Of a stretch of 54,412 bases of DNA, positions 1 to 54,412 are shown piece after piece (the stretch's first letter is position 1; the number at the start of each line of letters is the position of its first letter). The DNA is from Terriglobia bacterium. GTDB taxonomy: Bacteria; Acidobacteriota; Terriglobia; JAIQFV01. The stretch lies in NCBI GenBank assembly GCA_020072965.1, contig JAIQFY010000034.1:1-54412 (forward strand), given 5' to 3'. The translations under genes and the position numbers were made by a program. The notes under the pieces are model-generated. The model worked only from the letters and a program-made list of their open reading frames with translations, ran no database searches and was not told the DNA's origin.

Positions 1-34
1 TATACTTCGTGCTGCGGGTCGTTGATTTACTCAT
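1..34 (-). CDS. 5' end of a repeated gene, probable transposase (partial)
   Basis: An ATG at 34-32 opens a frame reading MSKSTTRSTKY and running off the window. An AGGAG-type ribosome binding site lies just upstream. The same start (MSKPTTR) occurs in opposite orientation at 54393, inside a 116-bp copy of the same DNA. A gene present twice with its upstream region conserved is most simply an insertion-sequence gene. The N-terminus resembles the start of IS3-type OrfA proteins, but eleven residues cannot settle the family. Confidence 0.45.
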   Translation of the reverse strand, partial: MSKSTTRSTKY

Positions 35-130
35 CGTAGGCTCCTTTGAAAAAGTTGTCTCTGCTGCCCAGGAGCTTACCAAAAAACGACCCGCTCTTTC
101 CGGTCATCCCGATCCTTCATAGGATCTGAC
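15..130 (-). repeat. Left copy of a 116-bp inverted repeat bounding the window
   Basis: The reverse complement matches 54297-54412 over the full 116 positions with no gap and about six mismatches. The shared block holds a boundary motif (GTCAGATCCTATGAA), a small hairpin followed by a T-run, a ribosome binding site and the first codons of a gene. Outside GTCAGATCC the two flanks are unrelated, so that point is the likely edge of the mobile element. Because the copies differ, they are not one sequence read twice. Confidence 0.85.
81..105 (-). terminator. Hairpin plus T-run ahead of the left repeated gene
   Basis: On the minus strand GACCGG and CGGGTC form a stem with one mismatch and are followed by GTTTTTT. 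The right copy has the perfect form. Placed between the element edge and its gene, it would stop transcription entering from outside, a common arrangement in insertion sequences. Confidence 0.5.
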
Positions 131-138
131 ACTCAAAA

Positions 139-612
139 TCACCAAGATCGAATCGTAGCCGTTTCAACGGTTTCATGAATATAAACCGATGAATCGGGGT
201 GCTTTGGATCGTTCGGCTCAGGGACCCACATTCCTCTCCCGGGAAGTGGCATGATACCAATATACTTCCACCTTGATACGCCATGGCCTCGGCATACAGA
301 CTCCGCATCGGGGGAAGGTTTGTACATGGGTGGTCCCATCGGCCTTGCGCCACTCTGGATTATGCGGATTGTACTCTCTCGTGCGATAGGAGGAGCGGAA
401 GGATGTGGCCCCGACGCCACTCGATCAGCCCACGAGATGATTTGTCCAATGTCCCAGTCTGACCCCCAATACACAATTCTCTTGGGGGGATCCCCACCCA
501 GGGTAGCCCGCAAGGCGACCAACCCTGGGCTATAGAAGAATTCCCCTTCGGGGAGGCGGATCAATTTCCATCTCAATTTCTCAAAGAAGCGCCAATTCAG
601 TCTGCCCCCCAA
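139..612 (-). CDS. Hypothetical protein, possibly a truncated gene
   Basis: A 157-codon minus-strand frame starts at TTG 612; an in-frame TGA lies seven codons upstream, so no longer start is available. The product has varied composition and ordinary codon use (for example FFEKLRWKLIRLPEGEF and VYWGSDWDIGQIISWADRV), unlike the proline/arginine-rich shadow frames around it. I recognise no domain. It ends about ten bases from the left inverted repeat, so the mobile element may have inserted at or near its 3' end. No good ribosome binding site is visible and an overlapping plus-strand frame exists at 251-535; the call is tentative. Confidence 0.4.
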   Translation of the reverse strand: MGGRLNWRFFEKLRWKLIRLPEGEFFYSPGLVALRATLGGDPPKRIVYWGSDWDIGQIISWADRVASGPHPSAPPIARESTIRIIQSGARPMGPPMYKPSPDAESVCRGHGVSRWKYIGIMPLPGRGMWVPEPNDPKHPDSSVYIHETVETATIRSW

Positions 613-687
613 TACCGCCTGCAGACGAGTTCAGAGGCGCGCCCTCGCCGGGTGGTTGCCGGTCAAAATTCTCGGGCAGAAATTCGC

Positions 688-730
688 TTGACAAGTTCGG
701 ATCGCCGGATTATCATTATCAGGAATGATT
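688..730 (+). promoter_or_regulatory. Sigma-70 promoter with overlapping Fur/PerR-like operator
   Basis: TTGACA at 688-693 and TATCAT at 711-716 are separated by exactly 17 bp. An inverted repeat, ATCATT (712-717) and AATGAT (724-729), overlaps the -10 and the first codon of the regulator gene. Its AT-rich form resembles Fur and PerR boxes. The position implies autorepression; that is inference. Confidence 0.6.
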
Positions 731-1228
731 ACGAATAAGGAAGCTACTAGTATTAAGCCGCAGGGGAGGAGGGTCTCCCGGGATCTGCCGCGGATGACCC
801 TGGCCGCTCACCTGCACCCCCATGGCATGCGCGTGACGCCGCAGAAGCTGGCGGTGTTCAAGGTGCTGCAGCGCGACAATTACCATCCCACGCCCGACAT
901 GGTGTTTGCGGAAGTCCGCAAGCAGTATCCCATGGTGAGCCTCGGGACGGTCTATCAAATCCTCGATCAGTTCGCCGAGATCGGAGTGGCGAGGAGGATC
1001 TTCTCCGGGGGAAACCGGCAGCGCTTCGATGGAAAGCGGTCGCCGCATGCCCATCTGGTGTGTGAGCGTTGCGGAAGGATTGACGACATTGAGGACCGTT
1101 CCCTCGAGGCCCTGACCGAACGGTTTGCGCGGAAATTCGATTTCCAGATTCGCGATCATTATTTCGAGTTCAGTGGCTCCTGCGCCGGCTGCACCCGCCG
1201 CCGAAAACGCAGGAACCGCTTGGAATAA
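725..1228 (+). CDS. Fur-family transcriptional regulator (PerR-like)
   Basis: This is a metal-dependent repressor of the Fur superfamily, 167 aa from the first ATG. The winged-helix part shows the usual MRVTPQKLAVFKVL and YPMVSLGTVYQILDQF segments. The dimerisation half has HAHLVCERCGRIDDIED, which carries the CxxC structural-zinc pair, and a second pair (CAGC) near the C-terminus. The rubrerythrin gene 110 bp downstream argues for a peroxide-sensing PerR role rather than iron control; this is inferred from context. The start is uncertain: ATG 725 would sit at the predicted transcription start, giving a leaderless message, whereas ATG 794 would give a 144-aa protein closer to the family's usual N-terminus. 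Confidence 0.9.
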   Translation: MITNKEATSIKPQGRRVSRDLPRMTLAAHLHPHGMRVTPQKLAVFKVLQRDNYHPTPDMVFAEVRKQYPMVSLGTVYQILDQFAEIGVARRIFSGGNRQRFDGKRSPHAHLVCERCGRIDDIEDRSLEALTERFARKFDFQIRDHYFEFSGSCAGCTRRRKRRNRLE

Positions 1229-1337
1229 AGGGAAGAATGCGCTAGGCTTAGGAATCGCCGACATCGTTCCCGGGCTTGCGGATTCAGCTTCATACAAACA
1301 CTGACCATCTCTCAATTGAATTCAAGGAGGAAGACAT

Positions 1338-1784
1338 ATGCCACCACTGAAAGGCACCAGGAGTCATGAGAATCTGAAGAATGCGTTTGCGGGGGAATCG
1401 CAGGCGAATCGCCGTTACTTGTACTTCGCCCGCCGCGCCGACATTGAAGGTTATCCGGATATCGGAGGTCTCTTCCGGGACACGGCAGAGGCGGAGACCG
1501 GTCATGCCTTTGGCCATCTTGATTTCTTAAAAGAGGTCGGCGATCCCGTGACCGGAATTCCCATTGGCGCCACCGAGGCCAACCTGAAATCCGCCATTGA
1601 GGGGGAGACCTACGAATACACCGAGATGTACCCCGGCATGGCGAAGACCGCGCGCACAGAGGGATTCAATGAGTTGGCCGAATGGTTCGAAACCCTGGCC
1701 AAGGCCGAGAAGTCTCACGCCGGACGGTTCACCAAGGGGTTGACCATCATTGCCGGAAAGGAACCCTCGGAAGCCATCGCTTAA
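1338..1784 (+). CDS. Rubrerythrin-family diiron protein without rubredoxin domain
   Basis: Rubrerythrins reduce hydrogen peroxide at a diiron site in a four-helix bundle. This 148-aa protein has the first-helix motif [16 protein letters not shown], then [11 protein letters not shown] and, in the second half, [18 protein letters not shown] and EKSHAGRF. These supply the Glu and ExxH ligands. It ends after the bundle, so the C-terminal rubredoxin-like CxxC domain of classical rubrerythrin is missing and electrons must come from a partner. The CCG-domain Fe-S protein encoded next is a candidate. A strong AAGGAGG lies 7 bp before ATG 1338. Its position behind the Fur-type gene suggests peroxide-inducible expression. 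Confidence 0.93.
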
Positions 1785-1967
1785 GCGGGCCGGAGAGCGC
1801 CTTCGATCCTCGGTGCAGCGATCCGCCCGGGGGGTGATCCATCAACCCCGGGGGATTGCCGCTCCGGGGTTTTCTGGAATCATCCCAATCCTATATTCAT
1901 TTTTCGTCGAAGCCGGACCGCTGTCCTGTAGTCAAGGAAGCCTGGGGCGGAGGTCATCGGAGACCCC

Positions 1968-3230
1968 ATGAGCTACGACTTTCAATCAGAGCACTTCTGG
2001 AACCCCTCAGCCATCGAGAAGGAAGAGCGCCGGGTGTACGACCTTTGTAACGGTTGCCGGCGCTGCTTCAACCTGTGCCCTTCATTTACGGAGTTGTTCA
2101 ACCGCCTCGATGAGGAACGGGTTGACGGAGACGCTGAAAAGTTGAATGCGGAGGATTTGAAAGTCGTCGGAGACGACTGTTTTCAGTGCAAGCTCTGTTA
2201 TAACCATTGTCCCTACACTCCGCCTCACGCCTGGAAGATTGATTTTCCCCGGATGATGCTTCGCGACAAACTCGTGAAAACCCGTCAGCAGGGAGTTTCA
2301 CTTCAGGATAAATTCCTTGCCGAGACCGACCTGATTGGTCGACTGGCATGCTGGACGGCTCCGCTCTTCAACTGGTTGAGCCGGAATGGGCTCCACCGGC
2401 TCCTGATGGAAAAGGTAGTGGGAATCCATCGCCGCTGGCCGCTGCCCGCTTATTCGTCACAAACCCTTTCGGGATGGATGAAACAACGCCGGGGGGCGAA
2501 TGTGGAAGCTGCCGGCAACAAACGCAAGGTCGCGCTCTTTTCCACCTGTTCGGTGAATTACAGTGACGTGGAGACCGGCAAAGCACTGGTCCTTATCCTG
2601 GAGAAGAATGGGATTGAAGTGGTAGATGGTTACAAACGCTGCTGTGGGATGCCGGCGTTGGATGGCGGAGATTTGAAATCCGCCCTCAGGGATGCCGCAG
2701 AAAACGTCGAGTTCCTTTCCGAGAAGGTTCGCGCCGGATACGACGTGGTCATTCCCGGCCCGACTTGCAGCTACACCTTCAAGCAGGAATACCCCTTGCT
2801 GTTAAAATCGGAGGATGCTCGGCTGGTGGCCGAACACACCTTCGACAGCTGCGAATATCTGATGAAGTTGCATCAGGAAGGGGCGCTCAACACCCAGTTT
2901 GTCTCCAAGCTCGGGACGGTTTCATATCAGTTATCGTGCCATTTGAAAGCACAAAACCTGGGTTATAAATCACGCGATCTGCTGCAATTGGCCGGCGCCC
3001 GGGTCCAGGTCGTGGAACGCTGTTCAGCGGTGGACGGGACATGGGGAATGAAGCAGCAGTACCATGACCTTTCCCTTAAGCTTTCCCAACCCCTGTTGAA
3101 AGAAGTCCAGGAACCGGCCCCCGAGTTTATTGCCACCGATTGCCCGCTTTCTGCCCTGCGAATCAAGCAGGGGACGGGACGCGACGCGCTGCATCCTGTA
3201 AGAATCTTTGCCAAGGCCTGCGGATTATGA
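1968..3230 (+). CDS. Fe-S oxidoreductase with CCG domains (HdrB/GlpC-like)
   Basis: A 420-aa soluble protein with two N-terminal [4Fe-4S] ferredoxin-like motifs (CNGCRRCFNLCP at residue 28 and CFQCKLCYNHCP about 40 residues later). Two CCG-type cysteine-rich segments follow, typical of heterodisulfide reductase subunit B and glycerol-3-phosphate dehydrogenase subunit C. The first has RCCGMPALDGG; the second has a diverged cysteine pattern (YQLSCHLKAQNLG, ERCSAVDGTWG). Such proteins pass electrons between carriers and thiol/disulfide or protein partners. The gene follows rubrerythrin and overlaps the next gene by 4 bp (ATGA), so it is cotranslated with the DUF3501 gene. A role as electron donor to the rubrerythrin is inference from gene order. 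Confidence 0.88.
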   Translation: MSYDFQSEHFWNPSAIEKEERRVYDLCNGCRRCFNLCPSFTELFNRLDEERVDGDAEKLNAEDLKVVGDDCFQCKLCYNHCPYTPPHAWKIDFPRMMLRDKLVKTRQQGVSLQDKFLAETDLIGRLACWTAPLFNWLSRNGLHRLLMEKVVGIHRRWPLPAYSSQTLSGWMKQRRGANVEAAGNKRKVALFSTCSVNYSDVETGKALVLILEKNGIEVVDGYKRCCGMPALDGGDLKSALRDAAENVEFLSEKVRAGYDVVIPGPTCSYTFKQEYPLLLKSEDARLVAEHTFDSCEYLMKLHQEGALNTQFVSKLGTVSYQLSCHLKAQNLGYKSRDLLQLAGARVQVVERCSAVDGTWGMKQQYHDLSLKLSQPLLKEVQEPAPEFIATDCPLSALRIKQGTGRDALHPVRIFAKACGL

Positions 3231-3832
3231 AAAAAATTACCGTGGAAGACATCAGGAACCTTTACGAGTATGAAAAAATTCGGGACGAATTCAGGAGTCA
3301 CATCATCTCCCTCAAACAACATCGACGGCTCCCGGTGGGCGACAAGGTGTCTCTCGTATTTGAGAACAGGGAGACGGTCAGGTTTCAGGTCCAGGAGATG
3401 ATTCGCGCTGAACGGATGGTCGACGAACGCCGGATCCAGGACGAGATTGAAGTCTACAATCAAATCCTGCCGGACACCGGCGAGTTAAGCGCCACCCTGT
3501 TTATTGAAATCACCACTCCGGCCGACATCAAACCGGAACTGGACCGCTTCCAGGGGGTGGACCGGGGTGACTGTGTTTTTTTTGAAATGGGAGGACTGGC
3601 CCGCGTGTATGGGCGATTCGAGGAAGGGCACAGCAAGGAGGACAAGATCAGCGCCGTCCAGTACGTCCGTTTTCCCTTTACCCGGGAGGAGCAAACCTGG
3701 TTCCGCGACTCCACCGTGCCGCTTGCCCTGGTCATCGACCACCCCCATTATGCCGCCCGGACTTCGATTACCGCGCAACAGCGAGAGGCCCTGGCCCGGG
3801 ATTTTGAGGAAGCCTCCGTGGGAGTCGGGTAG
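3227..3832 (+). CDS. DUF3501 family protein
   Basis: The start is the ATG at 3227, which overlaps the previous stop codon; this gives 201 aa beginning MKKITVEDIRNLYEYEKIR. The sequence matches what I know of DUF3501: a conserved charged N-terminus (FRSHIISLKQHRRLPVGDKVSLVFENRETV), a middle VQEMIRAERM, and a C-terminal VRFPFTREEQ segment ahead of LVIDHPHYAARTSI. The function is unknown. DUF3501 genes commonly sit beside rubrerythrin and CCG-domain Fe-S genes, as here, suggesting an accessory or assembly role in that redox unit. No signal peptide or membrane helix is seen, so it is probably cytoplasmic. Confidence 0.85.
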   Translation: MKKITVEDIRNLYEYEKIRDEFRSHIISLKQHRRLPVGDKVSLVFENRETVRFQVQEMIRAERMVDERRIQDEIEVYNQILPDTGELSATLFIEITTPADIKPELDRFQGVDRGDCVFFEMGGLARVYGRFEEGHSKEDKISAVQYVRFPFTREEQTWFRDSTVPLALVIDHPHYAARTSITAQQREALARDFEEASVGVG

Positions 3833-3854
3833 AGGCCTTCGAAGGCGAATTTCG

Positions 3855-3883
3855 TTGACAGCCGCGTCATAAAACCCTATCGT
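3855..3883 (+). promoter_or_regulatory. Promoter for the PuuD-like gene
   Basis: TTGACA at 3855-3860 and TATCGT at 3878-3883 are 17 bp apart, giving a leader of about 105 nt before ATG 3996. The spacing and perfect -35 support it; the -10 matches four of six consensus bases. Confidence 0.5.
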
Positions 3884-3995
3884 GCGGGGGATCTTTCCAA
3901 GTCTTTATACACGCAATTCAAGTAAAGAAAAAGCAGGTGCAAGCTTTCTCTGGCTGCCAATTCATGCAAGTTCTTTCAATGGAGGAGGATGAACT

Positions 3996-4745
3996 ATGGC
4001 CCACATGATTTGGGGATCTCTGGTCTCGTTCTGGATGGTGATTCAGTTTCCAGACAACGCGATGGCGTGGCAGGAAATCTTCCTGCGATGGTTTCACTTT
4101 CTGGCGGGCATTACGTGGATCGGGATGCTGTATTTCTTCAATCTGGTCAATGTGAATCTGATGAAGGCGCTGGATGCGCCCACCAAGGGGAAGGTGATCC
4201 CGCAATTGATGCCCCGGGCGCTGTTCTGGTTCCGGTGGGGGGCAGTGGTCACGGTGTTCATCGGCATCTGGTACTACATGATCATTTTGAGCCGGGAGTC
4301 ATCTGTGGGTCGCATATTCGGCACCTGGCTGGCCGTGGTGATCGTGGCCTGGCTGCTGATCTTCCTCATCCTGCGGCCGGTTTCCGGGGCGTTGAACAAC
4401 GGAAATCTCATTGCCCTGTTAGTGGCGATCCTCATGTTTCTTTTGACGTGGTGCGTGCTCCATTTTAATGCCACTCCGGATTCGAGTAACCGGGCCCTCT
4501 CCATTGGGGTGGGAGGAGGCATGGGAGTCATCATGCTCCTGAACGTGTGGGGAATCATCTGGCCACACCAGAAACGGATTATTGCCTGGACAAAGGCGAA
4601 CGCGGAAAGCGGTACTCCCATCCCGCCCGAATCCGCCAAGCTGGCCCGTCGGGCCTTCCTGGCTTCAAGGATGAATTTCTGGCTGTCCATCCCGATGTTG
4701 TTTTTCATGGCGGCGGCCAGCCATTTCCCTTTCCTGGGCAAGTGA
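3996..4745 (+). CDS. PuuD-like membrane protein (urate oxidase N-terminal type domain)
   Basis: A 249-aa integral membrane protein of the kind annotated as urate hydroxylase PuuD. Conserved features include FLRWFHFLAGITWIGMLYFFNLVN near the N-terminus, several long hydrophobic helices (about residues 80-97, 105-125, 135-155, 175-190, 228-245) and conserved histidines and tryptophans (RWFHF, NVWGIIWPHQKRII). Full PuuD proteins add a C-terminal cytochrome c domain; it is absent here and no cytochrome gene is adjacent. Urate oxidation is therefore not assured. GGAGGAGG lies 8 bp before the start. The gene sits between rubrerythrin/DUF3501 and superoxide dismutase, which hints at a redox role. 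Confidence 0.72.
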   Translation: MAHMIWGSLVSFWMVIQFPDNAMAWQEIFLRWFHFLAGITWIGMLYFFNLVNVNLMKALDAPTKGKVIPQLMPRALFWFRWGAVVTVFIGIWYYMIILSRESSVGRIFGTWLAVVIVAWLLIFLILRPVSGALNNGNLIALLVAILMFLLTWCVLHFNATPDSSNRALSIGVGGGMGVIMLLNVWGIIWPHQKRIIAWTKANAESGTPIPPESAKLARRAFLASRMNFWLSIPMLFFMAAASHFPFLGK

Positions 4746-5466
4746 ACTGGTTCAGTCTGCCCAAATGTGCCCGCCGAGGGAGGCCCACTCAGCCTGGGCC
4801 TCCCCTTCAGAACTTCACCTGATGTGCCTCAGTTGAACAGGAACCACACTACACCGATTCACAGAAGCACACTGCACTCTCCTCCTTCCCCGCGCAAGAG
4901 CCTTTGCCTGAAGTTGAGAAAAGGAGGGAGAACTGTCCAATGCAAACTCCCAGAGACTCAATTCCGGTAAGATGGCTCTTATTTTGTTAGATGGTTCGAT
5001 TCCAATCACCCGTATGAAATTGGGAGTTCTTCGAAAATTTTGACGCTGAGAATCTGGAGAATTTCATCGAACGAGGGGGAAGGCCGCGGCATGGGCCGAT
5101 AGCCAGCGGGGGCGGGAGCCCTCCCCCGCTCTGCTTGCGAGATCTGAAATTTCAAATTTGAGATCGGGAAGTCCTTCCTTGCTCTTATCAAGATTGAGCA
5201 CCCCATTCGGAAGCTCCATTCAATAGAACGAAAAAAATTGAAATCGAAAACTCCCATTGCAGCCCCATACTCTCGCTCATCCAAACAGTTAGGGCGAAAT
5301 ACCCGGGGGATGACGGGACAGTACAAAAAGAGAGGCAATTCATATCGCGATGCGATATAATGAATCCTGGTCCCCGACAAGATTAGGGTATGACACAACC
5401 CCCCTGCGGGAGGGATTGTTTGGTTGGGCTCCGAATTGAATTGATTTCAGGAAAAAGGAGAAAATT
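4746..5466. other. 720-bp intergenic region with palindromes, no convincing gene
   Basis: The stretch contains a perfect 10-bp hairpin (4778-4787 with 4795-4804, loop of 7) shortly after the PuuD-like gene, an imperfect AT-rich palindrome at 5141-5165, and a symmetrical element at 5342-5358. The only long frame (minus strand, 5006-5398) translates the palindromes and looks non-coding. The first hairpin lacks a T-run, so it may be a repeat or an mRNA 3'-end stabiliser rather than an intrinsic terminator. Confidence 0.6.
5342..5361 (+). promoter_or_regulatory. TATAAT box inside an inverted repeat, upstream of superoxide dismutase
   Basis: ATATCGC (5342-5348) and GCGATAT (5352-5358) form a perfect 7-bp inverted repeat with a 3-bp spacer. 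A consensus TATAAT at 5356-5361 overlaps its right arm. No good -35 hexamer is visible 17 bp upstream, so the promoter may need an activator or the palindrome may be a repressor site. Confidence 0.35.
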
Positions 5467-6075
5467 ATGACTGTTACCGCAAAAAATTTTGATCATCTTT
5501 TGGGAAAGCTCGAAGGGTTGAGCGAGAAGCAGCTGAAGGCCCACTTTGGCCTGTACCAGGGGTATGTTAAAAAGCTGAATGAAATACAGGAAAAGCTGAA
5601 GTCAATCGATCGCAGCACGGCGAACTACAGCTTCAGCGAATATTCCGAGCTCAAGCGTCGTGAGGCGGTTGCTTTCAACGGGGCGTTCCTGCATGAGATG
5701 TACTTCGAGAATCTGAGTGCCAAGGGAGGCGAGCCTTCCAACGAACTGGCCGATGCCATTAAGAAGTCCTTCGGCTCCCGCGATGCCTGGACGACTGATT
5801 TGAAGGCCGCGGGCGCGTCGACCCCGGGATGGGTCATCCTGACCTATAACCGGACCGATCACGAGTTGCATCATTATATCCTTTTCGAACATCACATCGG
5901 CTACCCTGTTCGCCAGGAACCCCTGCTGGCGCTCGATTGCTGGGAACATGCGTACATGATAGACTACGGAACGACCAAAGGGGATTACTTGTCGGCATTC
6001 ATAAAGCACATCGACTGGAATGTGGTGAACAAGCGGTTCGCCGCGCTCGACAAGGCTGCCAGCGCTGCGAGGTAA
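5467..6075 (+). CDS. sod: Superoxide dismutase, Fe/Mn family
   Basis: This enzyme converts superoxide to oxygen and peroxide, feeding the neighbouring rubrerythrin pathway. The 202-aa length fits the family. Likely metal ligands are His26 (KAHFGLYQGYV), His76 (FLHEMYF), Asp157 and His161 (LALDCWEHAYMIDYG). The second ligand segment lacks the canonical GGHxNHxxFW form and the usual HHxxY is HFGLY, placing it in a diverged subgroup often seen in acidobacterial and deltaproteobacterial genomes. There is no signal peptide, so it is cytoplasmic. AAGGAG lies 6 bp before the ATG. The metal cannot be told from sequence. Confidence 0.9.
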   Translation: MTVTAKNFDHLLGKLEGLSEKQLKAHFGLYQGYVKKLNEIQEKLKSIDRSTANYSFSEYSELKRREAVAFNGAFLHEMYFENLSAKGGEPSNELADAIKKSFGSRDAWTTDLKAAGASTPGWVILTYNRTDHELHHYILFEHHIGYPVRQEPLLALDCWEHAYMIDYGTTKGDYLSAFIKHIDWNVVNKRFAALDKAASAAR

Positions 6076-6080
6076 CCTTT

Positions 6081-6341
6081 TTGAGCTCTTTGGAAAAGGT
6101 AAAATCGGCGTTAGAGAGCTATGATCACCCCCTCCTGTCCTTTTCTGCCCATGCGGGAAAAGGGAGCGAGGGGGTGGATGTTCTTATCCAATTGCGGGAC
6201 GCCTCGGTGTCTGCGCACACGTACACCATTCATCTGGCCCCCCGTGATTTGGAGAACCCCCGATTCACTTGGGCCTTTCAGAGGACCCTGTACGATTCCC
6301 TGCATGATTACATCATAGAGCTATTCACCAACCGACCGTGA
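6081..6341 (+). CDS. Small conserved-looking protein of unknown function
   Basis: The frame is open from 5937, but the upstream part overlaps the dismutase gene, so I place the start at TTG 6081, giving 86 aa. The product (SLEKVKSALESYDHPLLSF at the start, then FTWAFQRTLYDSLHDYIIEL near the end) is amphipathic and shows no membrane segment or metal motif. It lies 5 bp after sod and 48 bp before the LON-domain gene, so it is probably part of the same transcript. I do not recognise the family. The weak start codon keeps confidence moderate. Confidence 0.6.
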   Translation: MSSLEKVKSALESYDHPLLSFSAHAGKGSEGVDVLIQLRDASVSAHTYTIHLAPRDLENPRFTWAFQRTLYDSLHDYIIELFTNRP

Positions 6342-6389
6342 TCGGTGGCGCGCTCCCGCGAGGCGGGACCGCGCTCCTGCGAAGGGGAC

Positions 6390-7025
6390 ATGTCCAATCA
6401 TCCTCTCTTGTTACCGCTCTTCCCGCTGGAGGTTGTATTGTTTCCCGGAGCTTCTCTCCCTTTGCATATTTTCGAGCCGCGCTACCGTAAATTGATTGGC
6501 GACTGTTTGGAAAACAAGACCGAGTTCGGGGTGGTGCTGATGCGGGAGGATGAGATGGCCGAAGTAGGATGCACCGCCCGCATCAAAGAGGTCGTGAAAC
6601 GCTACGATGACGGCCGCTTCGACATCGTCACAGAGGGTGTCCGTCGATTTGAGATCATCTCGGAGAACTCGGAGGAGGAGGTGCTCCGGGCTGAAGTTTC
6701 GTTTTTTGACGATGAAGAGGCTGAGGATCCTCGTGAACTTGGAAGACTTTCAGAGTCCGTGAAGTCGATCTATGCCAAGATTGTTCTCGCGGTTGCCAAG
6801 CCCAACACGAACCTGACGCTGGTGGATGCAAAGCTACCGCGGCTAGCCTTCTCAGTCGCCGAGCACCTGGGGGTTTCTTTGGAGGTGTGTCAGAATTTGC
6901 TCGGGATACGGAGCGAAACAAAGCGCCTGGTGGAGTTGGAACGCTACCTGGAGGAACTGCTGCCCAAGATTGAACACTTTCAGAAAGCAAAATCCAGGGT
7001 CGGAGGGAACGGCCATCTGACGTGA
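6390..7025 (+). CDS. LON substrate-binding domain protein
   Basis: A 211-aa protein starting at ATG 6390 with GAAGGGG just upstream. It holds only the N-terminal domain of Lon protease: LLPLFPLEVVLFPGASLPLHIFEPRYRKLI, then the GVVLMREDEMAEVGCTARI strand-turn and the YDDGRFDIVTEGVRRFEI segment. A helical C-terminal half follows (residues about 115-205). The AAA and protease domains are absent, as expected for the stand-alone family; these proteins may bind unfolded clients or act as adaptors, but no activity is established. The longer upstream frame from 6345 lacks a ribosome binding site. Confidence 0.9.
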   Translation: MSNHPLLLPLFPLEVVLFPGASLPLHIFEPRYRKLIGDCLENKTEFGVVLMREDEMAEVGCTARIKEVVKRYDDGRFDIVTEGVRRFEIISENSEEEVLRAEVSFFDDEEAEDPRELGRLSESVKSIYAKIVLAVAKPNTNLTLVDAKLPRLAFSVAEHLGVSLEVCQNLLGIRSETKRLVELERYLEELLPKIEHFQKAKSRVGGNGHLT

Positions 7026-7155
7026 TCAGATCCTTCGTCTTTACAAGGCGTCCGCCGGGGCAGAGGGCCCTCATCCAGAAAGAATACGCTTCAGAACATT
7101 ATCCCAGCCACTCCTTGAATTCAAAGCCTGGGACAATCGCTTCAATGCTTCCGCC

Positions 7156-8022
7156 TTACTGGATTTTTTCCACTTCAATCTTCTTCTTCGGGTTTGAAAT
7201 TTCCGCATACTGGCTGTAACGGCTGGTTTCGATCCGATTCTGACCCTTCACAAACACCTTCGCGCGAAATTCCATCTCCGTGAAAGAGGGAAACCAGAAG
7301 CCGGTAGGTCCCGGCAATTGCTCGAGGGTGATCGTGGAGCCTTTCTTGACGCTGCCAAAGAGCCCGGCGCCAAAATCAACGTCGTCCTCCAGTGTCCCTT
7401 TCAGACGAATCAACTGATGTTCATTTTCAGTAATCCAGATCTTTCCCGTGAGAGTCTTCAGAAAAGTGGTTTCGCGCGACGGAGGATGAAAGCCTGGGCG
7501 GGGTGTGAATGAAAAAATCCAACTGGGATGACCGTTAATGGTTTGTTCTCCCAGAGGCTGAAATTCGAACGCCTCAGGAAGGCTGCGAATAAAGTCCTTC
7601 TCCTTCTCGCGCTCCTTGACCGCCTTTTCACGAAGGGCCCGGCGCTGACTCTCGGGCTTGGCTTCGGCCTCCTTGATCTGTTGATCGATCTTATTCTGTT
7701 GGTCAGCAAGGACCGGGGCGCCATAGAACGCGCCGTTGATGGCGAGATATTTGGCATAAGAGTCGTACTCGGTGTGAATCCATTGCATGAGTTTCGTGTC
7801 AAAATGCCTGGGGTTCCCTTCGGCATCGAGATCTTCAGTGATCTCCTCCTCGTTGTAGCGAAAATGATATCGCCCGTCAATGTTGCGGATTTGGAGGGCA
7901 ACCACCTCACGCATCAGGGCGCCGGGGGCAGGCTGTTCAGGGGACTGCGGTGAGCCCGGGGTAGTGACAGCCCAACAGCCCCCCATGGAGAATATGAGTA
8001 GCAAACCCATGGATCCCTTCAC
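7156..8022 (-). CDS. Putative lipoprotein of unknown function
   Basis: A 288-aa protein read from GTG 8022, chosen because GGAGGAG lies 5 bp upstream; an in-frame ATG further up gives a poor signal sequence. Residues 1-17 (VKGSMGLLLIFSMGGCW) form a lipoprotein signal with a cysteine after GG. The body contains a charged helical stretch (about residues 110-150, rich in Glu, Lys and Gln) and then a beta-rich region (GKIWITENEHQLIRLKGTL; LPGPTGFWFPSFTEMEFRAKV). This pattern recalls LolA/LppX-like outer-envelope folds common in acidobacterial hypothetical proteins, which is a resemblance only. It is transcribed divergently from the sigma-region-4 gene. Confidence 0.75.
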   Translation of the reverse strand: MKGSMGLLLIFSMGGCWAVTTPGSPQSPEQPAPGALMREVVALQIRNIDGRYHFRYNEEEITEDLDAEGNPRHFDTKLMQWIHTEYDSYAKYLAINGAFYGAPVLADQQNKIDQQIKEAEAKPESQRRALREKAVKEREKEKDFIRSLPEAFEFQPLGEQTINGHPSWIFSFTPRPGFHPPSRETTFLKTLTGKIWITENEHQLIRLKGTLEDDVDFGAGLFGSVKKGSTITLEQLPGPTGFWFPSFTEMEFRAKVFVKGQNRIETSRYSQYAEISNPKKKIEVEKIQ

Positions 8023-8173
8023 CGCTCCTCCTCCCGGATGAGAACTCCCCCATCCTACGCAAAACAATGCAGGTCGCTCTCATGATGACAAATTTTTACA
8101 ATTTCAGGGAGATTTTATTCAAACTTTTTGATAACTCTTACGTCTAAGGAGATGAACAAAGAAATTTGGAACT

Positions 8174-8202
8174 TTGATTGTTTCCAACCGTAGTTAGATA
8201 CA
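8174..8202 (+). promoter_or_regulatory. Possible promoter for the sigma-region-4 protein gene
   Basis: TTGATT (8174-8179) and GATACA (8197-8202) are 17 bp apart and end 31 bp before ATG 8234. Each box has four or five of six consensus bases. Confidence 0.4.
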
Positions 8203-8233
8203 GTGCATCGTGCGAGGAGCAGTGGGGGTGCGT

Positions 8234-8485
8234 ATGACACAGCAAGACTGGAAGGTTGAAACGACAAACCTCATTATCGAGACCATCAACAAACTGCCGC
8301 AGAGCGAGCGTGATGCTTTTGTGAGCAAGCACTATAAAGGGTTGGGTGTTCGGGAAATCGCGGATCAACTGCATTACAGCGTCGAGGAGACTGCGAAGAT
8401 CCTGAAGAAGGCCGAACACCGATTAAATCGAAAATTGAATCGCCTGAACCATTCCATTTATCACCCCTCGTTCGCGTTTTTGTGA
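8234..8485 (+). CDS. Small sigma-70 region-4-like DNA-binding protein
   Basis: An 83-aa protein (MTQQDWKVETTNLI...) in which nearly the whole length is one helix-turn-helix: INKLPQSERDAFVSKHYKGLGVREIADQLHYSVEETAKILKKAEHRL matches the region-4 fold that reads the -35 box in extracytoplasmic sigma factors. Region 2, needed for -10 binding and core polymerase, is missing. It could be a stand-alone regulator, an anti-sigma-like competitor or a sigma-factor remnant. GTG 8228 is an alternative start, since GAGGAG at 8214-8219 is better spaced for it. The gene has its own promoter candidate and a strong terminator, which argues for an active single-gene unit. Confidence 0.75.
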   Translation: MTQQDWKVETTNLIIETINKLPQSERDAFVSKHYKGLGVREIADQLHYSVEETAKILKKAEHRLNRKLNRLNHSIYHPSFAFL

Positions 8486-8550
8486 GGGCAGGCGATGCGA
8501 CGAGTTTCCCTCCTGTGAACCCCCCAGTTCACCCTCCTTTTGAGTGGAAA

Positions 8551-8585
8551 CGGCCCCGAAAGATATCTCGGGGCCGATTTTTTTT
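8551..8585 (+). terminator. Rho-independent terminator
   Basis: A perfect 9-bp GC-rich stem (CGGCCCCGA at 8551-8559 with TCGGGGCCG at 8568-8576) is followed by A and nine T residues. It closes the sigma-region-4 gene and isolates it from the SDR gene. Confidence 0.9.
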
Positions 8586-8691
8586 GCGGCCACGGCGTCC
8601 TAACTCGGACGAGCGCTAGCTCCACTGTCCAGTTCCCTCCTTGACTCTCCTCAATTAACGAAAATGGAGTTATGCTGGGATTGTTACTCCT

Positions 8692-10164
8692 ATGACAGGT
8701 GCAGATTCCCGACCCATCCTGGTTACAGGCGTCACCGGATACATCGGTGGCAGACTGGTTCCTCGACTGATGGAGCGCGGAGTGAACGTGCGGTGCCTGG
8801 TCCGCGACCCGGCGCGCCTTCAAGGTCGACACTGGGGTCAAAGCGAAGTTGTCACCGGGGATGCCTTGAGGTACGAGACGATGGCTGCGGCAATGCAGGA
8901 TGTCCGCGCAGCCTATTACTTCATTCACTCGATGGCCGAGGGTGAAGGGCAATTTGCCGCTCGCGATCGGCAAGCGGCGGAGAACTTCGGCCGTGCCGCC
9001 CGCGAAATGGGCGTCGAGAGAATCATTTATTTGGGTGGCTTGGGATCGCAGGCCGATGTCTTATCGCCTCATCTCAGGAGTCGGCAGGAGACCGGAGAGC
9101 TCCTCAGGCAATCGGGAGTGCCCGTTACTGAATTTCGCGCTGGAGTCATTGTAGGCTCGGGGAGCCTCTCTTTTGAGCTGATTCGATACCTCACGGAACG
9201 CCTTCCAGTGATGATCTGTCCAAGGTGGGTGAAGACGCGCGCCCAACCCATCTCGGTCGACGACGTCCTGCGTTACCTTGTGGAGTGCCTGGAGACTCTG
9301 CAATCCGTTGGTCGAACGCTGGAAATCGGCGGCGTCGATGTCCTCAATTATCGTGACATGATGTTGATTTACGCGCGCGTGCGAGGCCTGAAGCGCCGGC
9401 TCATCGATGTTCCGGTGTTGACCCCCCGACTATCCTCCTATTGGGTCGACCTCGTCACTCCCATTCCCAACCAAGTGGCGCGTCCCCTGATCGAGGGATT
9501 GAAGAACGAGGTTGTTTGTCGCGATGGGACCGCGAGACAGCTCTTTGCCTTCACCCCGCTCTCTTACGAAGAGGCAATTCGAGCGGCACTGCGCCGAACT
9601 GAATCAGGAGAGATTGAAACCATCTGGTCCGGATCCTATTCCTCTTTTCCCGGGACAGGCCGAACGTCAGTCACGCTCAAAAACACGCAAGGGATGATCA
9701 TCGAACGCAGGCAAAAAGAAACTTCTGTCCCGGCTGCCTCGGTCTTCCACACGATCTGTACCCTCGGCGGCAGGAATGGATGGATCTACGCGAATTTCTT
9801 ATGGCAAGTACGTGGAATTGCCGACCGTCTGGTCGGTGGGGTAGGGATGAGACGAGGAAGACGCAGTCCCTCCGAGTTGAGAGTGGGGGATGCAGTCGAT
9901 TTCTGGCGGGTGGAGGCCTTTGAGGTCAATCGGTTGTTGAGACTGCGCGCCGAAATGAAAATTCCGGGCAAAGCGTGGCTGCAATTTGAGGTCATACCCA
10001 AATCAGATTCAGGGTGCCTCGTGGTGCAGAGTGCATTTTTTGAGCCCAAGGGCCTGGCAGGGCTTTTTTACTGGTATGCGCTGTACCCCTTCCATCATTT
10101 AATCTTCGTGGGAATGCTGCGAGCACTCGTCAAGAGGGTGGAGGGATCATGGCTGAAGGAATAA
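8692..10164 (+). CDS. NAD(P)-binding SDR-family protein with DUF2867 domain
   Basis: A 490-aa two-domain protein. The N-terminal half (residues 1 to about 300) is an atypical short-chain dehydrogenase/YbjT-like Rossmann domain: ILVTGVTGYIGGRLVPRL carries the GxxGxxG nucleotide loop, followed by RCLVRDPARL and a VERIIYLGGLG strand. The C-terminal part (about 340-490) matches DUF2867, with WIYANFLWQVRGIADRLVGG, LRVGDAVDFWRVE and the terminal FYWYALYPFHHLIF. Fused proteins of this type are widespread and annotated as NAD(P)H-binding or DUF2867 proteins; the substrate is unknown. The gene stands alone, with a terminator before it and 480 bp of gene-free DNA after it. Confidence 0.87.
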   Translation: MTGADSRPILVTGVTGYIGGRLVPRLMERGVNVRCLVRDPARLQGRHWGQSEVVTGDALRYETMAAAMQDVRAAYYFIHSMAEGEGQFAARDRQAAENFGRAAREMGVERIIYLGGLGSQADVLSPHLRSRQETGELLRQSGVPVTEFRAGVIVGSGSLSFELIRYLTERLPVMICPRWVKTRAQPISVDDVLRYLVECLETLQSVGRTLEIGGVDVLNYRDMMLIYARVRGLKRRLIDVPVLTPRLSSYWVDLVTPIPNQVARPLIEGLKNEVVCRDGTARQLFAFTPLSYEEAIRAALRRTESGEIETIWSGSYSSFPGTGRTSVTLKNTQGMIIERRQKETSVPAASVFHTICTLGGRNGWIYANFLWQVRGIADRLVGGVGMRRGRRSPSELRVGDAVDFWRVEAFEVNRLLRLRAEMKIPGKAWLQFEVIPKSDSGCLVVQSAFFEPKGLAGLFYWYALYPFHHLIFVGMLRALVKRVEGSWLKE

Positions 10165-10542
10165 ATAGGGGGAGCGATGGGGAGAGCAGGCAACTCGTCC
10201 GGACAAAGGGAGGATTGGGGGATGAAAATGCCGGGGAGCCTGGGGAGAATCACCCCGGTCCTCGGGATTCTTATGGGCCCAGGGAGCCATATCCAGGATT
10301 TGAACCACTGTTGCAACGGAACAACACGAGCTCTTGTTCTTTAAGATCTGAGGCGCGAGCATTGGTTTTGATACAATCAAACGAGCAGTCATGAGCGGTT
10401 CGGCCCCCAGTTCACTTTCAAGCCAACGAACTCTCTGCTTGGATTGGAAACTGGAGTGGCCCGGGATGCCGAATTCGTCAATCCCTTGGAAAGGGCCTCC
10501 GGCGGCAAAATTTGCTCGCACGGACCCTCCCTTACAACTTTC

Positions 10543-10574
10543 TTGACATTCCTATCCAGTTCAAGAATTATTAT
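10543..10574 (+). promoter_or_regulatory. Likely promoter of the molybdoenzyme operon
   Basis: TTGACA at 10543-10548 is followed by the AT-rich AAGAATTATTATCA segment, where ATTATT (spacer 18) or TATTAT (spacer 20) could be the -10. It lies about 75 bp upstream of the sulfite-oxidase-like gene. The rest of 10165-10542 holds no gene that I can support. Confidence 0.4.
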
Positions 10575-10645
10575 CACGCCCGACTCATCGGGAATATAAG
10601 ACAAGCCAACCTGAACTCTTCATTTCCAAGGAAATGAGGTCACCC

Positions 10646-11863
10646 ATGGCCACCCCATCGCGTCGAACGTTTTTGAACGCTCTTGGTCTCTCCGGAGTTT
10701 GCGCCCTCGGCGATCGAATTCTTCCTCCAATGATGCGGCTTTTTGCGGCGGAAGACCCCCTCCTTTCGGGGCGTCCGCTGGTGCGGTATCCGGAAAAGAC
10801 AGATTTAATCCTGCTCACCTCCCGTCCCCCGCAGCTCGAGACGCCGATGCGGTATTTCGACCGTGCTATCACGCCCAACGAAGCGTTCTTCGTCCGCTAT
10901 CATGTGTCCCCGGTACCGACCCGCGTGGATCTCGATACCTGGCGGCTCAAGGTCGGCGGCAGCGTCGAAACCCCTTTGGAGCTGTCAATGGACGACTTGA
11001 AGACAAAGTTTGAGAGGGCCACAGTGACTGCGGTAGCGCAGTGTTCCGGGAACAGTCGGGGTCGTTTTTCGCCGCGGGTCAACGGCGGGCAGTGGGCCGA
11101 CGGGGCCATGGGATGTGCTGAATGGTCGGGCGTCCGGCTTCGTGATGTGCTCAACAAAGCCGGGGTACGCAAGGAAGCGGTGGAGGTGCTTTTCAACGGG
11201 CTGGATAAACCAGCGTTCCCCTCAGTTCCGGATTTTATGAAGAGTCTCGATGTCTCCCGGATCCTGGATGATCCGAACATTCTAATTGCCTTCCAGATGA
11301 ATGGGGAATCCCTGCCGATGCTGAACGGTTTTCCGGCGCGCATCGTGGTTCCCGGATGGTTCGCCGATCATTGGGTCAAAAACATGTCGGAAATCACCCT
11401 GCTCGATAAACCCAATGACAATTTCTGGACCCGGGCCGCTTACCGGATCCCTGATAACACCTGCGGATGCGTTGAGCCTGGAACAAGCCCTTCGCGTACG
11501 GTGCCGATCAACCGACTCAAGGTCCGGTCTTTTATCGCCATGCCCGCAAACGATGCGCGAGTTCCAATCGGGCATGCGGTTCAGCTGAAAGGGATAGCTT
11601 TTGATGGGGGTTCAGGGATCAGTGAAGTGCAAATTTCGGACGACGCCGGCAACCGTTGGCGGCGAGTCGCATTGGGGAAGGATCGTGGCCCTTTCGCCTT
11701 CCGTGAGTGGTCTGCGGATTGGACTCCTCCTCGCGCCGGCGACTACCGTATCCTGGTCCGCGCCTTCAACACCCTCGGAGAGTCCCAAAGCGCAACGCCC
11801 TTGTGGAATCCGGCCGGCTATCAGCGCAACGTTATCGAGCAGATTGAAATCCACGTCGTCTAA
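10646..11863 (+). CDS. Sulfite oxidase-like molybdopterin oxidoreductase (SorA type)
   Basis: A 405-aa enzyme of the sulfite oxidase family. The N-terminus has a twin-arginine export signal (SRRTFLNALGLSG), so it folds with its cofactor and is sent to the periplasm. The molybdenum-binding Cys is Cys133 in AVAQCSGNSRGRF; other family segments are GGQWADGAMGCAEWSGVRLRDVL, PMLNGFPARIVVPGWF and the C-terminal dimerisation domain with RAFNTLGESQ. Sulfite dehydrogenases oxidise sulfite to sulfate and pass electrons to cytochrome c; a monohaem cytochrome gene follows directly. ATG 10634 is an alternative start. The substrate is inferred from family and context. Confidence 0.88.
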   Translation: MATPSRRTFLNALGLSGVCALGDRILPPMMRLFAAEDPLLSGRPLVRYPEKTDLILLTSRPPQLETPMRYFDRAITPNEAFFVRYHVSPVPTRVDLDTWRLKVGGSVETPLELSMDDLKTKFERATVTAVAQCSGNSRGRFSPRVNGGQWADGAMGCAEWSGVRLRDVLNKAGVRKEAVEVLFNGLDKPAFPSVPDFMKSLDVSRILDDPNILIAFQMNGESLPMLNGFPARIVVPGWFADHWVKNMSEITLLDKPNDNFWTRAAYRIPDNTCGCVEPGTSPSRTVPINRLKVRSFIAMPANDARVPIGHAVQLKGIAFDGGSGISEVQISDDAGNRWRRVALGKDRGPFAFREWSADWTPPRAGDYRILVRAFNTLGESQSATPLWNPAGYQRNVIEQIEIHVV

Positions 11864-11945
11864 AAAGGGCGGTCCGCCAGGTGGCGGGTGGCGCGGACAT
11901 GTCTGCGATCTTCTCATCGGGGTTCACATTTCATTGGAGGGCACT

Positions 11946-12281
11946 ATGAAGCGAGTGATCGTGCTTAGTTTTTTAATCCTGGTCATTCCCTTCGCGGTAT
12001 TCTCCGTCGAAAAGAAGATTCAACTCCCTCCCGACCATCCTTTTGGGAAGCTCACTGCAGGCCCCGGCTCGGAGTTGACTGAGAAGAAGTGCGGCCTGTG
12101 CCATTCCACCGATTACATTGTCAGGCAGCCACGGGGTGATTTCAAACGCTGGCAGGGTGTGGTCACAAAGATGATCAAGGTCTACGCGGCCCCGATCGAC
12201 GAACAGGAAGTCAGGACGATCGCCGATTATTTAGCGTCGGCCTACGGAACAGCCGCTGCGGAAACGACAAAACCGAAGTAA
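11946..12281 (+). CDS. Small periplasmic cytochrome c (SorB-like)
   Basis: A 111-aa protein with a signal peptide (residues 1 to about 20) and one haem c attachment motif, CGLCH, at about residue 49. Residues after it (IVRQPRGDFKRWQGVVTKMIKVYAAPI) include candidate axial methionines, and YLASAYG closes the fold. The order and spacing behind the molybdoenzyme match sulfite dehydrogenase operons in which a small cytochrome accepts the electrons. TGGAGG lies 6 bp before ATG 11946; the frame is open upstream to 11601, but that part overlaps the previous gene. Confidence 0.88.
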   Translation: MKRVIVLSFLILVIPFAVFSVEKKIQLPPDHPFGKLTAGPGSELTEKKCGLCHSTDYIVRQPRGDFKRWQGVVTKMIKVYAAPIDEQEVRTIADYLASAYGTAAAETTKPK

Positions 12282-12491
12282 TCAGAGGCTTCCCTTCATC
12301 ACGCTTGACCAGGGAATGGCCACATGCAACTGACAAGCCACCTTCTTCCATCCTGTTGGCCATTAGATTCACTGAATAAAAACTGAGGCATGATCCCAAC
12401 CTGGACTCTTGCGTCCCGCACAGGACTCCTCGGCGAGAAAAATGCTCTTAAGGCCGACCCACCAACCTCTCCCAGAAGTATGGAATATCGT

Positions 12492-12950
12492 TCAGACTCC
12501 GGCGAACCCGTCGACTCTCAATTCGAGCTTAAGCGCGGCGAGCGATTGATTGACATCCTGAATGAAGATGACCAATGAGGCAATGAGGCAGGCCATACAA
12601 AGAATGAAGAGCATGCTAATCAGCCAGGCGGTTTCCATCTGAAGCAGCGCGGTAAAAAACAAGACGATAATGAGTACGGCCGCAGCAAGGGCGCTCAAGG
12701 ACGCCAGGGCGATTGTCAGCCGGATGAGGTGGGACCGACGCCAGAGGATGCCCAGCTGCGCCACGATCTTCAGACGGGTGTCGCCGGTGGCGGTCGGCAA
12801 TTCGGCCGACAGGATTCGTGCCCGATCAATGGCTCGCCCCAGGCGATTGGTCATCGTGAGCAGAAGAAGACCCACTCCGGACACCAGGATCACTGGGCCG
12901 ATGGCGGTTTGGAGGACCGGGATCAATTGTGCGACGGTGGTTGAGGGCAT
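12492..12950 (-). CDS. DUF2721 family membrane protein
   Basis: A 152-aa protein read from ATG 12950, with GGAG nine bases upstream. The N-terminal MPSTTVAQLIPVLQTAIGPVILVSGVGLLLLTMTNRLGRAIDRAR is the DUF2721 signature: a first helix followed by a conserved NRxxRxxDRxR stretch. A second pair of helices (about residues 75-98 and 103-127) follows RRSHLIRLTI. The function of the family is unknown. It is transcribed divergently from the S9 peptidase gene. Confidence 0.85.
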   Translation of the reverse strand: MPSTTVAQLIPVLQTAIGPVILVSGVGLLLLTMTNRLGRAIDRARILSAELPTATGDTRLKIVAQLGILWRRSHLIRLTIALASLSALAAAVLIIVLFFTALLQMETAWLISMLFILCMACLIASLVIFIQDVNQSLAALKLELRVDGFAGV

Positions 12951-13036
12951 AAGGGCTCCATCACAGGATTTTATAGACAGCCAATGGGTTGTCATTCTAT
13001 CCTATGTTGCATTCACACACACCTGCAGGAGGAATC

Positions 13037-15703
13037 ATGAAACAATCCGCGAAGCTATTTTTGTTCATTCTTCTCTTAGCGGTCCCTCTTTTGGCGCAAC
13101 AGCCGCCACTGATCGACCGCGAACAGTTTTTTGGCGATCCGGAAATCGCGGGCGCGCAGATTTCCCCGGACGGCAAGTACATCGCCTTTCTTAAACCGCT
13201 TAACAAGACCCGCAACGTCTGGGTAAAAAAGACAGAGGAGCCGTTCAGTGCCGCCAAGCCGGTCACCAACGACACCAAACGGCCCATCCCGGCCTTCTTT
13301 TGGAGCCGCGACAGCCAATACATCCTCTTCGTCCAGGACCAGGGCGGAGATGAGAACTACAACGTCTATACGGTGAACCCGGCGGATAAGCCGGCCGCCG
13401 GCTCGGAAGTGCCGACCGCACGCAATATCACCATGGCCAAGGGTGTCCGCGCCGCCCTCTATGCGGTCCCCAAGAGCGATCCCGACCTTCTCTATATTGG
13501 CCTGAATGACCGCGACAAGGCCTGGCATGACCTTTACAAGATCAAGATCTCCACCGGAGAGCGTACGCTGGTCCGCAAGAACACCGATCGGATCACCGGT
13601 TGGGAGTTCGACAACAAGGATCAGCTTCGCCTAGCGACCCGCTCGGCGGAAAACGGCGACACGGAAATTTTGCGCCTCGACCCGAGTGGCGTCACCAAGA
13701 TTTACTCCTGTGATGTGCTCGAGAGTTGCGGCACCATCCGCTTTGCCAAGGACAACAAGCGGGTCTACATGGAAACGAACAAGGGGAACGAGATTGATCT
13801 CAGCCGCCTGGAGCTGTTCGACCCCGAGACCAGTAAGGAGGAACTGGTGGAGTCCGATCCGCTCAAGCGGGTGGATTTCGGCTCGGCGATCTTCTCGGAA
13901 CTGACCGACGAGATGATTGCTACGATTTACATTGACGACAAGCGCCGCGAATACTGGAAAGACAAAGCGTTTGAGGCGGACTACAAATGGCTGCAGAGCA
14001 AGTTGCCGGGCAAGCAAATCAATTTTGGTTCGCACACCCGCGACGAACAACTCTGGATCGTCTCGGCGACGGCAGACAATGAGCCGGGAGAAACCTACCT
14101 GTTTGATCGCAAGGCCAGGAAGCTGACACAGCAGTATCGTATTCGCGAGAAGCTGAACCGTGCGGACCTCACGTCGACTACAGTAATCCGTTATCCCTCC
14201 TCTGACGGCCTGGAGATCCCGGCCTATCTGACCCTTCCGAAAGGCGTCCCGGAGAAGAACCTGCCGGTGGTCGTCTTCCCGCATGGCGGCCCCTGGGCGC
14301 GGGATTTTTGGGGGTTCAACCCTTACTGGCAGTTTCTTGCGAATCGGGGCTACGCGGTTGTGGCGCCCAACTTCCGCGGTTCGACAGGATATGGAAAGAA
14401 GTTCATCAACGCAGGGAACAAGGAGTGGGGTCAGAAGATGCAGGATGATCTGACGTGGGGCGTCAAGTACCTGGTCGCGAAGGGCATCGGCGATCCCAAG
14501 CACGTTGGAATCATGGGCGGGTCTTACGGAGGGTATGCCACCCTGGCCGGCGTCGCCTTCACACCCGACCTTTATGCCGGGGCGGTGTCGATCGTTGGTC
14601 CCTCGAACCTGATCACGCTCCTCGACTCGATTCCTCCCTATTGGGAGCCGATTCGCAAGACGTTCTATGTGCGCATGGGTGACCCCAACACGCCGGAGGG
14701 GAAGGCCCAATTGCAGCGGCAATCTCCGCTCAATTCCGCCGCCAAAATCAAGACGCCGCTGCTCGTGGTCCAGGGCGCGAATGATCCGCGCGTCAACAAG
14801 GCAGAATCCGACCAGATCGTGATTGCCTTGCGGGAGCACGGATTTCCGGTGGAGTACCTGGTTGCCCCCGACGAGGGGCATGGGTTCGCACGGCCGGTGA
14901 ACAATATGGCCATGTTTGCCAGTGCCGAGAAGTTTTTAGCCAAGCACCTTGGAGGACGTTTTCAGGAAAGCATGACACCCGAGGTGGCCACTCGGCTCAC
15001 GGAGATCACAGTCGATCCCAAAACCGTCATGCTGGCCAAGAAGGTGGATCCCACTTTGGTCGGCGCCCCTAAGCCGGCCACCGCTTTAGTCTCGGGCACA
15101 TACAAGTACCAGGCAAAGATCCAGGCCGGGGCCCAGGCCATCACCCTCGAGATCAAGACGGATATCAAGGAAGAGGGCGGCGCCTGGACGGCAACCGATA
15201 CAACGACCTCGGCGATGGGAGAATTCGTCGATACTGCCGTACTCGAAAAGGACACACTCACGCTCCGCAAGAGGACTGTGAAACAGGGGCCAGCGACCAT
15301 CGAATTTGAGGTCGCCGATAACAAGGCCACCGGTAAGATGAGCATGGGTGGAGAAGACCGGCCCATCAATGTGGATTTGGGGGGCCCCCTGTTCGCGGAT
15401 GCCGCGGGCGCAATGCAGGCGATTGCTTGCCTGCCCATCAAGGAGGGGTACTCGACGACTTTCCGGAACTTTGATTTGCAGAAGCAAAAACCGAAGTTAA
15501 TGCAACTCCAGGTGGCCGGGTCCGAAAGTGTGACAGTGCCGGCCGGAACTTTCAATGCCTACAAGATCGAAATCTCCTCCGCCGATGGAGGCACGGACAA
15601 GATGACGGTCTGGGTGGCCACAGATTCCCGCAAAGCGGTGAAGTACTCTGCGGTCCTCTCGCAAATGGGGGGCGCGACATTGACTGCCGAGCTGATGCAG
15701 TAA
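13037..15703 (+). CDS. Secreted S9-family peptidase with extra C-terminal DUF3108-like domain
   Basis: An 888-aa exported peptidase. Residues 1-20 (MKQSAKLFLFILLLAVPLLA) are a signal peptide. A beta-propeller with ISPDGKYIAFLKP and FFWSRDSQYILFVQD repeats covers about 25-350. The alpha/beta-hydrolase domain carries the triad Ser496 (GSYGGYA), Asp583 (GANDPRVN) and His615 (DEGHGFARP). Prolyl oligopeptidase-type S9 enzymes cleave short peptides. After about residue 640 there is an unusual 240-residue beta-rich extension; its end (VPAGTFNAYKIEIS...VWVATDSRKAVKYS) looks like DUF3108. CAGGAGG precedes ATG 13037 closely. The extension could bind peptides or the outer membrane, which is speculation. 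Confidence 0.9.
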   Translation: MKQSAKLFLFILLLAVPLLAQQPPLIDREQFFGDPEIAGAQISPDGKYIAFLKPLNKTRNVWVKKTEEPFSAAKPVTNDTKRPIPAFFWSRDSQYILFVQDQGGDENYNVYTVNPADKPAAGSEVPTARNITMAKGVRAALYAVPKSDPDLLYIGLNDRDKAWHDLYKIKISTGERTLVRKNTDRITGWEFDNKDQLRLATRSAENGDTEILRLDPSGVTKIYSCDVLESCGTIRFAKDNKRVYMETNKGNEIDLSRLELFDPETSKEELVESDPLKRVDFGSAIFSELTDEMIATIYIDDKRREYWKDKAFEADYKWLQSKLPGKQINFGSHTRDEQLWIVSATADNEPGETYLFDRKARKLTQQYRIREKLNRADLTSTTVIRYPSSDGLEIPAYLTLPKGVPEKNLPVVVFPHGGPWARDFWGFNPYWQFLANRGYAVVAPNFRGSTGYGKKFINAGNKEWGQKMQDDLTWGVKYLVAKGIGDPKHVGIMGGSYGGYATLAGVAFTPDLYAGAVSIVGPSNLITLLDSIPPYWEPIRKTFYVRMGDPNTPEGKAQLQRQSPLNSAAKIKTPLLVVQGANDPRVNKAESDQIVIALREHGFPVEYLVAPDEGHGFARPVNNMAMFASAEKFLAKHLGGRFQESMTPEVATRLTEITVDPKTVMLAKKVDPTLVGAPKPATALVSGTYKYQAKIQAGAQAITLEIKTDIKEEGGAWTATDTTTSAMGEFVDTAVLEKDTLTLRKRTVKQGPATIEFEVADNKATGKMSMGGEDRPINVDLGGPLFADAAGAMQAIACLPIKEGYSTTFRNFDLQKQKPKLMQLQVAGSESVTVPAGTFNAYKIEISSADGGTDKMTVWVATDSRKAVKYSAVLSQMGGATLTAELMQ

Positions 15704-15735
15704 GTTCCTCGGTGGGGCCGCCTTCAAGCCAGGGA

Positions 15736-16021
15736 GATTAAGCGGGGACAGACACCCGAATTCATGACGGCATCCGATGGATGTCGCAAAAAGGTGTCAG
15801 TCCCCTTCATCTCGGCAAGAGGCCGGAGCTGAACGATCCCCCACCTCCCGGTGGGGGATTTGAATGTCGGAGAGGATGCCCGTCGATAGGCAGAACCTGA
15901 ATGATCCCCCAACTGCCGTTGGGGAGATTCGGGAAAAGGGATCAAGCGGGGACAGACACCTGAATTCATGACGGCATCCGATGGATGTCGCAAAAAGGTG
16001 TCAGTCCCCTTCATCTCGGCA
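15736..16021. repeat. Two 82-bp direct repeats enclosing two REP-like hairpins
   Basis: Positions 15736-15817 and 15940-16021 are near-identical (two mismatches seen). Each copy is itself an interrupted palindrome beginning GGGGACAGACACC and ending GGTGTCAGTCCCC. Between them are hairpins ATCCCCCACC/GGTGGGGGAT (about 15835-15858) and CCCCAAC/GTTGGGG (about 15907-15923). Motifs of this kind accompany REP-associated (Y1-type) transposases in many bacteria; no such transposase is encoded here. The minus-strand frame across the repeats is an artefact. Confidence 0.85.
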
Positions 16022-16022
16022 C

Positions 16023-16976
16023 TCATCGATGGGCCAGGGCATCGCGGGTCCGGGCCTGAACTTCCAGGTCGGCCCAGAATGGCTGGACGGCCTCCTCGAT
16101 TTCCTGGACGGTGATGAGCGTAGCGCCCGAATCCTCGGCTAATTTCTTCCAGGGGGCCTCCCTGGCACGATAGTCATATTCGCCGAATACAATGACAGGT
16201 GTTCCCGGAATGATGACCGTGGCGCCATCTTTAGAGAGCACCCACTGGTCAGCCCAATCGTAAATCCATTTGGCATCCGACTCCAGGAGCCGGATGCAGG
16301 AGTGGCTGGCGGGATAGCCGGGCAATTCATATTGGTGAAACGAGATGCCTCCGAAGTTAGCGAGGTTAAAGTACCAGGGCAGTATCCACTCGCCGTTCAC
16401 GGTGCTGGCACGCTCCCTGGCCTTCCAGTTGGTGTGATAGAGGCCCGCCGGAGTCGGAGTCGCTTTTTTTCCAGTGCTTGCGGGCCCCCAGCGAACCTGC
16501 CGACCGCCTTCGTACCCAGCGAATGCCTGCACGCGCCGGGATACAAGGAGAATCTTCTGAATCTCCTGAATTTTCTCCACGGAACTCGGGAGAGGGGAAA
16601 TCACGAGGTCATCATTCAGCACTTCCGGGATCATTAACATCTCGCCTTCCCGCACATGGGCCAGATCCACCCGGTTGACCTTCAGAACTCTATCCCACTG
16701 TTCGGGACCCAGTGTAGCCATCAGCTGAATCAGCCACCGCTCTCCGCCGATTTTTTCCGCACGATATTGAAGAGGAGTAGTGCGCGAAGGCGTCGCGGGG
16801 ATACTACGCTCAGTCTCCTTGGGCGCCGGAGTAGAATCCTTGGCACTCTCCACCGTTTTTTGAACGGGGGCCGTCTTTTCCTTCTTGCATGCATTAGGCG
16901 CCAGGAGAATAAAGACCAGAAGCACGAGACGAACGAAGGGAACATGCACTGGAAAGTTAGACCTCGAAATTCTCAT
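16023..16976 (-). CDS. L,D-transpeptidase (YkuD domain) lipoprotein
   Basis: A 317-aa envelope protein. A hydrophobic stretch (about residues 11-27) ends in a lipobox (LLAPNAC), so it is probably a lipoprotein. A LysM-like segment (WDRVLKVNRVDLAHVREGEMLMIPE) comes next and may bind peptidoglycan. The YkuD catalytic domain begins near residue 130 (ILLVSRRVQAFAGYEGG); the active site is SHSCIRL, where the usual glycine before Cys is replaced by serine, preceded by GISFHQYELPGYPAS. Such enzymes crosslink peptidoglycan or attach proteins to it. About 60 residues follow the catalytic domain. The stop lies against the 82-bp repeat. Confidence 0.88.
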   Translation of the reverse strand: MRISRSNFPVHVPFVRLVLLVFILLAPNACKKEKTAPVQKTVESAKDSTPAPKETERSIPATPSRTTPLQYRAEKIGGERWLIQLMATLGPEQWDRVLKVNRVDLAHVREGEMLMIPEVLNDDLVISPLPSSVEKIQEIQKILLVSRRVQAFAGYEGGRQVRWGPASTGKKATPTPAGLYHTNWKARERASTVNGEWILPWYFNLANFGGISFHQYELPGYPASHSCIRLLESDAKWIYDWADQWVLSKDGATVIIPGTPVIVFGEYDYRAREAPWKKLAEDSGATLITVQEIEEAVQPFWADLEVQARTRDALAHR

Positions 16977-17354
16977 GGTCCGATCTGATCTTTTGGGGAT
17001 AGCGGGGAATGGGCTCTCTTTTTTTCTGGGACCATCTGTGTCAAAATCCGCCCGCTGCTTGGTTTATCAATTTAGTCTATGAGACAAACTTCGCCTATCC
17101 GCTGGTTGATTGGAGGAGCCTCCTCACCGCCTCGCACGTCGGGACGGAGCATTTCACAGGGAGTATAGCGCGGAGGCTGGGAGGGTTCAAGGGCCGAGCG
17201 GTAAGGGCAATGGCATTTCAGCCGTTGTGAGGCAGCGACCGTATCCTGAGCGCTTGACGCACATGAATCGATGCTGTATACCTGCGCATTCGAAGGATCG
17301 GATTACTCTCCATTCTGCACAGGCTTTAGAACCTGAATTCGGCCGGGAGTCATA
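16977..17354. other. 378-bp intergenic region, nothing recognised
   Basis: This lies between the divergent L,D-transpeptidase gene and a plus-strand gene of unknown function, so it should hold promoters for both. I see no clear -35/-10 pair, hairpin or conserved repeat. Short frames across it are unconvincing. Confidence 0.5.
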
Positions 17355-17978
17355 ATGTCCAAGAGACGCGATGAGATGCACGCCGCACTGGGTTTTCGGT
17401 CGCATTCGGGATGGGCAGCCCTTGTTGTTCTCACGGGCTCCCCGCGATCCCCGGTGGTGCTCGACCGGAAGCGGATCGAACTGATCGACCCGGCGATGGA
17501 GGGATCCGCTCAGCCCTATCACGCCGCAGAAAAGTTGGATTTGGAGGAGGCGGAGAAATTTATCAACGACTGCACGCGGCGCACGGAACTCATGGCCCGA
17601 CAAGTTTTGCGCGGAGTCATTCCCCCGCTGCAAAAGAAGGGCCTTGACATCTCCGGGTGTGGAATTCTCCTCAGCTCGGGAAACCCTGCCAAGACGCTTG
17701 CCTCAACGCTCGCGTCTCATGCCCTCATCCATACCGCGGAGGGCGATTTCTTTCGTCATGCCCTCATCCACGCAAGCGAGCACTTTGGCCTCCCCATCAC
17801 GATGGTGCGGGAGCGCGAGTTGTTGGAACGGGCCGCGTCAGACCTTGAATTAACGGTCGATAAACTGCAGGCCCGTTTGGACGAGATGGGGCGAACTCTC
17901 GGTCCCCCGTGGAGCGAGGACCAAAAACTCGCCACTCTGGTCGGCTGGCTGGCGCTCGTCGCCCCGACTCGAGGGTAG
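17355..17978 (+). CDS. Hypothetical protein
   Basis: A 207-aa cytoplasmic-looking protein of no family that I can name. The opening HAALGFRSHSGWAALVVLTGSPRSPVVLDRKRIEL and the central GCGILLSSGNPAKTLASTLASHALIHTAEGDFFRHAL followed by HASEHFGLPITMVRERELLERA suggest an alpha/beta fold of the kind seen in nuclease-related or RNase H-like hypothetical proteins; this is a weak impression. The C-terminus is helical (ERAASDLELTVDKLQARLDEMG). GGGAG precedes ATG 17355; ATG 17376 is an alternative start. It stands alone, with a degraded DinB gene downstream. Confidence 0.72.
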   Translation: MSKRRDEMHAALGFRSHSGWAALVVLTGSPRSPVVLDRKRIELIDPAMEGSAQPYHAAEKLDLEEAEKFINDCTRRTELMARQVLRGVIPPLQKKGLDISGCGILLSSGNPAKTLASTLASHALIHTAEGDFFRHALIHASEHFGLPITMVRERELLERAASDLELTVDKLQARLDEMGRTLGPPWSEDQKLATLVGWLALVAPTRG

Positions 17979-18049
17979 AGTCGGTCATCGAGAAAGGGTC
18001 GACCTGTTTTCCTTGCAGGGCAGTCGTCGAAGCCGATGCATCTCGGGAA

Positions 18050-18208
18050 ATGTCCATTCACAATGCAGGTGACTTAATCGCCGTGCTTCGAAGTGTCGTG
18101 ATGAACCACAGCATACATCATCGTGCGCAGCTTGGCGTCTACCTGCGTCTAAACGACGTTCCTGTGCCTGCCCCCTATGGGCCGTCGGCCGACGAAGGGG
18201 GAATGTAG
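18050..18208 (+). pseudogene. DinB-family C-terminal fragment
   Basis: Fifty-two residues (SIHNAGDLIAVLRSVVMNHS, then IHHRAQLGVYLRLNDVPVP and YGPSADEG) match the end of DinB-type four-helix metal proteins, including the last HxxxHRAQL helix that carries two metal ligands. The first three helices of a normal 150-170 aa DinB are missing: upstream DNA to 17979 does not encode them in any frame that I can read. With no ribosome binding site at ATG 18050, I regard this as a remnant left by deletion. The flanking DNA at 18255-18300 has a repeat resembling GGGTGGCGC hairpins, a possible agent of the loss. Confidence 0.75.
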
Positions 18209-18332
18209 GCTGGGCTAAAAACCTCAAGCCTTGATCAATCGGAATCCTCTCGAACCGGGCGGCGCACACAGCGTAATTTGCATGATGTATGCGCCACCGG
18301 CAGGGACCCTTTTCGCTGCGCTCGGTTCGGCC

Positions 18333-18791
18333 CTATCTCTTCGAAGCCATCTTTCGATTTTCAGGGGGTTTTTCTAATTCGAAGACCAATTTCCTTTGTT
18401 CCAGAAGGTTGGCCTCTACGTGTTTTCCATCCAGTTTTGCCTGTGCAATGACAAGAATCTCTGTACTCGGGATGTAGACGTTTGCAGGATCCTTGTACAG
18501 ATCCGTCATCACATTGGCCAGGACGTGCTCATCGGAATGGATTCTGATGAGGTCCTTCATCGCCTCTTCAAAAGCTCTCAGTTCCTTCTGATTCTTGGGA
18601 TCTTTGTCCAAGTAAGACTTGGCCCTCACATGGTATAAGGCATTTGCAACCCCGTCCTTGAACCCGATCACATAATTTTCCTTCATCTCCTTGGACAGGC
18701 TCTGCCAATACTGGCCATACTGGAAGGGCTCCGCGCCTCGCAGCTGAGTTGAAGCAAGAAGTATCACGAGAACAAATATGACTCTTTTCAT
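18333..18791 (-). CDS. Secreted protein of unknown function
   Basis: A 152-aa protein from ATG 18791, with AAGGAG upstream. Residues 1-19 (MKRVIFVLVILLASTQLRG) form a cleavable signal peptide, so it is periplasmic or secreted. The mature part is helical: QYWQSLSKEMKENYVIGFKDGVANALYH near the start, a Lys/Glu-rich centre, then VMTDLYKDPANVYIPSTEILVIAQAKLDGK. That last block (conserved-looking NVxIP and a following helix) recalls small Rap1a/Tai-like or hypothetical exported proteins, but I cannot assign it. It is a single gene. Confidence 0.75.
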   Translation of the reverse strand: MKRVIFVLVILLASTQLRGAEPFQYGQYWQSLSKEMKENYVIGFKDGVANALYHVRAKSYLDKDPKNQKELRAFEEAMKDLIRIHSDEHVLANVMTDLYKDPANVYIPSTEILVIAQAKLDGKHVEANLLEQRKLVFELEKPPENRKMASKR

Positions 18792-18972
18792 AGGCCGCGC
18801 TCCTTTCGCCATGACACGTACCCTCGATTGACAATGCCGTGAGCATTGCTTCGAGTGAGATTCTGGTCGAATCTCAAGGTTCAGTTTTTGGGATGGGGAG
18901 ATTGTTCTCCACCATGGGCGCGAGTATAACGCCGGTGCGAAGAACGCTCAAGTCTCAAATAGGTTACATTCC

Positions 18973-19329
18973 TCAACAAACCGATCTCTTTCGGGGAAGG
19001 GCCTTCTGGAGTTCTGCTCCCATCTTTCCCGTCAACATGAACGCGCACATTTTGTAATCGGCGAGGAACGACCAGAGCGGGTATTTGAACGTCGCGGGAC
19101 GGTTCTTTTCAACGAAGAAATGGCTGATCCAGGCCAGACCATACGAGTAGAGGAGGATGAGCGGAATGTAACGGCGATATCCTGTGACGATCAGAATGAA
19201 CAGGGCGATGGTTCCGCCTAACGTTCCTGCGAAGTGGAGCCAACGCGTGGTTGCCCGGGAGTGCTCTCCCACGTAAAACGGCCAGAACTTTTCGAAAGTG
19301 GAAATTCGAGGGATCGGAGTGGCGCTCAT
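18973..19329 (-). CDS. Mpo1-like (DUF962) membrane protein
   Basis: A 118-aa protein with the DUF962/Mpo1 pattern: FEKFWPFYVGEHSRATTRWLHFAGTLGG at the start, two hydrophobic helices (about 37-53 and 55-68), then YGLAWISHFFVEKNRPATFKYPLWSFLADYKMCA. The conserved histidines (GEHS, RWLHF, ISHFF) match the iron-binding dioxygenase of yeast Mpo1, which shortens 2-hydroxy fatty acids. In bacteria the role is untested. It is followed on the minus strand by a 43-bp repeat block upstream of its start. Confidence 0.9.
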   Translation of the reverse strand: MSATPIPRISTFEKFWPFYVGEHSRATTRWLHFAGTLGGTIALFILIVTGYRRYIPLILLYSYGLAWISHFFVEKNRPATFKYPLWSFLADYKMCAFMLTGKMGAELQKALPRKRSVC

Positions 19330-19344
19330 AGATCAATGTCGTAG

Positions 19345-19453
19345 TAACGACTTCAGTCGTTGCGTCGAGTTCGGACACTTGGGTCGGTAACGACTTCAGT
19401 CGTTACGTCGAGTTCGGACACTTGGGTCGGTAACGACTGAAGTCGTTACTACA
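19345..19453. repeat. 43-bp tandem repeat built on a 20-bp palindrome
   Basis: GTAACGACTTCAGTCGTT(A/G)C starts at 19345 and 19388, each followed by the same 23-bp spacer (CGTCGAGTTCGG...). A third palindrome at 19431 has the centre inverted (GTAACGACTGAAGTCGTTAC), so it lies in the opposite orientation. The unit is a near-perfect hairpin. Two spacers are too few and too alike for a CRISPR array. Confidence 0.9.
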
Positions 19454-19485
19454 TCAGGCAGACGAGACGGCTGCCCCACACGAAG

Positions 19486-21045
19486 CTACAAGGGAATATT
19501 ACCGTGTTTTTTCGCAGGATTGCTGTCGCGCTTGTTCTCGAGCATGTGGAGCGCTGTGATGATTTTTTTCCGGGTCAGTTGGGGCTCGATGACTTCGTCG
19601 ATATAGCCCAGTTCAGCAGTGACATAAGGATTCGCGAACTTGTTCTTGAATTCCTGAACCTTTTCCCGTCGAACCGGCTCGGGATTGTCTGCGGAGGCAA
19701 TTTCCCTTCGATAGACGATGTTGACGGCCCCTTCGGGACCCATGACCGCAATCTCCGCGCTGGGCCAGGCATAGTTCATATCGGTGCGAATATGCTTGGA
19801 GGCCATGACGCAGTAGGCCCCGCCGTAAGACTTGCGCGTAATGACCGTGACCTTGGGCACGGTGGCTTCAGCAAACGCGAACAGAAGCTTCGCCCCGTGC
19901 TTGATAATTCCATCGAATTCCTGGTTGGTTCCGGGGAGGAACCCGGGAACATCCTCGAACACGACCAGAGGAATGTTGAAGGCGTCGCAGAAGCGAACAA
20001 AGCGAGCCCCCTTGATGGAGGCATTAATGTCGAGGGTTCCGGCCAGCACAGCCGGCTGGTTGGCCACGATCCCCACCGGCATGCCGTCAAATCGACCGAA
20101 GCCGATGACGATATTTTGAGCAAAGTGCTCCTGCACCTCGAAGAAATAATTGTCGTCCACCACGGTGTGAATGATGTCCTTGATATCGTAAGGAATATAG
20201 GACTCTTCCGGGACACTGTGATTAAGTTTTTCGTCCGCGCGGTCGACGGGGTCGCGGGTGGGTTTTCGGGGAGGATCATCGACGTTGTTTGAAGGGATAA
20301 AGGACAACAGCTCGCGAATGAGGGCGAGGCATTCGCGGTCGTTGTTCACGGCAAAATGGGCGACCCCGCTTTTCGCGTTGTGAGTCATGGCGCCGCCCAA
20401 TTCCTCCTTTGAGACTTCCTCATGGGTGACGGTCTTGATGACCTCGGGCCCGGTGATGAACATATAACTGGTCTTTTTCACCATCACGATAAAGTCGGTG
20501 ATGGCGGGCGAATACACCGCGCCCCCTGCACAGGGTCCCATGATGGCGGAGATCTGGGGGACCACGCCAGAGGCCAGGGTGTTGCGCAGGAAGATGTCGG
20601 CATAGCCCGCCAGCGACATCACTCCTTCTTGAATCCTCGCCCCTCCGCTGTCGTTCAAGCCGATCACGGGGGCCCCGTTCCGCATCGCCTGATCCATGAT
20701 CTTGCATATTTTTTGCGCGTTGGTTTCGCTGAGGCTTCCCCCGAAGACGGTGAAGTCCTGGGCAAAAACATAAACCAGCCGTCCATCGATGCGCCCGTAA
20801 CCTGTGACGAATCCGTCTCCGATGGGCTTTTGGTCCTGCATCCCGAAGTCCTGGCAGCGATGGGTGACAAATTTATCGAGTTCCTCGAAAGTTCCTTCGT
20901 CCAGCAGGAACTCGATGCGCTCCCGCGCGGTCATCTTGCCTTCGGCGCGCTGCTTGGCCAGGCGTGCTTCGCCTCCTCCCAGTTCGGCTTGCGCGTTGCG
21001 GGCCTTCAGTTCATCGAGCTTGCTGTGGACCTTGGATGTTGGCAT
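19486..21045 (-). CDS. Acyl-CoA carboxylase carboxyltransferase subunit beta
   Basis: A 519-aa biotin-dependent carboxyltransferase of the propionyl-/methylcrotonyl-CoA class. N-terminal features: [23 protein letters not shown], then [19 protein letters not shown] and [20 protein letters not shown], with the glycine pair forming the acyl-CoA oxyanion hole. C-terminal features: [35 protein letters not shown] and [14 protein letters not shown]. It transfers carboxyl groups from carboxybiotin to acyl-CoA, probably propionyl-CoA. No biotin carboxylase or biotin carrier gene is in the window, so it pairs with a distant subunit. The closing residues of methylmalonyl-CoA decarboxylase alpha subunits are similar, so that alternative is open. 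Confidence 0.9.
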
Positions 21046-21329
21046 GAGTGGCTCACGGGTGGTAGATTCAGAAGCCAGAAGTCGGAGGTCAGAAGCCAGA
21101 AGTCGGAATCAAGATGACCACCGTTAGTATTTAGACGCTTTAAAGCGACGGCCCGCGGGTAGAAATGAGATTCCTATTTCTTTTTCCCAACTTCAAAAGA
21201 GGGCGCACCTCTGTGCGCCCCTACAGAAGAATTCCGACCTCTGATATCCGACGTCTGACTTCGACAGCATCATGAATCATATGCAGCCGGAGGATCTGTC
21301 GTTTCAAGCGAGAAAGTTCCTGCCGGATT
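21046..21329. repeat. Intergenic degenerate short repeats
   Basis: Around 21069-21112 the phrase CAGAAG(C/T)CAGAAGTCGGA recurs three or so times with small changes, and a related inverted phrase is at about 21235-21262 (CCGACCTCTGATATCCGACG). The pattern resembles the GGACCTTGGACC microrepeats at 28639-28870. No gene is present. Confidence 0.7.
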
Positions 21330-21995
21330 CTACTTCACGCCGACCGTCTCCGGCTTCGGGACCTTTTCCCAATCCTTCAAAAACTGTTCGAGGCCGCGAT
21401 CGGTGAGAGGGTGCTTGACGAGCGATTCCAGCACCTTGAATGGCATGGTGCAAATGTGGGCGCCGGCGAGGGCTCCTTCCACGATGTGGAGAGGATGGCG
21501 CGCCGAGGCCAGAAGGACCTCGGTTTTGAAATTATAGTTCTTATAGATTTGCACGATCTGACGGATCAGGTGCATGCCATCGGTGGAGATGTCGTCGAGG
21601 CGTCCGACAAACGGACTGACGAAATCTGCGCCCGCTTTGGCCGCGAGCAGGGCCTGTGACGGTGAGAAGCAGAGAGTCACATTGATGTGGATGCCTTCCT
21701 GAGAGAAGGTACGGCAGGCCTTGAGCCCATCAATCGTCAACGGCACCTTGACATAAATATTGGGGGCCCACTTGGCGTACTCGCGCCCCTGCTTCAGCAT
21801 GCCATCCACGTCGAGCGCTGTCACTTCGGCGCTGACCGGGCCCTTGATCACCTGACAGATCTCTTTGACCCGCTGTTCAAATCCGACCCCCTCCTTGGCA
21901 ACCAGGGAGGGATTCGTGGTGACGCCGTCGATAGCGCCCCAGCTTGCCGCATCACGAATTTCCTTAATGTTTGCAGTATCCAGGAAGAATTTCAT
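21330..21995 (-). CDS. Transaldolase-like protein, fructose-6-phosphate aldolase type
   Basis: A 221-aa TIM-barrel aldolase of the small transaldolase/FSA class. [36 protein letters not shown] carries the conserved Asp and TTNPSL segment, and the Schiff-base lysine lies in [48 protein letters not shown] and the ILASxRHP-like [12 protein letters not shown] segment are also canonical. It may move three-carbon units in the pentose phosphate pathway. GGGATGTCC-type spacing leaves a weak ribosome binding site. It follows the FAH-family hydrolase gene at 55 bp and may share its transcript. Confidence 0.93.
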
Positions 21996-22049
21996 AGGGA
22001 CATCCTTTCCAAAAAGCAGGGAGATTCGATTCCCTACTCACACAGATTT

Positions 22050-22808
22050 TCAAACCACTCGATTGCGCAAGGTTCCGATCAAATCGATTTTCACTTCGAC
22101 CACGTCTCCCCGCTGCATTGGACCAATACCCGCAGGTGTGCCGGTGGAGATCAAATCGCCGGGTTCCAGGGTCATGATATTCGAGATGTATTGTACCAGA
22201 GTATTTACGCCGAATGCCATGTTGGAGGTCGAAGCGTGCTGCCGCCGTTCGCCGTTCACATAGGTTTCCACGAGAACGTTCGTCGGATCAAGCAGTGTTT
22301 CAATAAAGGGTCCCACCGGGCAGAACGTGTCGAAACCCTTGGCGCGGGTAAACTGCACGTCGGCCTTTTGAAGGTCACGGGCAGTCACGTCGTTGATAAT
22401 GGTGTATCCGAAGATGGCCGCTTGCGCCTCGGAAGCGTCTTTCAGCCCATGCGCGCGTTTTCCCATCACAACACCCAATTCACCTTCATAATCAACACGC
22501 TTCGATTGGGGGGGATAGACAATGTCCTGGTCGTGCCCGATCAATGCGCTGGGAGGCTTGAGAAAAATCAAGGGTTCCCGGGGCACATCGTTGCCGAGCT
22601 CGGCGGCATGATCGCGGTAATTGCGGCCAATCGCAACGATCTTGGTGGGAATGCAGGGAGGGAAGAATCTCGCGCCGTCCACACCGAGGTGGAGAATGGT
22701 AGTGCGCCACTCGGCGTAAGGATTCCCCTCGACGATGGATAGATGGTCTCCGTCATGCGTGGCATAGCAAATCTTGTCTTCCCACAACACTCGACAAAAC
22801 TTCACCAC
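22050..22808 (-). CDS. Fumarylacetoacetate hydrolase family protein
   Basis: A 252-aa protein of the FAH superfamily. The catalytic core has AIGRNYRDHAAEL, IFLKPPSALIGHDQDI, YEGELGVVMGKRAHG (metal-binding Glu residues) and IINDVTARDLQ, with ISNIMTLEPGDLISTGTPAGIGPM near the end. Members are hydrolases, decarboxylases or isomerases of acylpyruvates and catechol-degradation products; the substrate cannot be deduced. Its position next to a carboxyltransferase and a transaldolase fits small-acid metabolism. The ATG follows AAAAAAGGAG. Confidence 0.92.
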   Translation of the reverse strand: MVKFCRVLWEDKICYATHDGDHLSIVEGNPYAEWRTTILHLGVDGARFFPPCIPTKIVAIGRNYRDHAAELGNDVPREPLIFLKPPSALIGHDQDIVYPPQSKRVDYEGELGVVMGKRAHGLKDASEAQAAIFGYTIINDVTARDLQKADVQFTRAKGFDTFCPVGPFIETLLDPTNVLVETYVNGERRQHASTSNMAFGVNTLVQYISNIMTLEPGDLISTGTPAGIGPMQRGDVVEVKIDLIGTLRNRVV

Positions 22809-22906
22809 GAACTCCTTTTTTTTTGATGAAAAATTAACGTCGAGCCCCCTAGAGTAAGCCGCGAGGACTCCCGGGCCTCCGCTGTAAACAATCGTGTCAC
22901 GATGAG

Positions 22907-24121
22907 CTATTCTCCCTTGGCAATCTGATTTACGACGGCGGAGGGTGGGCTCTCATTCCCCGTAAGGTCTACTGCACTGACGCGGTAATAATACCTCTTT
23001 TCAGCTTGGACCCTTTCATCGCGGAAGGTAGGAGACTTGAGCAAGGAATCGTTGATCTTTGTAAAGGTCACCCCTTCTTCACTTCGATATACGTTATATC
23101 CGGCAAAATCCGGCTCAAGACTCGCATCCCAGAGAAGATTCATTTTGCCATCGGCGAAAACGACAAGCAAGCCCGTCGGAGTTTTGGGCGGGAATACGTC
23201 CACGGGCTTGAAAGCGGACACGGGGGAGTTGAGGCTCTCTGCCGTGAATTGGTTGTTCCGGACCACCGAACACACGGTATAGTAATAGGTTTTGCCGAAC
23301 TGGAAAATGAGGTCTTCGTAGTGGGGTTTCACGATCGGCTGGTCGTTGACGGGCGCGGTCGGGATCACCCCGCTTTGTTCCCCACGATAGACGTTGTAAC
23401 CGACGATGGACCAACCCGGAGATGCCGTTGAGGGCGGGGGGGCCCAGCTGAGGATGATTTGGGTTTCTTCTGCTCTGAAATCGATATGGGGGATTGCTGG
23501 AGGTACGGAAAGCCACTGCCTCACGGCGATATTAGAGAACCCGGCGTCCTGTTTTTTCTTGTTCGAGATCTTGACGGCATACCACAGTTGGCTGGAACCG
23601 AGGGTCTCGGGATTGAGTCCCGGAAACTGGTCGGTGAAAACCATCTGTCCCTGCTCGGTGAAGGCGTCCTGATTGACCATGTCGATGGACATGATCTTGG
23701 AGCCTCGAAACTGCTTGGAAATCTCCCCGGCTCCCGGGGGTAAGCTCGAGGGGGGCACAATCTGCCGATAAACATCAATCCGTTCGAGGGTGGTGGCCTT
23801 GGTTCCATTGAGGTTCAACGCGGGGAGGGTCCATGTGAGCCTGATGTCGCTGCCGATCTGACGGGAGGCCAGATTCACCACCGGTTGAGGGATGAGAATT
23901 TCCGGAGGAAGAGGTGGCCCCACCTTGCCGCAGCCGGCCGTCCAAATCGCTGAAGCGACGAGCAGGAGAGCTCGCAGGGCCGTGCCCGAAACGCGGCTGG
24001 GGTGGCGCGTGTGACACAGAAGATCGATGGTTGGATTCACTGGGTGCTTGAGGCCATGGGGAAGCACTGACACAGGCCCCCGGACATTGAGGGCCCGAGC
24101 CGGACCGGGATCGCCCGTCAC
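22907..24121 (-). CDS. Fibronectin type III domain lipoprotein
   Basis: A 404-aa protein. A GTG at 24121 overlaps the hslU stop by 4 bp (GTGA), which couples translation; a second GTG near 24040 would give a more normal signal sequence ([17 protein letters not shown]). The lipobox Cys is followed by [10 protein letters not shown]. The mature part holds about three beta-sandwich repeats with fibronectin-III features: [32 protein letters not shown] and [13 protein letters not shown], each followed by YNVYR or related turns. Such modules bind carbohydrate or protein at the outer membrane. Coupling to a cytoplasmic protease subunit is unusual and may be chance. Confidence 0.83.
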
Positions 24122-25530
24122 AAAATGTAGCGGCTCAAATCTTCATTCTTGACGATATGGGCGAGTTGTTTTTGAACGTAATCCGGATCGATGGTGATAT
24201 CTTTTTTCTTGAGATCCGGACCCTCGAACGAAATCTCGTCCAGGAGGCGTTCCATGATGGTATGCAACCGTCGGGCTCCAATGTTCTCGGTGCGTTCGTT
24301 GACGAGAGCCGCAAAGGACGCAATGCCCCGGATCGCCTCCTCGGTGAACACCATCTTGATCCCCTCGGTCTCCAGCAGGGCCGTGTACTGTTTGACCAGG
24401 GCATTCTGGGGCTCCGTCAGGATCCGGATGAAATCCTCGACGGTTAGCGACTCGAGCTCCACGCGAATGGGGAAACGTCCCTGCAACTCAGGGATCAAGT
24501 CCGAAGGCTTGGAGACGTGGAAGGCGCCGGCGGCGATGAAAAGGATATGGTCGGTCCGGACCATCCCGTAACGCGTGTTGACGGTCGTGCCTTCAACAAT
24601 CGGAAGGATGTCGCGTTGCACTCCCTCCCGGGAGACGTCGGGGCCGTGCCCGCTTTCCCGGCCTGCAATTTTGTCGATCTCATCGAGAAAAATGATCCCG
24701 CCCTGCTCCACCCGCTCCACCGCCATGCGGGTCACCTGGTCCATGTCGATGAGTTTCTGTTCCTCTTCCTGGACCACGTAGTCCCAAGCCTCCGCGACCT
24801 TCATCTTCCGCTTCTTCGTCTTCTGGCCGAAGATGTTGGGCAACATGTCTTTGACATTGATGTCCATCTCTTCGATGCCCTGGTTGGTGATGATCTCGAA
24901 GGCCGGGAAGCTGCGTTCGCGCACATCGACGTCCACGATCCGGTCATCCAACTTCCCGGCCCGCAATTTTTCCCGGAGTGTTTCACGGGTCAGCTGGAAA
25001 TGTTCCTTAGCCCTGCTGATTTCTTCGGCCTGCATTGGATCGGATTTGGGGGGAGAGGGCAGGGGAGGCAACAGCATATCCAAGATGCGCTCCTCGGCGT
25101 TCTGTTCGGCCTTTTCAGCGACCTCATCCAGTTTTTCCTCCCGCACCATTTCGATGGAGATCTCCACGAGGTCTCGAATCATCGAATCCACGTCGCGGCC
25201 CACGTAACCAACCTCGGTAAACTTTGAGGCCTCCACCTTAAGAAAAGGAGAATTGGAAAGGCGAGCGAGGCGACGGGCGATCTCGGTTTTCCCCACGCCG
25301 GTGGGGCCGATCATGATGATGTTTTTGGGCATCACCTCTTCGGCCATCTCGGGAGAGAGTTTTTGACGACGGATCCGGTTCCGGAGCGCAATGGCCACGG
25401 AGCGCTTGGCCTTGTGCTGGCCAATCACGTATTTGTCGAGTTCCGTCACGATTTCACGAGGGGTGAGTTCATCGAGGGCGGGAAGTTGTTCGGCGGACAC
25501 TTCACCGGGTAGAAAAATGGTCATGGACAA
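24118..25530 (-). CDS. hslU: ATP-dependent protease ATPase subunit HslU
   Basis: A 470-aa AAA+ unfoldase. [30 protein letters not shown] opens the protein. Walker A is GPTGVGKT at 75-82, followed by the pore loop GYVGRD and, after an inserted intermediate domain (about 130-250), Walker B in [14 protein letters not shown]. The C-terminus LARYIL-type tail (here LSRYIL) inserts into HslV. HslUV degrades misfolded and regulatory proteins. The gene follows hslV by 39 bp and shares its promoter. The length is slightly above the usual 440-460. Confidence 0.97.
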
Positions 25531-25569
25531 GTTCCAGTCCCAGGCCGCAGTTCTGCGGGCCTTGATACT

Positions 25570-26151
25570 CTAAATCTCCTCAATGGAGATGGAGTCGTTG
25601 GTGAAAATGCAAATCTTACCCGCGATCCCCATGGCTTCCTTCACGATCTCGCGTGCGGATAGGGATGTATGACTGAACAGGGCACGAGCGGCCGCGAGCG
25701 CGTAAGGCCCCCCCGAGCCAATCGCGGCGATCCCGTCGTCCGGCTCGATGACATCGCCTGTGCCGCTGATCAGCAGAGTGCTTTTGTCGTCCGCGACAAT
25801 CAACAAGGCCTCCAGGTGACGGATGGACTTATCGGTGCGCCAATCCTTAGCCAATTCCACCGCTGCCCGGCTGAGGTTGCCGTTGAATTGTTCAAGCTTG
25901 GTTTCAAATCGGGTAAAGAGGGCAAATGCGTCGGCGGTCGAGCCCGCAAAACCAGCGATGACCCGGTCGTTGTACAAACGGCGGACCTTCTTGGCGCCCT
26001 GTTTGATGACGGTCTCGCCCAGGGTGACCTGTCCATCTCCTGCCAAAGCCACGTGACTGTCCCGGCGCACACACAGGATCGTCGTCGATCGGATAAATCC
26101 CCCCGTTTGGGGGCGTGTCTTTTCGGGGGCTTCGTTTGTCAAAGAATTCAC
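25570..26151 (-). CDS. hslV: ATP-dependent protease peptidase subunit HslV
   Basis: An N-terminal-threonine protease of the proteasome class; the mature chain should begin at the first Thr of [24 protein letters not shown]. Downstream family segments include [23 protein letters not shown] and [17 protein letters not shown]. No ATG lies next to the catalytic Thr: the codon three before it is ATC (26094). I use GTG 26151, giving 193 aa and a 22-residue propeptide; TTG 26154 is equivalent. The longer frame from ATG 26217 begins inside the predicted -35 box and is unlikely. The total length after the Thr is normal. Confidence 0.9.
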
Positions 26152-26188
26152 CAAATTAGTCAAGTTGGCCTTATAATTATGGGTTTGT

Positions 26189-26217
26189 ATATTACAGAAT
26201 CGGCAAATTCTATTCAA
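26189..26217 (-). promoter_or_regulatory. Promoter of hslVU
   Basis: On the minus strand TTGAAT (26217-26212), a 17-bp spacer and TAATAT (26194-26189) form a good sigma-70 promoter. Transcription would start near 26182, which rules out the ATG at 26217 as the HslV start. Confidence 0.6.
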
Positions 26218-26349
26218 TGGCTTTTTTGGATTTTGCTGAAACTTTTGGGGTCAATCAAGCGTAACTAGTTGAAGAAGCGAGGCAATCCACGATCGCGGCA
26301 ATCATCTGATTGAAGAATTCAACAGGGACAAGCTTTTAGGAGGGATATT

Positions 26350-27804
26350 ATGAAGTTGTGGAAGAAAATATCGATCGGGGCCGGGGCGGCCGTTGTGGTG
26401 ACAGGTATCGTAATCGGCAGCATCAAGGCGACCGACCGGGGGGAAATTCCTGTTCAGATGGGAAAGGTGGCGCGTCAGGATCTCACTTCGGTCGTTACTG
26501 CCTCGGGCCAGATAAAACCGAAGAATTATGTCAATGTCAGCTCCTATCTCATCGGGAGGATCGTCAAGATTTCTGTCAAGGAAGGCGATATCGTCAAAGA
26601 GGGCGATCTTCTGGCGCAGATGGAGTCGGTACAACAGTCGGCCAGTGTGAGAGGCACGCAAGCCGCGCTGCAGTCGTCGATGGCTGATTTCCAGAGCGCC
26701 CAGGCGGGAGTGCAATCCGGCGAGGCCAATCTGAAAACGGCCCAGGCCGCCCAGGTGAAGGCCCAGGCGGACTATGATCGCGCCAAGCTTGATTTCGATC
26801 GCGCCCAAGGATTGCTGAAGGATGGACTGATCGCTCAACAGCAGTTCGATCTCACCAAGGCGACCTTCGAAGGCGCCCGCGCTGCCCTGGATCAGGCGCG
26901 CTCGGGCCTGGCGGCCAGCCGTTCCCAGTTGGCCCAGACTGTGGCACAGAAGAGTTCATCCGAGAATCGCATTGCACAGATGAAGGCCAGTGTGATGCAG
27001 AGTTCGGATATGCTGGGCAAGACCACGTTTCGCGCCACCCTATCGGGGATCATTACCGACCTTCCCATCCACGAAGGTGAAAACGTTGTCCCGGGCATTC
27101 AGAATACACCCGGGAGCGTGCTCATGACGATTGCAGACATGAGCGTCATTACGGCGGAGGTCCGGGTGGACGAGACCGACATCGTCAACGTGTCCTTCAA
27201 TCAGCAAGTGGAGGTCGCGGTGGATGCCCTGCCCAATCAGACACTCAAGGGTCACGTCACGGAAATTGGCAACAGCGCCCTGACCAAGTCAGGATTGAGT
27301 GCCACGGCGACGACGGGCAGTCAGGAGGCCAAAGATTTCAAGGTGGTGGTGATGCTCGATAATCCTCCGTCCGGCCTGCGACCCGGCCTTTCCTGCACCG
27401 CCCGCATCACCACGGCGAGCAAGAAGAGTGTCCTCGCAGTGCCAATCCAGGCGATAACTATTCGCGACTTGAATGACATTCAAGAGCAGGAGAAGCGCAG
27501 CAAAGCGAAACAAAAAGGCGGCACAGTGGCCCAGGCCGCGACCGGTGTCAATCCAGCCCCCGCCAGCCCGGGCCTGAAAAAGAAGAATGAAGTCCAGGGT
27601 GTCTTCGTCGTGAGTAAAGACAACCGGGCGGTGTTCCGGCAGGTCGATACGGGAATCTCCGGCCAGACCGACATTGAGATCACCAAGGGCCTCGAAGAGG
27701 GGGATCGTATCGTGACAGGAAATTATAAGACCCTGCGCACGATCAAAACGGAGACGCCGGTAAAGGAAGAGAAGAAGGTCATTAAGAAGGAAGAGACTGC
27801 CTGA
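26350..27804 (+). CDS. Efflux transporter periplasmic adaptor (MacA/RND-type membrane fusion protein)
   Basis: A 484-aa adaptor anchored by an N-terminal helix (about residues 6-24). The first barrel-sandwich half (VVTASGQIKPKNYVNVSSYLIGRIVKISVKEGDIVKEGDLLAQME) is followed by a long helical hairpin rich in Ala, Gln and Ser (about 95-225), then the returning lipoyl half (FRATLSGIITDLPIHEGENVVPG) and the beta-barrel. The C-terminal region has a charged spacer (EKRSKAKQKGG). These proteins couple an inner-membrane ABC transporter to an outer-membrane channel; no TolC-like gene is in the window. AGGAGGG lies 4-5 bp before ATG. It is first in the export operon that follows. Confidence 0.93.
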   Translation: MKLWKKISIGAGAAVVVTGIVIGSIKATDRGEIPVQMGKVARQDLTSVVTASGQIKPKNYVNVSSYLIGRIVKISVKEGDIVKEGDLLAQMESVQQSASVRGTQAALQSSMADFQSAQAGVQSGEANLKTAQAAQVKAQADYDRAKLDFDRAQGLLKDGLIAQQQFDLTKATFEGARAALDQARSGLAASRSQLAQTVAQKSSSENRIAQMKASVMQSSDMLGKTTFRATLSGIITDLPIHEGENVVPGIQNTPGSVLMTIADMSVITAEVRVDETDIVNVSFNQQVEVAVDALPNQTLKGHVTEIGNSALTKSGLSATATTGSQEAKDFKVVVMLDNPPSGLRPGLSCTARITTASKKSVLAVPIQAITIRDLNDIQEQEKRSKAKQKGGTVAQAATGVNPAPASPGLKKKNEVQGVFVVSKDNRAVFRQVDTGISGQTDIEITKGLEEGDRIVTGNYKTLRTIKTETPVKEEKKVIKKEETA

Positions 27805-27936
27805 GCCGTTCGCAGGCCGGATCAGGAGAGGGCCCTCAAGGTCGCGAAAATTTCGGACGCTTGAGGGCGGAAGGGATCGTGTTCGATGGGAACCAGTTCC
27901 GGTGCGGCGACGTCGGTAGAGGAAACGAGGAAGGAC

Positions 27937-28638
27937 ATGGGAAATAACGGAGATCGACCCCTGATCGTGACCGAGGATCTGTGGAAGACTTATGAGATGG
28001 GCTCCGAGCAGATCCACGCCCTGCACGGCTTGACATTCAAGATCGAACGAAACGAATACGTCGCGATCATGGGACCCTCGGGATCCGGCAAGTCGACGCT
28101 TATGAATGTTATTGGCTGTCTGGACACCCCCACGAAGGGAAAATACTACATCAACAATCGGCTCGTGAGTGAGCTGAGCGACGATGAGTTGGCCTTCATC
28201 CGCAACAAGGAGATCGGGTTCGTGTTTCAAACCTTCAACCTCCTCGCTCGCGCCACGGCCCTGCATAACGTGGAACTGCCCTTGATTTACAATGGGACGC
28301 CTGCCGGTCCACGCCTTGAACAGGCCAAGGCAGCCCTCGCCAAGGTGGATCTTGCTGACCGGATGACACACAAGCCCAATGAGCTGTCCGGAGGACAACG
28401 CCAGCGGGTCGCGATTGCGCGCGCCCTCGTCAATAATCCCTCCATCATCCTGGCCGATGAGCCGACCGGAAACCTCGACACCGCTACAGGTGTCGACATC
28501 ATGAATCTCTTCGAGCGGCTCTGGGAGCAGGGCAATACCATTGTTCTGGTGACTCACGAGCACGATATCGCCGCCCATGCGAACCGCATCATCCACATTC
28601 GGGATGGCCGGATAGAGAAGGATGAAAAGGTGAGGTGA
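27937..28638 (+). CDS. ABC transporter ATP-binding protein (MacB/LolD type)
   Basis: A 233-aa ATPase. Walker A is GPSGSGKST, the Q-loop is FVFQTFNLL, the signature is [15 protein letters not shown], Walker B is [12 protein letters not shown], and the H-loop follows at VTHEHDI. These are the traits of the MacB/LolD/FtsE branch, which drives mechanotransmission rather than classical transport. GAGGAAGG lies 6 bp before ATG 27937; the ORF is open to 27886 but that start is weaker. It is the only ATPase among five surrounding membrane genes, so it must serve all four permeases. Confidence 0.94.
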
Positions 28639-28870
28639 GGGAGTAGGGGATAGGTAGTAGGTAATAGGGAATAGGTGATAGGTGCCAGGTGTCAAGGGAA
28701 AGAAGCTGGAGGCCAGAATACGGAAGGCGAAGTCGGAGGCCAGAAGGCGAAGCTGAAGAACGCGGAATCGTAGACTTCGAACTTTGAACTTGGAACTTTG
28801 AACCGGTTTTTTGGACTTTGGACCTTGGACCTTGGACCTTGGACAGTTCTTTTGAACTTGGAACTTTGAA
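28639..28870. repeat. Microrepeat region between ATPase and first permease
   Basis: Positions 28639-28697 repeat AATAGG/GATAGGT/GTAGG phrases. Then GGAGGCCAGAA and GCGAAG recur (28709-28765), GAACTTTGAACTTGGAAC recurs (28778-28800 and 28855-28871), and GGACCTTGGACC is repeated about four times (28813-28842). Related wording occurs at 21069-21112. These look like slippage-expanded fragments of a repeat family; no gene is present. Confidence 0.75.
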
Positions 28871-28879
28871 CTCTTAACC

Positions 28880-30109
28880 ATGAACATCAATCTGAAAGAA
28901 TCGGCGACCATCGCCCTGAATGCACTCAACGCGCACAAAATGCGCTCCGTTTTGACGCTGGTGGGAGTCATTATCGGGGTGACCACCGTTATTGCCGTCG
29001 TGTCGATTGTCCAGGGGCTCGACAGCTACGTAAAGAACCAGGTGTTGCAATTCGGGTCGGATACATTCACAGTCCAGAAATTCCCGAACTTTGTGACCTC
29101 GTTTGAAGAATTCCTGGAATACAACAAACGCCGTGACCTAACCTTGGAGGATATGAAAGCCATCGAGGAGCGGTGTAGTTTGTGTAAAGCGGTGGCAGGA
29201 ATCTGGGATCGCTCAAGAACTGTCAAGTTTGGAATGCAATCGATCGAGGATGTCGATATCCGCGGGGTGTCGGTGAACGCGCCTTTCATGGGCCAGGTGA
29301 TGGAGCTGGCGTCCGGCCGCCACTTCACGGAAACGGATATCGACCATGTGGCCCTCCGGGTCATCATCGGGGCCGACGTGGCTGAAAAATTGTTTTATGG
29401 ACGCGACCCTTTGGGTCTTGAGTTGAAAATCGACGGCGTCCCGTTTGAAATCATCGGAGTGGCCAAGAAGACCGGATCGTTTTTTGGTCAGTCCATGGAT
29501 AATTTTGCGCGGATCCCGATCACCATGTACCAGCGGATGTACGGTTCCCATGAGTCCCTCTTCATCAATGTCCAGGCCCCCAACGAAGCGCAGCTCCCGC
29601 AAGCCATGGATGAAGTGCGGGTCATCATGCGGGCCCGCCAGCATACCCCCTACAAGAAGGACGACGGCTTTGCCCTGGAAACCGCGGCGTCTTTTATTGA
29701 TCTATGGCAGAGCTTCTCGCAGGGCATCTTTGCGGTGACCATTTCCATTGCGTCCATCGCCCTGATTGTGGGCGGTGTGGTGATCATGAATATCATGCTC
29801 GTCTCGGTGCGGGAGCGGACGCGTGAAATCGGCATCCGGAAAGCCATCGGCGCGCGGCGGCGGGACATCCTGGTACAATTCCTGATCGAGGCGGTGACCC
29901 TGGCCGGCGCGGGAGGGCTGTTGGGGGCATTGCTGGGCATAGCCATCGCGCTCATCATCAGCAAGGTCTCCCCGCTGCCGGCGGTCATCCGCTGGTGGTC
30001 GATCCTGATGGGGATCGGGATGGCCGCGAGCGTGGGGCTGTTTTTTGGCATTTATCCGGCCAGCCGCGCTGCCAAGCTGGACCCCATTGTCGCGCTTCGA
30101 TTCGAATAG
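28880..30109 (+). CDS. MacB-like ABC transporter permease 1
   Basis: A 409-aa permease of the MacB/FtsX type: helix 1 (about 21-44; LTLVGVIIGVTTVIAVVSIVQGL), a periplasmic domain of about 230 residues (FGSDTFTVQKFPNF...), then three C-terminal helices with the hallmark VRERTREIGIRKAIGARRRDILVQFLIEA loop and GIYPASRAAKLDPIVALRFE terminus. The periplasmic core contains a CxxC (SLCKAV, ERCSLC). It has four paralogues in this operon, each about 410 aa. It follows the ATPase after a repeat-filled 240-bp gap, and no clear ribosome binding site is visible before ATG 28880. Confidence 0.92.
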   Translation: MNINLKESATIALNALNAHKMRSVLTLVGVIIGVTTVIAVVSIVQGLDSYVKNQVLQFGSDTFTVQKFPNFVTSFEEFLEYNKRRDLTLEDMKAIEERCSLCKAVAGIWDRSRTVKFGMQSIEDVDIRGVSVNAPFMGQVMELASGRHFTETDIDHVALRVIIGADVAEKLFYGRDPLGLELKIDGVPFEIIGVAKKTGSFFGQSMDNFARIPITMYQRMYGSHESLFINVQAPNEAQLPQAMDEVRVIMRARQHTPYKKDDGFALETAASFIDLWQSFSQGIFAVTISIASIALIVGGVVIMNIMLVSVRERTREIGIRKAIGARRRDILVQFLIEAVTLAGAGGLLGALLGIAIALIISKVSPLPAVIRWWSILMGIGMAASVGLFFGIYPASRAAKLDPIVALRFE

Positions 30110-30124
30110 CCAAGAACACAGACG

Positions 30125-31360
<1,236 letters not shown>

Positions 31361-31582
31361 AGAGGGGGGCTCACCGCTGAGACGCGGACGGCGCCGATTC
31401 TTCTGAGTTGGAAAACCCAAAACTCACCGCCCTGGCCCGGGAAACCGGATGAGATGATCCCTGCGGTGCGAGAAAAGAAGCGGGAGGCGATCAATTAAAG
31501 CAGGAGTTGTGGCCTCGGTAGTTGGCAATCCGAAATTCCTTTTTCCCCGGCGTCTCTGTGATAAACAGTCCGACTTCTTCCC

Positions 31583-32806
31583 ATGAACTTTCTTGAAGCC
31601 ATCCGGATGTCGCTCGATTCCTTGAGAGCCAGCAAGATGCGGTCGATCCTGACGCTGGTAGGAATCGTGATCGGCGTCATGACCGTGATTGCCGTGGTGT
31701 CGATCATTAACGGACTCAACACCTACGTCGCCACCAAAATTTTCAACCTGGGGGCGGATGTCTTTATTCTAAGCAAGTCGCCCAACGTGATTCTCAATAT
31801 TGACGACTGGACGGAAGCGCAGAAGCGCAAGGACATCAGGCTGGAAGATTTCGAGGCGGTCCGTGGGGCGTGCGAGCACTGTTCATTGGTTGGGGCCGCG
31901 ACGAGCCGCCGCGGGATGGTGCGGCACAGCGAGCAGTTTTTGCGCGATGTGACCATTAGCGGCTGGTCGGCTGCAATGCTGGAGATACTGGACATTGACA
32001 TTGCCTCCGGGCGCGCGCTCACGGAATCGGATGACGAGCACAAGGGGCGGCTCTGCGTGGTGGGAACCGACATTGTGGACAATCTTTTTCCCTCCACGGA
32101 TCCGTTGGGAAAGGAAGTCAAGATTGACGATGAGCCCTACCTCATCGTGGGGGTAGCGAAGAAACTGGGTTCGACGCTGGGTCAGTCACGGGACAATTTT
32201 GTCATGATCCCGATTACTTCGCATCTCAAGCAGTATGGTCCCCGGAGGTCCCTGCGTATTTTTGCAAAGTCTTACGGGGAATCCACGCTGGATGTGGCAC
32301 AGGACGAGGTGCGCCTCATCATGCGAGCCCGGCGGCATGTCCCCTATCTGAAAAAAGATGATTTCTCGATTGAGACGAACCAGACGTTCCTGGAAATCTG
32401 GAGTAACATCAGCCGGGCCTTTTTCCTGGTGACGGTGGTCATCGCCTCAATCTCCCTGATTGTGGGGGGCGTGGTGATCATGAACATCATGCTGGTGAGC
32501 GTCACGGAGCGGACGCGCGAGATCGGCATCCGCAAGGCCATTGGCGCGCGCCGGCACGACATCCTGCTCCAATTTCTGATTGAATCCTCCACCCTGTCCC
32601 TGGTCGGCGGCCTGTGGGGAATTTTGGTAGGCGTCATGATCGCTAAGATCGTGTCCTGGGTGACCCCGCTGCCGACGGTCGTCGAGCTCTGGTCGGTGGC
32701 GATGGGGCTCGTGATTTCCACCAGCATCGGTTTGTTCTTTGGAATCTATCCGGCCACGCGAGCCGCCCGGTTGGATCCCATTGTGGCCCTGCGGTATGAG
32801 CTGTAG
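31583..32806 (+). CDS. MacB-like ABC transporter permease 3
   Basis: A 407-aa paralogue. The first helix region is LTLVGIVIGVMTVIAVVSIINGL, the periplasmic domain opens FNLGADVFILSKSPNVILNI and has CEHCSL, a CxxC like that in permease 1, and the coupling loop is VTERTREIGIRKAIGARRHDILLQFLIES. The C-terminus GIYPATRAARLDPIVALRYEL also groups it with permease 1. A 222-bp gap of no recognised content separates it from permease 2; it may contain an internal promoter. Confidence 0.92.
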   Translation: MNFLEAIRMSLDSLRASKMRSILTLVGIVIGVMTVIAVVSIINGLNTYVATKIFNLGADVFILSKSPNVILNIDDWTEAQKRKDIRLEDFEAVRGACEHCSLVGAATSRRGMVRHSEQFLRDVTISGWSAAMLEILDIDIASGRALTESDDEHKGRLCVVGTDIVDNLFPSTDPLGKEVKIDDEPYLIVGVAKKLGSTLGQSRDNFVMIPITSHLKQYGPRRSLRIFAKSYGESTLDVAQDEVRLIMRARRHVPYLKKDDFSIETNQTFLEIWSNISRAFFLVTVVIASISLIVGGVVIMNIMLVSVTERTREIGIRKAIGARRHDILLQFLIESSTLSLVGGLWGILVGVMIAKIVSWVTPLPTVVELWSVAMGLVISTSIGLFFGIYPATRAARLDPIVALRYEL

Positions 32807-32844
32807 GGCGATCCGCCTCGGCGAACCGTCCTGAGATTTCCGCC

Positions 32845-34104
32845 ATGAAACTCATCGAAGCCAGAGAAATTGTCTTGCTCGCCTTGGATTCCCTGCGGAA
32901 ATCGAAGTTGCGGTCCGCACTGACGATTCTGGGCATAGTGATCGGCGTGATGACGGTCATTTCAGTGACTTCCGTGATCCGCGGATTGAACGCCACGGTC
33001 AGCGCCCAGATTGAAGAGATCGGGTCCAACGTGGTCTTTATTTACAGGTTCAATTGGGCGACGCTGGGACGTCAGCCGAGCGAGGTCTTCCAGCGCAAGG
33101 AACTGACGTTTGAAGACTCGTTGGCCATCCGGGAGATTCCTGGAGTCAAGGCCGTGGATCCGGCTCTGCGGATCTTCAAACCTGATTTCGGAGCGGGGAC
33201 CTTTTCGGCCCGGTACGGGAACAACATCAGCAAGAATGCCATCCTGCAAGGGGATTACGCAGGTTCGCGTGAGGTCTGGGATATTCAAATGTACCAGGGC
33301 CGCTGGTTCTCGGATTATGAGGACGAACACAAGTCCCCTGTCGTGGTGTTGGGATACGACACGGCCGAGACCCTTTTTCCACGGATTGATCCGATTGGAA
33401 AGGAGATTGACGTGGAAGGGGCAAAACTCATAGTGATCGGCGTGGCTGACAAACGAAAACAGGGGCTGGGCGGGGGCGCGAATCCGGAAGACAACATACT
33501 CATGTTGCCGCTGGGGACCTTTCGCAAACTGCATCCGGAATACAAGGATTTCCTCATCTCCGTGCGCGTGGACAGCCAGGAAGTGATGCCAGAGGTGATT
33601 GACCGGATTGAAGAACTGCTGCGCCGCCGCCGCCATGTGCCGCCAAGTAAGCCCAACGATTTTGCCATTTTTACCCAGGATGCGTTCACCGATTTATGGA
33701 ACCAGATTTCCTCCGGCGTCTTCACGGTGATGGGCCTGATCGCGGGGATCTCCTTGCTGGTGGGCGGCGTCGGCGTGATGAACATCATGCTGGTGAGCGT
33801 CACTGAACGGACCCGGGAAATCGGGGTGCGGAAAGCCATTGGGGCGCGCAAACGCGATATTCTCTGGCAGTTCGTCCTGGAGGCGATGACCCTGACCGCC
33901 GTCGGCGGTGTCATCGGAGTTTTGGTCGGCTCCGCCATTGCGCTCTTGTTAAGGATCTTCCTTCCTTCCCTGCCCGCCGAGGTCTCTCCCTTCTGGTTGC
34001 TGGCCGGCTTGATCACCTCGATCACGGTGGGCTTGATTTTCGGCATCTACCCCGCCTGGAAGGCCGCCCGCCTGAATCCCATCGATGCGCTGAGGTACGA
34101 GTAG
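32845..34104 (+). CDS. MacB-like ABC transporter permease 4
   Basis: A 419-aa paralogue, the last of the set. Key segments: LRSALTILGIVIGVMTVISVTSVIRGL, IEEIGSNVVFIYRFNWATLG in the periplasmic domain, VTERTREIGVRKAIGARKRDILWQFVLEA in the coupling loop and GIYPAWKAARLNPIDALRYE at the end. It lacks the CxxC seen in permeases 1 and 3 and contains an extra KQGLGGGANPEDN insert near residue 205. It ends 31 bp from the converging DUF512 gene; no hairpin with a T-run lies between them. Confidence 0.92.
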   Translation: MKLIEAREIVLLALDSLRKSKLRSALTILGIVIGVMTVISVTSVIRGLNATVSAQIEEIGSNVVFIYRFNWATLGRQPSEVFQRKELTFEDSLAIREIPGVKAVDPALRIFKPDFGAGTFSARYGNNISKNAILQGDYAGSREVWDIQMYQGRWFSDYEDEHKSPVVVLGYDTAETLFPRIDPIGKEIDVEGAKLIVIGVADKRKQGLGGGANPEDNILMLPLGTFRKLHPEYKDFLISVRVDSQEVMPEVIDRIEELLRRRRHVPPSKPNDFAIFTQDAFTDLWNQISSGVFTVMGLIAGISLLVGGVGVMNIMLVSVTERTREIGVRKAIGARKRDILWQFVLEAMTLTAVGGVIGVLVGSAIALLLRIFLPSLPAEVSPFWLLAGLITSITVGLIFGIYPAWKAARLNPIDALRYE

Positions 34105-34135
34105 AACGATAGCCCGGGAGGGGCCTTTCTCATAC

Positions 34136-35548
34136 TCACTTCATATGCAGGGTGTAACTCAGCTGGGAGTGAGCGACAGGATGGGCATGCGGGAAAAAAT
34201 CTTTGGAGTGGCGGTTTCGAAGAGTCATGAAGAATTCGCGTGGCGAATATCCGGTCGGCAATACGGGAACGCCGAGGGATGTTTCGAGGTCCGCTCTTCG
34301 CAGGTCGTCGAGGAACAGAAAATCCTCGTTGATCATCGTTTCTGAAGGGATCATCACCAATTCGCCGCAGTCACGACCCTGAAGTGCTGCGAGAACATCC
34401 GATCCCGTCAGTAGTCCTGCCACCGTAATCCCCCTGCCGAAGAACCGGTTCTCGACAGCGACGACCTGCAGGTCACTTCCAAAGCGGGCATTGAATTGGG
34501 CGATCGATTGATTCAGGATCGGGGCAAAAATCGTCCCCGTGACGATCGTTCCCCGCAACCCCCTGAATTCTCCAGCCGGCTTCCGTCCCAGGATCCGCGA
34601 AAAACCATCAAGAAATTTCCTGACCATCCCGACCCCATTCTCCAACAGGGGGAAACTGCCATAGTGCCGGCGCGAAGGGATCGGCGTGTCAGCCATGATG
34701 TAGAACTCGTCTCCCAGATAGGCAAAGAAACTTCCCGTTTTCGCTCGGAACCGCTTCTGAAGCGGCTTCATGAACTCGATGGTTCTCCGCGCGTATTCGA
34801 GATCCACCGGATCCATTCGCGGGAGTTTTTCGCGATGATCCGTTAATCCGAGAGGGACGACGGCCACGGACAACACCTGGGGATAAAACGACAACAAATC
34901 GTTCAGGGTCCGGGTGAGGTGGTCTCCGTCGTTCCAACCGGGGCAGAGGACGACCTGCGTGTGCATTTGAATGCCGTTCTCGGCGAGCCGCCTCAAGCGA
35001 GACAACAGGTCATCTTTCACTCCGGGAAAAGGCCGGATCAGTTGCTCACGGATTTCCGGTTCCGTGGCATGGACCGAAATGTAAAGCGGCGACAGTCGCT
35101 GTTCAATAATGCGGTCCATTTCGGCCTCATTGACGTTGGTCAACGTCATGTAATTGCCGTAGAGGAACGCCAGACGGAAATCCTCATCCTTGATCCAGAG
35201 ACTTTTCCTCGCCTTTTTCGGGAGCTGGAACACGAAGCAGAAAACGCACTGGTTCTTGCAAATGAGGGTTTGGATCTCCTCGAGTTCGATGCCCAGTTCA
35301 TGTTCGTAGGCGGAGTTCAGCCGGATCTTTCTTAGCGCTCCGTCTACCGATTTGAGAGTCAGCTCACAGCCGTGTTCCCGCTCCGACAGATAAAACTTCA
35401 AATCCAGAACGTCATGGACGTCGTGCCCGTTTACCTTGAACAATACATCCCCTGCTTCAATTCCGGCCTTCGCCGCGAGAGATCCTTCGGCGACTTGAAC
35501 GATCTTCGCGCCGGGGGTTGTGTTGTGTTTCAAGGTGGGCGACATCAT
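34136..35548 (-). CDS. DUF512 family protein with PDZ and radical-SAM-like domains
   Basis: A 470-aa protein (start ATG 35548, with GAGAGG five bases before; the frame extends further upstream without a binding site). Residues about 8-55 form a PDZ domain (GSLAAKAGIEAGDVLFKVNGHDV). The radical-SAM-type part starts with CKNQCVFCFVFQLPKKARKSLWIKDEDFR, where three cysteines could hold a [4Fe-4S] cluster, and contains YISVHATEPEIREQLIRPF and HTQVVLCPGWNDGDHL. The DUF512 C-terminus has ENRFFGRGITVAGLLTGSDVL. Conserved bacterial function is unknown. It is convergent to the permease operon. Confidence 0.9.
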   Translation of the reverse strand: MMSPTLKHNTTPGAKIVQVAEGSLAAKAGIEAGDVLFKVNGHDVHDVLDLKFYLSEREHGCELTLKSVDGALRKIRLNSAYEHELGIELEEIQTLICKNQCVFCFVFQLPKKARKSLWIKDEDFRLAFLYGNYMTLTNVNEAEMDRIIEQRLSPLYISVHATEPEIREQLIRPFPGVKDDLLSRLRRLAENGIQMHTQVVLCPGWNDGDHLTRTLNDLLSFYPQVLSVAVVPLGLTDHREKLPRMDPVDLEYARRTIEFMKPLQKRFRAKTGSFFAYLGDEFYIMADTPIPSRRHYGSFPLLENGVGMVRKFLDGFSRILGRKPAGEFRGLRGTIVTGTIFAPILNQSIAQFNARFGSDLQVVAVENRFFGRGITVAGLLTGSDVLAALQGRDCGELVMIPSETMINEDFLFLDDLRRADLETSLGVPVLPTGYSPREFFMTLRNRHSKDFFPHAHPVAHSQLSYTLHMK

Positions 35549-35695
35549 ACCTCTCAGCCGTCGTATCGAGACGCGTTGCCAGGAGCCATTGTGCAAGCGG
35601 AATTACAGATTCTAACACGCCCTTCGCTGGCCGCCACCTCAAGCGTAGGACGACAAGGCATGTCGTCTTGATTATTCCATCACCGGCCTAAGTCA

Positions 35696-36649
35696 TCAGA
35701 AATCCAAGGTGAATCTAACGGCACCGCCGCCCGAGGGCGGCACATAAGGAAGAGCATGCCAGTGCCGGGCTCTGTCGGTGGGCTTCCTCTCGGCCTCGTG
35801 GCACACATGGCGGCCAACCAGATAGCCGATGACTCCGCCGACAAAGATATCCGAGGGAAAATGCTGCCGTTCTGAGACGCGGGAAACGGAAACCAATCCC
35901 GCCAGGCCATAGGCCAGGGGAGGGACCCAGGGATGGTCACGATACTGTTGGGATGTGACCGCCGCCAGGGCGAAAGCTCCGGCGGCATGGCCGGAGGGAA
36001 AGGAACTTCCGCCGGAAAAGAATTCGCCATCGCCGTCATGGTTGGGGAGTCGGCCGTTGTCAGTCGAAGGACGAGGACGCTGAGTTGCCACTTTTAACAC
36101 TTGAGTGATGATCAAGCTGTCGGCCAGCGCTTCCCATCCCAATAGACCCGTGGTCCGGGCACGGTCGTCCCTTCTCCATAGGCCGACCAAATAAAAACCC
36201 CCGGAAACGCCGGCATCGGTCAACGGCCCACCCACTTGTCCGACACGGTGCGCAAACGCAAATCCATTCCCGGGGGGGTGCTCAAGAATTTTCCCGACGG
36301 CATGACGGTCTGTAGCAATCAATCCGGCGGTACTCCCGACAATGACACCGGCCCAGGGAAGGTCGGCCTGTTTGAGCTGGAATGGACGAATCCATAAAAA
36401 CTTCTCGTCGCGAAGGATGAGGCGGGGCAGATCTTTGATTCCCATCTCGGGGTGCTCTTTGCCTTGAGAGGACCCCTGATCCCCATCGGCCGGTCCAGTT
36501 TGGGCCGGCTCCGGGGTTGCTGCGAACTCATTGCGGGCATCGTCCGCAATCAAGGATATTCGGGGAATGGATAGAAGCACCAGAAGACTCAGAAGGGAAA
36601 AGAGAAAAAGATTGAGTAGTCGATTTCTCGCTCGCGCGATCTGGTGCAT
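35696..36649 (-). CDS. PAP2-family phosphatase, membrane-associated
   Basis: A 317-aa protein with an N-terminal signal or anchor (residues 9-28, LLNLFLFSLLSLLVLLSIP). All three phosphatase motifs are visible: KVATQRPRP, SFPSGHAAG (catalytic His) and SRVSERQHFPSD. These enzymes dephosphorylate lipid pyrophosphates such as undecaprenyl pyrophosphate, or phosphatidic acid, on the periplasmic side. A spacer of about 50 residues rich in Glu, Pro and Gly separates anchor from domain. Substrate specificity is not readable from the sequence. Confidence 0.9.
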   Translation of the reverse strand: MHQIARARNRLLNLFLFSLLSLLVLLSIPRISLIADDARNEFAATPEPAQTGPADGDQGSSQGKEHPEMGIKDLPRLILRDEKFLWIRPFQLKQADLPWAGVIVGSTAGLIATDRHAVGKILEHPPGNGFAFAHRVGQVGGPLTDAGVSGGFYLVGLWRRDDRARTTGLLGWEALADSLIITQVLKVATQRPRPSTDNGRLPNHDGDGEFFSGGSSFPSGHAAGAFALAAVTSQQYRDHPWVPPLAYGLAGLVSVSRVSERQHFPSDIFVGGVIGYLVGRHVCHEAERKPTDRARHWHALPYVPPSGGGAVRFTLDF

Positions 36650-36820
36650 GAGGCGATTCTAGCGGGATCGATGTTTGATGTCTACCTGGAGGGGAGATGA
36701 AAAGAGCAAACGGGTCGGGAAAGAATCCGATGCTGCCAGTGCCTTACCCCCGAAGGGATCTCGGCAGAAGATGTTCTCGAGCGCCTAACGGTTGCCTTCA
36801 GCACGGTCTTCGGCCGCCAT

Positions 36821-37543
36821 TCAGTCCGCCCCCCTGGAGTGACGGCGCCGGTTCACGTAACGTTCGTACAGGTAGTACGCAGCAACAGCAACTAGCACGA
36901 GGAATATCATGAGCGCCATGGATAGAAAATCGCCGTGAGACACCTGGGACCCGAGATGGATGCTGAAGAGGAGGGCAGGGATTCGGCCCAGGCTGCTGAT
37001 TACGATAAACTCGAGCGGGCTCATATTTGAGAGGCCCGCGCCATAACACATCGCGTCCTTGGGGGCGCCGGGGAGCAAGAAAAGAAGGAAGATTGCCGAC
37101 TTGCCCCTGGCGTTGTTCAGTAGTTTATCGACCCGCTCCAACGTCGTCTGGCGGATAATCTGCTTCAGGGCCGGCCGGCCAACAATCCTCGCAAAGTAGA
37201 AGTCGAAGGCAGAGCCCAGCCCAATGCCCACCACAGAGAAAACCAGGCCGCGCCATGTGCCAAATACATACCCGGCGGCAAACTGGGTGATCTCGCCGGG
37301 AACAAAGAAGATCACTACCTGAATAAACTGCGCCGTAATACACAACAGCGGGCCTGTCGGACCACTCTGTCGCAGCGAAGCAATCAGGCGTTGTCGGTCA
37401 GCCAGATGATGCAGGATTCCAGAATGCCAGAGCCACCCACCCCCGGCAAGCAGCAAGGCAACGAACAATGCCGGAAGCAACCATACCTTCCAGCCCGAGG
37501 TCGTATTCGGTTGGGTGTCCTGTTCCATCGGTGATTGCCTCAT
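36821..37543 (-). CDS. TVP38/TMEM64-type membrane protein (VTT domain)
   Basis: A 240-aa inner-membrane protein with five or six helices. The VTT signature is present: QVVIFFVPGEITQFAAGYVFGTWRGLVFSVVGIGLGSAFDFYFARIVGR, then LFLLPGAPKDAMCYGAGLSNM, matching the G-x-PKD-x3-Y-x-AG core. Such proteins are thought to move lipids across the membrane (DedA/TMEM41 relatives). Immediately downstream (minus strand) is the PAP2 phosphatase, so both may act in lipid carrier recycling. Confidence 0.88.
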   Translation of the reverse strand: MRQSPMEQDTQPNTTSGWKVWLLPALFVALLLAGGGWLWHSGILHHLADRQRLIASLRQSGPTGPLLCITAQFIQVVIFFVPGEITQFAAGYVFGTWRGLVFSVVGIGLGSAFDFYFARIVGRPALKQIIRQTTLERVDKLLNNARGKSAIFLLFLLPGAPKDAMCYGAGLSNMSPLEFIVISSLGRIPALLFSIHLGSQVSHGDFLSMALMIFLVLVAVAAYYLYERYVNRRRHSRGAD

Positions 37544-37847
37544 GCCGGGTGGTGTGCTTCTCGGTCCATGCCTCTGTGTCGTATCACTGGCAGGACCCCG
37601 AAATCGGGCCCTTCGTTCGAGGGGATCGCGAAATCGACGATCTCAGGCTTCGTGACCATATCAATTTCCCGGAAGGATGGGAAGAGGGGCTGTTCGGCGT
37701 GGGAGGGAGTCCTATGCCGCCCGATGTAGCAACCCCTGAAGATAAATCCAGTCAGGTGAGACCGCCCGGGAATCCTGGGGACCGGGAGGGTTAGAGTGAG
37801 AGATGAATCCCCGATTCATGCCACCTGGTTTGCTCTCACGGTGCGTC
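37544..37847. other. 304-bp intergenic region, nothing recognised
   Basis: This lies between the start of the VTT gene and the end of the P-type ATPase gene, both minus strand. I see no convincing hairpin, promoter or frame; it presumably holds the promoter of the VTT gene. Confidence 0.4.
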
Positions 37848-40508
37848 TCATCGAATGACCTGTTTCGAGGGTCCCCCGCGAGTTCGTCTCCACAACTTCA
37901 AGCCCTCAAACCAGATGACGCTGATCACACCGGCGCTCAGACAAAGGGCGATATCAACCGGATGAAGAGCCGAGAATCGGAACAAGTTGCGAAGGAAAGG
38001 AATGTACAGGGCGAGCGTAAGAAAAATCACGGCGCCTGCAGTCACCCACCACACCGCCATGTTCGGCGCCCGGACCATTTGCAGAATGGTGCGTGTCCAG
38101 GAGCGGTTAGTCCAGATCAGAAGCAAGTTGGCCACGATCAAGGTCGTGAATGTCAAAGCGCGGGCATGGAGTTCACCCTGGCCGCGGAATAGGGCGATGG
38201 CATACACCGTCAATACGACGGCCAGAACCCCCATCCCCTGGAGCAAGCTGAGAATGATGGTTCGGCGATTGAAAAGCGGCTCACTGGGGTTTCGCGGAGG
38301 ACGGTCCATCACGTCCGTCTCCTCCCGTTCCGCTTCAAAAGCGGTTGAGCAGGCAGGGTCGATGATCAATTCAAGGAAAACGATATGGACAGGCATGAGC
38401 ACCAGGGGCCATTTGAGGAGAACCGGAATTAACGAAAGTCCGGCAATGGGAACATGGATGGCGAAAATGTAGGCCATCGCTTTTGTCAGATTGTCGAAGA
38501 TCCTTCTTCCCATCCTGACAGCTTGAACGATGGATGAAAAGTCGTCATCCAGCAGGACCAGTGCGGAAGATTCCCGGGCCACATCAGTTCCGCGGCCGCC
38601 CATGGCCACTCCGATGTGAGCGGATTTCAAGGCCGGGGCATCGTTCACTCCGTCGCCCGTCATGGCGACGATTTCGTTGTTGGCCTTCATCGCCTGAACC
38701 AGCCGCAGCTTCTGTTCCGGCACCACGCGCGCGAAGATATTCACACTCCGGACACGCTGCTCGAGCTCTGCATCGCTCATTCCGTCCAACTCCGGACCGG
38801 TGATCACTTCATCCTGCGGGCTCAAACCGATCTGCCGGGCGATGCTCTGGGCGGTGACCGGATAGTCACCGGTGATCATCACGACCCTGATGCCCGCGGC
38901 ATAACACTCGCGAATCGCGGCGGGAACAGCCGGGCGGATGGGATCGGCGAGCCCCACAAGACCGAGAAACTCGAACTCGAACCCATCCTGCTCTTCCGGC
39001 AACACAGCTCTCGTGGGCCGGGCCCGCGCCACTCCCAGCACCCGGAGCCCTTCTTCGGCCATGCCTTTGACCTGCCCTTCAAGCTCTGCCTGTTTTTCAA
39101 CGTCCATGCGGCACAACCGGGCAATCGTCTCGGGAGCGCCTTTGGCAGCTACGACGAACCCACTCTGGTGGGGGGCTCTCCAGACCCGGGAAACCGATAG
39201 AAGCCTTCGGGATAGCGCGTACTCTTGGACCAGTTCCCAGTCCGGGTGGAGGTGCTCAGTTCCCGCCAGAGACCGGTTGCCCAGCTCAATGAATGCTGCC
39301 TCCATGGGGTCGAAGGGGTTCCTCTGGCTCGCGAGGATGCTGAATTCAATCACGGGATGAAGCGGACCGGGAATTTCATCCTGAGCATGCGTTGAGAGGT
39401 CATAGACCACGCTCCCTGCCCGCAATTTTTGGACGGACATGCGATTCACAGTCAGAGTCCCCGTTTTATCCACACACAAAACGGTCGCTGATCCCAGCGT
39501 CTCCACGGCAGGGACACGACGTGTAAGGACCCGTTTGTGTGCGATTCGCCACGCCCCGAGGGCCAGAAATATCGTTAGGACCACCGGAAACTCCTCAGGC
39601 AGCAGCGCCATTGCCAGAGCAATCCCGGCAAGCAATCCGTTCAGCCAGTCGTTACGAGTCACCCCGTACAGAACGGTCACCAGGGCACACATGGAGAGGC
39701 CCACAATGGCCAGAATCCGGACCAGGTGTCGAGTCTCTTTCTGCAACGGCGTGTCTTCCGTCTCAACTGTCTGCAGTGCCTTGCCGATCTTTCCCAATTC
39801 AGTATGGTTCCCGGTGGCGCCGACCCGGGCAATTCCTTGGCCCTGCACCACCAGAGTGCCGGAATATACGAAGGGTAGATCATCGCCCCCCGGCCGTCCC
39901 AGTTCCACCGCCGACTCGGCGGCTTCTTTGCGCACGGGGACAGACTCTCCGGTCAACAAGGATTCATCCGCCGAGAGATTGATGCTGGAAAACAGCGTCG
40001 CATCGGCGGGGACGCGGCTTCCTTCGAAAAGGACGATGACATCGCCGCGCACCACCTCGCGTCCCGGAATCCGGCGTTGCTGACCGTCCCGGATCACGAG
40101 GGCGCGCGGGCTCGAAAGGTCCCGCAGCGCGGCGAGAGCCCGCTCCGTTTTCCGTTCCTGATAGAGGGTGATTCCGATAACTACAAAGACGAAGCCCAGT
40201 AACAGGAGTGCTTCCTCTATGTCCCCGAGGAGCAGATAGATCCCTCCGGCCCCAAGCAGCAGCAGGAACATCGGCTCTCGCACTACCTCCCAAGCAATCC
40301 GAAAAAAGCCGCGCGGTTTGGAGGAGGGAAGTTCGTTCGGGCCTTCTTGCTTCAATCTCTCCGAAGCATCCTGCTCCGACAGCCCTTGAACGAGGGCGGT
40401 TTCGAACTTGTTGAAGTCCTGGCTCTTCAGGGTTCCAGCAGGGGGGGAACTGGGTGGGGAGCCGTCGGGAGATACAGACCCGGCCTCACGGGGAAACGGA
40501 TTTGTCAT
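37848..40508 (-). CDS. P-type cation-transporting ATPase (Ca2+/P2-like)
   Basis: An 886-aa ion pump. The actuator loop TGES is at 186-189, the M4 motif PEEFP at 304-308, the phosphorylated aspartate is Asp347 in DKTGTLT, and MTGDGVNDAPALKSAHIGVAMG forms the hinge. After the catalytic domain there are six C-terminal helices (LILLIWTN, HIVFLELIIDPACS). PEEFP and DPACS match bacterial Ca2+-like pumps related to SERCA rather than heavy-metal P1B pumps. The first 30 residues are low in structure. The gene follows two Usp genes on the same strand, an arrangement shared with dormancy and hypoxia clusters. Confidence 0.94.
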   Translation of the reverse strand: MTNPFPREAGSVSPDGSPPSSPPAGTLKSQDFNKFETALVQGLSEQDASERLKQEGPNELPSSKPRGFFRIAWEVVREPMFLLLLGAGGIYLLLGDIEEALLLLGFVFVVIGITLYQERKTERALAALRDLSSPRALVIRDGQQRRIPGREVVRGDVIVLFEGSRVPADATLFSSINLSADESLLTGESVPVRKEAAESAVELGRPGGDDLPFVYSGTLVVQGQGIARVGATGNHTELGKIGKALQTVETEDTPLQKETRHLVRILAIVGLSMCALVTVLYGVTRNDWLNGLLAGIALAMALLPEEFPVVLTIFLALGAWRIAHKRVLTRRVPAVETLGSATVLCVDKTGTLTVNRMSVQKLRAGSVVYDLSTHAQDEIPGPLHPVIEFSILASQRNPFDPMEAAFIELGNRSLAGTEHLHPDWELVQEYALSRRLLSVSRVWRAPHQSGFVVAAKGAPETIARLCRMDVEKQAELEGQVKGMAEEGLRVLGVARARPTRAVLPEEQDGFEFEFLGLVGLADPIRPAVPAAIRECYAAGIRVVMITGDYPVTAQSIARQIGLSPQDEVITGPELDGMSDAELEQRVRSVNIFARVVPEQKLRLVQAMKANNEIVAMTGDGVNDAPALKSAHIGVAMGGRGTDVARESSALVLLDDDFSSIVQAVRMGRRIFDNLTKAMAYIFAIHVPIAGLSLIPVLLKWPLVLMPVHIVFLELIIDPACSTAFEAEREETDVMDRPPRNPSEPLFNRRTIILSLLQGMGVLAVVLTVYAIALFRGQGELHARALTFTTLIVANLLLIWTNRSWTRTILQMVRAPNMAVWWVTAGAVIFLTLALYIPFLRNLFRFSALHPVDIALCLSAGVISVIWFEGLKLWRRTRGGPSKQVIR

Positions 40509-40573
40509 AGCGAAAACTCCAGACTGGATTCTTTAAAGGGGGTTGATGCGCAATGCCCGCCCTCGCAAGTGCT

Positions 40574-41506
40574 TTAGAGGCTTTCTGAAGAGGCATTCAA
40601 AGGTGTCTGGAAATCATGGACGGTCATGACAGGACAAGTTGCCTGGGCAGCGACGACGTAGGCCGTCGGCGACGGGATGTGAGAGGCTGCCCAGTCAAAT
40701 ACGCCCAACCCGCGCACCCCAAGGACAATCAGGTCGGTCTGTTGGCGATCCGCAAACTGCAGAATGCCCTCTGCCGCCAGGCCGAAATTCACCACGGCTT
40801 CCACCTGGCACCATCGTTTGGTTTCTTCGGGAACAAGGTTCTGAAGCTGCGTTTCATAGCCTGTTTTGATTCGATGGCGTTCGCTCGGAGACTGGATTTC
40901 CGGGTGCACGAGCCAGAGGAGAGTGAGCTGAGCCTGGTGCTCCTGGGCGAGCGAGAGCGCCAGGGGAAGGGCCGCCAATGAGGTCGGCGTGAGATCTGTC
41001 CCAAAAAGGATGCGGCGCAACTTCATTTTGCCCCCCGCGTTGCCGCATGCCCTTGGACCCACCGTCAATACCGGACAGGTCGCACGCCGGAAAATGGCCT
41101 CGGCCACCGAGCCTAAGACGAATTTTTGAACTTCATGGCGACCGTGGGTCCCAAGAACCGCAAGATCGATCCCCCAATTCCTCACTATATCTGAGAGCGT
41201 GTCCGCAATGTCTCCCTCCCTGATAATAGATTCATGTGGGATTCCCTGCAAGCCTTTCGAGCGCGAGAGTTCTGACATGCGCTCTTGGACAGGATGGCAG
41301 GTCTGCTCAATGGGAATTGGCGGTGTTCGGGCCGCCCCTTCTTGATCGGCCCCGGGAGCGATTACATGTACTAGATAAAGCTTGGAGTCATAATGTCGGG
41401 CAAAGGCTTCGGCGCATGCTAACGGCGCCTCGGAAGCCGGAGAAAAATCAGTTGCAAAGAGGATGTTTTTCATCGCGATTTGAGTGGTGAGTTCAATCGT
41501 TTTCAT
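40574..41506 (-). CDS. Tandem universal stress protein (two Usp domains)
   Basis: A 310-aa protein with two complete Usp folds: domain 1 begins MKNILFATDFSPASEAPLACAEAF and ends VLGTHGRHEVQKFVLGSVAEAIFRRATCPVLTVGP; domain 2 begins LRRILFGTDLTPTSLAALPLALSLAQEHQAQ and ends VLGVRGLGVFDWAASHIPSPTAYVVAAQATCPVMTVHDF. The GxxG-x9-G(S/T) ATP motif is clear in domain 1 (GTHGRHEVQKFVLGS) and lost in domain 2. GGAG lies 9 bp before ATG. Its start overlaps the end of the next Usp gene, so they are co-translated. Confidence 0.93.
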   Translation of the reverse strand: MKTIELTTQIAMKNILFATDFSPASEAPLACAEAFARHYDSKLYLVHVIAPGADQEGAARTPPIPIEQTCHPVQERMSELSRSKGLQGIPHESIIREGDIADTLSDIVRNWGIDLAVLGTHGRHEVQKFVLGSVAEAIFRRATCPVLTVGPRACGNAGGKMKLRRILFGTDLTPTSLAALPLALSLAQEHQAQLTLLWLVHPEIQSPSERHRIKTGYETQLQNLVPEETKRWCQVEAVVNFGLAAEGILQFADRQQTDLIVLGVRGLGVFDWAASHIPSPTAYVVAAQATCPVMTVHDFQTPLNASSESL

Positions 41507-42215
41507 AATTGGTGCTCCTGGTCTGGTGAAAACCCGATCGACCCTGCATCCTGCAGCTGAGCTGCCTTAATCCTCTCGCAAACCTGATTGTCAAAACCAA
41601 GGATTCTCCCGGCTCTTTCTCCACAACTTGAAGCAGCAGGAGGTGTGCTTGATACTCTCGCGCCAGCACCCGGGCATACAGCACCGCGTGCATGGAGGCG
41701 GGTGAGAAGTCCGTCGCGTGAAGAATGCGCCGAATCTGGATCCGATCTCCCGCTGGAGTGCCAGGCCTCACCGTAAGGACCGGACAAGGCATCTCCCGGA
41801 TGATTCTCTTGGCGACCGAACCCATGACCCATTCCTGCAAACCGGTGCGACCCGCACTGCCGATCGTGATGAAATCAATCGCGCTCTCCTCAACGTATTC
41901 TGCAAGCACGTCACAGATGTTCCCATGACCACAGAGGGTTCGATACGGGATCCCCCTTTCCCGCGCCGGTTGCAGCAGGGCTTGGATTCTTTGTTCTGAG
42001 GACTCCTGGGCATCTTCGAAAAAATCATCCAGAGTGGCCGGGCGGGCGAACGTGAAATCCTCAGTCCGGATGACATGGACCACATGGATCATCGAATGGT
42101 AACGATTCGCGAGATCCAAGGCATAGGGCAGGGCCCGGAGGGAAACAGGGGAGAAGTCTGTGGTCAAAAGGATATTCGTTATCGAGACCAGGTTCCTCAC
42201 GGCGGGGGCATTCAT
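41493..42215 (-). CDS. Universal stress protein with a truncated second domain
   Basis: A 240-aa protein. Domain 1 (about 10-150) is complete: ITNILLTTDFSPVSLRALPYALDLANRYHS and ITIGSAGRTGLQEWVMGSVAKRIIREMPCPVLTVRP with an ATP motif. Domain 2 starts correctly (RRILHATDFSPASMHAVLYARVLAREYQAHLLLLQVV) but after ESLVLT runs into an unrelated tail and stops, overlapping the next Usp gene by 14 bp. Another frame over the break reads FDNQVCERIKAAQLQ, the expected helix, so a frameshift plus deletion has removed the rest of the domain. Either the protein is a working single-domain form or the gene is decaying. Confidence 0.85.
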   Translation of the reverse strand: MNAPAVRNLVSITNILLTTDFSPVSLRALPYALDLANRYHSMIHVVHVIRTEDFTFARPATLDDFFEDAQESSEQRIQALLQPARERGIPYRTLCGHGNICDVLAEYVEESAIDFITIGSAGRTGLQEWVMGSVAKRIIREMPCPVLTVRPGTPAGDRIQIRRILHATDFSPASMHAVLYARVLAREYQAHLLLLQVVEKEPGESLVLTIRFARGLRQLSCRMQGRSGFHQTRSTNYEND

Positions 42216-42218
42216 GGC

Positions 42219-42626
42219 TCACCATTTTCCTTCACAGGATGGCGCGTCCCTCGTTGCCTTGTTCATGTGTTTTTGAATTACGCTCATGATTTCAGGGAGC
42301 GCCCGTTTACCCACAAGCCCCAAAGCTCCCAGGGCATGGACCTGTCCGATCTCGATGGGACTGGGTGTGGTGGGTTGCATGATGACGACGGGGCATCCCG
42401 GCTGAAATGCCTGTATTTGTTTGATCATCTCCTCACAGTCCGCGTCGGGCAGAAAATCGTCCAACAGCACGAAATCAAACGTTCGCGTTTGCAGAAGCTG
42501 GATTCCCTCTCTGGACCCGAAGGCCGTGCTGGTGTGATATCCGCGTTCCGCCAAGAACAAATCCAGATCGATGAGCACCTCCTCATCATTATCAATGGCA
42601 AGGATCCTCTTCCCCCGGTTACTCAT
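42219..42626 (-). CDS. Single-domain response regulator receiver
   Basis: A 135-aa protein starting at ATG 42626 with AGGAAG upstream. It is a lone receiver: ILAIDNDEEVLIDLDLFL gives the acid pocket, FDFVLLDDFLPDADCEEM the phosphorylation site, VVIMQPTTPS the switch Ser/Thr, and LGLVGKRALPEI the conserved Lys. There is no DNA-binding output domain. Its gene lies only 3 bp from the Usp gene, so it is cotranscribed with the stress cluster. The sensor kinase is not in the window. Confidence 0.88.
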   Translation of the reverse strand: MSNRGKRILAIDNDEEVLIDLDLFLAERGYHTSTAFGSREGIQLLQTRTFDFVLLDDFLPDADCEEMIKQIQAFQPGCPVVIMQPTTPSPIEIGQVHALGALGLVGKRALPEIMSVIQKHMNKATRDAPSCEGKW

Positions 42627-42760
42627 GGCCGGCTTCCTTTCCTCTCGCTGCTCCCCGGGCCCGTCCCACCGGCTCCTCCCCTTTTTCAACCCACCGCATC
42701 GGCTTCAGAGAACGCCGCAGGGGGGCTGAGGGCTCCCATCCTGAAAGACAGGTGCATCTC

Positions 42761-43099
42761 TCACGGAGTCCTGACGGACTCTCGCCCCCTTCGGGACTCA
42801 ATCGCTCGCTCCAGCTTTCGGCCGAAGGATCGCCCGAGGCGCTCCGCCGCCCGGTCAATCGCGGTGTATAAATCGGCATCCACATCTTCCACCCGCACGC
42901 TCCCGAAAGGGACCAGTTCGGCACTGATGCGGCAGGCCTTATCAATCCCGCCCCGGGGACCATTGAGATCCGAGATCCGGACAGTGATGAGTCCGAGGCG
43001 GTCTCCGAATCGGCTCAATGAGAAATGCAGGCGGCGTTCAACGTAGCTCTTCAGAGCGTTTGCAAGATCGATGTTCTCCGCGCGAATTTTAAGATTCAT
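42761..43099 (-). CDS. Short ribosome hibernation promoting factor (HPF/RaiA)
   Basis: A 112-aa protein from ATG 43099 (GGGAG upstream). MNLKIRAENIDLANALKSYVERRLHFSLSRFGDRL and VRISDLNGPRGGIDKACRI form the beta-alpha-beta fold that binds the decoding centre of idle ribosomes; the basic tail is LGRSFGRKLERAIESRRGR. It is short, lacking the C-terminal dimerisation domain of long HPF, so it would act with a partner or simply stabilise 70S particles. Its place at the head of the stress cluster suggests a role when growth stops. Confidence 0.9.
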   Translation of the reverse strand: MNLKIRAENIDLANALKSYVERRLHFSLSRFGDRLGLITVRISDLNGPRGGIDKACRISAELVPFGSVRVEDVDADLYTAIDRAAERLGRSFGRKLERAIESRRGRESVRTP

Positions 43100-43133
43100 G
43101 TCGTCTCCCGTCGTTCCAGGGTGCAATGTCCCC

Positions 43134-43139
43134 ATTATA
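43134..43139 (-). promoter_or_regulatory. -10 box for the hibernation factor gene
   Basis: Minus-strand TATAAT (43139-43134) lies 34 bp before ATG 43099. A clear -35 is not visible at the right spacing, although a TTTTTA run sits 17 bp upstream, so activation by a regulator is possible. Confidence 0.4.
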
Positions 43140-43177
43140 GAAATCATAAGAGTGATTAAAAAATAGAAAATACGATG

Positions 43178-43206
43178 ATGACAGTTAGCTTTTCTCTAAC
43201 TATACT
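43178..43206 (+). promoter_or_regulatory. Promoter of the NhaR-type gene with an inverted repeat
   Basis: ATGACA (43178-43183), a 17-bp spacer and TATACT (43201-43206) form a promoter whose start would fall on ATG 43213. An inverted repeat, AGTTAG (43183-43188) and CTAACT (43196-43201), fills the spacer; this size and symmetry suit a LysR-type operator, and it lies in the shared divergent region. Confidence 0.6.
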
Positions 43207-43212
43207 GGGCCC

Positions 43213-44112
43213 ATGGAATGGCTCAACTACCATCACCTTCTTTACTTTTGGACCATTGTGCGGACCGGATCGGTCACCCGCGCCGGGGAGGAGTTGCGTC
43301 TGGCGCCTCCGACCATCAGCGCCCAGATCCGCAGCCTCGAGACGAACCTGGGTGAAAAGCTGCTGCAGCGCTCCGGCCGCAACGTCATCCCGACGGAGAT
43401 GGGTCGAATCGTCTTCCGCTATGCCGACGAGATTTTTTCCCTGGGGAGGGAACTCCGCGACACGATGAAGGACCGCCCGACCGGCCGCCCCCTGCGGGTG
43501 GATATCGGAATTGCGGACGTCTTGCCGAAGCTGGTGGTGCACCAGCTGATCCAGCCGGCGCTTCAACTCCGCGAACCGGTCCAGATCGTCTGCCGGGAAG
43601 CGAGTCCGCAACAACTGGTAGCCCGGCTGGCAATCAATGAACTCGACGTCGTGCTTTCGGACGGACCGATGGACCCCAGTCTGAAAATCCGGGCTTACAA
43701 TCACCTCCTTGGAGAATGCGGGATCAGCTTCATCGCTACGCCCGACTTGGCGAAGAAGGGAACACGGCGATTTCCGAAATCACTCCACGGCGCCCCGTGT
43801 CTGCTTCCGGCAGACAACAGCACCCTGCGACAAAGGCTGGATCAATGGTTTGAATCGGAAGGGATTCGTCCCCGCGTGGTGGGGGAATTCGAAGACTATG
43901 CCCTCCTCTGGGTGTTTGGAGAGAGAGGCACAGGGATTTTTCCGGCACCCTCTATTCTCGAGAAGCAGTGGCGGAGCAATTCCAGTCTTCGACGAATCGG
44001 TCGGACCAACGCCATCCGGACCCAGTTCTACGCGATTTCAGTCGAACGAAAGATTCAGCACCCGGCGGTTGTTGCCATCTGTGAGGCGGCCCGGCAGGAA
44101 CTCTTCCACTGA
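43213..44112 (+). CDS. LysR-type regulator, NhaR-like
   Basis: A 299-aa regulator. The N-terminal winged helix reads YHHLLYFWTIVRTGSVTRAGEELRLAPPTISAQIRSLETNLGEKLLQR, the NhaR variant of the LysR domain. The effector-binding domain (about 90-299) has the periplasmic-binding-type fold (RVDIGIADVLPKLVVHQLIQPAL; ELDVVLSDGPM; GERGTGIFPAPSIL). NhaR responds to sodium in enterobacteria; the ligand here is unknown. Divergence from the stress cluster suggests that it controls those genes. No leader or ribosome binding site is present if transcription starts as predicted. Confidence 0.9.
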   Translation: MEWLNYHHLLYFWTIVRTGSVTRAGEELRLAPPTISAQIRSLETNLGEKLLQRSGRNVIPTEMGRIVFRYADEIFSLGRELRDTMKDRPTGRPLRVDIGIADVLPKLVVHQLIQPALQLREPVQIVCREASPQQLVARLAINELDVVLSDGPMDPSLKIRAYNHLLGECGISFIATPDLAKKGTRRFPKSLHGAPCLLPADNSTLRQRLDQWFESEGIRPRVVGEFEDYALLWVFGERGTGIFPAPSILEKQWRSNSSLRRIGRTNAIRTQFYAISVERKIQHPAVVAICEAARQELFH

Positions 44113-44266
44113 GGCGGGAAGAGCGTCGCGGAGATTTTCAAGAAATACCTTCTGGAACTCCGCCCGGGTTTGACTCCACCCCATCGCTATGCTAACGTAA
44201 AATTCCGGTTGTCCTGTGGAGAGTGCGTAAGATCCTCTTTCTGGAAGCGGGACAAGGGGCAATCGC

Positions 44267-46630
44267 ATGAGCGATCTGATTCGTCTTCCAATCATCTCCA
44301 TCCGCGGAAAGAAAATCGTCGGGCGGATTGTGTTTGGATTTTTCCTGCTCGCCTCCATTGGCATCGGGGCGATCCTGGGGCTGTTGTTTGTTTATATGAG
44401 CGACTTGCCCCAGGTCAGCGAGTTAGAGAACTACCGCCCGGATGTCATCTCCGAAGTGTATGCCGACGACGGGCAGATCATCGGCTCGTTTGCCATCGAG
44501 CGTCGGGTCATTGTCGATTACCGGCGCATCCCCCAGGTCTTGCAGGACGCCATCATCTCGGTGGAAGACCAGAACTTTGAAAAACACATCGGCGTGGATT
44601 TCCGGCGGATCATCAGCGCGGCCTGGACCGATCTGATTACGTGGAAAAAGAAAGAAGGCGCCTCCACGCTGACGCAGCAGCTCACCCGGAATCTATTCCT
44701 GACTCCCGACAAGAGCTTTAAGAGAAAATTCCAGGAGATTCTGTTATCGATTCAGATCGAGCGGCGATACACGAAGCAGCAGATCATGACTTTGTACGTC
44801 AACCAGGTGTATATCGGCAACGGGCTTTACGGTTTTGCTGCGGGAGCTGATTACTTCTTCAACAAGCCGATTGAGAAATTGACCCTGGATGAAGCGGCGT
44901 TGCTGGCCGGCCTCCCACAGCGCCCCTCCGCCACCTCGCCGATTGCGAATCCAAAGGCTTGTCTGACACGACGCAATCATGTCCTGGACCGCATGGTGGC
45001 GGAGAACAGGATTTCGCGCGATCAGGCTGAGGCGGCCAAGCAGCTGCCGGTCGTTCTTCACCTCCACCAGCCCTACAATGCGCTGGCTCCAAACTTCATT
45101 GAGGACATTCGCCAATATCTCGAAGGCAGGTACGGAGCTGAAACCGTGCATGAGAAGGGGTTGAAGGTGTATACCACGTTAAACGTTGCGATGCAGCGGG
45201 CCGCCGAAGAGGCGCTGCGCCAGGGGCTTCGCGACTACGATAAACGACACGGCTGGCGTGGCGCTCTGATGAATATTCTCAAGGAGCATCTGGGGACCCT
45301 GGAGACTTATCAGCACGATGACTGGAAGCAACCGATCGTGGCCGGCGCGATCCTCCCCGGCCTGGTGATGGACATCGTCGCGCGCCAGGTCGTGGTCAGG
45401 ATGGGATCTTACGTCGCGCACCTCACCGCTCCGGACTTTGCCTGGACGCATGCGGCCGCTCCCGCGGAGATTTTTCATCCCGGCGACATCTCGCTTTTTA
45501 AAGTCGCCAGTGTCGATGAGAAGACCAAAACCGTGAAGCTGTCACTGGAGCAGGTGCCGAAGGTCCAGGCGGCGTTGCTGGCCCTGGAACCGCAGACCGG
45601 AGAGGTCAAGGCGATGGTGGGGGGTTACGATTTCGAAACAAGCAAGTTTAACCATGCGACCCAGGCGGCGCGACAGGTGGGCTCTTCGTTCAAGCCTTAC
45701 GTTTACTCTACGGCCCTGCTGGAGGGGATGAAGCCCGACGATACCGTCCTTGATGCCCCCGTCAGCTTTCCTTCGGGCGGTGGACTCTATTCGCCGCACA
45801 ACTACGATGGGAAATTCGAAGGGGTGATTACGCTCCGCAAGGCGCTCGCCGAATCCCGCAACGTCCCCGCGGTCCGAGTGGCCGCCAAGGTGGGCATCAA
45901 GAACGTGATTGAGACCGCAAAGAAGTTCGGGATTACATCCAAAATGGAGCCCTACCTGCCCACCGCCCTGGGGGCCGCCGACATCACATTATGGGAGCAG
46001 GTGTCGGCCTTCAGCACCTTTCCCAATGACGGGGTACGCGTGCAACCTCACGAGATGCGGCGCGTGGTGAGTTACTCCGGGGAAGTGCTCGAGGAGGATT
46101 TTCCTGCGGTCAACGAAGTGATTCCAAGTGAGGTGGCCCGAGCCATGGTCACCATGATGCGCGGGGTCGTGGAGTTTGGGACTTCCACGCGCGCCAAGAT
46201 TTTGAAAAGGCCCCTGGCCGGCAAGACTGGCACAACGAATGATTTTACCGATGCATGGTTCATTGGCTACACGCCTTCGCTGGTCTGTGGCGTCTGGGTG
46301 GGTTACGACGAAAAGAAAACTATAGGGGACAAGGAGACCGGTGGAAAGGCGGCTCTGCCGATTTTCATCCAGTTCATGCAGGCGGTCTATAACAACAAGC
46401 CTCCCGAAGAGTTCTTCCCTGAGGAAACCCCGGTCCTGAAGGCGAGCGCAAGCGCTCCCGCCAAGGTCGAAACAACGGGGACAGCGTCCCGGAACGGGGT
46501 AGACCTTGAAGCGCCGGAAACGAAGTCTCCCGGGCCGCCTCCCGGAAAGATGAACCCGAAGAAGATTCCTTCTCCCCCCGCGCCGCCGGGGGTCAACAAG
46601 GCGCCAGTCAAGAAGGGGACCGCTCAATGA
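44267..46630 (+). CDS. Penicillin-binding protein 1A, bifunctional
   Basis: A 787-aa peptidoglycan synthase: an N-terminal helix (about 20-44), a GT51 glycosyltransferase domain with catalytic Glu100 in VEDQNFEKHIGVDFR and ASTLTQQLTRNLFLT, then the transpeptidase domain with active Ser473 and Lys476 (SSFK), SRN in AESRNVPAVRV and KTGTTND. A proline-rich C-terminal tail of about 75 residues follows. It builds and crosslinks the wall from the periplasmic side. ATG 44267 is preceded by a GGGACAAGGGG stretch. Confidence 0.95.
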   Translation: MSDLIRLPIISIRGKKIVGRIVFGFFLLASIGIGAILGLLFVYMSDLPQVSELENYRPDVISEVYADDGQIIGSFAIERRVIVDYRRIPQVLQDAIISVEDQNFEKHIGVDFRRIISAAWTDLITWKKKEGASTLTQQLTRNLFLTPDKSFKRKFQEILLSIQIERRYTKQQIMTLYVNQVYIGNGLYGFAAGADYFFNKPIEKLTLDEAALLAGLPQRPSATSPIANPKACLTRRNHVLDRMVAENRISRDQAEAAKQLPVVLHLHQPYNALAPNFIEDIRQYLEGRYGAETVHEKGLKVYTTLNVAMQRAAEEALRQGLRDYDKRHGWRGALMNILKEHLGTLETYQHDDWKQPIVAGAILPGLVMDIVARQVVVRMGSYVAHLTAPDFAWTHAAAPAEIFHPGDISLFKVASVDEKTKTVKLSLEQVPKVQAALLALEPQTGEVKAMVGGYDFETSKFNHATQAARQVGSSFKPYVYSTALLEGMKPDDTVLDAPVSFPSGGGLYSPHNYDGKFEGVITLRKALAESRNVPAVRVAAKVGIKNVIETAKKFGITSKMEPYLPTALGAADITLWEQVSAFSTFPNDGVRVQPHEMRRVVSYSGEVLEEDFPAVNEVIPSEVARAMVTMMRGVVEFGTSTRAKILKRPLAGKTGTTNDFTDAWFIGYTPSLVCGVWVGYDEKKTIGDKETGGKAALPIFIQFMQAVYNNKPPEEFFPEETPVLKASASAPAKVETTGTASRNGVDLEAPETKSPGPPPGKMNPKKIPSPPAPPGVNKAPVKKGTAQ

Positions 46631-46732
46631 GGTGTGCAGGGGGCCTTGAAGGCTGATCGGGATCTGCTGGGGAGTTCTGCGGCGCTCCAGGCTTCTCGAG
46701 TCCAGGAGTGGAGAGGGAAGGTCGAAGATAAG

Positions 46733-47497
46733 GTGGCCGACCGGATCGCAGTTTGGATTGCTGGCGTCGCGATTCTGGCGTCCAGCCTTCAGGTATCCCA
46801 ATGTGTCTCTGACCCTCATCAACCCATGAAGAGTCTGGTTACTCAATCGGATGTCGATGCGGCGGCGGCCTCCCGCGAGCAGATGGTAAAGAACCAGCTG
46901 GAGTACCGCGGCGTTCGTGACCCTCGCGTTCTCAAGGCGATGCGGAAGGTGCCCCGCGATAAGTTTGTTCCCCCGGAATATCGGGATCGCGCCTACGACG
47001 ATGGGGCATTGCCCATCGGTTATGATCAGACCATTTCCCAGCCGTACATTGTGGCCTTCATGACGGAAGCCCTTCAACTCTCGGGGAAAGAGCGGGTGCT
47101 GGAGATAGGAACGGGGTCAGGGTATCAGGCCGCGGTCCTGGCTGAACTCGTGCCCGAGGTTTATTCTGTCGAACTGATCGAGCCGCTGGCCCGGAGGGCG
47201 GAAAAGACTCTGTCGGAATTGGGGTACACGAATTTCAAAATCAAGGTAGGGAACGGTTATGAAGGATGGTCGGCCCATGCTCCCTACGACGCGATCATGG
47301 TAACGGCCGCTCCTGCTGATATCCCACCCGTGCTCATTGACCAGCTTGGAATGAATGGTCGGATGATTCTTCCGGTGGGGACGGGCACCCAGGACCTGAT
47401 CCTCGTCAAGAAAACTCCGGGGGGGATTGTGAAAAAGGATCTTCTCCCCGTCCGCTTTGTTCCCATGCTCAACCAGGATCGTCACAAAGACGACTGA
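46733..47497 (+). CDS. pcm: Protein-L-isoaspartate O-methyltransferase, exported form
   Basis: Repairs isoaspartyl residues in aged proteins using S-adenosylmethionine. The catalytic core is clear: MVKNQLEYRGVRDPRVLKAMRKVPRDKFVPPEYRDRAYDD, YDQTISQPYIVAFMTEAL and VLEIGTGSGYQAAVLAEL. A GTG at 46733 gives 254 aa with an N-terminal helix (RIAVWIAGVAILASSLQVSQC) that looks like a signal peptide or lipoprotein signal, although its cysteine is preceded by Gln, not a small residue. The frame is open to 46634. Cytoplasmic Pcm lacks such a segment, so export is likely but unproven. It lies between penicillin-binding protein and HtrA. Confidence 0.85.
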   Translation: MADRIAVWIAGVAILASSLQVSQCVSDPHQPMKSLVTQSDVDAAAASREQMVKNQLEYRGVRDPRVLKAMRKVPRDKFVPPEYRDRAYDDGALPIGYDQTISQPYIVAFMTEALQLSGKERVLEIGTGSGYQAAVLAELVPEVYSVELIEPLARRAEKTLSELGYTNFKIKVGNGYEGWSAHAPYDAIMVTAAPADIPPVLIDQLGMNGRMILPVGTGTQDLILVKKTPGGIVKKDLLPVRFVPMLNQDRHKDD

Positions 47498-47667
47498 TCG
47501 GGAGTCTTCTCCTGCTTTCCCGGGTGCGCTGGGTTCGCTATGATGGTCCTCCTCCCGAGGTCACTCCCCTGGTTGGTGCCGTTTTCTGGGAATAGTCCGG
47601 AAGGGGCGGTGCATGCGAGATCCTCTCGAGCCGGTCGAATCATGGAAACGGAGATAGATAGATCGCT

Positions 47668-48876
47668 ATGAATGAGATCAGAAGAATGAAATCGTTCCTG
47701 GGTGATACCACGGGACGCCTCCATTTGTCAGCCGGTACCCGGATCTTCGCGCTGTTGTTTCTGACCCTGGCGGCCTACGTGTTATGGAAGATGCCCCGTC
47801 CGAGTGGATCGGACACCATGGTGCCCAGGGACCTGGCCCAGCAGTTGAAGGTCAAGGACGTCTCGGCGTCCCCCCAGGAAAACATCAGCGGGGATGAACA
47901 GATCAACATCCAGATTTACCGCACCGTCAATCCCAGCGTCGTCAATATCACGACTGAGACCGTAGAATACGATTTCTTCTTTATGCCGGTGCCGGCCCAG
48001 GGAACGGGTTCCGGTTTTGTGATCGATGGGCAGGGGCATATTCTGACCAACTTCCACGTGGTGGAAGGGGCACGTCGCCTCGAGGTGACCCTCTATGACA
48101 AGTCAAAATATTCGGGGCGGTTTATCGGGGGCGACAAGTCGAACGATCTGGCCGTCATTCGGATCACCGCGCCCCCGGCAAAACTGCATCCCGTGAAACT
48201 CGGGGATTCGTCCGGCTTGCTGGTCGGTCAAAAGGCCCTGGCGATCGGCAACCCCTTCGGTTTGGCCGGAACGTTGACTACGGGAGTCATCAGCTCCCTG
48301 GGGCGCTCGATCAGGGCCGAAAATGGCCGTGTGATTGAAAATGTCATTCAAACGGACGCATCGATTAATCCCGGCAACTCGGGTGGCCCGCTGCTCAATT
48401 CCCGCGGCGAGGTCGTCGGCATCAACTCCCAGATTTATTCCCCCAGCGGCGGCAGCGTCGGCGTCGGCTTTGCCATTCCGATCAACAGCGCCAAGGGGAT
48501 CTTGACGGATTTGATTACGATCGGACGGGTGAAACGGGCCTTCTTTGGGGTGAGGGGGTATGCAGTCGATCCGGAATTGGCCGATGCCTTGCGTTTGCCC
48601 GTCGACCATGGCGTGCTGGTCGCACGAGTGGCGCGGGGCGGGAGCGCCGAACGGGGCGGCCTTCACGGGGGAGATGAATGGTTCATTGTCGGCAACCAGC
48701 GGATGATTCTAGGCGGCGATCTGATTGTTTCCGTGGACGGACGCGAGTTTGAGTCGGACGAAGAGATTAACCGCTACATCGAGTCCAAGCAGCCCGGTGG
48801 CACCGTCAAGGTAGAATTGTACCGGGGACGGCGGAAGATGACAGTAGATGTGCCCCTGATCGAGCGACTCGACTAG
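47668..48876 (+). CDS. HtrA/Deg-type serine protease with PDZ domain
   Basis: A 402-aa periplasmic protease. An N-terminal helix (about 25-42) anchors or exports it. The trypsin-like triad is His130 (ILTNFHVVEGA), Asp160 (KSNDLAVIRI) and Ser238 (NPGNSGGPLLNSRGEVVG). One PDZ domain follows (about 290-390: VARVARGGSAERGGLHGGD, GDLIVSVDGREFES). These enzymes cut and refold misfolded envelope proteins, matching the repair methyltransferase just upstream. Confidence 0.94.
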   Translation: MNEIRRMKSFLGDTTGRLHLSAGTRIFALLFLTLAAYVLWKMPRPSGSDTMVPRDLAQQLKVKDVSASPQENISGDEQINIQIYRTVNPSVVNITTETVEYDFFFMPVPAQGTGSGFVIDGQGHILTNFHVVEGARRLEVTLYDKSKYSGRFIGGDKSNDLAVIRITAPPAKLHPVKLGDSSGLLVGQKALAIGNPFGLAGTLTTGVISSLGRSIRAENGRVIENVIQTDASINPGNSGGPLLNSRGEVVGINSQIYSPSGGSVGVGFAIPINSAKGILTDLITIGRVKRAFFGVRGYAVDPELADALRLPVDHGVLVARVARGGSAERGGLHGGDEWFIVGNQRMILGGDLIVSVDGREFESDEEINRYIESKQPGGTVKVELYRGRRKMTVDVPLIERLD

Positions 48877-48955
48877 GCGGATGTCCCGCGCCCTGTCATT
48901 CCCACGGGGGCCGATGGCGCTGTTGTGAGGGGATAGAACCCGTGCTAGCGTCCCC

Positions 48956-49726
48956 TCACTCCTTTAATGCATCCTCGATCCCAGCCAGCCTCTCGCGGGC
49001 ACTTGCGGCTTCGGAGCTACCAGGGAATTTCCTGATGATCTCCAGGTATGCCTCTCCGGAGTATACAAACCGGTCCCTCTCCTTGTGGTAGATGATTCGG
49101 ACCCCGTTCGAGGCCCAGCGGTCCAGGCCACGGTAATTTGCGAATAAGTCCTCTTCATCCACGCCTTCCGGCAGGGACCGTTCCTCGCGCGCCAGTTTCC
49201 GATTGGCCTCCACAGTCAGTTGTCCTGCCTCTTCTTCGGCGAGCTGGCCGAGACGCAGCAGCGCGGTCGCGCGCAGTGGCGTTCGATCAAAGTGTGTCGT
49301 CAGGATTTTCAGTGCTACCATCGCCTTCTCACGAGGCTGTGAAGCAGCGTAACGAAAAAGTCTTTCGTCATCGCCCGGGAGGCCTGGCGCCACTACCGCC
49401 GCGGCCGGGATCCATCCGGAAAGCTTCCGGCTGATGACCACCCGGCGATACTTTACATTTTTTGAGGGGAGACCGCCCACGGCCAGGAAAACACGATGGC
49501 CGGCGCGCAGCCGGCGTAGAAAGAGAGCCTTGACGTCCGGCCGCGAGCGAACGACGGAAAACCGATCGTCAAACACATACGCGTGGAGAGACTTCGCTCC
49601 ATTCTTCTTCGGGGTTTTTGTGGGGACTGCGGCGGCAAAGAGTGCTGTTGTGAGAATGAGAGAAATAATAAGAAACCGCAATATCCTGTAAACTGCAAGG
49701 CGGGTGACGGAGGTTCTTCTGGACAT
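48956..49726 (-). CDS. Secreted protein with SH3-like and TPR-like segments, unknown function
   Basis: A 256-aa protein from ATG 49726, with a TTCTTTC-free upstream and an AGGTGG binding site. The N-terminus contains a hydrophobic stretch (LRFLIISLILTTALFAAAV) that looks like a signal peptide. After it comes a basic, beta-rich region (VVRSRPDVKALFLRRLRAGHRVFLAVGG...KYRRVVISRKLSGWIPAAAVV) like a bacterial SH3 domain. Then a helical C-terminal part (ALKILTTHFDRTPLRATALLRLGQLAEE and AYLEIIRKFPGSSEAASARERLA) resembles TPR or BamD-like repeats. I cannot name the family. Confidence 0.75.
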   Translation of the reverse strand: MSRRTSVTRLAVYRILRFLIISLILTTALFAAAVPTKTPKKNGAKSLHAYVFDDRFSVVRSRPDVKALFLRRLRAGHRVFLAVGGLPSKNVKYRRVVISRKLSGWIPAAAVVAPGLPGDDERLFRYAASQPREKAMVALKILTTHFDRTPLRATALLRLGQLAEEEAGQLTVEANRKLAREERSLPEGVDEEDLFANYRGLDRWASNGVRIIYHKERDRFVYSGEAYLEIIRKFPGSSEAASARERLAGIEDALKE

Positions 49727-49947
49727 GATTGTTGACCACCTGGTCATTAGGATTTGGGGGGAGTGATATCGACCCAAATTAGTTCTTAGACCGGGAGAAA
49801 GTCAAGGATAAAGAACGCGGCCCATCGCCTGCCCGTCGTTCACTTGACCCGAGGGATTTGGGGTTCTATGATTCAGAGAAGCGACCATCACCATGGAGTG
49901 GCGATCCATATTCTGGGGTCGCCTTCTTCGTTGGAAGGGAAGACAGA

Positions 49948-51264
49948 TTGGTTACGCTCGAAGTCAGCCTGTTAGTCATCCTATTCGCGCTGGCAGTGTT
50001 TGCGGCGTGTTCCGAGACGGCGCTGTTTGCCGTCAACCGCTATTACATCAAAGGTCTGGCTGCAAAGGGCAATTACCGGGCGAAGCTGGTGCTGGCGGTC
50101 ATCCGGCGTCCCGAGCGGATTCTGGCCACGATCCTGTTCATGAGCACGCTTGCCAACGTCGCGATGGCGGCAGTGACGTCCACCCTGGTGGCGGACCTGA
50201 TTCTCGATCCGCATCGAGACCTCGTGCTGGCATCCGCGACCATCCTGCTGACGATCGGGCTTCTGATCTTTGCGGAAATCACGCCCAAGACGATCGCAGC
50301 GCGTCATGCCGATCGGCTGGCACTCGCGCTGATTCAACCTCTTCGGGTGATGATGGCTCTGGCCCGCCCGGTCGTGGTGGTGGGAAGCGGTGTAGCCAAT
50401 TTGTTTGTCCGTCACATGGAGACCGGTGAGCGGGGAGCGCCTAACTTTTCCGAAGTGGCCCTCCACTCGATCATTGATGAGTCCGGCGTCGATTCAGCCT
50501 CGGCAGATCGGCAGAAAATGCTCCGCGGTGTTTTGTCGCTCTCCGATTTGGCGGTGAAGTCGGTGACCATCCCGCGCCCCGAAGTCACAGCCATCTCCAT
50601 TGATGCCTCGGCCGAAGAAGTCTTCCAAACGATCCGAACCTCCGGATACAGCCGCATCCCTGTCTACCGCAAGAATCTCGATAACATCGTCGGCATCCTA
50701 CACGCCAAAGACGTTCTGCCCCGGATCTTTGAACGCATCCAGGGCATGAATCGCTCCCGGGAACCCATGGAGCTTGTCCATGTGATGCGCAAGCCGCTTT
50801 TTGTCCCGGACACGGCCAAGGTCGATGTCACCCTGAAATACATGCAGAGGAATCATATTCACCTCGCGGTCGTGATTGACGAACATGGCGGGATGGAAGG
50901 CATCGTGACGCTGGAAGATCTGTTGGAACAAATTGTCGGGGAGATCCAGGATGAACACGATTTCGAAATGGATGCCATCCGCCATCTGCCCGACGAGTCG
51001 ATGTTGGTGGATGCTGATATTTCAATCCGGGAAATGAACAAACGGCTGAAGCTTCGGCTTCCCGAATCAAGCCACTACTCGACACTCGCCGGATTCCTCC
51101 AGGCTCAATCGGGGAGGATCCTCACCAAGGGGGAAGAGGTGGTGTTTGAACGATGGAAATTTCGAGTGGCTGAAACCGAAGGACGGCGACTGGTCAAGGT
51201 GCGCATGGAGCGCTATCTTGCTGAGCCAGAGCAGGTTACTGTACCATCTCCCCGCCCCCGCTGA
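49948..51264 (+). CDS. CNNM/CorC-type membrane protein with DUF21, CBS pair and CorC domain
   Basis: A 438-aa protein read from TTG 49948 (GGAAGGGA seven bases before). The DUF21 membrane domain has about four helices with SETALFAVNRYYIKGLAAKG and ILFAEITPKTIAARH. The CBS pair follows (SLSDLAVKSVTIPRPEVTAI and HVMRKPLFVPDTAKVDVTLKYMQRNHIHLAVVIDEHGGMEGIVTLEDLLEQIVGEI), and the CorC/HlyC-type domain is at the end. Family members handle magnesium or cobalt or take part in membrane stability. An upstream TTG at 49858 opens a longer frame with no binding site. Confidence 0.9.
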   Translation: MVTLEVSLLVILFALAVFAACSETALFAVNRYYIKGLAAKGNYRAKLVLAVIRRPERILATILFMSTLANVAMAAVTSTLVADLILDPHRDLVLASATILLTIGLLIFAEITPKTIAARHADRLALALIQPLRVMMALARPVVVVGSGVANLFVRHMETGERGAPNFSEVALHSIIDESGVDSASADRQKMLRGVLSLSDLAVKSVTIPRPEVTAISIDASAEEVFQTIRTSGYSRIPVYRKNLDNIVGILHAKDVLPRIFERIQGMNRSREPMELVHVMRKPLFVPDTAKVDVTLKYMQRNHIHLAVVIDEHGGMEGIVTLEDLLEQIVGEIQDEHDFEMDAIRHLPDESMLVDADISIREMNKRLKLRLPESSHYSTLAGFLQAQSGRILTKGEEVVFERWKFRVAETEGRRLVKVRMERYLAEPEQVTVPSPRPR

Positions 51265-51431
51265 ACCCGTTGTCCCCATTTTGAGGCCCCCTAGCCCGTC
51301 GTAAGAATTTTGTGACTATTTGTCGTCAGACTTGCGGGTGTCGAGGGGGCTGAAGGGAGGTCAGTTCCCACCGAAGACCGTTGGAGGTGTATCCCCGCTC
51401 ATAAAATTCCGGTTTCTTACAGGTAGATGAA

Positions 51432-52610
51432 GTGAACATTCACAACGTTGCTCTCTGTGTACAAATTGCGGGCGTCTCCATCTTGTTCCTCCTCTTCGTG
51501 TTTCTTTCGCTGTATGACAAGCGGCTCTATTTAAGATACTGGATGGTCGGCTGGTTTCTTTACGCCGCCGCACTCCTCACGCTCCTGCTTTCCTTTGTCC
51601 ATCAATTGTATTGGCCTGTTGCGCTGTATCAGCTTTTCGAGCTCGGTTCGCTGGCGATGCTCACTGTGGCGGCATGGAATTACTCCCGTAATTTTTGCCT
51701 CCGCAAGACCCATCTGTTGCTGGTAATCCCGATCGCCGCCTGGGCCGTCGTGAGCAGTTGGACGCTCAAAGAGTTTAATTCCGTTTATGTGATCCATCTG
51801 CTCTTAATGGCCCTGGCATTTGGCTACAATGCCTATCTTTTTTTCAGTTCTCGCTGGTTTCGTTTTAACGTGGGCGCCCGGATCCTTGCCTATGTCTGCT
51901 CCATCTTTGCTTTGCTGGACCTGCATTATTTCTTTGTCTTTGGATACGTCTTCCACCGGAACCTCAGCTCCATCGATTACCTTCAGTTTTCGAGCTTCTA
52001 TGATCTGCTCCTGCAGTATGTTCTGGCGATCGGGATGGTAGTCACGGCAATGCACGAAACGCAGCACCGGCTGGAGGCTACCAACGCACGGTTGCATGAG
52101 GCGCAGGATCGATTGCGCTACCTGGCGCAGACCGACCCGCTGACCGGGGTTTACAACCGGCACGCCTTCCGTGAAGTCTGTGAGCTGGATTTCAAGAGGA
52201 CTCGAACGTCAAAACTCCCCGACGCCCTGGGATTGCTCGATATCGACAATCTGAAAAAGATCAACGATCTCGCGGGACACTCCAGAGGCGACGAGGTCCT
52301 CAGGGTGGTGGCCCGCACCATCTCTTCCATGGTTCGTGGGGAGGATTGTCTGGTCCGATGGGGTGGCGATGAATTCCTTGTGCTGATGCGCGAAACCGAG
52401 CTTTCACAGGCGGAAAAGCGGTTGGAGCTGCTGAAGGAACATTTAAGTCATCAGTCCATCAGTTCCCGGGCGGGAAAGATATTCTTCGGCATCTGTTATG
52501 GTGTGGCTGAGCTCAGTTCTATTGAAGAGCTTGCGACAGCGATTGAAGAAGCCGATCGGCATCTTTACCGGCAAAAGCAATTCTCAAGAAAATCGCTCAT
52601 GGTCGTGTGA
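51432..52610 (+). CDS. Membrane-bound diguanylate cyclase (GGDEF)
   Basis: Produces the second messenger cyclic di-GMP. The 392-aa protein has an N-terminal sensor of about six or seven helices (residues 10-200) of no named family, a short coiled coil (ATNARLHEAQDRLRYLAQTDPLTGVYN), and a GGDEF domain with RWGGDEF at 309-315. RGED ends five residues before GGDEF, matching the RxxD inhibitory I-site. It starts at GTG 51432. No EAL domain or partner gene is nearby. Confidence 0.93.
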   Translation: MNIHNVALCVQIAGVSILFLLFVFLSLYDKRLYLRYWMVGWFLYAAALLTLLLSFVHQLYWPVALYQLFELGSLAMLTVAAWNYSRNFCLRKTHLLLVIPIAAWAVVSSWTLKEFNSVYVIHLLLMALAFGYNAYLFFSSRWFRFNVGARILAYVCSIFALLDLHYFFVFGYVFHRNLSSIDYLQFSSFYDLLLQYVLAIGMVVTAMHETQHRLEATNARLHEAQDRLRYLAQTDPLTGVYNRHAFREVCELDFKRTRTSKLPDALGLLDIDNLKKINDLAGHSRGDEVLRVVARTISSMVRGEDCLVRWGGDEFLVLMRETELSQAEKRLELLKEHLSHQSISSRAGKIFFGICYGVAELSSIEELATAIEEADRHLYRQKQFSRKSLMVV

Positions 52611-52689
52611 GCCAGCCCGGAATTCCGGGCTGGCGGCCTGCAACCCAGAATCGTGAAGTGATGTTGTAGGCCCGGTGCCCTCACCGGGC
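52611..52689 (+). repeat. Two hairpins after the diguanylate cyclase gene
   Basis: GCCAGCCCGG and CCGGGCTGGC form a perfect 10-bp stem with an AATT loop (52611-52634). GCCCGGTG and CACCGGGC form an 8-bp stem with a 4-nt loop (52670-52689). Neither is followed by a T-run, so they are more likely repeat-type hairpins or weak 3'-end structures than classical terminators. Confidence 0.6.
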
Positions 52690-52826
52690 GTTCTTGGATG
52701 AGCAACAGCCCATTTAGACCCGACCCCCCAGATAAACTCAGATAAACTAGGGACAGCCACGAATGGCACTAAGTTAAGGGGTTGACAATCTGAATTAGCC
52801 AAATCCCTGAAAGGGATTCATTCAAC

Positions 52827-53128
52827 AGCCCAGGGCATCGCCCCATAGGCGCTAACCTAAGACCGGAGTAATGAGCGGCCCATAATCCCTCCGGCGGAAG
52901 CCGGGGGAAAGTTCAGGTACAACCTACGGCAGCGATCCCATTTTCATTGTCTCCCCCCCATCCCGCGAAGCGGGATGGGGGGGTGTAGTTTGTTTTTGAA
53001 GCCTGAGTTTGTGGGCTGTACTTGAACTTTCCCCCAGCTTCCGCTGGGGGGATTCGACAGAACCGTCCCCCTCCCCCTTTAAAATCAATCCTCTTTAGGT
53101 TAACGCGTATGGGGCATCGCCTTGGGCT
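52827..53128. repeat. Long fold-back (inverted) repeat with central 14-bp hairpin
   Basis: Outer arms 52827-52861 and 53093-53128 are complementary with a few changes. Inner arms 52884-52920 and 53018-53054 differ by only 4 of 37 positions. At the middle, 52953-52966 and 52970-52983 form a 14-bp perfect stem with a GAA loop. The two ends thus fold toward one another along some 300 nt, like a MITE-type element. Confidence 0.8.
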
Positions 53129-53261
53129 TGAAATCCTCTAATCTTCCCGAATCCGCCGAGGTGGATTCCCCAAGACACAGCCTGTTGTCTGATCTCGCCG
53201 GGGTGGGGTCAGCACAAATCAGCGGGCTTCATAACCCCTGGGCCATCGGCCCACGCTGGGC

Positions 53262-53390
53262 GGGTGGCGCACACATGCGCTCTTGGCATGTGTGCGGCGT
53301 TTTCTGAAGGAGATCTCCTTATGAGGGTAGAGTGCAGTCCGACTCTCCACCGCACACATCCCGCCAAGGCGGGCGATGTGTGCGCCACCC
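53262..53390. repeat. Paired hairpins of the GGGTGGCGCACACAT family
   Basis: Hairpin 53262-53297 (GGGTGGCGCACACATGCGC... GCATGTGTGCGG) and its inverted counterpart 53350-53390 (CCGCACACATCC...ATGTGTGCGCCACCC) each fold on themselves and also pair with one another. A self-complementary AAGGAGATCTCCTT lies between (53307-53320). Related wording occurs at about 11885-11912 and 18255-18300. Confidence 0.8.
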
Positions 53391-53485
53391 AGTCCTCCCT
53401 GCAAGACTCGCTACGGCTGGGGGGCTAAGCCTTTCTCGACCGGGACTCTCACCCGGCAAGCTGACGCCAAGCTTCCTTGGCGCAC
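53390..53485 (-). ncRNA. Possible 5' fragment of a group II intron
   Basis: On the minus strand GTGCGCC (53485-53479) is the usual first stretch of bacterial group II introns. It is followed by a CGGGTGAGAGTCCCG stem (53455-53441), the common domain I motif, and CAGCCGTAGCGAGTC. No reverse-transcriptase ORF or domain V is visible; the domain breaks off at a GGGTGGCGC hairpin. The frame 53319-53621 across it is spurious. Identification rests on motif resemblance only. Confidence 0.4.
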
Positions 53486-53769
53486 AGATGTGTGACCCTC
53501 GCGATTCATGAGCTGCTCTTGAACTATCTCGCGTAGCAGCTAGTCCTCCACCGACCCTATCGGGTTGAGCCTCGCGCCCGCAAACGGCGCCCCAAAAACT
53601 TTCCGCTGTTAACCGCACCACGAAAACTGTATAAAGAAATCCATCACCGAAATCAGTACCGAAAAAACCCTTAACTTAGTGCCATTCGTGGCTGTCCCTA
53701 TTTTTTGTGAGTTACCTTGGTCCGACCCCAAACATTCATGTTCAGTGGCCGGATCGCGGGGCTAACGGC

Positions 53770-54252
53770 TTATGCAGGGTTCTGATGTTGCCGTACCCAG
53801 TCCAACCAAAGGACCATATCACGCACGGTCTGGATCGGTGACCGCGGATTAGAATCCATGGAGAATCTCGGGGCATCTGACGGTTTGCCTCGCGAGGTTT
53901 GAATCTGTTCATTCCAGCGCATCCGAGCCTCTTCGGAAGGCGGTTTCAGCCCCAGCTTCTTCATCAAAAGCACGGCGTCGTCTTCGACATCTTGTTCACC
54001 CTTGTTGAGAACACGTTCCAACGAGTCGTCGGGAGCAATCGTCAGATTTCCAAAGAACCATGAACGAGTGTAGAACCTGTACACAGCCTCAGGGATATCG
54101 GGAGTGCCAGTCTGAGTGAACGCCCGAACGAACTCTTCTCGCGCCACACCTCTGTGTTTTCGTCTTCGCAAATCGAATACGAAGGCTGCAATCGCGATGA
54201 AGATTCCAAATGCCGCGAGCACCAGCGCAGATATTTCGACGTAGATACTCAT
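53770..54252 (-). CDS. Small single-helix membrane protein, unknown function
   Basis: A 160-aa protein starting at ATG 54252. The N-terminus has one hydrophobic helix (VEISALVLAAFGIFIAIAAFVFDL) followed by a basic RRRKHRG. The cytoplasmic part includes FVRAFTQTGTPDIPEAVYRFYTRSWFFGNLTIAPDDSLERVL and KGEQDVEDDAVLLMKKLGLKPP. This arrangement (membrane helix, then a short acidic domain) is seen in many small hypothetical proteins and I cannot assign it. It lies against the right-hand repeat. Confidence 0.72.
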   Translation of the reverse strand: MSIYVEISALVLAAFGIFIAIAAFVFDLRRRKHRGVAREEFVRAFTQTGTPDIPEAVYRFYTRSWFFGNLTIAPDDSLERVLNKGEQDVEDDAVLLMKKLGLKPPSEEARMRWNEQIQTSRGKPSDAPRFSMDSNPRSPIQTVRDMVLWLDWVRQHQNPA

Positions 54253-54321
54253 GGGTGTTGGTCGACGCAATGGTTAAAAAGAAGAATAAAAAAGGGGTCA
54301 GATCCTATGAACGGTCGGGAT

Positions 54322-54346
54322 GACCCGAAAGAGCGGGTCGTTTTTT
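54322..54346 (+). terminator. Hairpin plus T-run ahead of the right repeated gene
   Basis: GACCCG (54322-54327) pairs perfectly with CGGGTC (54334-54339), and GTTTTTT follows. It precedes ATG 54393 by 47 bp and would block transcription entering the element. Confidence 0.6.
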
Positions 54347-54392
54347 GGTAAGCTCCTTGGCAGCAGAGACAATTTTTTCAAAGGAGCCTACG

Positions 54393-54412
54393 ATGAGTAA
54401 ACCAACGACCCG
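54393..54412 (+). CDS. 5' end of repeated gene, probable transposase (partial)
   Basis: ATG 54393 opens MSKPTTR and runs off the end. AAGGAG lies 7 bp upstream. It is the inverted twin of the gene at 34-1 (MSKSTTRSTKY), differing in one of the first seven residues. Confidence 0.45.

Follow-up and report, generated by a model that had tools for sequence, protein, structure and literature searches.

Anatomy of a nested island

Near the right end of the window (the whole 54,412-nucleotide stretch of DNA analysed here) lies an island of about 950 bp, which is a nested stack of at least five decayed mobile-element pieces rather than a single element. It is enclosed by a perfect inverted repeat of 33 bp (52748-52780 and 53668-53700), one base longer than the 32 bp given in a preliminary description, which sits within a 49-nt pair at 92%. 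Inside are a long fold-back (52884-52927 and 53011-53054, 44 nt, 86%), a central hairpin of 14 bp (52953-52966 and 52970-52983) and paired hairpins (53262-53276 and 53376-53390, 15 nt, 100%), and every repeat named in that description is present. Folding was far above chance both for the 268-nt element inside the stack (z = -9.9) and for the second hairpin (z = -7.2), with none of 200 shuffles as good in either case. The suggestion of a stack of non-autonomous elements was borne out, as each layer was found separately elsewhere and one contig of the same genome (C9) holds a copy of the outer element without the 268-bp insert. The preliminary description had matched the island to no family, a gap that is now largely filled by the IS4 family, RAYT/REP sequences, a group II intron and a Y1-linked family of terminal inverted repeats (TIRs). 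All copy numbers given here are minima ("at least"), because several contigs end within these repeats.

The outermost layer is a shell of IS4 type. The 33-bp repeat is composed of the 13-bp tag TAGGGACAGCCAC and of 20 bp that contain the 19-bp terminal repeat GAATGGCACTAAGTTAAGG. On the left, the tag (52748-52760, +), which is the usual target of the outer IS4-type element in the genus, is followed by the TIR of an IS4-family element (52761-52779, +) and the left part of an IS4-type MITE of about 400 bp (52761-52843, +; 99% to C9 over 52759-52843) that continues at 53112-53262 (+; 85% to C9). On the right are a C-terminal relic of an IS4-family transposase (53501-53668, +; 56 residues, 50% identity, one TAG stop), the right TIR (53669-53687, -) and an inverted GTGGCTGTCCCTA tag (53688-53700, -). 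This relic qualifies the earlier statement that the island is without a protein gene.

The terminal repeat GAATGGCACTAAGTTAAGG occurred 38 times in the genome at up to two mismatches, compared to 0 times for its reversed control, and among the matches listed it was found in many Gammaproteobacteria, Cyanobacteria and Verrucomicrobia. Elsewhere it bounds 1.55-kb elements with IS4-family (DDE) transposases and many MITEs of 110-400 bp, and direct duplications of 10-12 bp (about 11) flank 47 elements of this TIR family, all of which the family shares with the IS4 family (NF033592, DDE_Tnp_1). The window copy differs in being an apparent hybrid remnant that has no direct duplication and holds only the transposase C-terminus. 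The TIR family differs in its target duplication, whose consensus outside the own genus is GGGWCWG across several phyla (loci L084-L192). The strict form was present in 10 of 40 cases outside the genus, compared to 0.3% of random 12-mers, and in seven of seven within it, where duplications were oriented by the G content of positions one to four, a choice that inflates these positions. GGGWCWG is a strong target preference of the IS4-type elements with the outer TIR, for which we found no earlier description. By description, the own-genus tag TAGGGACAGCCAC and the GGGWCWG duplication resemble GGGGWSAS, a motif published for the TIRs that accompany TIR-associated tyrosine transposases (PMC3733652, PMC6006769). 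Downstream of the island, a ggggtcagatcc motif of the GGGGWSAS type lies at 54282-54300, and on its other side 52720-52728 reads gacccgacccc. The last ~120 bases of the window (54294-54412) have four matches in the sister species at ~82%, two of them near contig ends, and probably mark the beginning of a further multi-copy element.

The preliminary description had proposed looking for target duplications at the ends; these are present as direct repeats around the inner MITE, while at the outer ends the flanking tags are inverted and there is no direct duplication of 9-13 bp. The right half of the outer copy matches an IS-type end at C18 with 94% identity, and this end encodes a transposase C-terminus. 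Since a simple insertion would leave a direct repeat, whereas the tags here are inverted, the outer shell appears from its sequence to be a hybrid, its left half of MITE type and its right half of IS type, the latter with the last ~56 transposase codons. We infer that this hybrid arose from two insertions into an inverted tag pair. At the start of the proposed history, an IS4-family-type element with the TIR GAATGGCACTAAGTTAAGG would have resided in GGGACAGCCAC tags.

The right half of the island holds two further pieces. Positions 53262-53390 are a REP doublet (BIME-like, with GGGTGGCGCACACAT arms) of the tyrosine-transposase (RAYT) family, a class defined by hairpin units that stand beside Y1 genes and are dispersed in the genome; the 36-nt unit of this doublet is also found next to the RAYT genes of C36 and C84 in the same genome. 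The segment that had been called group II intron-like is real and is probably a piece from the 5' end of such an intron, starting GTGCGCC (53402-53485, -), of which 53402-53483 (-) matches a Thiodictyon plasmid locus at 81%. That locus has an Rfam group II D1-D4 hit (RF02005, E = 1e-27), a maturase gene and a weak domain V match, whereas the window holds the intron 5' end only and has no Rfam match of its own. Nothing but this intron fragment matched in the plasmid collection that was searched. In the proposed history, the RAYT-type REP doublet and the intron fragment would occupy the right half of the pile.

The inner MITE and its palindromic targets

Within the outer MITE lies a second, fold-back MITE of 268 bp (52844-53111, +). 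It consists of a left TIR (52844-52862, +; consensus CATNNGCGTYAACCTAAGA), a REP unit made of a hairpin and a conserved tail ending CCTAC (GTAGG on the other strand; 52884-52927, +), a central perfect hairpin, CCCCCCCATCCCGC-GAA-GCGGGATGGGGGGG (52953-52983), which is the kind of palindrome that the MITE itself targets, a second, inverted REP unit (53011-53054, -; 44 nt, 86% complementary to the first) and a right TIR (53093-53111, -). BLAST found 35 copies in the genome with 84-97% identity across most of the element, and three remnants that are TIR-only or shortened bring the count to 38, in contrast to the absence of other copies that the preliminary description had named as a refutation of its reading. 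In the alignment of copies the TIRs and the two inverted REP-like units are conserved and the central hairpin is variable. The element has the properties of a MITE, being short and non-coding with ~19-bp TIRs, 35-38 dispersed copies and direct duplications of 9-11 bp in 18 copies. No match to it was found in 28 more distant relatives, and the insertion at C11 shares its left flank with a copy in the sister species. REP units related to those of the MITE are solitary in two related genomes and flank RAYT genes at C22 of the own genome. Five copies (L007, L009, L018, L022, L030) have another palindrome (GACGCC CGCCGCGGCGGG...) at their right end instead of the usual TIR tip. IS66 and IS1595 were weighed as the source of the MITE by their termini and set aside, as their 8-bp duplications do not fit.

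The target of the inner MITE could be read directly from the window. Its left flank is GGGCATCGCC(C) (52833-52843, +), the centre of the palindrome CCCAGGGCATCGCCCTGGG, and its right flank is the second copy of the duplication, GGGCATCGCCT (53112-53122, +). At C9, where the outer MITE has no insert, a single intact palindrome stands at this position. Direct target duplications were found in 18 of the 24 MITE copies that have both ends, and in 17 of these 18 the duplication is centred on a palindrome to within half a base. The stems of the target palindromes had on average 8.4 of 10 positions paired, compared to 5.4 (sd 1.0) at random flank positions, and 24 of 25 insertion entries (one copy counted twice) fell outside open frames of 150 codons.

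The duplications measure 9 bp with 3-nt loops and 10 bp with 4-nt loops. Odd palindromes of the form CGC-NNN-GCG gave 9 bp, even palindromes gave 10 bp (n=3 only) and GGGC-NNN-GCCC gave 11 bp, or 9 bp if the terminal C/G pair is assigned to the element. With that one boundary choice, every duplication fits 3 bp of stem, the loop and 3 bp of stem. A symmetric cut forces the parity of the duplication to equal that of the palindrome, and therefore the real observation is the symmetry about the hairpin. Some copies are flanked by inverted instead of direct palindrome tips, both in the own genome (L003, L017) and in relatives (G183a-c and G020a; L334, L370, L366, L362).

Members of the IS3, IS4, IS5, IS110 and IS256 families are known to target REPs, and IS1397, ISKpn1, IS621 and ISPpu9/10 likewise insert within REP palindromes (PMC1525189). 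Unlike these, the MITE family hits the exact centre of several palindromes of unrelated sequence, and its 9-11-bp duplications track loop length. At another locus of the own genome (L283, C99), a Y1 gene lies among arrayed units of ~44 nt, GCCCTGAAAGGGC...CCCAGGGCAACGCCCTGGG. Of the palindromes in these units, the second is one of the target classes of the MITE and also occurs in the window, within the outer IS4-type MITE.

A wider TIR family and its Y1 genes

The TIR core of the MITE, CATNNGCGTYAACCTAA, is present across the class, in 13 of 399 genomes and in other families as well. A backwards control gave hits in 7 genomes, but these were single, whereas true CATNNGCGTYAACCTAA hits were multiple and paired. 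The pairs lie 116-747 bp apart and enclose interiors that are unrelated between genera, and they again sit at palindrome centres.

Two of these TIR elements enclose broken Y1 genes. One (L363 in genome G020, 2742-3488, 747 bp) has a frameshifted Y1_Tnp gene between its TIRs (E = 5e-17), and G020 also contains shorter elements with the same ends. The other, G183c (L366 in genome G183, 2215-2932, 718 bp), has a Y1 relic between its TIRs (E = 3e-7), and the 116-bp element G183a is an internal deletion derivative of it with identical ends. By motif comparison, the signature of Y1 subclass 1.2, Y---Q--HH, is present in L363 (YIKRQQEHH) and nearly so in G183c (YIRRQDEPH). At L364 (G020, C169), a REP palindrome inside a TIR element marks the start of an ORF that by eye resembles a transposase of IS110 type (MNTDKYIGMDVHSE), a further case of insertion into a palindrome.

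The own genome (G000, 5.9 Mb) has 36 Y1_Tnp matches, at least seven of them with the Y...Q..HH motif. This is an unusually large repertoire of tyrosine-transposase genes, and several families of palindromes surround them (L281-L290). None of the eight own-genome Y1 loci that were examined carries the MITE TIR. The search for an autonomous partner in this genome gave no pair of TIRs that exceeds the MITE in length, and no intact Y1 element with the CATNNGCGTYAACCTAA TIR was found. A half copy of the MITE beside a Y1 gene at C3 was considered as the autonomous form and rejected, since it is truncated and has no second TIR past the Y1 gene.

These elements can be compared with three described groups. 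Like TIRYTs or TIRtrons (PMC3733652), the family in G020 and G183 has a Y1 gene between long TIRs, and its TIRs make repeat families; the window copy is gene-less. Published TIRYTs are mostly of subclass 2.1, with an HTH and GGGGWSAS TIRs (PMC6006769), whereas here the gene is IS200-like with Y...Q..HH, the TIR reads CATNNGCGTYAACCTAA, and insertion takes place at palindrome tips and is accompanied by duplications. By motif, L363 and seven own-genome proteins resemble TnpA Y1 subclass 1.2, which differs in that it has been reported to lack, in general, the end structures typical of IS200 and to come mostly from Cyanobacteria and Bacteroidetes (PMC6006769). IS200/IS605 elements have no TIRs, subterminal hairpins and no duplication, whereas the inner MITE has both TIRs and duplications.

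Possible routes of MITE movement

We tentatively propose that the class-wide CATNNGCGTYAACCTAA family is moved by IS200-like HUH enzymes of the subclass 1.2 type, with duplications equal to the loop plus 6 bp. A transposase of the Y1 (HUH) type, akin to IS200-like proteins, would recognise the MITE ends in trans and would act on both strands of the target palindrome to give a staggered opening whose width is set by the hairpin. Since both strands of a palindrome carry the same site, the duplication would span the tip and its length would follow the loop. At this locus, the 268-bp MITE would have entered the centre of a 19-bp palindrome in the IS4-type element, with duplication of the palindrome tip. 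We infer that the 268-bp copies are moved by a Y1 enzyme and that a paired-nick step is involved. We know of no target duplications in IS200/IS605-type Y1 transposition, and the inverted tips that flank some copies count against the Y1 model and are explained by no simple model. The joint reading, a nested pile with a 268-bp MITE derived from a hairpin-targeting Y1-transposase element, seems to us rather probable.

The main and serious rival retains the same nested anatomy but ascribes movement of the MITE to an unseen DDE transposase that strongly prefers palindromic REPs and has a stagger of 9-11 bp, the Y1 genes being passengers. We regard this as possible, given that TIRs with 9-11-bp duplications are the classical DDE signature and that REP targeting is documented for the five IS families named above (PMC1525189); the two Y1 genes could then be REPtrons captured by an element that is moved otherwise. 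The DDE_Tnp_1 search of the genome returned only four matches, however, none at a locus that carries the MITE TIR, and C15, the sole DDE_Tnp_1 locus that has a pair of long terminal repeats, carries a different TIR. In relatives, Y1 genes are the only recognisable genes found between TIRs of the MITE family. The observed duplication length also tracks loop length, whereas DDE enzymes usually have a fixed stagger.

Expansion as an ordinary REPIN/BIME, in which a RAYT acts on the inner REPs and the TIRs and tip duplications are incidental, is improbable. The MITE does contain an inverted pair of REP hairpins, which is the REPIN layout (PMC3116915, PMC2817692) and is also seen in the REP doublet at 53262-53390, and its inner units match the REPs beside RAYT genes at C22. 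The MITE nevertheless reaches past its REPs to long TIRs, which are the boundaries of its copies; the TIR is common to several families and the REPs are not, and elements in genome G002 have the TIR and a tip duplication with no REP match. Least probable by far is the other possibility raised in the preliminary description, a single functional element in which all the repeats together form a folded RNA or DNA. The strong folding of the whole favours it, but this reading is unsupported because the layers differ in origin and copy number, and it is already refuted by the presence of every layer alone elsewhere with other copy numbers and flanks. A search of the whole window gave no Rfam family at threshold, a permissive search of the island gave no usable match, and the stack as a whole was seen at one place only. 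An orthologous empty site of the island was sought in the sister species and none was recovered, because synteny stops at a GGDEF gene.

The island shows how repeat-rich intergenic regions build up, with each new layer entering a repeat that was brought by an older one. If the proposed Y1 route is true, hairpin geometry would set the target duplications, a mode not known for Y1 enzymes. For the subclass 1.2 Y1 enzymes, the TIR, the MITE and the target palindrome now offer a concrete and testable candidate substrate. If this is right, REP palindromes would be both cargo and landing sites, tied to a form of transposition with hairpin-set duplications.
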